Shown here piece after piece: positions 1-36,149 of a stretch of 36,149 bases of DNA. A program made the translations under genes and the position numbers. The notes under the pieces were generated by a model. The model was not told where the DNA came from and made no database searches. It saw only the letters and a list, made by a program, of their open reading frames with translations. Numbering within the stretch: position 1 is the first letter of the stretch; each line of letters begins with the position of its first letter. This DNA is from Bryobacteraceae bacterium (lineage in GTDB: Bacteria > Acidobacteriota > Terriglobia > Bryobacterales > Bryobacteraceae): NCBI GenBank assembly GCA_025927575.1, contig JAICLJ010000031.1, forward strand, positions 1 to 36,149, read 5' to 3'.

Positions 1-43
1 CCGCTGTCAACACGAGCGCAAGCAGCCATGACCTGCGCTTCAT
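1..43 (-). CDS. Partial exported protein (N-terminus only)
   Basis: Only the first 14 codons are inside the window. They read Met-Lys-Arg-Arg-Ser-Trp followed by a Leu/Ala/Val run, the start of a signal peptide. The ATG (43-41) overlaps the TGA of the upstream di-heme cytochrome gene in an ATGA arrangement, so the two are almost certainly cotranscribed and translationally coupled. The identity cannot be read. In related acidobacteria a secreted dehydrogenase, such as a PQQ enzyme, often sits beside such cytochromes, but that is inference only. Confidence 0.6.
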   Translation of the reverse strand, partial: MKRRSWLLALVLTA

Positions 44-891
44 TTCAACGTCTCCAAATACGCCAGCACGTTATGCATCTCGGTGTCGGTGTAAATTTGC
101 AACAGTTTGGCATGGACTGCCAGCGGATCGTGTATCTCGACCTGTACGGTATCCCGCGGCCACGTGTGATACTCGCCTGCTTCGTCGTACATCGATACGG
201 TGAACTCGTCAATATGCTGCAGCGGCCCTGAAAATACCTGGCCCGAAGTCAGCTTCACCGCCACCTTTTTGCGAATGCGATCGCTTGAAGACAATGCGCC
301 GCTCCGCCCCGGATATAAAAGTGCCCGCAAGAGCGCTTCCGGTTCATACTCGCTTGCCACATGGGCCAGATCTCCTGCCGGTGAATGGCATGTCTTACAG
401 CGGCCCGCCCCGTTGAAGTAAGCCTCACCAGATCTTGCATCGCCTGTAACTACGTCTTTGACTTGATAGAGTTGCCGGTAACGAACATATCGATTGCGGG
501 CGTGCAGGAAAGTTGCAATGTCCGAAATCTGCGCCGGAGTCAAGTTGAACTTCGGCATGCCCTTCCCGGGACGGCCATTCAGGACGACCGGAGAAATCAG
601 GTTCCCATGCTCGTCGTGGTTCACCAGCACGGAACGAATCAGGTCCGGGCCTCCGTCGCCGCCGTTGGCATCCCTGCCGTGACAGAACGAGCAATTCTGG
701 CTGAATAAGTTCTGGCCGCGGTCGACGGCAGCCTGATCCGGAGCAGGCGGTATCCTGTTGCCCTTTCGCTTTGGCGTCTGAGCGGATAGCGAAACGGCAA
801 ATGCCAGTGCAACTCCTGTCAGAAACAGATAAGTGAGGAATGGCCTGATTTTTCGGAATCTCGTTCCGGTCCCCGCGAACGAGTCATGCAC
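40..891 (-). CDS. Secreted di-heme c-type cytochrome
   Basis: This is an exported electron carrier or cytochrome subunit with two covalent heme sites. From the GTG at 891 the protein is 283 residues. A basic N-terminus and a hydrophobic segment ending Ser-Leu-Ser-Ala-Gln form a signal peptide. The first heme motif CSFCH (about residues 67-71) sits in a cytochrome-c domain with a Gly-Lys-Gly-Met-Pro axial methionine loop (about 111-113). The second motif CKTCH (about 165-169) is followed by a C-terminal beta-rich domain. The start is uncertain: an ATG at 975 is in frame but adds an unlikely N-terminal extension, while GGGAGAAG lies 16 bases before the GTG. The gene overlaps the next exported gene by ATGA. 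Its electron donor is probably that neighbour, which is inference. Confidence 0.85.
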   Translation of the reverse strand: MHDSFAGTGTRFRKIRPFLTYLFLTGVALAFAVSLSAQTPKRKGNRIPPAPDQAAVDRGQNLFSQNCSFCHGRDANGGDGGPDLIRSVLVNHDEHGNLISPVVLNGRPGKGMPKFNLTPAQISDIATFLHARNRYVRYRQLYQVKDVVTGDARSGEAYFNGAGRCKTCHSPAGDLAHVASEYEPEALLRALLYPGRSGALSSSDRIRKKVAVKLTSGQVFSGPLQHIDEFTVSMYDEAGEYHTWPRDTVQVEIHDPLAVHAKLLQIYTDTEMHNVLAYLETLK

Positions 892-1089
892 ATTGCTTAA
901 GATTGTTCTTCTCCCAGATCGCACGAGACTGCTACGCGCAGCGGATGAAATGAATATTACACCGATTCCCAGCAAGTTTCAAACAATTTGTGAAGTTTTT
1001 CGCGACTACCGCTTATGGCGTCCGGAAAGCGGGATCTCGGGCATCGCTTCCTCCGCTGCGCTTGCCTCTATCATGGGTATTTACCTTGC

Positions 1090-3369
1090 ATGCCGCAGTT
1101 GAAACAACTATCCACTCACATCCTGATTCATATCGCCGAGCAGTTGAATATTCCACTCAAGAGCCTGGTCGCCACCATCACGTTGCTTGATGAAGGCGGG
1201 ACCGTCCCGTTCATCGCCCGCTATCGCAAGGAAGCGACCGGCAACCTTGACGAACTCGGGATCGGCGCGATCGCTGAAAAGCTTCACTATTTCACAGAGC
1301 TGGAAGAGCGCCGCCAAACCGTTCTCGCGACAATCGAGGAGCAAGCCAAACTGACGCCCGATCTCAAGGCGAAGATTGAAGCGGTACTCGATCGAAGTGA
1401 GCTTGAAGACCTCTATCTTCCTTACAAGCCGAAGCGTCGCACTAAGGCGATGATCGCGCGTGAGAAGGGGCTTGAGCCACTCGCCGAGTATCTTTGGAAA
1501 CAGCAAGCATCCGAAGTGCCGCTTGACGCGTACGCACAGACGTTCGTCAACGAGGAAAAGACCGTCGCGTCGGCCGCCGAAGCTCTCGAAGGCGCGCGTC
1601 ACATCATCGCCGAGCAGATCAGCGAAACGGCCGAATTTCGCAAGCACTTGCGTCAGTTGATGATGAACGAAGGCATGGTCGTCAGCAAGACGGTGGAAGG
1701 CGCCGACGACCCTGAAGGTAAGTTTAAAATGTATGCCGACTACAGCGAGCCGGCTGCGAAGATTCCATCGCACCGTATGCTCGCCATACGGCGCGGCGCC
1801 AATGAGAACATTCTCTACTTTCAAATTGAGCTTGATTCGGACCGCCCAGTTGCTTACCTCAAGAGCCGGATCCTGCATCAGCAGGGAGATTGGACCCGCC
1901 AGTTGGAAATGGCGATCGAAGACGCCTGGAAGCGGCTGCTGAATAATTCGATTCAGACGGATGTGCGGCTGGAATTGAAAGACCGCTCCGACATCGAAGC
2001 GATCCGCGTCTTTCGTGAAAACCTGCAGAACCTTCTACTGGCCCCTCCCGCGGGAACGATCGCGGTACTCGCTGTAGATCCTGGCCTTCGCACCGGCTGT
2101 AAGATCGCCGTGGTGGATGCAACGGGCAAGTTCCTCGATCAAAGCGTCATCTACCCATTGCCGCCAAGGAACGACGTTGCGGGCGCGGCCGCCAAGCTGA
2201 TGACTCTCATCCACAAATACAACGTTCGCGCGATTGCGATCGGTAACGGCACGGGCTCGCGCGAGGCATCCGCCTTCGTGCAGGACTTGCTGCGAGAAGC
2301 TAAGCTCGGAGCGGTCTTCAGCGTTGTCGTGAACGAATCGGGGGCTTCGATCTATTCGGCATCCGAAATCGCCCGGCAGGAGTTTCCCGGTCTCGATCTG
2401 ACGGTGCGGGGCGCCATCTCCATCGCAAGACGTTTGCAGGACCCGCTGGCCGAGTTGGTGAAGATCGACCCTAAATCGATCGGCGTCGGACAGTATCAAC
2501 ACGACGTAGACCAGCGCAAGTTGCACGACGCGCTCACCAGCACGGTCGAAATTTGTGTGAATCGCGTAGGCGTCGATTTAAACACATCGTCATTTGCACT
2601 CTTAAAGAACATCGCCGGAATCAACGAGCGCACGGCACAAAAGATCGTAGAATTTCGCAATGAGCATGGCGCGTTCCGCTCACGCATACAACTGATGGCC
2701 GTGCCCGGCTTCGGGCCGAAGACGTTTGAGCAGGCCGCTGGATTCCTTCGAATTCGCAATGGCGAAAATCCTTTAGACGGGACGGCCGTGCACCCGGAGT
2801 CTTATCCGGTCGTTGAGAACATCGCTAGCTCGTTGAACGTGGAAATCGGACAATTGGTGGCTAATCCCACTCTTGTTAGTTCGGTCCGTATTGAAGATTT
2901 TCAAAACAATTCGACCGGAGCGTTCACACTGCGCGACATTCTTGAGGAATTGAAAAAGCCGGGACGCGATCCTCGCGACCAGTTTGTTGTTCCGCAGTTT
3001 CGAGCGGATATTAAGGAAATCGGCGATCTCGAACCCGATATGATCCTCGAAGGCGCCGTCACGAACGTCACCAATTTCGGAGCTTTCGTCGACATCGGCG
3101 TTCATCAGGATGGGCTGGTTCACGTAAGTGAACTATCGAACCGATTCGTAAAGGACCCGAACGAAGCGGTGAAGGTCGGGCAGATCGTGAAAGTAAAAGT
3201 CCTCTCGGCGGATGCGAAAGCTAAACGCATTGCGCTATCGATAAAGGCATTGGAGGCATCTGAACTGCCTAAGGTGAAACCCGGTGTTCCACCGCAGCGC
3301 ACGGCCAAGCCGGAGCCTACTCTGGAAGACAAATTAACAAGCCTTTCGAACCGCTTCCGAACAAGATAG
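1090..3369 (+). CDS. tex: Transcription accessory protein Tex (S1 RNA-binding)
   Basis: Tex is a cytoplasmic nucleic-acid-binding protein associated with transcription. The 759-residue product has the family's usual size and domain order. An N-terminal helical domain contains the Phe-Ile-Ala-Arg-Tyr-Arg-Lys-Glu signature near residue 40. A YqgF/RuvC-like RNase H fold starts near 325 with Ala-Val-Asp-Pro-Gly. A helix-hairpin-helix region follows at about 500-560 (Ile-Ala-Gly-Ile-Asn, then Val-Pro-Gly-Phe-Gly). A C-terminal S1 domain spans about 651-720 (Gly-Ala-Phe-Val-Asp-Ile-Gly, then Gly-Leu-Val-His-Val-Ser). The ATG at 1090 is chosen because family homology begins there; the upstream in-frame ATG at 1015 would add a non-homologous Cys-rich tail. 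It is monocistronic, and divergent from the cytochrome gene. Confidence 0.95.
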   Translation: MPQLKQLSTHILIHIAEQLNIPLKSLVATITLLDEGGTVPFIARYRKEATGNLDELGIGAIAEKLHYFTELEERRQTVLATIEEQAKLTPDLKAKIEAVLDRSELEDLYLPYKPKRRTKAMIAREKGLEPLAEYLWKQQASEVPLDAYAQTFVNEEKTVASAAEALEGARHIIAEQISETAEFRKHLRQLMMNEGMVVSKTVEGADDPEGKFKMYADYSEPAAKIPSHRMLAIRRGANENILYFQIELDSDRPVAYLKSRILHQQGDWTRQLEMAIEDAWKRLLNNSIQTDVRLELKDRSDIEAIRVFRENLQNLLLAPPAGTIAVLAVDPGLRTGCKIAVVDATGKFLDQSVIYPLPPRNDVAGAAAKLMTLIHKYNVRAIAIGNGTGSREASAFVQDLLREAKLGAVFSVVVNESGASIYSASEIARQEFPGLDLTVRGAISIARRLQDPLAELVKIDPKSIGVGQYQHDVDQRKLHDALTSTVEICVNRVGVDLNTSSFALLKNIAGINERTAQKIVEFRNEHGAFRSRIQLMAVPGFGPKTFEQAAGFLRIRNGENPLDGTAVHPESYPVVENIASSLNVEIGQLVANPTLVSSVRIEDFQNNSTGAFTLRDILEELKKPGRDPRDQFVVPQFRADIKEIGDLEPDMILEGAVTNVTNFGAFVDIGVHQDGLVHVSELSNRFVKDPNEAVKVGQIVKVKVLSADAKAKRIALSIKALEASELPKVKPGVPPQRTAKPEPTLEDKLTSLSNRFRTR

Positions 3370-3499
3370 CCTATGAAACCTGTTGGAATTTGACTCTCCC
3401 GGCGCAACCGCTCGAAGGAACGGCGACCTGCGAAGCGGAACCGATCGCCGGATCACACCAAAATGCACGTGACAAGATAAAAATAGAGAAGGAGAGATT

Positions 3500-4462
3500 G
3501 TGAAACCCGCAAACCGTCAAGCAGCCGCATTACCACACACGGGTATCGCAACCTTCTGCAAGGCCCCGTATGTCTTTGAGCCCACCGAAATGCAGGCGGA
3601 TGTCGCGATTCTGGGAGTGCCGTTCGACAACATGGCGTCCATGCGCCCCGGTTGCCGCCAGGCTCCGAGAGCGCTCCGCGATGCCTCCGCTCGATTCGGT
3701 TGGCTCGGGGAGCCGGCTGGTTCCGCTGGATTCTTCGATATCGGCGAGGGCACTACTCACTTGGCGGGCGTCCGCCTGGTGGATGCCGGCGATGTTGACG
3801 TTCGGCTCGATCCGGCCGTTACGCGGGAACGGATCACAGCGCATGCTCGCTCCATCATCGATCGTGGTCTGCTTCTGGCTTCCATCGGGGGAGACCACTC
3901 GGTCACTTTCCCTCTGCTTGCCGCATTCGAAAAGTATGCTCCGCTGACGATTGTTCTGCTGGATGCGCACATGGATTATCGCGACATATCGATGGACCTG
4001 AAGTTTAGTAATAATAGCCCCTTCCGACGCGCCCATGAGTTACCTTTCGTCCAACGCATTGTGACCATTGGCGTGAGGGGCATCAAAAGCACGGATCGCG
4101 AGTATCGCGAAAGCCTAGAACATGGCAATCTTGTTTTTCCGATGGACCGGGTCCATGACGATGGAATCGCCGCGATCGTTAATGAGATTGGAGAACTCGG
4201 GAATTATTACGTGAGCTTGGATATCGATGGCCTTGATCCGTCCATCGCGCCTGGCACTGAAAGCCCGGAAGCGGACGGGCTGAGTTTCCGTCAAGCCAGG
4301 CAGCTACTTCGTGGAATTGGCAAACAAGGGCGGCTCGTCGGCGCCGACATTGTCGAAGTAAACCCTTACCTGGATCACGCCGAGCTCACGCAGCATATCT
4401 CCGTGCAACTTCTGATCGAAACCATCGCATCGGGTTTCCCCACCACCGCCAGGAAAGCTTGA
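3500..4462 (+). CDS. speB: Agmatinase / arginase-family ureohydrolase
   Basis: This is a binuclear manganese enzyme of the ureohydrolase family, most likely hydrolysing agmatine to putrescine and urea. All metal-binding motifs are present in the 320-residue product: Gly-Gly-Asp-His with His133, Asp155-Ala-His157-Met-Asp159, and Ser-Leu-Asp241-Ile-Asp243-Gly-Leu-Asp-Pro. The last is followed by Pro-Gly-Thr-Glu-Ser-Pro-Glu, typical of agmatinases and formimidoylglutamase/guanidino-acid relatives. The start is GTG at 3500 behind a strong GGAGAG site. The exact substrate (agmatine versus another guanidino compound) cannot be fixed from sequence. The gene stands alone between tex and a convergent MgtC-like gene. 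Confidence 0.88.
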   Translation: MKPANRQAAALPHTGIATFCKAPYVFEPTEMQADVAILGVPFDNMASMRPGCRQAPRALRDASARFGWLGEPAGSAGFFDIGEGTTHLAGVRLVDAGDVDVRLDPAVTRERITAHARSIIDRGLLLASIGGDHSVTFPLLAAFEKYAPLTIVLLDAHMDYRDISMDLKFSNNSPFRRAHELPFVQRIVTIGVRGIKSTDREYRESLEHGNLVFPMDRVHDDGIAAIVNEIGELGNYYVSLDIDGLDPSIAPGTESPEADGLSFRQARQLLRGIGKQGRLVGADIVEVNPYLDHAELTQHISVQLLIETIASGFPTTARKA

Positions 4463-4497
4463 AAACGCGAAATTCACAAACGAGCCGATTGGTCCAT

Positions 4498-5205
4498 CTA
4501 TGACGCCTTTTCAGGCGTCCACGCGATGCTGACTACGCCGGTTCTCCGGGCCAAGGTACTCACGAACACAGGCGTTTTTGTTTCAGAGATCGGGCTGCGC
4601 CATTGAACGCTGCAGCTTAACTCCTGCACCGCGTCGCCCGGTCGATACGTAATCGCACAGGATCCGATTTGATAGCCAGCGGCAGAAAGGCCAGACCGTA
4701 TTTCGGCGTCGCTCGGGCCGTCCGCTCCCGTGACTATGGTCAAGGTGCCGTGCCTGTACTGCTTTATTTTTACCTCGAACCACCTCAAGCCGGTCAGAAC
4801 GAGAAAGCCCAGTACCAGGCCGGAGAAGCCGAGAGCAATTTGGCCGCCTCCAAAGCAAAGGCCGAGCACCGTCACGAACCAAAGTGTGGCCGCGGTGGTG
4901 ACGCCGATGAGCATGTTGCCTCTCCGCAGGATCGCGCCGGCGCCAATAAAACCCATTCCTGACAGGATCCCGAGTGGGAGCCTCATCAGATCGAGATTGA
5001 TAAATGAGTCGGGAGCCCGCCCTGCTTGCGGCAACAGAATATTGGCCTGGATCATCGCTAGGCAAGCAGCCAGCGATACGAGCGTGGTCGTCCGCAGACC
5101 GGCAGGGCGTCCGCGTTCACCGCGGTTGAAGCCGATCAGCAGCCCGGCGGCAAAGGCACAGAGGATTCGGATGGAGATATCGACCCAAGAAAGATGGAGA
5201 GGCAT
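4498..5205 (-). CDS. MgtC/SapB-family inner-membrane protein
   Basis: This is a membrane protein of the MgtC family, linked in other bacteria to low-magnesium survival and to F-type ATPase or envelope homeostasis. The 235-residue product has the N-terminal multi-helix membrane domain with two family signatures. One is Gly-Leu-Leu-Ile-Gly-Phe-Asn-Arg-Gly-Glu-Arg then Gly-Arg-Pro-Ala-Gly-Leu-Arg-Thr. The other is Gly-Met-Gly-Phe-Ile-Gly-Ala-Gly-Ala-Ile-Leu-Arg-Arg followed by Thr-Thr-Ala-Ala-Thr-Leu-Trp. A soluble C-terminal domain of about 90 residues follows. It is convergent with speB, and its start region faces the HdeD-like gene. Only a weak ribosome-binding site is seen. Role in magnesium transport itself is doubtful for this family. 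Confidence 0.88.
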   Translation of the reverse strand: MPLHLSWVDISIRILCAFAAGLLIGFNRGERGRPAGLRTTTLVSLAACLAMIQANILLPQAGRAPDSFINLDLMRLPLGILSGMGFIGAGAILRRGNMLIGVTTAATLWFVTVLGLCFGGGQIALGFSGLVLGFLVLTGLRWFEVKIKQYRHGTLTIVTGADGPSDAEIRSGLSAAGYQIGSCAITYRPGDAVQELSCSVQWRSPISETKTPVFVSTLARRTGVVSIAWTPEKAS

Positions 5206-5406
5206 ACTGTCCAGCTTATTGGGGAATCGGGCTATTCTGCGCGTTTCTCGTACTTAGCAAAAGCTCGAGGCGTAACACTGGCATGCCGTCTCCTGTCTAC
5301 TAGCAACCGTATCTGGGCGGCTCCGCCGATGGAAGAAGCGATTGGCATCACGGCAGAAGGAGTATTCGGAGCAGCCCGAGCCGTCTTGTCGAAAGAGGAT
5401 GCAAGC

Positions 5407-5985
5407 ATGGGAACGACAGTCAAAGGGTCTCCGATTTTCTTTGGCGGTTGGCACGATATTCGCCAAAACCGAGGTTGGCTTATTACATTAGGCGTTGTTT
5501 CGATCATTTTAGGAGTAATCGCGTTGGTGGATTCTATTGCCGCAACCGTTGCCTCCATGATCGTATTGGGATGGGTGTTGTTGATAGCGGGGATTATCGA
5601 GGGGGTGCAGGCGTTCAGGCATCGCCAGGGTGGTCACTTATTTCTGCATTTGCTGAATGCAGTGCTCTCTTTCGTCGTAGGTCTGATGCTGCTGCGGAAC
5701 CCTCTGGCGGGAGCGCTACTGGTGACTCTTCTGTTGGCCACCTACTTCGTCGTAATTGGCATCTTCCGGATTGTCGCTTCGCTCAGCCTCAGGGTTCCGC
5801 ATTGGGGTTGGGCTATGGCCAACGGCATCGTCACTCTAATATTCGGCATCGTGGTTTGGGCCCAATGGCCGGTGTCGGGTCTGTGGGTCATCGGCTTGTT
5901 TATTGGCATCGATTTAATTTTCCTGGGATGGACCGAAGTGATGTTGGGCCTCGCCGCGCGGCAACTCCCGCAAGAACCGGAGTAA
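5407..5985 (+). CDS. HdeD-family (DUF308) membrane protein
   Basis: This is a small polytopic inner-membrane protein resembling HdeD, which is associated with acid resistance in enterobacteria. The 192-residue product has about six hydrophobic segments arranged as helical pairs, with the repeated Gly-Ile-Ile-x(n)-Gly and Arg-x-Pro/Asn-Pro-Leu-Ala-Gly features of the family. The ATG at 5407 is preferred because AAAGAGGA lies just upstream and because the hydrophilic Gly-Gly-Trp-His-Asp-Ile-Arg N-terminus is typical. The frame is open upstream to 5194 but that extension has no family character and runs into the mgtC-like gene on the other strand. The mechanism is unknown. Confidence 0.82.
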   Translation: MGTTVKGSPIFFGGWHDIRQNRGWLITLGVVSIILGVIALVDSIAATVASMIVLGWVLLIAGIIEGVQAFRHRQGGHLFLHLLNAVLSFVVGLMLLRNPLAGALLVTLLLATYFVVIGIFRIVASLSLRVPHWGWAMANGIVTLIFGIVVWAQWPVSGLWVIGLFIGIDLIFLGWTEVMLGLAARQLPQEPE

Positions 5986-6166
5986 CCGTGAACTTCCGGC
6001 GGCTTCGCGAATTCGTTACTTCATTTAAACCAGGGCACCGAGTGTTATTCCGACGATCAGTTTTTAGCCGTTTCGACATCTCATTTGCATAGGCGCCGGA
6101 AATTATTGTAAGCCTTCGAAAATCAATATAGATCGAAACCATCTGAATAAAAGGAGATGAAACGGT

Positions 6167-6613
6167 ATGGAGCAAAGTAAAATTCTTCAAAGTGATCCGG
6201 ATCGCCGCTTTCGGCGGGTACTCGCCGCAAACACGCTGGCCGGAGATTCCGTTATGAATTCCGCCGGTGAGGATCTTGGAAAAGTGGACGAGATCATGAT
6301 CGATATTCCGTCTGGACGCGTGGCCTACGTGGTTCTATCGTTCGGCGGCTTTATGCGCATGGGTAACAAACTATTCGCTGTTCCGTGGGATGTGCTGACA
6401 GTCGATCAAGACCGGAAATGCTTTATTCTTGATGTCGACAAATCCAAACTTGAGGCTGCCCCCGGATTCGACAAGGACAATTGGCCCGACATGGCCGATC
6501 CCACCTGGGGTAAGCAGATCTATAGCTACTACGGGCGGAGGCCGTATTGGGAAAATACAGGCGTCGACACTGAAGAGACGCTTCGCTCAAGAGCCGGCGG
6601 AACGAGATTGTAG
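6167..6613 (+). CDS. PRC-barrel domain protein
   Basis: This is a 148-residue soluble protein with one PRC-barrel domain at about residues 20-95. It contains the pattern Gly-Glu-Asp-Leu-Gly-Lys-Val-Asp-Glu-Ile-Met-Ile-Asp and then Gly-Arg-Val-Ala-Tyr-Val-Val-Leu-Ser-Phe-Gly-Gly, with Phe-Ala-Val-Pro-Trp further on. Such proteins are often stress-induced in soil bacteria and mediate protein or RNA contacts; no enzymatic role is expected. A strong AAGGAG lies 9 bases before the ATG. The C-terminal 50 residues are aromatic (Tyr-Ser-Tyr-Tyr, Arg-Pro-Tyr-Trp) and unassigned. The specific function is not known. Confidence 0.85.
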   Translation: MEQSKILQSDPDRRFRRVLAANTLAGDSVMNSAGEDLGKVDEIMIDIPSGRVAYVVLSFGGFMRMGNKLFAVPWDVLTVDQDRKCFILDVDKSKLEAAPGFDKDNWPDMADPTWGKQIYSYYGRRPYWENTGVDTEETLRSRAGGTRL

Positions 6614-6701
6614 GGTTTAGCGGATCTCAAGTTCTTCACCGGTACGCTTCCAGTGGGCAGTTTCAGATACTGTCCATCGAATAGTCCCCCTTTGAACCGC
6701 C

Positions 6702-6739
6702 AAGCGCCAGCGAAGCATCTTCAAAATCTGCTGGCGCTT
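6702..6739. repeat. Nested inverted repeat between PRC-barrel gene and flavoprotein operon
   Basis: A perfect 10-base inverted repeat, AAGCGCCAGC (6702-6711) and GCTGGCGCTT (6730-6739), encloses an 18-base loop. The loop itself contains a second pair, GAAG (6712-6715) and CTTC (6719-6722). No T-run follows, so it is not a classical rho-independent terminator. It could be a terminator-like hairpin for the PRC-barrel transcript, a leader structure of the downstream operon, or an operator. The remaining bases of the 259-base gap show no convincing gene. Confidence 0.55.
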
Positions 6740-6872
6740 CCGGCTCATGCTCAAAAATTCCAGAACAATCATTCTGTCTCGGGTTGCCCCACGCTTCCAG
6801 CTCAAATTCAAGTTTTTATCGCTGCGCCGCGTAATCACTCATTCGTGAAAAGCGCAATGTAAGAATTAATCT

Positions 6873-8585
6873 ATGGCGAAGCCGGCGTTACTTGCTGTCG
6901 ACGATGAACCGGAAGTCCTGAGATCGATCGAACGCGACTTGCGCCGGAACTACGGCCAGCGCTATCGCATCGTCCGCGCCGAATCCGGCGCAATGGCGCT
7001 CGATGCCGTAAATCGGCTGAAGGAGCGCGCCGAAACAGTTGCGCTGCTGCTTGCCGACCAGCGCATGCCGGTCATGTCGGGAGTTGAGTTCCTGACCCAG
7101 GCGACGCAGGTTTTTCCTTCCGCAAAAAAAGTATTGCTTACTGCCTACGCCGATACCAACGCTGCCATCGCGGCAATCAATCAGGTGCGGCTGGATTATT
7201 ATCTTCTGAAGCCATGGGATCCGCCCGAAACCCATCTCTATCCGGTTTTAGACGACTTGCTCGAAGACTGGCGCGCGCAAAACAAGCCGCCTTTCGACGG
7301 CCTTCGCGTCGTGGGCTATCGCTGGTCGCCGTATAGCCATGCTGTAAAGGATTTCCTCGGCCGCAATTTTTTCCCATATGAATGGATCGACTTAACCGGC
7401 CGTGACGAGGACCCGAGCATACGCCACCTGCTCGATACCGAACTCCGCGACGCCACAAATTTTCCGGTTGTGCTGTTTCCCGACGGCGCCAGGCTCGAAC
7501 GCCCGGAGCCTGCTGCGCTCGCCGACAGACTCGGGCTACAGACTACGGCCGGCACCTCCTTTTACGATCTGGTAATTGCCGGCGGCGGCCCAGCGGGTCT
7601 AGCAGCGGCCGTTTACGGCGCGTCGGAAGGCTTGAAAACGGCACTCATTGAAACTGAGGCGCCCGGCGGTCAGGCGGGCATGAGTTCGCGCATCGAAAAT
7701 TATCTCGGTTTTCCATCGGGCTTGACCGGTGCCGATCTGGCACGCCGCGCTTTGACACAAGCCAAACGCTTCGGCGTCGAAATCATTTCCCCGCAAACGG
7801 TGGCCGGTGTTCGTCTCGAAGATCCGTATCGCATTGTCCGCCTCGGAGACGGCAGCGAGATCAGCTCCCATGCACTGCTGATCGCCAGCGGCCTATCCTG
7901 GCGGAAGCTGAACGTTCCCGGACTCGACAGGCTAACCGGTAAGGGTGTTTACTATGGCGCCGCGCTGACAGAAGCCGTCTCCTGCCGCGACGAGCACGTA
8001 TTTGTGATTGGTGGGGCCAATTCCGCGGGCCAGGGCGCAATGCATTTTTCGCAATACGCGAGCAAGGTGACAATGATCCTCCGCGCCGGCGCGCTGGCCA
8101 AGAGTATGTCCCGCTATCTTATCGACCAGATCGAAGCAGCCCCGAACATCGAAGTGCTCACTCACACGGAAATAACCCAGGCTCTCGGCGAAGAGCACCT
8201 CGAATGTCTGGCGCTGCACAATAGCGCAACGGGCGAAACGGAAACGGTTCGCGCTTCCGCGATGTTCATTTTTATTGGCGCCACACCGCACACCGATTGG
8301 CTCGGCAACCTCCTGGCGATGGATGAGCGCGGCTTCATCTACACAGGTCCCGACACACCGCGCGAGGACGGCAAACGATTGCCGCGCGGCTGGAAAGTCG
8401 ACCGCGAACCGTTCCTACTGGAAACCAGCGTGCCCGGCATCTTCGCGGCGGGCGACGTCCGCCACAACTCCGTGAAACGCGTGGCGTCGGCTGTAGGCGC
8501 AGGTTCCATTTGTGTGCAGATGATCCACGAACACCTTGCGCACCTGAGCCGGCTGGCCGAAAGGACCGCCGCCGCTCATTCCTGA
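6873..8585 (+). CDS. Receiver-glutaredoxin-like-thioredoxin-reductase-like fusion flavoprotein
   Basis: This is a 570-residue fusion. Residues 5-130 are a response-regulator receiver with the complete phosphorylation set: Asp10-Asp11, phospho-acceptor Asp62, Thr90 and Lys113. Residues 144-210 resemble a glutaredoxin/thioredoxin fold, with the usual CxxC position reading Ser-Pro-Tyr-Ser (152-155) and an Asn-Phe-Pro turn at 196-198. Residues 231-560 are a thioredoxin-reductase-like flavoprotein: the FAD site is Gly-Gly-Gly-Pro-Ala-Gly (237-242), then Gly-Gly-Gln-Ala-Gly, the NAD(P)H site Gly-Gly-Ala-Asn-Ser-Ala-Gly-Gln (380-387) and Ala-Ala-Gly-Asp-Val (525-529). The CxxC of true thioredoxin reductases is missing: the position reads Tyr-Gly-Ala-Ala-Leu-Thr-Glu-Ala. 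It is 13 bases upstream of a histidine kinase, its likely phosphodonor. The electron acceptor is unknown. Confidence 0.9.
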   Translation: MAKPALLAVDDEPEVLRSIERDLRRNYGQRYRIVRAESGAMALDAVNRLKERAETVALLLADQRMPVMSGVEFLTQATQVFPSAKKVLLTAYADTNAAIAAINQVRLDYYLLKPWDPPETHLYPVLDDLLEDWRAQNKPPFDGLRVVGYRWSPYSHAVKDFLGRNFFPYEWIDLTGRDEDPSIRHLLDTELRDATNFPVVLFPDGARLERPEPAALADRLGLQTTAGTSFYDLVIAGGGPAGLAAAVYGASEGLKTALIETEAPGGQAGMSSRIENYLGFPSGLTGADLARRALTQAKRFGVEIISPQTVAGVRLEDPYRIVRLGDGSEISSHALLIASGLSWRKLNVPGLDRLTGKGVYYGAALTEAVSCRDEHVFVIGGANSAGQGAMHFSQYASKVTMILRAGALAKSMSRYLIDQIEAAPNIEVLTHTEITQALGEEHLECLALHNSATGETETVRASAMFIFIGATPHTDWLGNLLAMDERGFIYTGPDTPREDGKRLPRGWKVDREPFLLETSVPGIFAAGDVRHNSVKRVASAVGAGSICVQMIHEHLAHLSRLAERTAAAHS

Positions 8586-8598
8586 CCTAGAACACGCC

Positions 8599-10029
8599 AT
8601 GCTGCATGATCTTCGAGATCGTAAGCTTTTCCCCCGATTCACCGACGAACAGATTGAAACACTGAAGCCGCTCGGCAAGGTGATCGAAACGCAGGACCGC
8701 GCCATCGTGCTCCGCGAAGGCGATCCGGAATATCCTCTGTTTTTTGTGCTTTCGGGCAAATTGCGGGTATTCAAACGCCTCGGCGCCGCCGAGGAATTGC
8801 TGGCCTATCACGGCCCCGGCGAATTCGCGGGCGATATCGGCGTGCTGACTGGAGGAGGCGCAACCGCTTCCATTCAGTCGTGTGGAGAATGCTGCCTTCT
8901 GCAACTGGATGCCGGCGCGTTGCGAAAGTTAATTGGCGATAACTCGCCCACGGGCCAGTTGTTGGTTGAGACCATGGCGCGCCGCGCGAGACAGGCCGAT
9001 TCGCACATTATCCAGGAAGAAAAACTGGCGGCGCTCGGGAAAATGGCGGCTGGACTCGCGCACGAATTAAACAACCCGGCTACCGCGGCGCGCAGGGCAT
9101 CGAAGCTAATGACCGAAGCTGTGCTGCAGACGCCGCTGCGAATGCTGGCGATCGATACTCGTTACAACGAGGAGGAGAAGGCGAAGATGCGCGACTTCGC
9201 GATCTCGATTACGAATCGTCCGTCCGCGCCTCCGAAAGATCCGCTGGAGCTGAGCGATCGCGAGGAGGAGCTCCTCGACTGGCTGGAAGCGAACAATGTG
9301 CCACGGTCGGATGAAATATCTCCCGTGTTTGCTGAAGCGGGAGTTACGCCGACGGAATTGACCCAATGGAAGCGCGCTGCGGGCGAGCGCTATTTGCACG
9401 GCATCTATTGGCTGGAAACGGTGATGCGCCTGGCGAGCCTTGCTCGTGACATTGAAACGAGCACCAATCGGATCGCCGAACTCGTGGCAGCGCTCAAAGA
9501 ATACTCCTACATGGATCAGGCGCGCTTCCAGGAAATCGATGTGCATCACGGAATCGAGAGCACGCTCAAAGTCATGCACCACAAACTGAAGAGCGGCGTG
9601 GAGGTTCGGCGCGATTATGGACCAGACCTGCCAAAGATTTGCGCGTATGTTGGCGAATTGAACCAAGTCTGGACCAATCTCATAGACAATGCCGTGGATG
9701 CAATGGATGGCCAGGGCGCTTTAACCGTGCGCACACGAGCCGCGGGTGAGAGTGTTCTCGTCGAATTCACGGATACCGGCCGTGGCATACCCGAAGAAAT
9801 CTGCACCCGGATTTATGAGCCTTTCTTTACTACTAAAGGCCCAGGAAGGGGAACGGGGCTGGGTCTCGATATCACCTACCGAATTGTGGTCTACCGGCAC
9901 GGCGGCAAGATTCGCGTGAAATCGAAGCCTGGGAAAACCACCTTTGAAATCGAACTTCCCGTCAACCCCCCGCGCGAAGACGAGATTCTGCAGGCCTTGC
10001 AGACGAAAGAACAGGAGGAACGCTTGTGA
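8599..10029 (+). CDS. Sensor histidine kinase with N-terminal cyclic-nucleotide-binding domain
   Basis: This is a 476-residue soluble kinase with no membrane segments. Residues 10-125 form a cNMP-binding/CRP-like beta-roll (Phe-Phe-Val-Leu-Ser-Gly, then Gly-Glu-Phe-Ala-Gly-Asp-Ile). The dimerisation/phosphoacceptor helix carries His155 in Ala-His-Glu-Leu-Asn-Asn-Pro. A long helical insertion of roughly 130 residues (165-300) precedes the ATPase domain. That domain has N-box Asn-Leu-Ile-Asp-Asn-Ala (360-365), G1 Asp-Thr-Gly-Arg-Gly (392-396), Phe-Phe-Thr-Thr-Lys-Gly and G2 Gly-Thr-Gly-Leu-Gly-Leu (418-423). It likely phosphorylates Asp62 of the receiver fused to the upstream flavoprotein. Its TGA overlaps the GTG of the zinc-finger gene. 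The ligand of the cNMP domain cannot be told from sequence. Confidence 0.92.
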   Translation: MLHDLRDRKLFPRFTDEQIETLKPLGKVIETQDRAIVLREGDPEYPLFFVLSGKLRVFKRLGAAEELLAYHGPGEFAGDIGVLTGGGATASIQSCGECCLLQLDAGALRKLIGDNSPTGQLLVETMARRARQADSHIIQEEKLAALGKMAAGLAHELNNPATAARRASKLMTEAVLQTPLRMLAIDTRYNEEEKAKMRDFAISITNRPSAPPKDPLELSDREEELLDWLEANNVPRSDEISPVFAEAGVTPTELTQWKRAAGERYLHGIYWLETVMRLASLARDIETSTNRIAELVAALKEYSYMDQARFQEIDVHHGIESTLKVMHHKLKSGVEVRRDYGPDLPKICAYVGELNQVWTNLIDNAVDAMDGQGALTVRTRAAGESVLVEFTDTGRGIPEEICTRIYEPFFTTKGPGRGTGLGLDITYRIVVYRHGGKIRVKSKPGKTTFEIELPVNPPREDEILQALQTKEQEERL

Positions 10030-10298
10030 GCGGCGAATGCAAGCATCTGGCGGAAGCCGATGCGCAAAAGCAGCCGAATACGAATGGCTGTGAAGAGTGC
10101 CTGAAATCCGGCGATTCGTGGGTACACTTGCGAGTCTGTCTCACCTGCGGGCACGTCGGCTGCTGCGACAGTTCGAAAAATAAGCACGCGACGAAGCACT
10201 TCCATCAGACGAAACATCCGGTGATCCGCTCGGGCGAGGCGGGCGAACACTGGGCGTGGTGTTACGTCGATGAAGTGTTCAGCGAGGATCTGGAATAG
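10026..10298 (+). CDS. UBP-type zinc-finger protein
   Basis: This is a 90-residue protein that is essentially one ZnF-UBP domain, the fold that in eukaryotic deubiquitinases binds a free ubiquitin C-terminus. The candidate zinc ligands are all present: Cys5-x-His7, Cys22-x2-Cys25, Cys38-x2-Cys41, Cys46, and His54, His58/His60 and His64, followed by a Trp-x-Trp-Cys-Tyr core (76-80). It begins with GTG inside the stop of the kinase gene (GTGA overlap), so translation is coupled to the kinase. Its 3' end overlaps the convergent hydrolase gene by 20 bases. Its role in bacteria is not established. Context suggests an adaptor, sensor or substrate of the flavoprotein/kinase pair; that is inference. 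Confidence 0.88.
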   Translation: MSGECKHLAEADAQKQPNTNGCEECLKSGDSWVHLRVCLTCGHVGCCDSSKNKHATKHFHQTKHPVIRSGEAGEHWAWCYVDEVFSEDLE

Positions 10299-11217
10299 CC
10301 TGGCCGCGCATCTCGCCGCCGCCATTTTTCAGCGCCTTGTCGAAGAACGCCGTTACGCGCCGCTCGTATTCCGCTTTTGCCACCGAATGCGCTTTACCGT
10401 GTTTGGCGCCGGGTACCAGCCAGAGTTGTTTCGGCTCGCGGGCGTGGGCGAAGTTTTGTTTGCTGTTCTCGACCGGCACTGTAAAGTCGTCCAATCCGTG
10501 GATGATGAGGACAGGCCGCGGGCTGATGCGCGCGATGACATCCATGGGACGGACCGAATCGACGTCGATTCCCGCGCGCTCGTCCGCGATCCAGATGGTG
10601 ACGGGCGCGAACGGGAAAGATGGAAGATGAATGAAATGTTCGAAGCTGGCGGCGATTACACTCGGCGCGTCGCTGAATCCGCAATCGTCCACAACCGCCT
10701 TGATGCGCTTGTCCCGCGCGGCCGCAAGGATCACGACAGCGCCGCCCATCGAGACGCCCAGCGCGCCGATGCGTTGCGGGTCAACGTCGCTCCGCGTACA
10801 CAGGTAATCCAACGCCGAAATGAGATCGTTTTGCTCATAAACGCCGAGCGTCACATATTCGCCGCCGCTGCCAGCCCGGCTCCGCATGTTGTAAGTGAGC
10901 ACGTTAAAACCGGCGCGATGCAAGAAATCGGCGATCGACAGCATCTGGTCCTGCGTATCGCCATAGCCGTTCGCGAGGACGATGGTGCTCCGGTTCGTTC
11001 CCCGGAACCAGCGGCCCACGAGGTTAATGCCGGTCGATGAATGAAAGCTCAGCGGTTCGGCGTGCAGATCCGGGAACGAAGCGAGCGATTGCTCGTAGTG
11101 ATAATAGTGTGGCCGCAGCGCTCGCTCGGAGCCAATCCATCCGACCGTGCCGAGCACCAGCACGGCGGCGGCGCATAGGGGCGCGACTCCGCGCAGCAGG
11201 ATCTTCCGAAACATCAA
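10279..11217 (-). CDS. Membrane-anchored or secreted alpha/beta hydrolase
   Basis: This is a serine hydrolase of the alpha/beta fold. The 312-residue product starts with a basic stretch and one hydrophobic segment (about residues 7-28), so it is either secreted or anchored facing the periplasm. The nucleophile elbow is Gly-Val-Ser156-Met-Gly-Gly. The acid is probably Asp243 in His-Gly-Leu-Asp-Asp, and the base His273 in Gly-Ala-Lys-His-Gly-Lys-Ala-His. An oxyanion-type Ala-Asn-Gly-Tyr-Gly turn lies at 82-86. Homologues are usually annotated as S9/DUF-type peptidase-like or esterase-like proteins; the substrate is unknown. It is convergent with, and overlaps the end of, the zinc-finger gene. 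Confidence 0.85.
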   Translation of the reverse strand: MMFRKILLRGVAPLCAAAVLVLGTVGWIGSERALRPHYYHYEQSLASFPDLHAEPLSFHSSTGINLVGRWFRGTNRSTIVLANGYGDTQDQMLSIADFLHRAGFNVLTYNMRSRAGSGGEYVTLGVYEQNDLISALDYLCTRSDVDPQRIGALGVSMGGAVVILAAARDKRIKAVVDDCGFSDAPSVIAASFEHFIHLPSFPFAPVTIWIADERAGIDVDSVRPMDVIARISPRPVLIIHGLDDFTVPVENSKQNFAHAREPKQLWLVPGAKHGKAHSVAKAEYERRVTAFFDKALKNGGGEMRGQAIPDPR

Positions 11218-11293
11218 AGTTCAGGATACGGGATCACCCTGGTTGCGGTTCGGGACGCGGATACGTATCATCTCAACACGAGGAGCCCACGGA

Positions 11294-11548
11294 ATGAACA
11301 ACACAATTCTCGGCGCAACGCCAACGAAGCCCGGGGAATTCGAGCGCATTAAAGCCGAAATCGTCATGGCCCTTGACGAGTTACGGGAGCGCGGCGTCGT
11401 TTGCCGTGTGGAAGAAACTCAGGCAAAGGGCGGATTGTCGCTGAATTTCGCGAAGGGCGCCACGTCCCAGACAATCAAGTTCGACCGCGATGAGTGGACG
11501 AAACCGGACCACATCAAATCGACTGTGATTGAGCGGCTGGAACTCTAA
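11294..11548 (+). CDS. Small protein of unknown function (84 aa)
   Basis: No family is recognised. The 84-residue product is soluble and charged, with an N-terminal helix (Pro-Gly-Glu-Phe-Glu-Arg-Ile-Lys-Ala-Glu) and a beta-rich second half containing Gly-Gly-Leu-Ser-Leu-Asn-Phe. The ATG at 11294 is preceded by GAGGAG at about 9 bases; the frame is open further upstream but without coding character. It faces away from the divergent hydrolase. Immediately downstream lies the msrA remnant, so this gene may have come to sit here when msrA was deleted. Confidence 0.65.
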   Translation: MNNTILGATPTKPGEFERIKAEIVMALDELRERGVVCRVEETQAKGGLSLNFAKGATSQTIKFDRDEWTKPDHIKSTVIERLEL

Positions 11549-11577
11549 GCGGCCTTCATCGCATCACAGAGGGAGGG

Positions 11578-11715
11578 GATGTGGAAATGGAGGCATCGGG
11601 CAAATTCCGGCGGCCGATCGCGACCGAGATCGTTCCAACGCCGGTGTTCTGGCGCGCGGAAGAGTACCACCAGCAGTACCTGCCGAAACGCGGACGCAGC
11701 CACCGCCGTATTTAA
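11578..11715 (+). pseudogene. msrA 3' remnant (peptide-methionine sulfoxide reductase A)
   Basis: The frame ending at TAA 11713-11715 encodes about 45 residues matching the C-terminal end of MsrA. It reads Glu-Ala-Ser-Gly-Lys-Phe-Arg-Arg-Pro-Ile, then Thr-Glu-Ile-Val-Pro, then Trp-Arg-Ala-Glu-Glu-Tyr-His-Gln-Gln-Tyr-Leu. The N-terminal catalytic part with the Gly-Cys-Phe-Trp motif is absent; the sequence upstream is the unrelated 84-residue gene. The usual terminal Cys-His/Arg-Ile reads Arg-Arg-Ile here. An ATG at 11587 preceded by GGGAGGGG could allow translation of a 42-residue peptide, but it would have no reductase activity. It is best read as a deletion remnant. Confidence 0.75.
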
Positions 11716-11898
11716 CGGACTGCCGGTTTGGCGCCGACCTGGAATCTGTGGTCGTCGTGAGATACGAGTGCTCCTGCTCACAGATATTCGCAATGAAATT
11801 ACGAATCCTTACTCGTCCGCCCACCTAAATCGTCAGGCATGTTATAGAATCTCTAGTTTCATCTGTGTATAGTCGATGACAACGAGGAGATTAGTCGT
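11716..11898 (+). promoter_or_regulatory. Leader of the TonB-dependent receptor gene
   Basis: This is the non-coding stretch before the receptor. AT-rich hexamers resembling -10 boxes occur in TTATAGAAT (about 11840-11848) and TATAGT (about 11869-11874), but no convincing -35 partner is seen. GAGGAG at about 11884-11889 lies 9 bases before the ATG and is a clear ribosome-binding site. Nothing else is recognisable. Confidence 0.35.
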
Positions 11899-14800
11899 AT
11901 GCGAAGATTGACATGTCTGCGTCTTTTAGGGGTATCCATTTGCCTGCTGTTTTTTGCTTCATTGACATATGCCCAAAGTACCTTTGGTTCGATAGTTGGA
12001 AACGTAACTGACCCCACTGGCGCCGCTGTCGGCAGCACGCCGGTAACACTCTCAAACCTGGGCACGAGTGAAAAACGGACCGACTCCACAAATGCCGATG
12101 GCCTCTATCAGTTCGTAAACCTGCCGCCCGGTCAATACAGCGTTGCAGTAGAGAAGCCTGGATTCAAGCGCGTTCTGCGATCGCCCGTCACGGTGCAAAC
12201 GCAAACGACGACCAAGATCGATCTCGCGTTAGAAGTCGGCAACGTGAGCCAAACCGTTGAAGTGACGGCCCAAACCCCACTGCTGCAACCCGAAAATTCG
12301 TCTCTTGGCCAGGTGGTCGATGAGCGCAAGACGACCGAACTGCCTCTTAATGGCCGAAACCCGCTGAACCTGGTGGCGCTTGTCCCGTCGGTCGTGCCGC
12401 AGGGCGGCTCGATGTCGAATCCGAACGGGCAGAACGTGTTTGCTTGGGGTAATTATCAGATTGGCGGCGGCATGGCAAACCAGAGCACGGTTTGGCTGGA
12501 CGGATCGCCAGTAAATGGCAGCTATGTCAACATCACGGCGCTGATTCCGACTCAGGATTCATTGCAGGAATTTAAGGTTGCGACGAACAATCTCGCGCCT
12601 GAATATGGGCGTTTCGCCGGCGGCGTAGTCAACTTCACGACAAAATCGGGAACGAACGAACTGCACGGAAGCGCTTGGGAGTTCCTGCGAAACAAGGTTC
12701 TCAACGGCAACACATTCTTCAACAACGAAGCCGGGATAGAACGCCCCGCGTTCACCCAAAACCAGTTCGGATTTAATTTGGGCGGCCCCGTTTATATTCC
12801 GAAAGTCTATAACGGCAAGGACAAAACGTTCTTTTTCGTAGATTGGGAAGGTTTTCGGCTGCGGCAGGGCCAATCGTCGGTCCAAACAGTGCCGACCGCT
12901 GCCGAGCGCACTGGCGATCTCTCATCGCTTGGGCCTATTTACGATCCTTTGACCACCTGCGGCAGCGGAGCGCCCGGTTCTCCCGTTTGCGCTCCGGGGC
13001 AGGCTCAGTACAGCCGGCAGCCGTTCGCGGGAAGCATCATTCCCACGAACCGACTGAACCCTACTTCTCTGAAGTGGCTGAATCTTTATCCGGCTCCGAA
13101 CACGGCCGGAGTTAACGGGGTCAACAACTACGTCAATAACGCCAGCGTCGGTGGCAATAACAACGAGACAGTGGTCCACCTGGATCAGAACGTGTCGGAT
13201 AAACAGCACATCACGGCGCGTTATACCTATTGGGGCAACCTGAATCTTCCAATTGATCCCTTAGGAACCGGCGTTTGCCAGGATCGCTGCACCGAGACGT
13301 TCAACACGAACAATTTTGTGCTGGGCGACACTTATTCTTTTTCGCCCACGACAATCATGGAAGTTCGTCTCAGCTACCAGCGATTTAGTTACGACCGGAC
13401 GCCGACAACGCTGGGCTACGATTTGACGCAGCTTGGCTGGCCGGCATCGCTGAACACGCAAGCATCGTTCCTCGATCTGCCGATTCCCGTGATCAGCGGC
13501 TTCGACACGGCTAACACATTCGGGAGCCAGGGGGCGGGCAGCGTCATTATCGACCGTAACGATAATTACCGGGCAGCCGCGACTCTGACGAAGATCAGCG
13601 GAAGCCACACGCTCAAATTTGGCGCCGAGTTTTTGCGTATGACGCACAACTACGCTCAGACGAACGTTCCGACCGGCCTTTTCAACTTCAATAGCGGATT
13701 TACGAACGACAATGCCGTCACCCCGACGTCCGGCATATCACAGGGCCTCGGCTCATTCCTGCTCGGCTACGCTGCTAGCGGAAGTGCTTCTTCGCCTGCC
13801 CTGGTTGCGGGGCAGCAACTTTATCCGGCCTTGTTTATCAATGACAACTGGCACGCCTCATCGCGGCTAACCTTAAACCTTGGGCTGCGATGGGAACACG
13901 CTGGCCCGTGGACCGAGCGATTCAACCGGATGTCGTTTTTCGACCCGACAGCCCCGAATTCGGTGCTTGCCGCAAACGGCATCATCATGCCGGGCAACAT
14001 CGGACTGGTAGGCACCGCCGCGAATGGCGGCTTGCGAAGCAATATCAGACCGGACTGGCGCCAGTTTGCTCCGCGCGCGGGCCTGGCCTATCAAGTGACG
14101 TCTAAAACCGTGTTCCATGCAGGTTATGGAGTCTTCTGGCTCCCCAATGACGTCGCCTGGGACTACAGCCCAAACAACGATCCAGTTAATAGCTTCTCTA
14201 CACAATACGTGAGCAGTATCTACACCGGCGTGCCTGCGAATGATGTTTCCAACCCGTTTCCCGGCACGGGAATCATCGCACCGCCAGGCCGAAATCCGAG
14301 CTACGCGCGGACGCTCTTAGGGCAAGGCCCGAACGTATCGCAATTAGCTAACCCATACGGCTATGCCCAACAATGGAACGCCGACATCCAGCAGGAGTTC
14401 GGCAATGGATTCCTGATTGACGTCGCATATGGCGGGGCAAAGGGAACACATCTGCCAATCGACTCGCCTCAAATCGACCAATTGCCCGATCAGTACCTAT
14501 CGCTTGGAAACCAACTTACGCAAAGCGTCGCCAATCCATTTGCGGGGATCGTTCAAAGCGGCTCTCTGGCGGCGAGCACCGTCCAAGCTGGGCAACTCCT
14601 TCGTCCTTATCCGCAATACAATGGTCTGAGGTTTGCCGGCCAGGGAATTGGCAATTCAACGTATAACTCCCTGCAGGTGAAGGCCGAAAAGCGCTTCTCC
14701 GGCGGCGCTTCCCTGCTGGTTGCCTATACGTTTTCGAAACTCATCAGCAACACCGACACGATTACAGGCTGGCTGGAAAGCGGCGGAACGGGAGGGGTAC

Positions 14801-15411
14801 AGAACTGGAATAACCTGAGAGGGGAGAAATCGCTTGCCTCGTTCGACACTCCCAACCGTTTGGTTGTCAGTTATGTTCTCGATATTCCGGTCGGCAAGGG
14901 CCGGAAGTACCTTTCGCACTCGAACGCCTTTGTCAATGCCACGATTGGCGGCTGGGGCGTGCAGGGCGTGACCACGCTGCAGGACGGGTTCCCGCTGCAT
15001 TTCGGCACGAACCAAAATCTGACCAACTCTTTCGGCGGCGGTTCGCGACCGAATTATGTTGGCGGATGCGATAAGTCCATGTCGGGATCGGCGCAATCGA
15101 GACTGAATGGCTGGTTCAACACCGCCTGCTTCGCGCAGCCGGCTCCGTTTACGTTCGGCAATGAGAGCCGAACGGATTCCAGTCTTCGGTCGCCAGGAAT
15201 TGCGAACTGGGATTTTGCAGCGTTTAAGGACTTCCCCTTCGGCCACGAAGGCCGGGTGAAGCTGCAACTCCGCGCGGAATTCTTCAATATCTTCAACCGG
15301 GTACAATTCGGCTACCCAGGCCAGACGCAAGGATCGAGTTCGTTCGGAATCATCAGCTCTCAATCCAACACGCCGCGTTTGCTGCAGGTAGCGGGGCGTA
15401 TCAACTTTTAG
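11899..15411 (+). CDS. TonB-dependent receptor with carboxypeptidase-regulatory-like domain
   Basis: This is a large outer-membrane protein of the acidobacterial TonB-dependent-transporter type, 1170 residues. The signal peptide ends near Thr-Tyr-Ala-Gln (26). Residues 30-110 form a carboxypeptidase-regulatory-like/Cna-B-like domain (Gly-Ser-Ile-Val-Gly-Asn-Val-Thr-Asp-Pro-Thr-Gly-Ala). A plug-like region follows with the family marker Glu-Leu-Pro-Leu-Asn-Gly-Arg-Asn (about 148-155). The rest is beta-barrel, rich in Asn/Gly/Tyr, closing with a C-terminal Gly-Arg-Ile-Asn-Phe. Homologues are abundant in Acidobacteria and thought to import large sugars or other polymers; the substrate cannot be read. 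No tonB, exbB or exbD is present here. It is convergent with the epimerase gene, 15 bases apart. Confidence 0.93.
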   Translation: MRRLTCLRLLGVSICLLFFASLTYAQSTFGSIVGNVTDPTGAAVGSTPVTLSNLGTSEKRTDSTNADGLYQFVNLPPGQYSVAVEKPGFKRVLRSPVTVQTQTTTKIDLALEVGNVSQTVEVTAQTPLLQPENSSLGQVVDERKTTELPLNGRNPLNLVALVPSVVPQGGSMSNPNGQNVFAWGNYQIGGGMANQSTVWLDGSPVNGSYVNITALIPTQDSLQEFKVATNNLAPEYGRFAGGVVNFTTKSGTNELHGSAWEFLRNKVLNGNTFFNNEAGIERPAFTQNQFGFNLGGPVYIPKVYNGKDKTFFFVDWEGFRLRQGQSSVQTVPTAAERTGDLSSLGPIYDPLTTCGSGAPGSPVCAPGQAQYSRQPFAGSIIPTNRLNPTSLKWLNLYPAPNTAGVNGVNNYVNNASVGGNNNETVVHLDQNVSDKQHITARYTYWGNLNLPIDPLGTGVCQDRCTETFNTNNFVLGDTYSFSPTTIMEVRLSYQRFSYDRTPTTLGYDLTQLGWPASLNTQASFLDLPIPVISGFDTANTFGSQGAGSVIIDRNDNYRAAATLTKISGSHTLKFGAEFLRMTHNYAQTNVPTGLFNFNSGFTNDNAVTPTSGISQGLGSFLLGYAASGSASSPALVAGQQLYPALFINDNWHASSRLTLNLGLRWEHAGPWTERFNRMSFFDPTAPNSVLAANGIIMPGNIGLVGTAANGGLRSNIRPDWRQFAPRAGLAYQVTSKTVFHAGYGVFWLPNDVAWDYSPNNDPVNSFSTQYVSSIYTGVPANDVSNPFPGTGIIAPPGRNPSYARTLLGQGPNVSQLANPYGYAQQWNADIQQEFGNGFLIDVAYGGAKGTHLPIDSPQIDQLPDQYLSLGNQLTQSVANPFAGIVQSGSLAASTVQAGQLLRPYPQYNGLRFAGQGIGNSTYNSLQVKAEKRFSGGASLLVAYTFSKLISNTDTITGWLESGGTGGVQNWNNLRGEKSLASFDTPNRLVVSYVLDIPVGKGRKYLSHSNAFVNATIGGWGVQGVTTLQDGFPLHFGTNQNLTNSFGGGSRPNYVGGCDKSMSGSAQSRLNGWFNTACFAQPAPFTFGNESRTDSSLRSPGIANWDFAAFKDFPFGHEGRVKLQLRAEFFNIFNRVQFGYPGQTQGSSSFGIISSQSNTPRLLQVAGRINF

Positions 15412-15426
15412 GGGAAATGATCCGCA

Positions 15427-16392
15427 CTAGCGGTTAGCAAGCTGTTCAGGCGCGATCCGGGTGCGGAAGTAATCCACGGTTTCCGCAATGCCCTGATCCA
15501 GCGGAACTTTTGGATTCCACCCGAGGACTCGTTTCGCTTTCGTAATGTCGGGGCGGCGGATCCTCGGATCGTCGGAAGGAAGCGGCCGGAAATCGATTCC
15601 GGCCTGACTCCCCACGTGTTTTCGTATGTAATTCGCAAACTCGAGAATTGTCATCTCATTTGGATTCCCGAGGTTCACCGGATATGCCTCGTCGGATTCA
15701 ATGAGCCGCAACAGTCCTTCCACCAGATCCGACACATAGCAAAAGCTGCGTGTCTGCGACCCGTCTCCGAAAACGGTTAAGCTGATGCCTCGCAAAGCCT
15801 GATCGAGAAAGGCGGGCACCACGCGCCCGTCATTGAGTGCCATGCGCGGACCATACGTGTTGAAGATGCGAGCAATGGTTGTCCTCATTGCGTGCGCGCG
15901 ATGATAAGCCATTGTTAGCGCTTCGGCAAAGCGCTTGCTCTCGTCGTAGCAGGAACGAAGACCGACCGGATTCACGTTGCCCCAGTAAGTTTCCGGTTGC
16001 GGATGCACTAGTGGATCGCCATAGCATTCCGATGTCGAACTGATAAGGAATCGGGCGCTGTGCCGCCGCGCAAGCTCCAGCATATTCCGCGTGCCGATCG
16101 AGCCGACATCGAGCGTCTCGATTGGGTGATTCAGATAATCGACGGGGCTCGCTAACGACGCGAGATGAAAGACGCGATCCACAGGGGCCGGAAAATCCAA
16201 CGGCTTACAGACATCGTGCTGAACAAAGCGAAAGTTAGGGTTTCCGAGCAGATGATCGAGATTCTCAGCGTGACCGGTAATGAGGTTGTCGAGCGCGATC
16301 ACCTGGTCTCCTCTTTCGATGAGACGATCGCAAAGGTGTGATCCAATAAATCCTGCAGCCCCGGAGATGACGTTGATCAACTGAATATCCAA
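15427..16392 (-). CDS. UDP-glucuronate decarboxylase-like NAD-dependent epimerase
   Basis: This is an extended short-chain dehydrogenase acting on nucleotide sugars, most likely converting UDP-glucuronate to UDP-xylose. The 321-residue product carries the NAD motif Gly11-Ala-Ala-Gly-Phe-Ile-Gly17. The active-site Ser/Thr/Glu segment is Ser-Ser-Thr-Ser-Glu122-Cys-Tyr-Gly-Asp-Pro. The catalytic Tyr149-x3-Lys153 is in the UDP-xylose-synthase hallmark [13 protein letters not shown]. The start is a TTG (16392-16390) just before the Rossmann strand; only a weak GAAAGA precedes it. It probably serves exopolysaccharide or cell-surface glycan synthesis, although no glycosyltransferases adjoin it. It is divergent from the Fe-S oxidoreductase gene. 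Confidence 0.9.
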
Positions 16393-16475
16393 TCTTTCAA
16401 GGACAATAGAACTAGCTTATATGACGTTCTACAGTATCTCGCCGTCTGTCCAGTCTTATCGGCCCTAGGAAATAC

Positions 16476-18335
16476 ATGCCCTTTCCTTCTACTGCAGAAG
16501 AAATCTGTCTGTCGGCGCTCATCGTCCTATCGATAGCGCTCTTCTTGCAACGTTTCGGGCCGATCTGGCAATGCATCTGGCGGTCCAAGGAGGACCCGAA
16601 TTTCCATATTCGGCCAATCGGGAAGCGGATTTGGGATTTCTTCTGGGAAGTACTTTGCCAGGCAAAAGTGATCAAAGAACGCCCGCTGCCGGGTTTGGCG
16701 CATGCGCTTGTGTTTTGGGGATTCTGTGCGTTTGCACTGGTTACGACGAATCACGTGGCAGCGGGATTCGGACATCCGTTTCTCGATCGCCACAGCGGGC
16801 TCGGAACGTTTTATTGGTGGTTTGCGTTCTGGTTTGCGGCGTTGGTAGCCATTGGGATCACCGGCCTCTTCATACGCCGTTTTTTCATCCGGCCAAAGTG
16901 GCTGGGGCCGCTGTCGTATGAGTCCGGCGTCATTGCTCTTTTGATTTTCGTGTTGATGATCACCTACATGCCGATGTGGTGGGTTCCAGAAACCATCACC
17001 GCCGGCCGTATCCTCTGGTGGATTCACACAGGCGCTCTGCTCGGATTTCTGCCTCTGATCCCGCATACGAAGCATTTGCATCTGATGCTCAGCCCGGTGA
17101 CGGTCTTCTTGTCGCGCGGTACGTTCAGCGCCATCCCGCCGCTCGCCGGTGATGAAGACTTTGGGCTCGACACGGGAAAGGACATTTCGAAGCTCACGGC
17201 GCTGCAAGTTTATACGTGTGTTGAATGCGGGCGTTGTACGGAACATTGTCCCGCCAACAACACCGGCAAAGAGCTGAATCCGGAGCAAATCATTCTCGGG
17301 GTGCGGGCTTATCTGAATGAATACGGCAATACGAGCGATACACCAATTGTTGGGGCAACCGTTACGCAGACGGCGATCTTTCAATGCACGACATGCGGAG
17401 CCTGCGAATACCAATGCCCGGTGGGAATCGAGCATCTTCCCATCATCGTTGGGCTTCGCCGCAGCGAAGTGAACACCGGCCGCTGGGAAGATGAACATGG
17501 CACGAAGCTGTTCCTGAACCTGGAGCGGCATGGCAACGCGATGGGCTTTTCCGCAAGCGAGCGCGACAAGTTCATTGCCAAGCAGCAGTTCCCGGTTTTC
17601 GACGGCACGCAGGAATACTGTCTCTGGCTGGGCTGCATGGGCGCGTATGATCCTGGCGGCCGCGAGATCGTTTCGGCGTTTGCCGAGGTGATGCGGCACG
17701 TGGGCGCCAGCTTCGGCGTACTCAAGAAAGAACAGTGCACAGGCGATCCGGCGCGGCGTTTGGGCAACGATCTGGTGTACGGGCAGCTTGCCGAGAGCAA
17801 CCTGGAAGCGCTACGACAAGGCGGCGTGAAGAAAATGGTGTCCATCTGCCCGCACTGCGTGCACACCATCGGCAATGACTGGAAGGAGTTCGGCGCTCAC
17901 GTAGAAATTGAACACCACAGCGAGTTTATGGCTCGCTATCAAGACAAGCTGCCTTCCGCGCAAACCGGTAGACGCGTCGTATTCCACGATCCCTGCTATC
18001 TTGGGCGCTACCGGAACGTTTATGATGAGCCTCGGGAAGTGATTGCACGCAACGCGACAGTGATCGATCCCCCGCGCGCGCGTGAGCGGTCATTTTGTTG
18101 CGGGGCCGGTGGGGGCCTGATCTTCTTAGGCGAAGAGACGGGTCAGCGCGTTAACGAGACCCGGGCGAAGGAACTCGCAGATACAGGAGCGGAAATCGTG
18201 GGCGCCGCCTGCCCGTTCTGCAATAGTATGTTCCAAGATGCGCTCGCTTCGATGCCGGGAAATCCACCGAAATTGCTGGATATCGCGCAACTCGCGGCTG
18301 CGGCGATACGTGCGAGCGAAACCAAAGCTGGATAA
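16476..18335 (+). CDS. Membrane Fe-S oxidoreductase, HdrD/GlpC-like with cytochrome-b-like N-terminus
   Basis: This is a 619-residue fusion. Residues 10-215 hold about five membrane helices resembling the NarI/DsrM gamma subunit, with possible heme-ligand histidines (His76, His93, His184, His197). Residues 245-320 carry two [4Fe-4S] sites: Cys248-x2-Cys251-x2-Cys254-x3-Cys258 and Cys304-x2-Cys307-x2-Cys310-x3-Cys314. Two cysteine-rich CCG-type domains follow. The first (Cys382, Cys387, Cys421, Cys458, Cys461) has Cys-Thr-Gly in place of Cys-Cys-Gly. The second (Cys507, Cys541-Cys542, Cys579, Cys582) is complete. Such proteins pass electrons between a cytoplasmic donor, often an electron-transfer flavoprotein, and the quinone pool. 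No etfAB is present here, so the donor is unknown. AGGA lies 6 bases before the ATG. Confidence 0.9.
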   Translation: MPFPSTAEEICLSALIVLSIALFLQRFGPIWQCIWRSKEDPNFHIRPIGKRIWDFFWEVLCQAKVIKERPLPGLAHALVFWGFCAFALVTTNHVAAGFGHPFLDRHSGLGTFYWWFAFWFAALVAIGITGLFIRRFFIRPKWLGPLSYESGVIALLIFVLMITYMPMWWVPETITAGRILWWIHTGALLGFLPLIPHTKHLHLMLSPVTVFLSRGTFSAIPPLAGDEDFGLDTGKDISKLTALQVYTCVECGRCTEHCPANNTGKELNPEQIILGVRAYLNEYGNTSDTPIVGATVTQTAIFQCTTCGACEYQCPVGIEHLPIIVGLRRSEVNTGRWEDEHGTKLFLNLERHGNAMGFSASERDKFIAKQQFPVFDGTQEYCLWLGCMGAYDPGGREIVSAFAEVMRHVGASFGVLKKEQCTGDPARRLGNDLVYGQLAESNLEALRQGGVKKMVSICPHCVHTIGNDWKEFGAHVEIEHHSEFMARYQDKLPSAQTGRRVVFHDPCYLGRYRNVYDEPREVIARNATVIDPPRARERSFCCGAGGGLIFLGEETGQRVNETRAKELADTGAEIVGAACPFCNSMFQDALASMPGNPPKLLDIAQLAAAAIRASETKAG

Positions 18336-18352
18336 CCTGGAAATAAGAATAT

Positions 18353-19207
18353 ATGACTGACATCACCCGACGTGGATTGCTGAAATCGGCTCTACTGGCA
18401 GGAGCCACCACGAGAATCGCTTTTGCAAAGAGAGACAAAATCCGGATCGGCGTGACCGATTGGAATCTGGATCGGGGCGCCGATCCGGAATCGGTGCCGT
18501 TGGCCGCGAAACTAGGCTTCGAAGGCGTGCAGGTCTCGTTCGGCCAAAAACTGATCGATGGCAAGATGCCTACCGATAATCCGGAGACGATCGCCCGTTA
18601 TCTGAAGTTATCGAAGGACAACAACATCCCGATTGACGGCACGTGCGTCGACCGGCTCCACACCGACGGCCTGAAGAGCACGAAGGTCGGCCAGAAATGG
18701 GTGCTCGATTCCATCCGGCTCACCAAAGATCTGCATACCAAAGTGCTGCTGCTGCCGTTCTTCGGGAAATGGGCGCTCAAAAATCGGGAGGAAATGGACC
18801 ATACCGGCGATGTGCTCCGCGACCTCGCTCCCGAGGCTGAGAAGGCGGGCGTGATCCTCGGCCTGGAGGACACGATTTCAGCCGAGGACAACGTGCGGAT
18901 TATGGATCGGGCCCGGTCAAAGAACGTGCTGGTGTACTACGATGTTGGCAACTCGACCAAGAACGGTTTCGATGTCGTGAAAGAAATCCGCTGGCTCGGA
19001 AAAGATCGAATCTGCCAATTCCACCTAAAAGATAACCCGCACTTTCTGGGCGAGGGGAAAATCGAGTTCGCGCCGATCATTCACGCGATTCGCGATATCG
19101 GATACTCCGGTTACGCGAACCTGGAAACCGACGCGGGAAAGAATACCCTGGAAGCGGACATGCGGCGAAACCTGCTTTATATCCGCAGTGTAATGGCGCG
19201 TGCGTGA
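18353..19207 (+). CDS. Tat-exported sugar isomerase/epimerase-like TIM-barrel protein
   Basis: This is a 284-residue protein of the xylose-isomerase-like TIM-barrel superfamily. The N-terminus has a twin-arginine signal (Thr-Arg6-Arg7-Gly-Leu-Leu-Lys followed by Ser-Ala-Leu-Leu-Ala-Gly-Ala) ending near Ala-Phe-Ala-Lys, so the folded protein is exported. Barrel features include Gly-Leu-Glu-Asp-Thr (about 168-172), Tyr-Tyr-Asp-Val-Gly-Asn (about 196-201), Phe-His-Leu-Lys-Asp (about 224-228) and Asn-Leu-Glu-Thr-Asp (about 252-256). These are the usual Glu, Asp, His and Glu metal-ligand strands. The substrate is unknown. It starts 17 bases after the Fe-S oxidoreductase and may be cotranscribed with it. 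Confidence 0.88.
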   Translation: MTDITRRGLLKSALLAGATTRIAFAKRDKIRIGVTDWNLDRGADPESVPLAAKLGFEGVQVSFGQKLIDGKMPTDNPETIARYLKLSKDNNIPIDGTCVDRLHTDGLKSTKVGQKWVLDSIRLTKDLHTKVLLLPFFGKWALKNREEMDHTGDVLRDLAPEAEKAGVILGLEDTISAEDNVRIMDRARSKNVLVYYDVGNSTKNGFDVVKEIRWLGKDRICQFHLKDNPHFLGEGKIEFAPIIHAIRDIGYSGYANLETDAGKNTLEADMRRNLLYIRSVMARA

Positions 19208-19222
19208 GAGATGTAGTGAACG

Positions 19223-19423
19223 CTACTTGCGCGCGCCCGGCGTTGTTCCCTTTAACCGCGATTGCCGCCGCTTGGCGCTCTTGCGTTTCGGCTTCACGAA
19301 ATGGAATGTGCCGCTGCCAAGGTACTCCGCCTCGTAGATGTTGGCCTTCTGCTCGATGTTCGGGGACTGCCCGTGCGCTGCTTTGCTCACTGCGGGTTTG
19401 CTCTCTTTCTTCTTATCAGCCAT
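19223..19423 (-). CDS. Small basic protein of unknown function (66 aa)
   Basis: No family is recognised. The 66-residue product has a Lys-rich N-terminus, a short middle with Tyr-Glu-Ala-Glu-Tyr-Leu-Gly-Ser-Gly-Thr-Phe-His-Phe, and a strongly basic tail (Pro-Lys-Arg-Lys-Ser-Ala-Lys-Arg-Arg). A nucleic-acid or ribosome contact would suit the composition but is speculative. It is convergent with the TIM-barrel gene, 15 bases apart, and lies downstream of the decayed hicBA genes on the same strand. The ribosome-binding site is weak. Confidence 0.55.
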   Translation of the reverse strand: MADKKKESKPAVSKAAHGQSPNIEQKANIYEAEYLGSGTFHFVKPKRKSAKRRQSRLKGTTPGARK

Positions 19424-19477
19424 ATTGACCTAAGTACTCAGTGTACCGTGCGGGCATCGCGAATTCTCAGAGTGAAA

Positions 19478-19702
19478 TTAGCGAGAAAGGAACTCATCGG
19501 GATCCATGTCCGCTTGTTTAAGACTCGCCCGCAGAGTACCTTCGGGCATATCGCCGGAAAGGTTCGGTATCGTGACGTAACGATTGCTCGTTCGATTGAA
19601 CCGGATCTCGTGACTTCCAGCTGCCTGCCGGTCGAACGCAAACCCACAGGCGTTCAGTTTTCGAGCAATTTCGCGATATCGAAAACCGGCTAGGCGCCCT
19701 AT
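19478..19702 (-). pseudogene. hicA: HicA-family toxin with start codon lost (ATG to ATA)
   Basis: The frame ending at TAA (19480-19478) encodes a 74-residue HicA-type mRNA interferase body without stops. It reads Gly-Phe-Arg-Tyr-Arg-Glu-Ile-Ala-Arg-Lys-Leu, then the catalytic Gly-Ser-His31, then Tyr-Val-Thr-Ile-Pro, then Gly-Thr-Leu-Arg-Ala-Ser-Leu-Lys-Gln-Ala. It has no ATG, GTG or TTG at the expected N-terminus. The codon at 19702-19700 is ATA, sharing its first A with the HicB stop, as TAATA where TAATG would be the normal overlap. A single G-to-A change at the start codon is the simplest reading. The partner antitoxin is also broken, so the toxin is probably silent. Translation from ATA cannot be excluded. 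Confidence 0.8.
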
Positions 19703-19928
19703 TATGCGGCGACGATGATTGTGTAATCTTTCCGTTCCGCCGTGGTAGGCAGTGCCGGCGCTCCTTCTCGCTCCCGCCGGGCTTCAATCAAACGCCCGCG
19801 ACATCACGCGCGATCTCCAGCGTCTCCGCAACGGCCCGCCCCTGCGCCACCAATCCCGCAATTCATCGGAAGTTGCCAGAAATACCTTCGGGCAATTACT
19901 CGACCCGGATCTGAATTGCCAACTCCAT
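19702..19928 (-). pseudogene. hicB: Decayed HicB-family antitoxin
   Basis: HicB-like sequence is spread over all three frames. From the ATG at 19928 it reads Met-Glu-Leu-Ala-Ile-Gln-Ile, then an in-frame TAA (19898-19896), then Leu-Pro-Glu-Gly. After a frame change comes Phe-Leu-Ala-Thr-Ser-Asp-Glu-Leu, then in the first frame again Leu-Val-Ala-Gln-Gly-Arg and Ala-Glu-Thr-Leu-Glu-Ile-Ala-Arg-Asp-Val. After another shift comes Leu-Ile-Glu-Ala-Arg-Arg-Glu and the C-terminal Tyr-Thr-Ile-Ile-Val-Ala-Ala, ending at TAA 19704-19702. One stop and at least three frame changes mean no functional antitoxin. The gene order hicB-hicA with overlapping ends is common for this family. Confidence 0.82.
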
Positions 19929-20144
19929 CGGCGGCGATATTAGCACAGCTATAGCAGCGAAAGTACGTGGCAAACTAGCGCTCCATTTCGAGACTGAACT
20001 TCTATTGCGCTAAGATCGTCATAGTAAGCCCACAAGCACAAATCGCCAGCCCATTGCGTGACGATGAAACGTCTTGTGCACGCGGATGCAAAGGATTGCT
20101 ACTTCGCGAAAGCTTGATTCATCTGTAAACTTGGGGAACCTTCA
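19929..20144 (+). promoter_or_regulatory. sdh operon leader region
   Basis: This is a 216-base stretch with no supportable gene between decayed hicB and sdhC. It should contain the sdh promoter; no hexamer pair stands out clearly. GGGGAAC lies 7 bases before the sdhC ATG and is the likely ribosome-binding site. Confidence 0.35.
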
Positions 20145-20828
20145 ATGAGTTCAACTGCGATCGGCCTACGCGATAACAAGGCTGTGCGCTTATGGGACTC
20201 CACCAACGGCAAAAAGGCCGTGATGGCAGTCAGCGGTTTCATTCTTTTCCTTTTCGTTCTGGGGCACATGCTCGGAAATCTTCAGGTCTTTGAAGGTCCG
20301 GCGCAGTTCAACCGGTATGCTCAGTTGCTGAGAATTCTGCCTGAGGGCTTGTGGGCCGTTCGGATCATCCTGATAATCATGGTGATTCTGCACATTGTCG
20401 CGGCAGTTCAGCTTGCGCTGAGAAAGCGAGCGGCCCGTCCCATCGGGTACGCCAAGCGAAAGCCGGTCGGTTCGACCTATGCGTCACGCACCATGTATTG
20501 GAGCGGACCCATCATTCTCGCCTTCGTTATTTATCACCTGCTTGATTTGACAACCGGCAACCTCAACCCGAGTTTCATCGAAGGCGACGTGTACCACAAC
20601 GTCGTCGCCAGCTTCAGCAACCCCATCGTTTCAGCCTGGTACATCTTTGCAATGGTGCTTTTAGCCTTACATTTGCGGCATGGAGTCTGGAGTATGTTCA
20701 ATTCCCTAGGCTTGAGCGGCCCTCGCTACACAGCCATGCTGAGGCGGGCGGCGACGTTTTTTGCGGTGCTGATCTTCCTGGGCTTTATATCGGTGCCGAT
20801 AGGGGTTTTGACGGGGGTGGTGAGATAG
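20145..20828 (+). CDS. sdhC: Succinate dehydrogenase cytochrome b subunit
   Basis: This is the membrane anchor of complex II, binding heme b and quinone. The 227-residue product has five hydrophobic segments, as in single-subunit type-B anchors of Bacteroidota and Acidobacteriota. Likely heme-ligand histidines sit in Leu-Gly-His41-Met-Leu-Gly-Asn, Ile-Leu-His-Ile, Ile-Tyr-His-Leu-Leu-Asp and Leu-His-Leu-Arg-His-Gly. The N-terminal Trp-Asp-Ser-Thr-Asn-Gly-Lys-Lys leading into the first helix is characteristic. It is first in an sdhC-sdhA-sdhB operon with only 2 bases to sdhA. Confidence 0.95.
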
Positions 20829-20830
20829 CC

Positions 20831-22744
20831 ATGGAGCTCAATTCACGCGCGCCCTCCGGGCCTATTCAAGATGCATGGGATAAGTCGCGCTTCGAAATGA
20901 AGCTGGTAAATCCCGCCAATAAACGCAAGCACAACATCATCGTTGTGGGTTCTGGCCTGGCAGGCGCGTCGGCCGCCGCGAGTTTGGGCGAACTGGGCTA
21001 CCGCGTGCAATGCTTCTGCTTTCAGGATTCGCCGCGGCGCGCCCATTCCATCGCCGCGCAAGGCGGCATCAACGCGGCAAAGAACTATCCAAATGACGGC
21101 GACAGCGTTTACCGGCTGTTCTACGATACCGTGAAGGGCGGCGACTTTCGGTCGCGCGAAGCCAATGTGTACCGGCTCGCGCAGATCAGCGTTTCCATCA
21201 TCGATCAATGTGTGGCGCAAGGCGTTCCTTTCGCGCGTGAGTATGGCGGCAGCCTGGCGAACCGCTCATTCGGCGGGGCACAGGTCTCGCGTACGTTCTA
21301 TGCACGCGGCCAGACAGGCCAACAGCTTCTGCTGGGCGCCTACCAGGCGCTCGAACGGCAGATCGACGCCGGCCGTGTTGTGATGTTCCCGCGCACTGAG
21401 ATGCTCGACCTGATTGTCATCGACGGACGAGCGCGAGGCATCGTCGTGCGGAATCTCGTTACCGGCACGCTCACGACGTACTTAGGCGACGCTGTTGTGC
21501 TGGCGACAGGCGGCTACGGCAACGTTTATTATCTTTCGACAAACGCCAAGGGATCGAATGCAACGGCTATCTGGCGGGCCTACAAACGCGGTGCTTTATT
21601 CGCCAACCCCTGCTTCACGCAGATTCACCCAACCTGCATTCCGGTCTCCGGGGATTATCAATCGAAGCTCACACTGATGAGCGAATCTCTTCGAAACGAC
21701 GGGCGGATATGGGTTCCGAAAACTAAGGGCGACAAGCGGGCACCGAATCAGATTCCCCCAGAAGACCGCGACTACTATCTGGAGCGTCGTTACCCGAGCT
21801 TCGGCAATCTTGTGCCGCGCGATGTGGCCTCGCGCAACGCCAAGAACGTTTGCGACGAAGGCCGCGGGGTCGGTCCAACCGGACTGGGCGTCTACCTCGA
21901 TTTTAAGGAAGCGATAGGCCGACTGGGAGAGAAGGTCATTCGGGAGCGCTACGGCAATCTGTTCGACATGTATGAGCGGATCACGGATGAAAATCCTTAC
22001 AAAGTCCCGATGCGCATTTACCCGGCTATTCACTACACGATGGGCGGCCTGTGGGTCGATTACCAACTGATGAGCACGATCCCCGGGTTGTTTGTCGGCG
22101 GAGAAGCGAATTTCTCCGACCACGGCGCCAACCGTCTGGGCGCGAGCGCGCTAATGCAGGGATTGTCCGACGGCTATTTCATCATTCCGTACACAATCGG
22201 TAATTATCTCGCCAGTAACAAATTCGAAGACATCGAACAATCGGATCCGGACATTCGCGGCTCGGTCGCAAGCGTGGAGAACAATATCCAGCGGCTACTC
22301 TCGATTAACGGGAAGCGGACTGTCGATTCGTTCCACCGCGAGCTCGGCAAGATCGTGTGGGAATACTGCGGCATGACGCGGACAGCCGCGGGCCTGGAGC
22401 ACGCCATTGGACGCATTCGGGAAGTGCGCGGGGAGTTCTGGCAGGACGTGAATGTTCCCGGCGGCGAAGCAGATTTGAACCAGAGCCTCGAAAGAGCCGG
22501 GCGTGTTGCGGATTTCTTCGAGCTCGCGGAGTTGATGTGCATCGATGCGCTGCATCGAAACGAATCTTGCGGCGGACATTTCCGGGAGGAATACCAAACA
22601 CCAGAGGGCGAAGCGCTGCGCGACGATGAGCATTTCTCATACGTGGCCGCCTGGGAATATCAAGGCGGCGGCAATGCGCCGGAACTACACAAGGAAGCTC
22701 TTGAGTTCCAATACGTACATCCCAGCCAGAGGAGCTACAAATAG
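20831..22744 (+). CDS. sdhA: Succinate dehydrogenase flavoprotein subunit
   Basis: This catalytic subunit of complex II oxidises succinate to fumarate on the cytoplasmic face. The 637-residue product has the FAD Rossmann motif Gly-Ser-Gly-Leu-Ala-Gly (40-45) and the covalent flavin site Ala-His72-Ser-Ile-Ala-Ala-Gln-Gly-Gly. It also has the substrate-binding region Ile-His-Pro-Thr, and His-Tyr-Thr-Met-Gly-Gly-Leu with Gly-Gly-Glu-Ala further on. Its length matches the type-B family with an N-terminal extension of about 30 residues. It begins 2 bases after sdhC and ends 2 bases before sdhB, so translation is tightly coupled. Confidence 0.97.
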
Positions 22745-22746
22745 CG

Positions 22747-23508
22747 ATGCGTTTGATTCTCAAAATCTGGCGGCAGAAAAATAGGGACACGAAGGGGAAG
22801 TTTGCTCGTTACGAAGTGAACGACGTGAACCCCGACATGTCGATGCTTGAATGCCTCGACGTTCTGAATGAAGATCTGACTCGGAAGGGTGAAGAGCCGG
22901 TGACCTTCGAGCACGATTGCCGGGAGGGTATATGTGGCTCATGCGGGTTCATGATTAACGGCGTGGCGCAAGGGCCGCTGGCCGGCACGACGGTGTGCCA
23001 ACTCACCATGCGTCACTTCAAAGACGGCGAAGAGCTGATTCTAGAGCCATGGCGCGCACGGGCATTCCCTGTTCTGAAAGATCTTGCGGTGGATCGCAGC
23101 GCTTTAGACCGGATCATCGCGGCCGGCGGATATATTTCGGTATCGACAGGCAGCGCGCCAGATGGAAATGCAATTCCGGTGCCGAAGGAGCAATCAGAAG
23201 CCGCGATGGATGCAGCGCAGTGTATAGGCTGCGGCGCTTGCGTAGCTGCGTGCCCCAATGCGTCCGCGTCTTTATTTACCGGAGCCAAGATTACGCATCT
23301 CGGCCTGCTGCCACAAGGGCAGCCTGAACGAGATCTTCGAGCAGTCCGCATGGTAACCCAGATGAACCTTGAACAGTTCGGCCAATGCACGAACATCGGC
23401 GAATGCGTTGCCGTTTGTCCAAAATTAATTCCCATCGAAACCATCGGCAGAATGAATCGCGACTACATCGCGGGGTCGATACGCGAACACGAAACTGTGG
23501 AAGCATAA
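22747..23508 (+). CDS. sdhB: Succinate dehydrogenase iron-sulfur subunit
   Basis: This is the electron-transfer subunit linking SdhA flavin to SdhC. The 253-residue product has the [2Fe-2S] ligands Cys58, Cys63 and Cys66 ([10 protein letters not shown]) plus Cys84. The C-terminal ferredoxin domain has Cys-Ile-Gly-Cys-Gly-Ala-Cys-x3-Cys-Pro and Cys-Thr-Asn-Ile-Gly-Glu-Cys-x3-Cys-Pro for the [4Fe-4S] and [3Fe-4S] clusters. It is last in the operon. Confidence 0.97.
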
Positions 23509-23554
23509 CAGCAAAGCACGTGGTATGGGTTTGGCCGCTTGCTAGCATCGAATT

Positions 23555-24388
23555 ATGGGTCCACAAGCTCCAGGGGCGCAGCCGAAGCTCCCCATCCCCG
23601 GCGTAGAAAATATCATTGCGGTTGGTTCCGGAAAGGGCGGCGTGGGCAAAACCACCGTTGCCGTCAATCTAGCCGTGACACTCGCGAAGCTTGGTTACGA
23701 TGTGGGTCTGCTCGATGCAGACGTCTATGGCCCGAACGTTCCGTTGATGATGGGTGTACGCGCCACTCCACACGCTATCGGTCAGCGCATCCAGCCATTG
23801 TCGGCGTACGGAATAAAGCTAATGTCCATGGGATTTCTGAACCCGGGCGATAAGCCGCTGGTGTGGCGCGGCCCCATGCTTAACAGCGTGATGCAGCAGT
23901 TCTTACGCAGCGTCGACTGGGGCAATCTCGATTATCTTGTTATCGATTTGCCTCCTGGCACGGGCGATGTGCAACTGACGCTGATTCAGACGACGCCGCT
24001 GACCGGAGCGGTAATCGTAACAACACCCTCCGATGTCTCATTGGAAGACGCGCGCAAAGCAGTCCACATGTTCGAGCAGGTGCGCGAGGAAGTGCTGGGT
24101 ATCGTCGAGAATATGAGTTTTCTCGATTGCCCGCATTGCGGTAAGCGAATCGACGTATTCAGCCAGGGCGGCGGCGCGCGTACAGCCAAACAAATGAATG
24201 TACCGCTGCTTGCCGAGATTCCGCTCGACCCTATGACTCGCCTCGGCGGCGATACGGGTAAACCGATCGCATCCGTGGACGAACCGCATCCACAGAAGAC
24301 CGCGTTTGAGAAACTGGCCCACGCAGTGATTGAAAGGGCGTCGGAATCGAAAAAAAGGGCTGTGCCGACAATCGAAGTTTCGGAGTAG
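23555..24388 (+). CDS. mrp: Mrp/NBP35-type Fe-S carrier ATPase
   Basis: This is a cytoplasmic P-loop ATPase (Mrp/ApbC) that holds and transfers iron-sulfur clusters. The 277-residue product has the deviant Walker A Gly26-Lys-Gly-Gly-Val-Gly-Lys-Thr33, Asp-Ala-Asp-Val-Tyr-Gly-Pro-Asn-Val-Pro, and the cluster-binding Cys192-Pro-His-Cys195. The N-terminal DUF59 domain found in many Mrp proteins is missing; the protein starts almost directly with the ATPase domain. It follows sdhB by 46 bases and may supply clusters to that operon's product, among others (inference). It is convergent with tsaD. Confidence 0.92.
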   Translation: MGPQAPGAQPKLPIPGVENIIAVGSGKGGVGKTTVAVNLAVTLAKLGYDVGLLDADVYGPNVPLMMGVRATPHAIGQRIQPLSAYGIKLMSMGFLNPGDKPLVWRGPMLNSVMQQFLRSVDWGNLDYLVIDLPPGTGDVQLTLIQTTPLTGAVIVTTPSDVSLEDARKAVHMFEQVREEVLGIVENMSFLDCPHCGKRIDVFSQGGGARTAKQMNVPLLAEIPLDPMTRLGGDTGKPIASVDEPHPQKTAFEKLAHAVIERASESKKRAVPTIEVSE

Positions 24389-24391
24389 CCG

Positions 24392-24419
24392 GCATTCCTG
24401 GTTCATGAGCCAGGAATGC
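24392..24419. terminator. Bidirectional hairpin terminator candidate
   Basis: A perfect 10-base stem, GCATTCCTGG (24392-24401) with CCAGGAATGC (24410-24419), has an 8-base loop. It sits 3 bases after the mrp stop and 5 bases from the tsaD stop on the other strand. No T-run follows on either side, but the placement between convergent genes fits a shared terminator. Confidence 0.65.
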
Positions 24420-24424
24420 TCAGG

Positions 24425-25501
24425 TCACGCCAGAGGAAGGTTCGCCTGTGCGCGCAGATCGAACCCTGCAAATTCGCCTCTTTCGAACTTAGGAAACGCA
24501 GCGGCGGCGATCATTGCGGCATTATCGGTCGATAGACTCTGTGATGGGAAAAGGAACCGGTATCCGGAATAACGATTCGTTTCCTGACGCAAACCGAGGT
24601 TGCTGGCGACGCCGCCCGAAACGATGATGGATTCCGCGCCGATTTCGTCGGCTGAAACGAGAACGCGGCGGAGGAGTTCCTCGATGACGGTGCGCTGAAA
24701 ACTGGCAATCATATCGCGAGTAGCTTGCGGCGTGGCCGCAAGCCACTGCTCCATGGAAGGCGGCGCGTGAGCTTTCTGCAATTCGCGGCGTTGTGCAATT
24801 TCCTCTGCAATGCCATGCCGCTCCACCCAGCGCAGAACCGCGGTTTTCAACCCGCTGAAGCTGAAATCGAGTTCGTTGCCTTTCATGCGAGCCAAAGTGA
24901 ATTTCACGCCGCGAGGGTCGCCGTAAGGCGCAAGGCGGTCGAGCACCGGACCCCCAGGGTAGCCGAAGCCTAACAGCTTTGCCACCTTGTCGTACGCTTC
25001 GCCAGCGGCGTCGTCCCGCGTTTTCCCCAAGAGACGATAGCTGCCGATGGCTGACACCTCGAACAAATGAGTGTGTCCGCCGCTGGCGACAAGAGCCAAA
25101 GCCGGAAAAGGCACGTCGCGGCCCTGCTGGCGCTCCTCAAGGATGACGGCGTGAATATGTCCTTCGACATGATTCACCGCGATCAACGGCAGGCTGCGCG
25201 CATAGCACAGCGCCTTCGCATACGTGACGCCGACAAGCAAAGAACCGACGAGGCCCGGCCCGCTGGTGACGGCAATCGCGGTGAGGTCTTCGAAGTTTGT
25301 GGAAGCATCCCGGAGCGCCTGGCGCACCACGGGTACAATCGCCCGCAGGTGTTCTCGCGAAGCGAGTTCAGGAACGACTCCGCCGTATTTCGAATGTGTG
25401 CCCAGTTGTGAAGCGACAACGGACGAAAGCAGGCGCTGCCCCCGGTCGACCACCGCCGCAGCGGTTTCGTCGCAGGAACTTTCAATGCCCAGAATCCGCA
25501 T
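24425..25501 (-). CDS. tsaD: tRNA N6-adenosine threonylcarbamoyltransferase
   Basis: TsaD transfers the threonylcarbamoyl group to A37 of ANN-decoding tRNAs (t6A), acting in the cytoplasm with TsaB and TsaE. The 358-residue product has the ASKHA-fold N-terminus Gly-Ile-Glu-Ser-Ser-Cys-Asp-Glu-Thr and the metal ligands His111 and His115 in Asn-His-Val-Glu-Gly-His. It also has Ser-Gly-Gly-His-Thr and the Ser-Gly-Gly-Val-Ala-Ser-Asn motif near residue 290. Length is normal. tsaB and tsaE are not in the window. It is divergent from queA, with as little as 22 bases between starts. Confidence 0.97.
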
Positions 25502-25523
25502 CTACTTATTATTGTCGCGCGGC

Positions 25524-26600
25524 ATGCGGAAGTACAACGAGGCACAACGCGGGGGCGACTCAGCTAGACTGACAGCGTTGCTGGTTTCCGACTTCGATTA
25601 CGACCTCCCCGAGGAACTCATAGCGCAGGAGCCGCCTCTTCACCGCGGCGCATCGCGAATGCTGGTGCTGTCAAGGCAGCGGCAAACGTTTCACGACGAC
25701 CTGTTTGCAAATTTTAACCGCTATCTTCGCGCTGGCGACTGCGTCGTTCTCAACAACACGCGTGTCTTCCCTGCCCGGCTGCATGCCCGGCGCAATCACA
25801 CGGATGGCGCGGCGGTCGAAGTATTTCTGGTGCGGGCCAGCCATGAAAACGAATCCATCTGGCGGACCCTGGTCCGGCCGGCAAAGCGGGTGCGGCGGGG
25901 CGACACGCTTCTGTTCGACGATTCGCTCCATGCTGACGTGATCGAAGAAGGTGAATTTGGTGAACGCGTTTTGCGCTTTCATGCCACCGGCCCGTTGGCC
26001 GAGATATTCGATCGTCTGGGGCAGACGCCGCTGCCACCTTACATCCACCGAACGGCGGATGCTACCGACCGTGAGAGATACCAGACGGTATTCGCGGAAA
26101 AACGCGGCTCCGCGGCGGCGCCCACGGCCGGCTTGCACTTTACCAGGCAAATGCTCGGTGCCTGCCGCGCCGCGCAAGCCGACATCGCGAAGGTGACCCT
26201 TCATGTCGGCCTCGGCACATTCGCACCGCTTCGTGAGCAGGACCTGGCGCGGATTCACTTGCACGAAGAATACTTCGATATCGAAGCGCAGGACGCCGCG
26301 AGGATGCGCGCCGCGAACCGGCTGATTTGTATCGGCACAACCAGCGTTCGCACCGTTGAAACAGCAGCGCAGCGAGGCGGTCTGCAGGCGATGCGAGGCG
26401 AAACCGACTTGTTTATATCGCCGGGATTCCCATTCCAGGCGACAGGCGCGATGCTGACAAATTTCCACCTTCCGCAATCGAGTCTGCTGATCCTGGTGAG
26501 CGCCTTTGCCGGCCGCGATTTTGTTCTCGCCGCTTACCGCCACGCCGTGGCCGAGCGTTATCGATTTTTTTCTTATGGCGACTGCATGCTGATCGAGTAA
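25524..26600 (+). CDS. queA: S-adenosylmethionine:tRNA ribosyltransferase-isomerase
   Basis: QueA transfers the ribosyl part of S-adenosylmethionine to preQ1 at tRNA position 34, giving epoxyqueuosine. The product has the family's conserved Asp-Tyr-Asp-Leu-Pro-Glu-Glu-Leu-Ile-Ala start, Asn-Asn-Thr-Arg-Val-Phe-Pro-Ala-Arg and Pro-Pro-Tyr-Ile. It also has Thr-Ala-Gly-Leu-His-Phe and the C-terminal Asn-Phe-His-Leu-Pro-Gln-Ser motif. The start is uncertain: ATG 25524 gives 358 residues, but family homology begins about 20 codons later, where TTG 25578 is an alternative. Neither has a clear ribosome-binding site. Other queuosine genes are absent from the window. Confidence 0.93.
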   Translation: MRKYNEAQRGGDSARLTALLVSDFDYDLPEELIAQEPPLHRGASRMLVLSRQRQTFHDDLFANFNRYLRAGDCVVLNNTRVFPARLHARRNHTDGAAVEVFLVRASHENESIWRTLVRPAKRVRRGDTLLFDDSLHADVIEEGEFGERVLRFHATGPLAEIFDRLGQTPLPPYIHRTADATDRERYQTVFAEKRGSAAAPTAGLHFTRQMLGACRAAQADIAKVTLHVGLGTFAPLREQDLARIHLHEEYFDIEAQDAARMRAANRLICIGTTSVRTVETAAQRGGLQAMRGETDLFISPGFPFQATGAMLTNFHLPQSSLLILVSAFAGRDFVLAAYRHAVAERYRFFSYGDCMLIE

Positions 26601-26622
26601 CCGTCTTGCAAGGAGTGCGACA

Positions 26623-27489
26623 ATGCCGTGGCATCACATTAAAGATCCGAAGGATCATCAGTTAGACGAGCTAGCGGAACGTTATCGTTTGCATCCACTG
26701 CACATCGAGGACTGCAGGACTCGCCGGCAACGCGTCAAGGCCGACGAAACTCCCGAGTATGTGTTCGTCATTCTCAAAGCGGTCGATAAAAAACCGGACT
26801 CCGAGTTGGATTTTTCAGATCTCGATATCTTCGTGGGCGCCGATTTTTGCATTACAGTGGAAGGCGCGGGCTGCCAGGCGATAGCCGGCGCCGTCAAATC
26901 GGCGAAGCAGTTGGCCGATCCCGAACGCCCCGATCAAATCTTTTATCGTCTGATCGATGCCATTGTCGATTCTTATTTGCCCGTAATCGACGATATTAAC
27001 GAACGAATCGATGACACGGAAGAGATCGTGCTTGCGCGGCCATCCCCGGAAGCCGTGCAACAGATCCTCGGGCTGAAACGTTCTCTTATCGGCCTTCGCC
27101 GGGTGCTTGTGAACACGCGAGAGGTTGGCGTTCAGATACAACGCCAGAGCGGCAACCTCATCAGTCAGGATCTCGCTCCGTTTTTTAGAGATGTTTACGA
27201 CCACATCATTGGCAGCCTGGACCTGGTCGAGACGCAGCGCGATTTGTTGAGCGGCACGCTCGATGTTTATCTATCGAGCCTTGCGAATCGGACGAATGAA
27301 GTGATGAAAGTGCTGACCGTACTCAGCACCATTGCTCTACCATCGATCGTGATCTCAGGAATTTACGGTATGAATTTGAAGGGCATACCCTATCTGGACT
27401 CGCCGCACGCCATGTGGATCGTAGGCTGCCTGATGATCGGCACAACGGTGGCATTACTTGCCTTTCTGAAGAAGTTTGGCTGGTTCTGA
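26623..27489 (+). CDS. corA: CorA-family divalent metal transporter
   Basis: This is an inner-membrane Mg2+/Co2+ channel of the CorA family. The 288-residue product has a cytoplasmic alpha/beta domain, a long helical stalk (about residues 125-225), then two C-terminal membrane helices. The selectivity motif is Tyr-Gly249-Met-Asn251 at the end of the first helix, and the short loop before the second helix is Pro-Tyr-Leu-Asp-Ser-Pro. It is shorter than E. coli CorA, as is common for non-enterobacterial members. AAGGAG precedes the ATG by 8 bases. It is convergent with the sigma-factor gene. Confidence 0.92.
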   Translation: MPWHHIKDPKDHQLDELAERYRLHPLHIEDCRTRRQRVKADETPEYVFVILKAVDKKPDSELDFSDLDIFVGADFCITVEGAGCQAIAGAVKSAKQLADPERPDQIFYRLIDAIVDSYLPVIDDINERIDDTEEIVLARPSPEAVQQILGLKRSLIGLRRVLVNTREVGVQIQRQSGNLISQDLAPFFRDVYDHIIGSLDLVETQRDLLSGTLDVYLSSLANRTNEVMKVLTVLSTIALPSIVISGIYGMNLKGIPYLDSPHAMWIVGCLMIGTTVALLAFLKKFGWF

Positions 27490-27500
27490 CCGGAGAAACG

Positions 27501-28100
27501 CTACGGCAAGTGGAGATCGCGGCCGGCTCGCTTCAACTCTTCTCGCAGAGTCTGAAGAGCCGAGTAAGCCCACGCTTTTACCGTTCCGGACGGATGTCGC
27601 AGACGAGCCGCGATTTCAGCCTGAGAGAGGCCCTCGAAATAAGCCAGATCTAGCACGCGCCGCTGATTATCGCTCAGTCTGTCGAATGCCTGGCGAACGA
27701 ATCGGGCGCGGGTGCGATCGGCAAAATCCGCGCCGAAGCCGACGAACAAGCCAGGGCGTTCCAAACGCTCGAGATTGCACCGGGCCTGTGACAGCCGCCC
27801 CTCAGCCGAGCGGCGATAATCGATCACGTGATTACGCGCGATGGTCAGTACCCAAGGTCCAAACGCACCCCGTTCGTGATTGAACGCCACGACACAGTTC
27901 CAGATTTTGAGGAACGTCTCCTGGACGAGATCCTCGGCGACAGGGGGATCTCTCACGATCCTGACGACGACGGCGTAAACCAACTTGCCGAATCGATCGT
28001 ACAAGTCGCCCATGGCCTGGGCATCATGCCTTTTCAATCGCCTGATCAACTCCGAGTCATCCTGCGGAGCAAGCAAAGCCGACAGGAACGCAAGGGGCAT
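27501..28100 (-). CDS. ECF-type RNA polymerase sigma factor
   Basis: This is an extracytoplasmic-function sigma factor of 199 residues from the ATG at 28100. Region 2 spans about residues 20-95 (Leu-Tyr-Asp-Arg-Phe-Gly-Lys-Leu-Val-Tyr, then Ala-Glu-Asp-Leu-Val-Gln-Glu-Thr-Phe, then Trp-Val-Leu-Thr-Ile-Ala-Arg-Asn). Region 4 spans about 140-190 (Leu-Ser-Asp-Asn-Gln-Arg-Arg-Val-Leu, then Gly-Leu-Ser-Gln-Ala-Glu-Ile-Ala). The frame extends upstream to 28163, but a TATAAT lies inside that extension, which supports the shorter start. No anti-sigma factor gene is adjacent, which is unusual for the class. Target promoters are unknown. Confidence 0.9.
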   Translation of the reverse strand: MPLAFLSALLAPQDDSELIRRLKRHDAQAMGDLYDRFGKLVYAVVVRIVRDPPVAEDLVQETFLKIWNCVVAFNHERGAFGPWVLTIARNHVIDYRRSAEGRLSQARCNLERLERPGLFVGFGADFADRTRARFVRQAFDRLSDNQRRVLDLAYFEGLSQAEIAARLRHPSGTVKAWAYSALQTLREELKRAGRDLHLP

Positions 28101-28122
28101 TTTGGCTCTAAGAGTATACGAG

Positions 28123-28151
28123 ATTATAACAGGGGAAGACCCAGGGTAGAA
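28123..28151 (-). promoter_or_regulatory. Sigma-70-type promoter for the ECF sigma gene
   Basis: On the minus strand a perfect TATAAT (28128-28123) is preceded at 17 bases by TTCTAC (28151-28146), which matches four of six consensus -35 bases. It lies 22 bases before the ATG at 28100. It suggests the sigma gene is transcribed from its own housekeeping promoter and not only by read-through from the upstream aldolase. Confidence 0.5.
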
Positions 28152-28182
28152 AAGATCTCTCAAGGCCTTTAAGTCGCTAGCT

Positions 28183-28890
28183 CTACTCGCTCGGGTATAG
28201 GTCTTCAGCGGCGAGGGGCATACCGGGTGTCATGCGGCTGCGCGAACTGACGTTATAGCGCTTCCTGGCCGCGAATAGTTTATCGACCTCTTCACGCGGC
28301 AAAGGGCGGGCGCCGCCGAGCATTTCGGCCACAAAGGTGATGCGAGCGAGGTGCTCCACCATTTCCATCCGAAAAAAAGCTTGCCACGCATCGCGGCCGT
28401 AAGAGACACAACCATGGTTCTCCATCAGGAGCGCATCGTACTCGGGAATCAGCGACAGCATCCCCTCGGTGAGTGCAGGAGTTCCCGGAAGGCCGTAGGC
28501 CGCGAGGGGGACCGCGCCCAGTTGAATGATGGCTTCGGGTAACAACGCTTTATCGAGCGCGCGGCCGGCCGCGGCGAAGCCGGTTGCCACCGGAGGATGA
28601 GCATGCACGACAGCCGCCACATCTGAACGCATCGAGTAGATGGTGATGTGCATGGCGATTTCGCTCGTCCGCTCGCGATGCCCCTCCACTTTGTTGCCCG
28701 CCATGTCGCACACGATCAAATCGTCGGCTTCTACCATGGCTTTGCTGATTGCCGTTGGGGTGCATAAGATCCGATCTTCTGCGAGCCGGACACTGACGTT
28801 CCCGTCATTCGCCGCTACCCAGCCCTTTTCATATACGAGGTGGCAAATCCGGACGATTTCGGCCCGATGCTCCTGCGCGGTTTTTGCCAT
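28183..28890 (-). CDS. Class II aldolase/adducin family protein
   Basis: This is a zinc-dependent cytoplasmic aldolase or epimerase of the FucA/AraD family, 235 residues. Visible features are Ala-Asn-Asp-Gly-Asn-Val-Ser near residue 27, Thr-Ser-Glu at about 75-77, the metal-binding His-Ala-His-Pro-Pro near 96-100, and the third histidine in Glu-Asn-His-Gly-Cys near 158. These features fit L-fuculose-phosphate aldolase-like enzymes, but the exact sugar phosphate cannot be assigned; ribulose-phosphate epimerase or a methionine-salvage role are alternatives. It lies upstream of the sigma-factor gene on the same strand and diverges from the rhomboid gene. Confidence 0.87.
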   Translation of the reverse strand: MAKTAQEHRAEIVRICHLVYEKGWVAANDGNVSVRLAEDRILCTPTAISKAMVEADDLIVCDMAGNKVEGHRERTSEIAMHITIYSMRSDVAAVVHAHPPVATGFAAAGRALDKALLPEAIIQLGAVPLAAYGLPGTPALTEGMLSLIPEYDALLMENHGCVSYGRDAWQAFFRMEMVEHLARITFVAEMLGGARPLPREEVDKLFAARKRYNVSSRSRMTPGMPLAAEDLYPSE

Positions 28891-28994
28891 CTGAACGTTT
28901 CGATTCTAGCAGGGAACTCCACGACGCTTCTGGCGGCGTCCCGCGGTAAATTTGGCACGGCGGCTACAATCAAAAGATTGTGGAGAAGCGGCGC

Positions 28995-29846
28995 ATGTGC
29001 CCGAACTGCCGGGCATTCATTACATCGAGCGACAGGGTCTGTCCTTATTGCGAAGCCAACGTAGGCCCGCGTGCCGTGGACGTCCGCTCTGCACAGAATC
29101 TGAATTTCATCCCGCGTGCGTACACGACGAGCATCCTGATCCTCGTCATCAACTTCGCCCTTTACTTCGCGATGATCATCGTGAGCGTGCGCTTCAGCCA
29201 GAGTTCCACGGCTTCGGCGCTCGGCCAAGTTTGGGGTGGTTTCAGCAGCGCGATTCTTGTCCTTTTCGGCGGAAAGTACGCTCCGTTCATTTTTCAGTAT
29301 GACCAGTGGTGGCGCCTGATTACAGCCGGCTTTCTCCACGGCGGCCTGCTCCATATCGCCATCAACATGTGGGTGATGTTCGAGCTGGTTGCCGAGGTGG
29401 AGCAATTCTACGGTACGTCCCGTCTCGTCGTGATGTACATTGGCTCGACATTCACGGGATTCCTCCTGAGCCTCTGGTGGTCTCCAATGAGTCTTTCAAT
29501 CGGCGCCTCGGCGGCTTGCTTCGGGTTGATCGGGGCAATGCTCGCAATCGGCCTTCATCGAACCAATCCACTCGCCCAAGCGATCCGCAGCTATTACATG
29601 AAATGGGCCATTTATGGCCTCATCTTCAGCTTTTTTCCTGGGCTCAATATCGATATAGCCGCTCACATCGGGGGCCTTGTGGGCGGTTTTGTGGTTGGAT
29701 TTGTAGTAGGCTTCCCCGGCCTGCCGGACTCGTCAAGAGAGCGCTTCTGGAAAATTTTCGCCGGAGCCCTTATCGTCATTACCGTCTATTGTTTCTATCT
29801 CGACCTGCGTTCCTTTCAGGTGCTCACGGAAACGCTGAGAAGATGA
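28995..29846 (+). CDS. Rhomboid-family intramembrane protease with N-terminal zinc ribbon
   Basis: This is an integral-membrane serine protease of the rhomboid family, 283 residues. A zinc ribbon comes first (Cys2-x2-Cys5 and Cys16-x2-Cys19). About six to seven membrane helices follow, with the His-x3-Asn motif in His-Ile-Ala-Ile-Asn-Met-Trp, the nucleophile Ser172 in Gly-Ala-Ser-Ala-Ala, and the catalytic His224 in Ala-His-Ile-Gly-Gly. The usual Gly-x-Ser-Gly reads Gly-Ala-Ser-Ala. The ATG at 28995 is chosen because GGAGAAG lies 6 bases upstream and the zinc ribbon begins at once; the GTG at 28980 is an alternative. The substrate is unknown. The downstream amidohydrolase-like gene is 58 bases away. 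Confidence 0.9.
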   Translation: MCPNCRAFITSSDRVCPYCEANVGPRAVDVRSAQNLNFIPRAYTTSILILVINFALYFAMIIVSVRFSQSSTASALGQVWGGFSSAILVLFGGKYAPFIFQYDQWWRLITAGFLHGGLLHIAINMWVMFELVAEVEQFYGTSRLVVMYIGSTFTGFLLSLWWSPMSLSIGASAACFGLIGAMLAIGLHRTNPLAQAIRSYYMKWAIYGLIFSFFPGLNIDIAAHIGGLVGGFVVGFVVGFPGLPDSSRERFWKIFAGALIVITVYCFYLDLRSFQVLTETLRR

Positions 29847-29904
29847 TTGAAGCGATGCCACAAAGCGTTGCCGCAAACCCTGCATTCCCGATCGCCGGAG
29901 GCCG

Positions 29905-31125
29905 TTGGAAGAGACTATCCTGATCCGTGGCGCTCGCCAGTTGTTGACACTGCGCGGGCCTGCGGGAATCCGCCGCGGAGCGATGCTGCGGGATTTGGGC
30001 ATCATCTCGGATGGCGCGGTGCTCATTCAGGGGCGCAAGATCCTGGCGGTCGGCCCCTCCCGAAGAATCGAAAATCTCCGAGAAGCGAGATCGGCCCTTG
30101 AAATCCGCGCCAACGGGCGGCTCGTGATGCCGGGCATGGTGGATTCGGACATGCGCCTGATGCTTGGCGGGTTGCAAATTGCTTGGAAAAAGCCAAGCGT
30201 GTCGAAGACACTCCAGAAGGCGACGGCCATTCTCCGGAGCAGTCTCCAGCATGGAACTGTTCACGCGGAAATCAAAGCCGGGGGAACCACGCCGAAAACC
30301 AGCTTGCGAGACCTTCGCCATGCCGCCAAGCTAGGTTCCGGAGGCGGGGATTTGGTTCGCACATGGCTTTTGCGTCCGGGCGTCGACGCGGACCCAGACG
30401 ATTTCGCCTCAGCGCAATCGGTCACAATCGCCGAGGTCGTCAAGCGCAGGCTAATTCACTTCTTCGAAGTGGAAGCGATGCCCCAACAGACGGCAGTGAC
30501 ACGGAAGTTATTCGAATTGGCCTCACGCGCCGGAGTGCCTTGTAAGCTGGCCTGGCGCGGAGCTGCCAATTCCGAACTGCTGGATATCGCCTCGCAAACA
30601 GAACTGCGAAGCATCAGTCACCTGACCGATTTGGATGCGCACTCCGCGGAACTGATGGGTCAACGACAGGTTCTTCTATCTCTCTCGCCCGGACGGGACG
30701 TTCTCGAACGGGATTGCAACACCGTTGCGTGGCGCGTGTATTTGGATCACGGAGGAGCAGTCGTCCTGGCCAGCGGATTCGATCCGGTCGAGTCTCCGCT
30801 GTTCAACCTGCAGATGTCTATTGCCCTGGCCGTGTTCCGTTTAGAATGGACGCCCGAGGAGGCCATCTCGGCGGCAACCATCAACGCGGCGTATGCGAGC
30901 GGATTGGGCGCGCGCTGCGGCTCTCTTGAACACGGCAAGGACGCTGATGTGGTTCTGATGAACTTGGCGGACTATCGTGAGTTGCCACGCCGTTTCGGCA
31001 TGAATCATGTCGGTATGGTGATTCGAGGGGGCGAGATAATGTCTAATCGAACTGGATCGAAAATGACACGCCCGGTGGAGCGGATTTCTGAAGCTCATGC
31101 AGCCAATAATCGAGTGCGTCCCTAA
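29905..31125 (+). CDS. Imidazolonepropionase-like amidohydrolase lacking metal ligands
   Basis: This is a 406-residue amidohydrolase-fold protein most similar to HutI, the third enzyme of histidine degradation. The C-terminal half has HutI-like text: Pro-Glu-Glu-Ala-Ile-Ser-Ala-Ala-Thr-Ile-Asn-Ala-Ala, Gly-Ser-Leu-Glu-His-Gly-Lys-Asp-Ala-Asp and Tyr-Arg-Glu-Leu-Pro. The active site is lost. The metal His-x-His after Val-Asp-Ser reads Asp82-Met-Arg84, the third ligand His is Ala216, the catalytic Glu is Arg218, and the ligand Asp is Gly291. His239 is kept. The start is TTG at 29905 with GGAGG 3 bases upstream. It overlaps ftcD by 29 bases. It is probably a non-catalytic or re-purposed paralogue. 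The frame is intact, so it is not obviously a pseudogene. Confidence 0.8.
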   Translation: MEETILIRGARQLLTLRGPAGIRRGAMLRDLGIISDGAVLIQGRKILAVGPSRRIENLREARSALEIRANGRLVMPGMVDSDMRLMLGGLQIAWKKPSVSKTLQKATAILRSSLQHGTVHAEIKAGGTTPKTSLRDLRHAAKLGSGGGDLVRTWLLRPGVDADPDDFASAQSVTIAEVVKRRLIHFFEVEAMPQQTAVTRKLFELASRAGVPCKLAWRGAANSELLDIASQTELRSISHLTDLDAHSAELMGQRQVLLSLSPGRDVLERDCNTVAWRVYLDHGGAVVLASGFDPVESPLFNLQMSIALAVFRLEWTPEEAISAATINAAYASGLGARCGSLEHGKDADVVLMNLADYRELPRRFGMNHVGMVIRGGEIMSNRTGSKMTRPVERISEAHAANNRVRP

Positions 31126-32014
31126 TTTTTCCGAAGGCCGCGATGCGCCAAAGATCGAGGCTATCGAAAACGCTATCGCGTCCGCGGATGGCGCGGTTGT
31201 GCTTCACCGCACTAGCGACCCGGATCATAATCGAAGCGTCATTACATTTGCTGGGCCGCCTGAAGCCGTGTTAGAAGGGGCCGTACGCGCGGCAGCGGCA
31301 GCCGCGAAGCTGATCGATCTGCGTGTCCACAAGGGTGTCCATCCGCGCTTGGGAGCTCTCGACGTACTGCCGTTCGTTCCGGTGCGGGGCGCCACCCTTG
31401 AAGATTGCATCACGCTAGCGCATCGCGCCGGCGAGAGGATTTGGCGGGAGCTCTCCGTTCCCGTTTACCTCTATGAGGCGGCAGCACGGCAGCCAACCCG
31501 GCAGCGTCTCGAAAACGTGCGGCGCGGAGAATTTGAAGAGATCCGCGAAGCCGCTCTAGTAGATAAATCGAGACAACCCGATATCGGGGGCCCGGCACTG
31601 CATCCGACCGCGGGAGCCGTGATCGTGGGCGCTCGCCGCTTTCTGATCGCGTTCAATATCAATCTTCAGACGTCCGACCTTCAGATTGCAAAAGATGTCG
31701 CCAGGGCGATTCGTACGAGTAGCGGTGGATTGCCGGCTGTGAAAGCGCTGGGTCTGCCTCTCGTCTCCCGAAATCTAGTGCAGGTATCGATGAACCTGAC
31801 GGATTTCCAGCTAACGGGCCTTTACGCGGTTTACAACGAGGTCGAGAGACACGCCGCTCAACACGGGATCGGAATCGCCGGGACAGAACTCATCGGGCTG
31901 ATGCCCCGCGCGGCCATCGAAGAGGCCGCGGCATCGTTTCTAAAACTGGAAAGTTTCGACAGTCAGCGGATCGTTGAAAACCGGATCGAGTCAGTCGTGG
32001 AGAGCGGGAAGTAG
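31097..32014 (+). CDS. ftcD: Glutamate formimidoyltransferase
   Basis: This cytoplasmic enzyme transfers the formimino group from N-formimino-L-glutamate to tetrahydrofolate, the last step of one histidine-degradation route. The 305-residue product matches the formimidoyltransferase part of FtcD: Glu-Cys-Val-Pro-Asn-Phe-Ser-Glu-Gly-Arg at the N-terminus, Asp-Pro-Asp-His-Asn-Arg-Ser, and the catalytic His82 in Val-His82-Pro-Arg-Leu-Gly-Ala-Leu-Asp. The cyclodeaminase domain of the animal protein is absent, as in many bacteria. It starts inside the HutI-like gene (29-base overlap), so translation is coupled. hutH and hutU are not in the window. Confidence 0.92.
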   Translation: MQPIIECVPNFSEGRDAPKIEAIENAIASADGAVVLHRTSDPDHNRSVITFAGPPEAVLEGAVRAAAAAAKLIDLRVHKGVHPRLGALDVLPFVPVRGATLEDCITLAHRAGERIWRELSVPVYLYEAAARQPTRQRLENVRRGEFEEIREAALVDKSRQPDIGGPALHPTAGAVIVGARRFLIAFNINLQTSDLQIAKDVARAIRTSSGGLPAVKALGLPLVSRNLVQVSMNLTDFQLTGLYAVYNEVERHAAQHGIGIAGTELIGLMPRAAIEEAAASFLKLESFDSQRIVENRIESVVESGK

Positions 32015-32144
32015 GCGCAAAGAACAAGGTAGATTTATGGTCCAGTAAGCGTGTTGCCGGTTTCTCATGTATGCTAGCTAACAAATTATTGGCGCCCGCC
32101 GATTTTTGAGTCGTGAGACACGCCCGGCTCGTATAGGTAACAGG

Positions 32145-32978
32145 ATGCGACTTGTCCGTTCCTGCGCCGCCTCCCTCTTGCTGGCGGTTTTGTGGGCCCC
32201 GCTTGAGGCGCAATCTCTCACGGCCGAGAAGATCATGAAGCGGGTTGCCGCCAATCAGGACAAGGCTGAGAAGCAGCGCGCAGAATACATTTACCAGCAG
32301 CGCATCCGCATCGCTACCCGCCGCCCCAATGGCAAGCTGCTCCGGCAGGAAACGACAATCTATAGCGTTGTGCCGACCAGTTCCGGAATCGAAAAGCAAA
32401 TCAAGAGCTTCGACGGGCGCTATTGGCGTAAAGGTGAATACATCGATTATCACGGCGAGCCGCGCCCGAATTCGGACAGCATCGATGGCGATCTCGTGAA
32501 GGATATGCGCGACGACTTCGCAAACGAGAAGTCCAAAGACGGACTGGGACGAGATCTCTTCCCACTCACAAGCGATCAGGGGAAAGACTACTGGTTCAAA
32601 CTGCTCGGTGAACAAACGGCCGCCGGCCGGCAAGCGTATCGTATCGGGTTCGGCCCGCGCGATCACAACGAGATTACCTGGGCGGGCGAGGCTCTCATCG
32701 ATAAGCAGGAGTTTCAGCCGATCAACGTGTTCACAAAGCTCTCACGCCGCATTCCGTTCGTTGTAAGGACGATGCTCGGTACAGACCTGCCTGGGCTGGG
32801 ATTCAACGTGCAGTACCGTAGGTTCGACGACGGCGTCTGGTTCCCTGTGAGCTTTGGCACTGAATTCCGGCTTCGCGCCGTATTCTTTATCAACCGCCAG
32901 ATCACGATTTCCCTTGAGAATTCCGGGTTCCAGCACGCTCAGGTCGATAGTTCCATTCAGTACAGACAGCCGAAGTAA
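32145..32978 (+). CDS. Secreted protein of unknown function
   Basis: No family is named with confidence. The 277-residue product has a clear signal peptide (Met-Arg-Leu-Val-Arg then a Leu/Ala stretch, ending near Leu-Glu-Ala-Gln). The mature part is soluble and beta-rich, with a Lys/Arg/Gln-rich start, repeated aromatic strands and a C-terminal Ile-Gln-Tyr-Arg-Gln-Pro-Lys. The overall look recalls lipoprotein-sorting or RseB/LolA-like periplasmic folds, which are common in acidobacteria, but this is an impression. The ATG at 32145 is chosen over an upstream in-frame TTG at 32106 because the signal peptide begins there. Confidence 0.72.
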   Translation: MRLVRSCAASLLLAVLWAPLEAQSLTAEKIMKRVAANQDKAEKQRAEYIYQQRIRIATRRPNGKLLRQETTIYSVVPTSSGIEKQIKSFDGRYWRKGEYIDYHGEPRPNSDSIDGDLVKDMRDDFANEKSKDGLGRDLFPLTSDQGKDYWFKLLGEQTAAGRQAYRIGFGPRDHNEITWAGEALIDKQEFQPINVFTKLSRRIPFVVRTMLGTDLPGLGFNVQYRRFDDGVWFPVSFGTEFRLRAVFFINRQITISLENSGFQHAQVDSSIQYRQPK

Positions 32979-33015
32979 GCGGCGAAAGACCGCGTTGCGA
33001 TAGAATTCCGGCACG

Positions 33016-34638
33016 ATGCCTCTGCCGCTTACGCCTCTGCGCTGCCTCGAACGCGCCATGGATGTTTTCTCGAGCAAACCCGGGATCGTTTGCGGCGACA
33101 GCACATTCACGTACGGTGAATTCGGAGAACGCTGCGGGCGGCTCGCTTCCGCGCTGAGCGCGCTCGGCATCTCGAAGGCCGACCGCGTTGCCTATCTCAG
33201 CTTCAACACCCACAAGCTGCTCGAAGCCTATTTCGGCGTGCTGCAGGCCGGCGCCATCGTGATGCCGCTTAACGTCCGCCTGACAATCCCTGAGCTCACT
33301 GGCATTCTGAATCATGCGGAAGCGGCAATTCTTTTCTATGAGCGGGATTTCGCGGCGATGATTCCGCAGTTCCGCGCCGCGTGCCGTGCCATCCGCCACT
33401 TCATTGCGCTCGACGGCGAGGACAGCGATTCGGTGCAATATGAATCGCTGCTGAGCGCTCACCCGGCGCAATCGCTCGACCCGTACAAGAACGCGGATGA
33501 CGATATCGCGGAGTTGTTCTACACCAGCGGCAGCACGGGAACACCCAAGGGTGTAATGCTGTCACATCGCGCGCTTTACCTGCATGCTTTGAGCGTCGCG
33601 ACGCTTTATGTTGAGACAGCCACGACGGTGGACTTGCACACCATACCTTTGTTTCACGCGAACGGCTGGGGACACCCGCATAGCTCGACTATGTTGGGCG
33701 TCACACAGGTGATGGTGCGCCGTTTCGATCCCGTGCACGTGTTCGAACTGATCGAGCGGCATCGGGCAACCGATATGGCGCTGGTGCCGACCATGGCGAA
33801 CGCGCTGCTCAACGTTCCGAACTCCAGTGAAATGAACGTATCCTCAATGCGGCAGATAACCCTCGGCGGCGCGGCATCCTCCCCGGCCCTCGTCGAGCAG
33901 ATGGAAAGGCTCTTCCGGTGCGAGGTGTTCGCCGGCTATGGGTTGACGGAATCGGCGCCAGTGCTAACGATGGCACGCGAAAAAAGCGGCATTCCTTGTG
34001 CAAGCGATGCAGAGCGATGGCGCAGGCGAGCCATGACCGGGTGGTCCATTCCGGGTGCGCGCCTGCGGGTTGTCGACGAACGACTGAACGATGTCCCCAA
34101 AGATCTGGAAAGCATTGGCGAGATCATCGCTTCGGCGGACTGGCTGATGAGCGGCTATTACAAAGATCCCGTGGGATCGGCCGCTGTGCTGACCGGCCCA
34201 GGCGGCGAACCCGGAGGAGCGGATGGACAGCCTGTATGGCTGCATACGGGTGACATGGCTGTTTGGGATACAGATGGATTTATCCTGATTGTCGATCGTA
34301 AAAGAGAAATCATCGTCAGCGGCGGTGAAAATATTTCATCCCTTGAAATTGAGAGAGCCATTTACGCTCATCCCGCAGTCCTCGAGTGCGCCGTGGTTTC
34401 CGCTCCCGATCCGCAATGGGGAGAAGTGCCGGTGGCCATTGTCGTCAGCAAACCAAGCCACACGCTGCAGGCCGAAGAGTTACTGGAACACCTGCGAAAA
34501 AGTTTGAGCCGATTCAAACTGCCGAGGCGAGTGGAATTCGTGGAGGGGCCGCTGCCAAAGACCGGCACCGGCAAAATTCGAAAGCTGGACCTTCGTGAGC
34601 CATTCTGGAAAGGTTATGAGAAGAGGGTGCAGGGCTGA
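33016..34638 (+). CDS. AMP-dependent acyl-CoA synthetase
   Basis: This is an adenylate-forming ligase, probably activating medium- or long-chain fatty acids as CoA esters. The 540-residue product has the ATP motif Tyr-Thr-Ser-Gly-Ser-Thr-Gly-Thr-Pro-Lys-Gly (about 169-179), Gly-Tyr-Gly-Leu-Thr-Glu-Ser, and Thr-Gly-Asp-Met. It also has the hinge Asp-Arg-Lys-Arg-Glu-Ile-Ile-Val-Ser-Gly-Gly-Glu-Asn and the catalytic lysine in Pro-Lys-Thr-Gly-Thr-Gly-Lys-Ile-Arg-Lys near the C-terminus. It resembles AlkK-type enzymes; chain length is not readable. No beta-oxidation genes adjoin it. Confidence 0.92.
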   Translation: MPLPLTPLRCLERAMDVFSSKPGIVCGDSTFTYGEFGERCGRLASALSALGISKADRVAYLSFNTHKLLEAYFGVLQAGAIVMPLNVRLTIPELTGILNHAEAAILFYERDFAAMIPQFRAACRAIRHFIALDGEDSDSVQYESLLSAHPAQSLDPYKNADDDIAELFYTSGSTGTPKGVMLSHRALYLHALSVATLYVETATTVDLHTIPLFHANGWGHPHSSTMLGVTQVMVRRFDPVHVFELIERHRATDMALVPTMANALLNVPNSSEMNVSSMRQITLGGAASSPALVEQMERLFRCEVFAGYGLTESAPVLTMAREKSGIPCASDAERWRRRAMTGWSIPGARLRVVDERLNDVPKDLESIGEIIASADWLMSGYYKDPVGSAAVLTGPGGEPGGADGQPVWLHTGDMAVWDTDGFILIVDRKREIIVSGGENISSLEIERAIYAHPAVLECAVVSAPDPQWGEVPVAIVVSKPSHTLQAEELLEHLRKSLSRFKLPRRVEFVEGPLPKTGTGKIRKLDLREPFWKGYEKRVQG

Positions 34639-34752
34639 AACGAGTCCGTGCGACTCATTGCGCCCGCTGGCTTCGCCTGTCACATCGAGACTCATCTCGA
34701 AGCGCCCCAAGCTCTGACATACGCGCAACCGACAACGGGCGGAAAGCCAACG

Positions 34753-34932
34753 TTAGATCTTGCCGGGTTCCTCTTCCTTGCGTATTTCGTCGGCGCGTTT
34801 TTCGATCTGTTCGCGTAGCGAGTGGGGCTGCTCTGGCGCGGCGTTTGCTGAGCCCGATTGCATTTGCTCAATCCGCTGGCGCAGCCGCTTAGCTCTCTCT
34901 TCCTGACCTTCACGCGTATGTGCGTCAGACAT
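34753..34932 (-). CDS. Small charged protein of unknown function (59 aa)
   Basis: This is a 59-residue protein, almost entirely helical and charged, rich in Glu, Arg, Lys and Gln. It has two similar helices (Glu-Arg-Ala-Lys-Arg-Leu-Arg-Gln-Arg-Ile-Glu-Gln and Leu-Arg-Glu-Gln-Ile-Glu-Lys-Arg-Ala-Asp-Glu-Ile) joined by an Ala/Pro/Ser linker. A short coiled coil is likely. AGGAG lies 7 bases before the ATG, a strong ribosome-binding site, and an AT-rich TAAAAT box lies further upstream. No family is recognised. It is downstream of, and on the same strand as, the 284-residue unknown gene. Confidence 0.68.
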   Translation of the reverse strand: MSDAHTREGQEERAKRLRQRIEQMQSGSANAAPEQPHSLREQIEKRADEIRKEEEPGKI

Positions 34933-34996
34933 GTACTGCTCCTGCTCTTATTTTATTCCTGCTGGCGCCGAATGCGCGAACGATCTGGATGCCGCC

Positions 34997-35851
34997 TCAG
35001 AGCGTTTTGATGAAACTCCTCAACGATTCGGCTCGCGCTTTGCTCGACTCCGCGATAGGCGACGATGCGGAAGCGGAAGCAGCGAATGCCATCCCGGGCT
35101 TCTGCGTCCGATAGTGACTATCCCGAAGGACTTTACGCACCGTCAGGTCGATCGTCTCCCTTAGACTCTGACCGTTGCGCTGCAATTTGCCGAGGTCGCG
35201 GAGTTCAGTCTTTCCATTCGAAACGATGATCTGATACCACTGGTTCGTCACCGGATTCCCGAAGCTCACGTATCCGCCTTCCAACACCGTGTGCGGCGCC
35301 ATAATGCTCCCGCTGAAGCTGTACTGGATTGACGCCCCACCGCGCGCATCGTAGTAATGCGGAGTAATGAAATCCGAGAGTTCCTGCCCGTTGACGTCGT
35401 ACGCAAACTGGGTGCCCTCACAGGGATCGCACACTTCCACCAAATAGACGACCCGCTTGAAGCCGGAAACAGGCGCGGGCGAGTTGGGCGGAGGAGAGCC
35501 AGCCAGAGTTCTGTTGCCGAACGGGTCCGCCAGCATCTCAAGCGCCTCGTGGCTGGCTGTCAGCGTCCAGCCGTCGTCCGCCTGCACCAGAGAAAACGGC
35601 TGCCCGTTTTCATCTGTGTGGTAACCCGCCGCTCCCGGTTCCTTGATGTCGTCCTTAACAATAATGGGCCAGTAATCGACCGGCACGGATTCGAGTTTGT
35701 CGAATGCGTCCACAGTGGCATTTACTTTCCAGATAGGCCCGAAATCGCGCGAAGCCTGCTTCTGTAAAGCGGCGGCGACCGTCGAAATTTCAGAGAATCC
35801 GATTGACTTGGTTTCCGAAACCAGTGCGACTTGGTGAGGTAAAGTACTCAT
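34997..35851 (-). CDS. Uncharacterised protein with HExxE-type motif
   Basis: This is a 284-residue protein without signal peptide or membrane segments. Around residue 100 it reads Thr-Ala-Ser-His101-Glu102-Ala-Leu-Glu105-Met-Leu-Ala-Asp109-Pro. This recalls putative zinc-peptidase families with His-Glu-x2-Glu-x3-Asp-Pro rather than the classical HExxH. His78 lies in Gly-Tyr-His-Thr-Asp. A Cys-Asp-Pro-Cys pair lies near 141-144, and the C-terminal tail is rich in Ala/Ser. The ATG has a strong GGAGGA 5 bases upstream. Function is not known; a metal-dependent hydrolase is a possibility only. Confidence 0.8.
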   Translation of the reverse strand: MSTLPHQVALVSETKSIGFSEISTVAAALQKQASRDFGPIWKVNATVDAFDKLESVPVDYWPIIVKDDIKEPGAAGYHTDENGQPFSLVQADDGWTLTASHEALEMLADPFGNRTLAGSPPPNSPAPVSGFKRVVYLVEVCDPCEGTQFAYDVNGQELSDFITPHYYDARGGASIQYSFSGSIMAPHTVLEGGYVSFGNPVTNQWYQIIVSNGKTELRDLGKLQRNGQSLRETIDLTVRKVLRDSHYRTQKPGMAFAASASASSPIAESSKARAESLRSFIKTL

Positions 35852-36063
35852 GGCTTCCTCCAGTGAAGTTCTTCGTGCTGCTCCCGCGACATGAAGTCTT
35901 TAGGATCATGCAAGAAGTGATACGCAAAATCAAGCGTCTTTCCTTCGCAGCAATGAATCGGGCGAAGAAAAGTTTACGAATGTAATCGATCCCACCTTTC
36001 AATCGAGAGGCTGAGCGGAGTGTTACACTTCCAGCCGGAGAGCATCGGGTCGAATGCAGAGGA
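35852..36063. other. Divergent intergenic region, no gene seen
   Basis: This 212-base gap lies between the HExxE-motif gene (leftward) and the probable transporter gene (rightward). It must hold both promoters, but no hexamer pair stands out. No small gene with a ribosome-binding site is visible. Confidence 0.4.
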
Positions 36064-36149
36064 ATGAACTTGAGTAAGACGACGGCACAAACGTCGGGCG
36101 CCGTGGGCAGCACTGCGTATGTCTATTTGGCGGCCATTGTCGCGGCGAC
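36064..36149 (+). CDS. Start of a probable sugar-porter MFS transporter (partial)
   Basis: Only 28 codons lie inside the window and the gene runs off the right edge. They read a short polar start, then Ser-Gly-Ala-Val-Gly-Ser-Thr-Ala-Tyr-Val-Tyr-Leu-Ala-Ala-Ile-Val-Ala-Ala, the beginning of a first membrane helix. The wording resembles the N-terminus of sugar-porter (SP) family major-facilitator proteins. GAGG lies close before the ATG. The call rests on little sequence and could change once the next 300 bases are read. Confidence 0.5.
   Translation, partial: MNLSKTTAQTSGAVGSTAYVYLAAIVAA

Follow-up and report, generated by a model that had tools for sequence, protein, structure and literature searches.

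The window analysed here, a 36,149-nt stretch of DNA from a Bryobacteraceae bacterium (Acidobacteriota; assembly GCA_025927575.1, contig JAICLJ010000031.1), carries a three-gene module that encodes a receiver fused to a flavoprotein, a histidine kinase and a stand-alone UBP zinc finger. The association of the three genes is real and far beyond chance, and the module, widespread in bacteria and apparently unstudied, is a two-component system with an output of a new sort. We propose, with a probability of about 0.5, that it works as a phosphorylation-gated, thiol-free flavoprotein switch with the zinc finger as its adaptor, and that the process it controls under stress is plausibly the transport of ions across the membrane.

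Organization of the three-gene module

The genes lie in tight series, with 13 bases (8586-8598) between the flavoprotein and kinase genes and a GTGA overlap at the junction of the kinase and UBP genes. The ORF coordinates agree in this with an earlier interpretation made from the DNA letters (the sequence-only reading). The features are:

6873..8585, + strand: receiver - glutaredoxin-like - thioredoxin-reductase-fold flavoprotein, 570 aa (ORF; Pfam; AlphaFold model, pLDDT 89.9; Foldseek match AhpF 4xvg)
6873..7247, + strand: receiver domain with phospho-acceptor Asp62, Thr90 and Lys113 (Pfam Response_reg, 9.7e-14; D10, D11, D62, T90 and K113 invariant in 68)
7290..7538, + strand: glutaredoxin-like domain, aa ~140-222, SPYS replacing CPYC (Pfam Glutaredoxin in 26/68 relatives; strand and helix pattern of the model)
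7554..8546, + strand: FAD/NAD(P)-binding core of thioredoxin reductase (TrxR) fold, aa ~228-558, without CxxC (Pfam Pyr_redox_2, 8.7e-37; Z 34 against TrxR structures)
8599..10029, + strand: soluble histidine kinase, 476 aa, His155 (ORF; Pfam; H155 invariant in 60; model pLDDT 89.6)
8638..8973, + strand: sensor domain of the kinase, of the cyclic nucleotide-binding (CNBD) type, without the cAMP-type Arg (Pfam cNMP_binding, 2.5e-14; found in 57/60 relatives)
9163..9348, + strand: helical insert of the kinase between the two DHp helices, aa ~189-250 (conserved motif SDxEDxLxxWLExxGV; helices of the model)
10026..10298, + strand: stand-alone UBP zinc finger, 90 aa, GTG start (Pfam zf-UBP, 3.9e-14; solved relative 2ida, E 1.1e-32)

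Pfam detects Response_reg and Pyr_redox_2 in the first protein, cNMP_binding and HATPase_c (with a weak HisKA) in the second and zf-UBP in the third, which matches the receiver plus flavoprotein, the CNBD kinase and the lone ZnF-UBP domain named by the sequence-only reading. Four points were absent from that reading: the glutaredoxin-like domain, the loss of the catalytic cysteines, the insert in the DHp domain and the missing Arg of the CNBD.

The hallmark residues of two-component systems are present in both partners, namely the His and ATP-binding residues of the kinase and the Asp, Thr and Lys of the receiver. Receiver residues D10, D11, D62, T90 and K113 are invariant in the 68 aligned flavoproteins, and H155, N364, D392, G396, G416, G418 and G420 in the 60 aligned kinases, so that the phosphotransfer residues are intact as had been claimed.

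The flavoprotein keeps the scaffold of thiol reductases and has lost their cysteines

Pyr_redox_2 is found in 68/68 flavoproteins, and sequence and model agree on a TrxR fold, predicted to bind FAD, whose FAD and dinucleotide-binding motifs are retained across the family. The best whole-length structural match of the model found by Foldseek is AhpF (4xvg). The core superposes on TrxR structures at Z 34, and the ferredoxin/flavodoxin reductases of TrxR fold match at Z ~28, in a structural match list (VIA-align) that covers the TrxR core and not the receiver or the glutaredoxin-like part. This last part, located between receiver and core, shows alternating strands and helices in the AlphaFold model and is recognized by Pfam Glutaredoxin in 26 of the 68 proteins (best 5e-6).

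The cysteines on which such enzymes depend are gone. The glutaredoxin CPYC is SPYS in the window protein; across the 68 aligned proteins the first Cys position is Ser in 63 and Cys in none, the fourth position of the motif is Cys in 3, and hence neither a CPYC nor a monothiol active site is found. The redox-active CxxC site of thioredoxin reductase and AhpF is occupied by G/A/A, again with Cys in 0/68. The sole partly conserved Cys near that site, C371, is Tyr or His in 15/68, and E367, which adjoins the lost CxxC, is invariant. Only one Arg is left of the TrxR NADPH motif HRRxxxR, and a loop with W507 and R511, both invariant, is present. Judged by its sequence, then, the flavoprotein is an AhpF/TrxR scaffold with cofactor motifs and without thiol chemistry. 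As the catalytic thiols are absent, no thioredoxin, glutaredoxin or peroxide reductase activity is expected of it.

In another version of the flavoprotein a CNBD takes the place of the receiver, and 17 of the 18 CNBD-flavoproteins fall in one clade (SH-aLRT 100). The location of the CNBD on either the kinase or the flavoprotein suggests one-component and two-component forms of the same pathway. At NCBI the CNBD version goes under 'cyclic nucleotide-binding domain-containing thioredoxin-disulfide reductase', and 'FAD-dependent oxidoreductase' is a further database name among the parts of the module; both are names without a tested function. The reductase name of the CNBD version and the closeness of the AhpF and TrxR folds would be in line with a two-component system that governs a thiol reductase, either thioredoxin reductase or AhpF. 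With Cys in 0/68 at the CxxC and at the first glutaredoxin position, and C371 so often replaced, we consider such an enzyme very improbable; the missing cysteines rule out the thioredoxin-reductase and peroxide-reductase readings at the level of sequence, and 'thioredoxin-disulfide reductase' is probably a misleading name for this arm of the family.

The sensor domain and helical insert of the kinase

The CNBD is detected in 57 of the 60 relatives of this soluble kinase. The cAMP-type Arg of the phosphate-binding cassette is absent in the window kinase and is not conserved in the kinase alignment, where a loose pattern for it is matched by 3/60 proteins. Sensing of cyclic nucleotides by the kinase, as the sequence-only reading had it, is consequently doubtful. 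The conserved motif SDxEDxLxxWLExxGV forms a helical insert within the DHp hairpin, with helices at 191-205, 215-231 and 237-246 in the model.

The UBP zinc finger

The window zinc finger scores 53.1 bits with zf-UBP, against a cut-off of 22.7, and has the zf-UBP fold. The Cys/His zinc ligands are conserved in the 89 bacterial UBPs examined, the aromatic pocket (W32, W78, Y80) is largely retained and W76 is kept in 86/89. An Arg two residues ahead of a zinc Cys occurs in 89/89, and the bacterial proteins carry four extra residues (VHLR), including an invariant Arg. In the databases the protein is labelled 'UBP-type zinc finger domain-containing protein', a label without a tested function.

In the ZnF-UBP domains of USP5 and HDAC6 an Arg contacts the C-terminal carboxylate of ubiquitin. 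This residue is found in 0/89 bacterial UBPs, which mostly have Ser instead. Since the carboxylate-binding Arg is absent throughout, reading of ubiquitin tails by the bacterial domain is unlikely, and the earlier description of it as a 'ubiquitin-tail-type reader' is not supported. The zinc finger might still read protein C-termini in protein quality control, with the flavoprotein system controlling this activity under stress. The retained pocket aromatics and the location of some CNBD-flavoprotein/UBP pairs near DnaK, ClpB-type ATPases or Hsp20 are consistent with this possibility, but the missing Arg and the occurrence of chaperone genes near the receiver type in only 1 of 80 loci make it improbable.

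Distribution and association of the three genes

Bacterial and archaeal genomes were scanned and gave 80 loci, of which the 79 with a receiver-flavoprotein ORF were used for counts. They span 11 bacterial phyla: Cyanobacteriota, Acidobacteriota, Actinomycetota, Chloroflexota, Thermomicrobiota, Deinococcota, Bacteroidota, Pseudomonadota, Gemmatimonadota, Verrucomicrobiota and Thermodesulfobacteriota. One archaeal MAG is also among the loci and may reflect a binning error. A related kinase lies at most ~4 kb from the flavoprotein in 64/79 loci, several contigs ending early, and kinase control of the flavoprotein is most likely.

The UBP gene is within the retrieved surroundings of 18 of the 79 receiver-flavoprotein loci, a low number that would fit chance adjacency of the three genes. 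Co-occurrence across genomes argues against it. Among 247 Acidobacteriota genomes, 37 have both UBP and flavoprotein, 18 have UBP alone, 9 have the flavoprotein alone and 183 have neither of them, giving a Fisher p of 5e-22 and an odds ratio of 42; with the dominant family left out the counts in the same order are 16, 17, 8 and 181 (p = 5e-10, odds ratio 21), p-values that take no account of shared ancestry among the sampled genomes. UBP is near the flavoprotein in 37 loci, on the same strand in 34 of them, and the orders FHU, HFU, FU and UF (F, flavoprotein; H, kinase; U, UBP) all occur, so the link between UBP and flavoprotein outlasts rearrangement. Moreover, in an actinobacterium (L263) CNBD, kinase and UBP form one protein of 555 aa whose gene overlaps the receiver-flavoprotein gene. 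With these co-occurrence values, rearranged orders and fusion, the chance explanation has practically negligible probability. The gene-neighbourhood comparison that the sequence-only reading had put forward as a check thus finds the genes conserved together: the two-component system with flavoprotein output is conserved through its adjoining kinase, and the zinc finger is part of the module.

No fourth conserved gene of the operon was found, no family having more than three members among 98 flanking proteins. A stress island of the tLST type was considered as general context and discarded; its gene set was seen in part in the window and on one Paraburkholderia plasmid, and does not recur worldwide.

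Transporter fusions and other genomic contexts

UBP is fused to Na_H_Exchanger domains of Kef-like antiporters in seven loci (L054, L143, L155, L191, L264, L265 and L267), some of them with TrkA_N, and two of these fusion genes, those of L054 and L191, adjoin the receiver-flavoprotein and kinase genes. The fusion partner of UBP is LtrA in L198 and a diadenylate cyclase domain in L184, and LtrA genes are close to six further modules. The 98 flanking genes include two Na_H_Exchanger and two LtrA genes, most modules being without a transporter gene alongside, and no member of either family came up in the window genes that the Pfam scans covered. UBP occurs without the flavoprotein in 18 of the 55 genomes with UBP, some of which have antiporter-UBP fusions.

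The UBP gene also adjoins several CNBD-flavoproteins, in Acidobacteriota, Rhizobium, Agrobacterium and Rhodococcus, and in Paraburkholderia a bare flavoprotein without input domain. In Rhodococcus and another actinobacterium (L271) the CNBD-type version is near a dnaK-grpE-dnaJ-clpB-trxA-UBP set. This context could indicate that the flavoprotein is itself a catalyst, an NAD(P)H-dependent reductase under the control of the kinase, whose acceptor would be a quinone, ferredoxin, oxygen or some other small molecule. It would serve under oxidative or heat stress; UBP would be an accessory subunit, and no transporter would take part. The resemblance to ferredoxin- and flavodoxin-reducing enzymes of TrxR fold, the FAD and dinucleotide motifs and the invariance of E367, W507 and R511 point in the same direction. 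However, such a reductase would leave the UBP fusions to antiporters, LtrA, diadenylate cyclase and kinase unexplained, and the NADPH motif of TrxR is down to its one Arg; we regard this alternative as possible, though rather unlikely.

A model for the module

Taking the phosphorylation-gated switch as the preferred reading, we propose the following sequence of events. The CNBD-type kinase would autophosphorylate on His155 and the phosphate would move to Asp62 of the receiver, the two genes being adjacent in 64/79 loci. Phosphorylation of the receiver would then act on the glutaredoxin-like/TrxR-fold protein fused to it, presumably FAD-bound, and change its conformation or activity; this protein may function as an NAD(P)H/FAD-dependent switch or as a small-molecule reductase. 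UBP most likely serves as an adaptor for protein docking and would join the module to its target. The candidate targets are membrane ion transporters, Kef-like antiporters and LtrA, acting in stress responses in a manner comparable to that of KefF on KefC: the KefF flavoprotein activates the antiporter independently of its own catalysis (PMC10224563). The transporter target is the weakest step of the model because most modules have no adjoining transporter and some genomes with antiporter-UBP fusions have no flavoprotein.

A bolder version is offered tentatively, as a possibility we would not favour. The module would be a phosphorelay sensing redox or nucleotide state, in which a thiol-free flavoprotein, switched by receiver phosphorylation or directly by a CNBD and docked through a repurposed UBP on cation/proton antiporters and LtrA, would regulate the passage of ions through the membrane with no transcriptional step. 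Its principle would resemble that of KefF and would have arisen independently.

The interpretation offered by the sequence-only reading survives in its two-component system, its flavoprotein output and its inclusion of the zinc finger; thiol redox chemistry is not supported in view of the family-wide loss (68/68) of the TrxR CxxC and first glutaredoxin Cys, nor is ubiquitin-tail reading in view of the missing carboxylate-binding Arg, and 'adduct chemistry' has no specific support. A receiver-flavoprotein that has shed its thiols across many phyla would represent an unrecognised coupling of redox or nucleotide state to signalling, and the UBP link suggests what a domain familiar from ubiquitin biology might do in bacteria.

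Comparison with known systems

No description of the fused protein, of its CNBD version or of the bacterial UBP proteins was found in the open-access literature searched; the subscription literature may hold an earlier mention. A survey of prokaryotic treble-clef domains (Burroughs 2011) is likely to treat the prokaryotic zf-UBP.

Most two-component systems have a transcription factor or a cyclic-di-nucleotide enzyme as their output. The present system shares intact kinase and receiver residues with those that have enzymatic outputs, and differs from them in that the output is a flavoprotein and the kinase carries a helical insert in its DHp domain. As in AhpF and the low-molecular-weight thioredoxin reductases, one or more thioredoxin-fold domains precede an FAD/NAD(P) core of TrxR type; the module flavoprotein differs in lacking the CxxC and the first glutaredoxin Cys, in its N-terminal receiver or CNBD and in the W507/R511 loop. 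The ferredoxin/flavodoxin-NADP reductases of Bacillus type have the TrxR fold without CxxC and resemble it in fold (Z ~28), a comparison of structure and not of closer sequence kinship; they are stand-alone enzymes without receiver or glutaredoxin-like domain. The bacterial UBPs keep most of the zinc ligands and aromatic pocket of the eukaryotic ZnF-UBP domains of USP5 and HDAC6, whereas they lack the tail-binding Arg and have the VHLR insert with its invariant Arg. Finally, the KefF-KefC pair resembles the module in that a flavoprotein is genetically tied to a Kef-like antiporter, a tie known here from fusions and neighbourhood. KefF, however, is an FMN quinone reductase of different fold, and in the module the link would be made instead through UBP and a phosphorelay.

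Genes surrounding the module

The following genes accompany the module in the window and in other genomes, where the loci compared are designated by L numbers:

Window, 4498-6613, upstream of the module: genes for MgtC, HdeD-like DUF308 and PRC-barrel proteins
L142, 1-7939 (Rhodococcus): dnaK-grpE-dnaJ-clpB-trxA-UBP-CNBD-flavoprotein, in a single run
L271, 6032-14750 (an actinobacterium other than Rhodococcus): the same genes, again in a single run

Each of the two actinobacterial runs is a chaperone operon with the module at its end. On a Paraburkholderia plasmid (L144) the flavoprotein-UBP pair is surrounded by MgtC, PRC, HdeD, Hsp20, Clp ATPase and PsiE genes.

Downstream in the window, the UBP gene overlaps an alpha/beta-hydrolase ORF (10279-11217, minus strand) tail to tail by 20 bases (10279-10298). 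The genome search returned the window copy as the only zf-UBP match in the window's own genome, which also carries a second kinase and receiver-flavoprotein pair, truncated by the contig end (L030, contig C255, 1-1965). Kinase and receiver-flavoprotein were also found on a contig that binning assigned to a Nitrososphaeraceae archaeon (L072), which may reflect either transfer or a binning error.

Fusions of the UBP zinc finger

The zinc finger also occurs joined to other proteins:

L263, 4774-8135 (actinobacterial genome): natural CNBD-kinase-UBP fusion of 555 aa, and receiver-flavoprotein gene
L198, 4685-6109: UBP as the C-terminal part of the membrane protein LtrA (low temperature requirement A)
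L184, 6015-7022: UBP and DisA-type diadenylate cyclase (DAC) domain in one protein

In L263 the gene of the fusion overlaps that of the receiver-flavoprotein; another, lone UBP lies about 0.8 kb beyond them. LtrA is encoded by separate genes close to the module in L041, L070, L077, L097, L145 and L147. Since UBP is fused to the DAC domain in L184, the arrangement suggests that the zinc finger is tied to c-di-AMP and therefore, perhaps, to potassium homeostasis.
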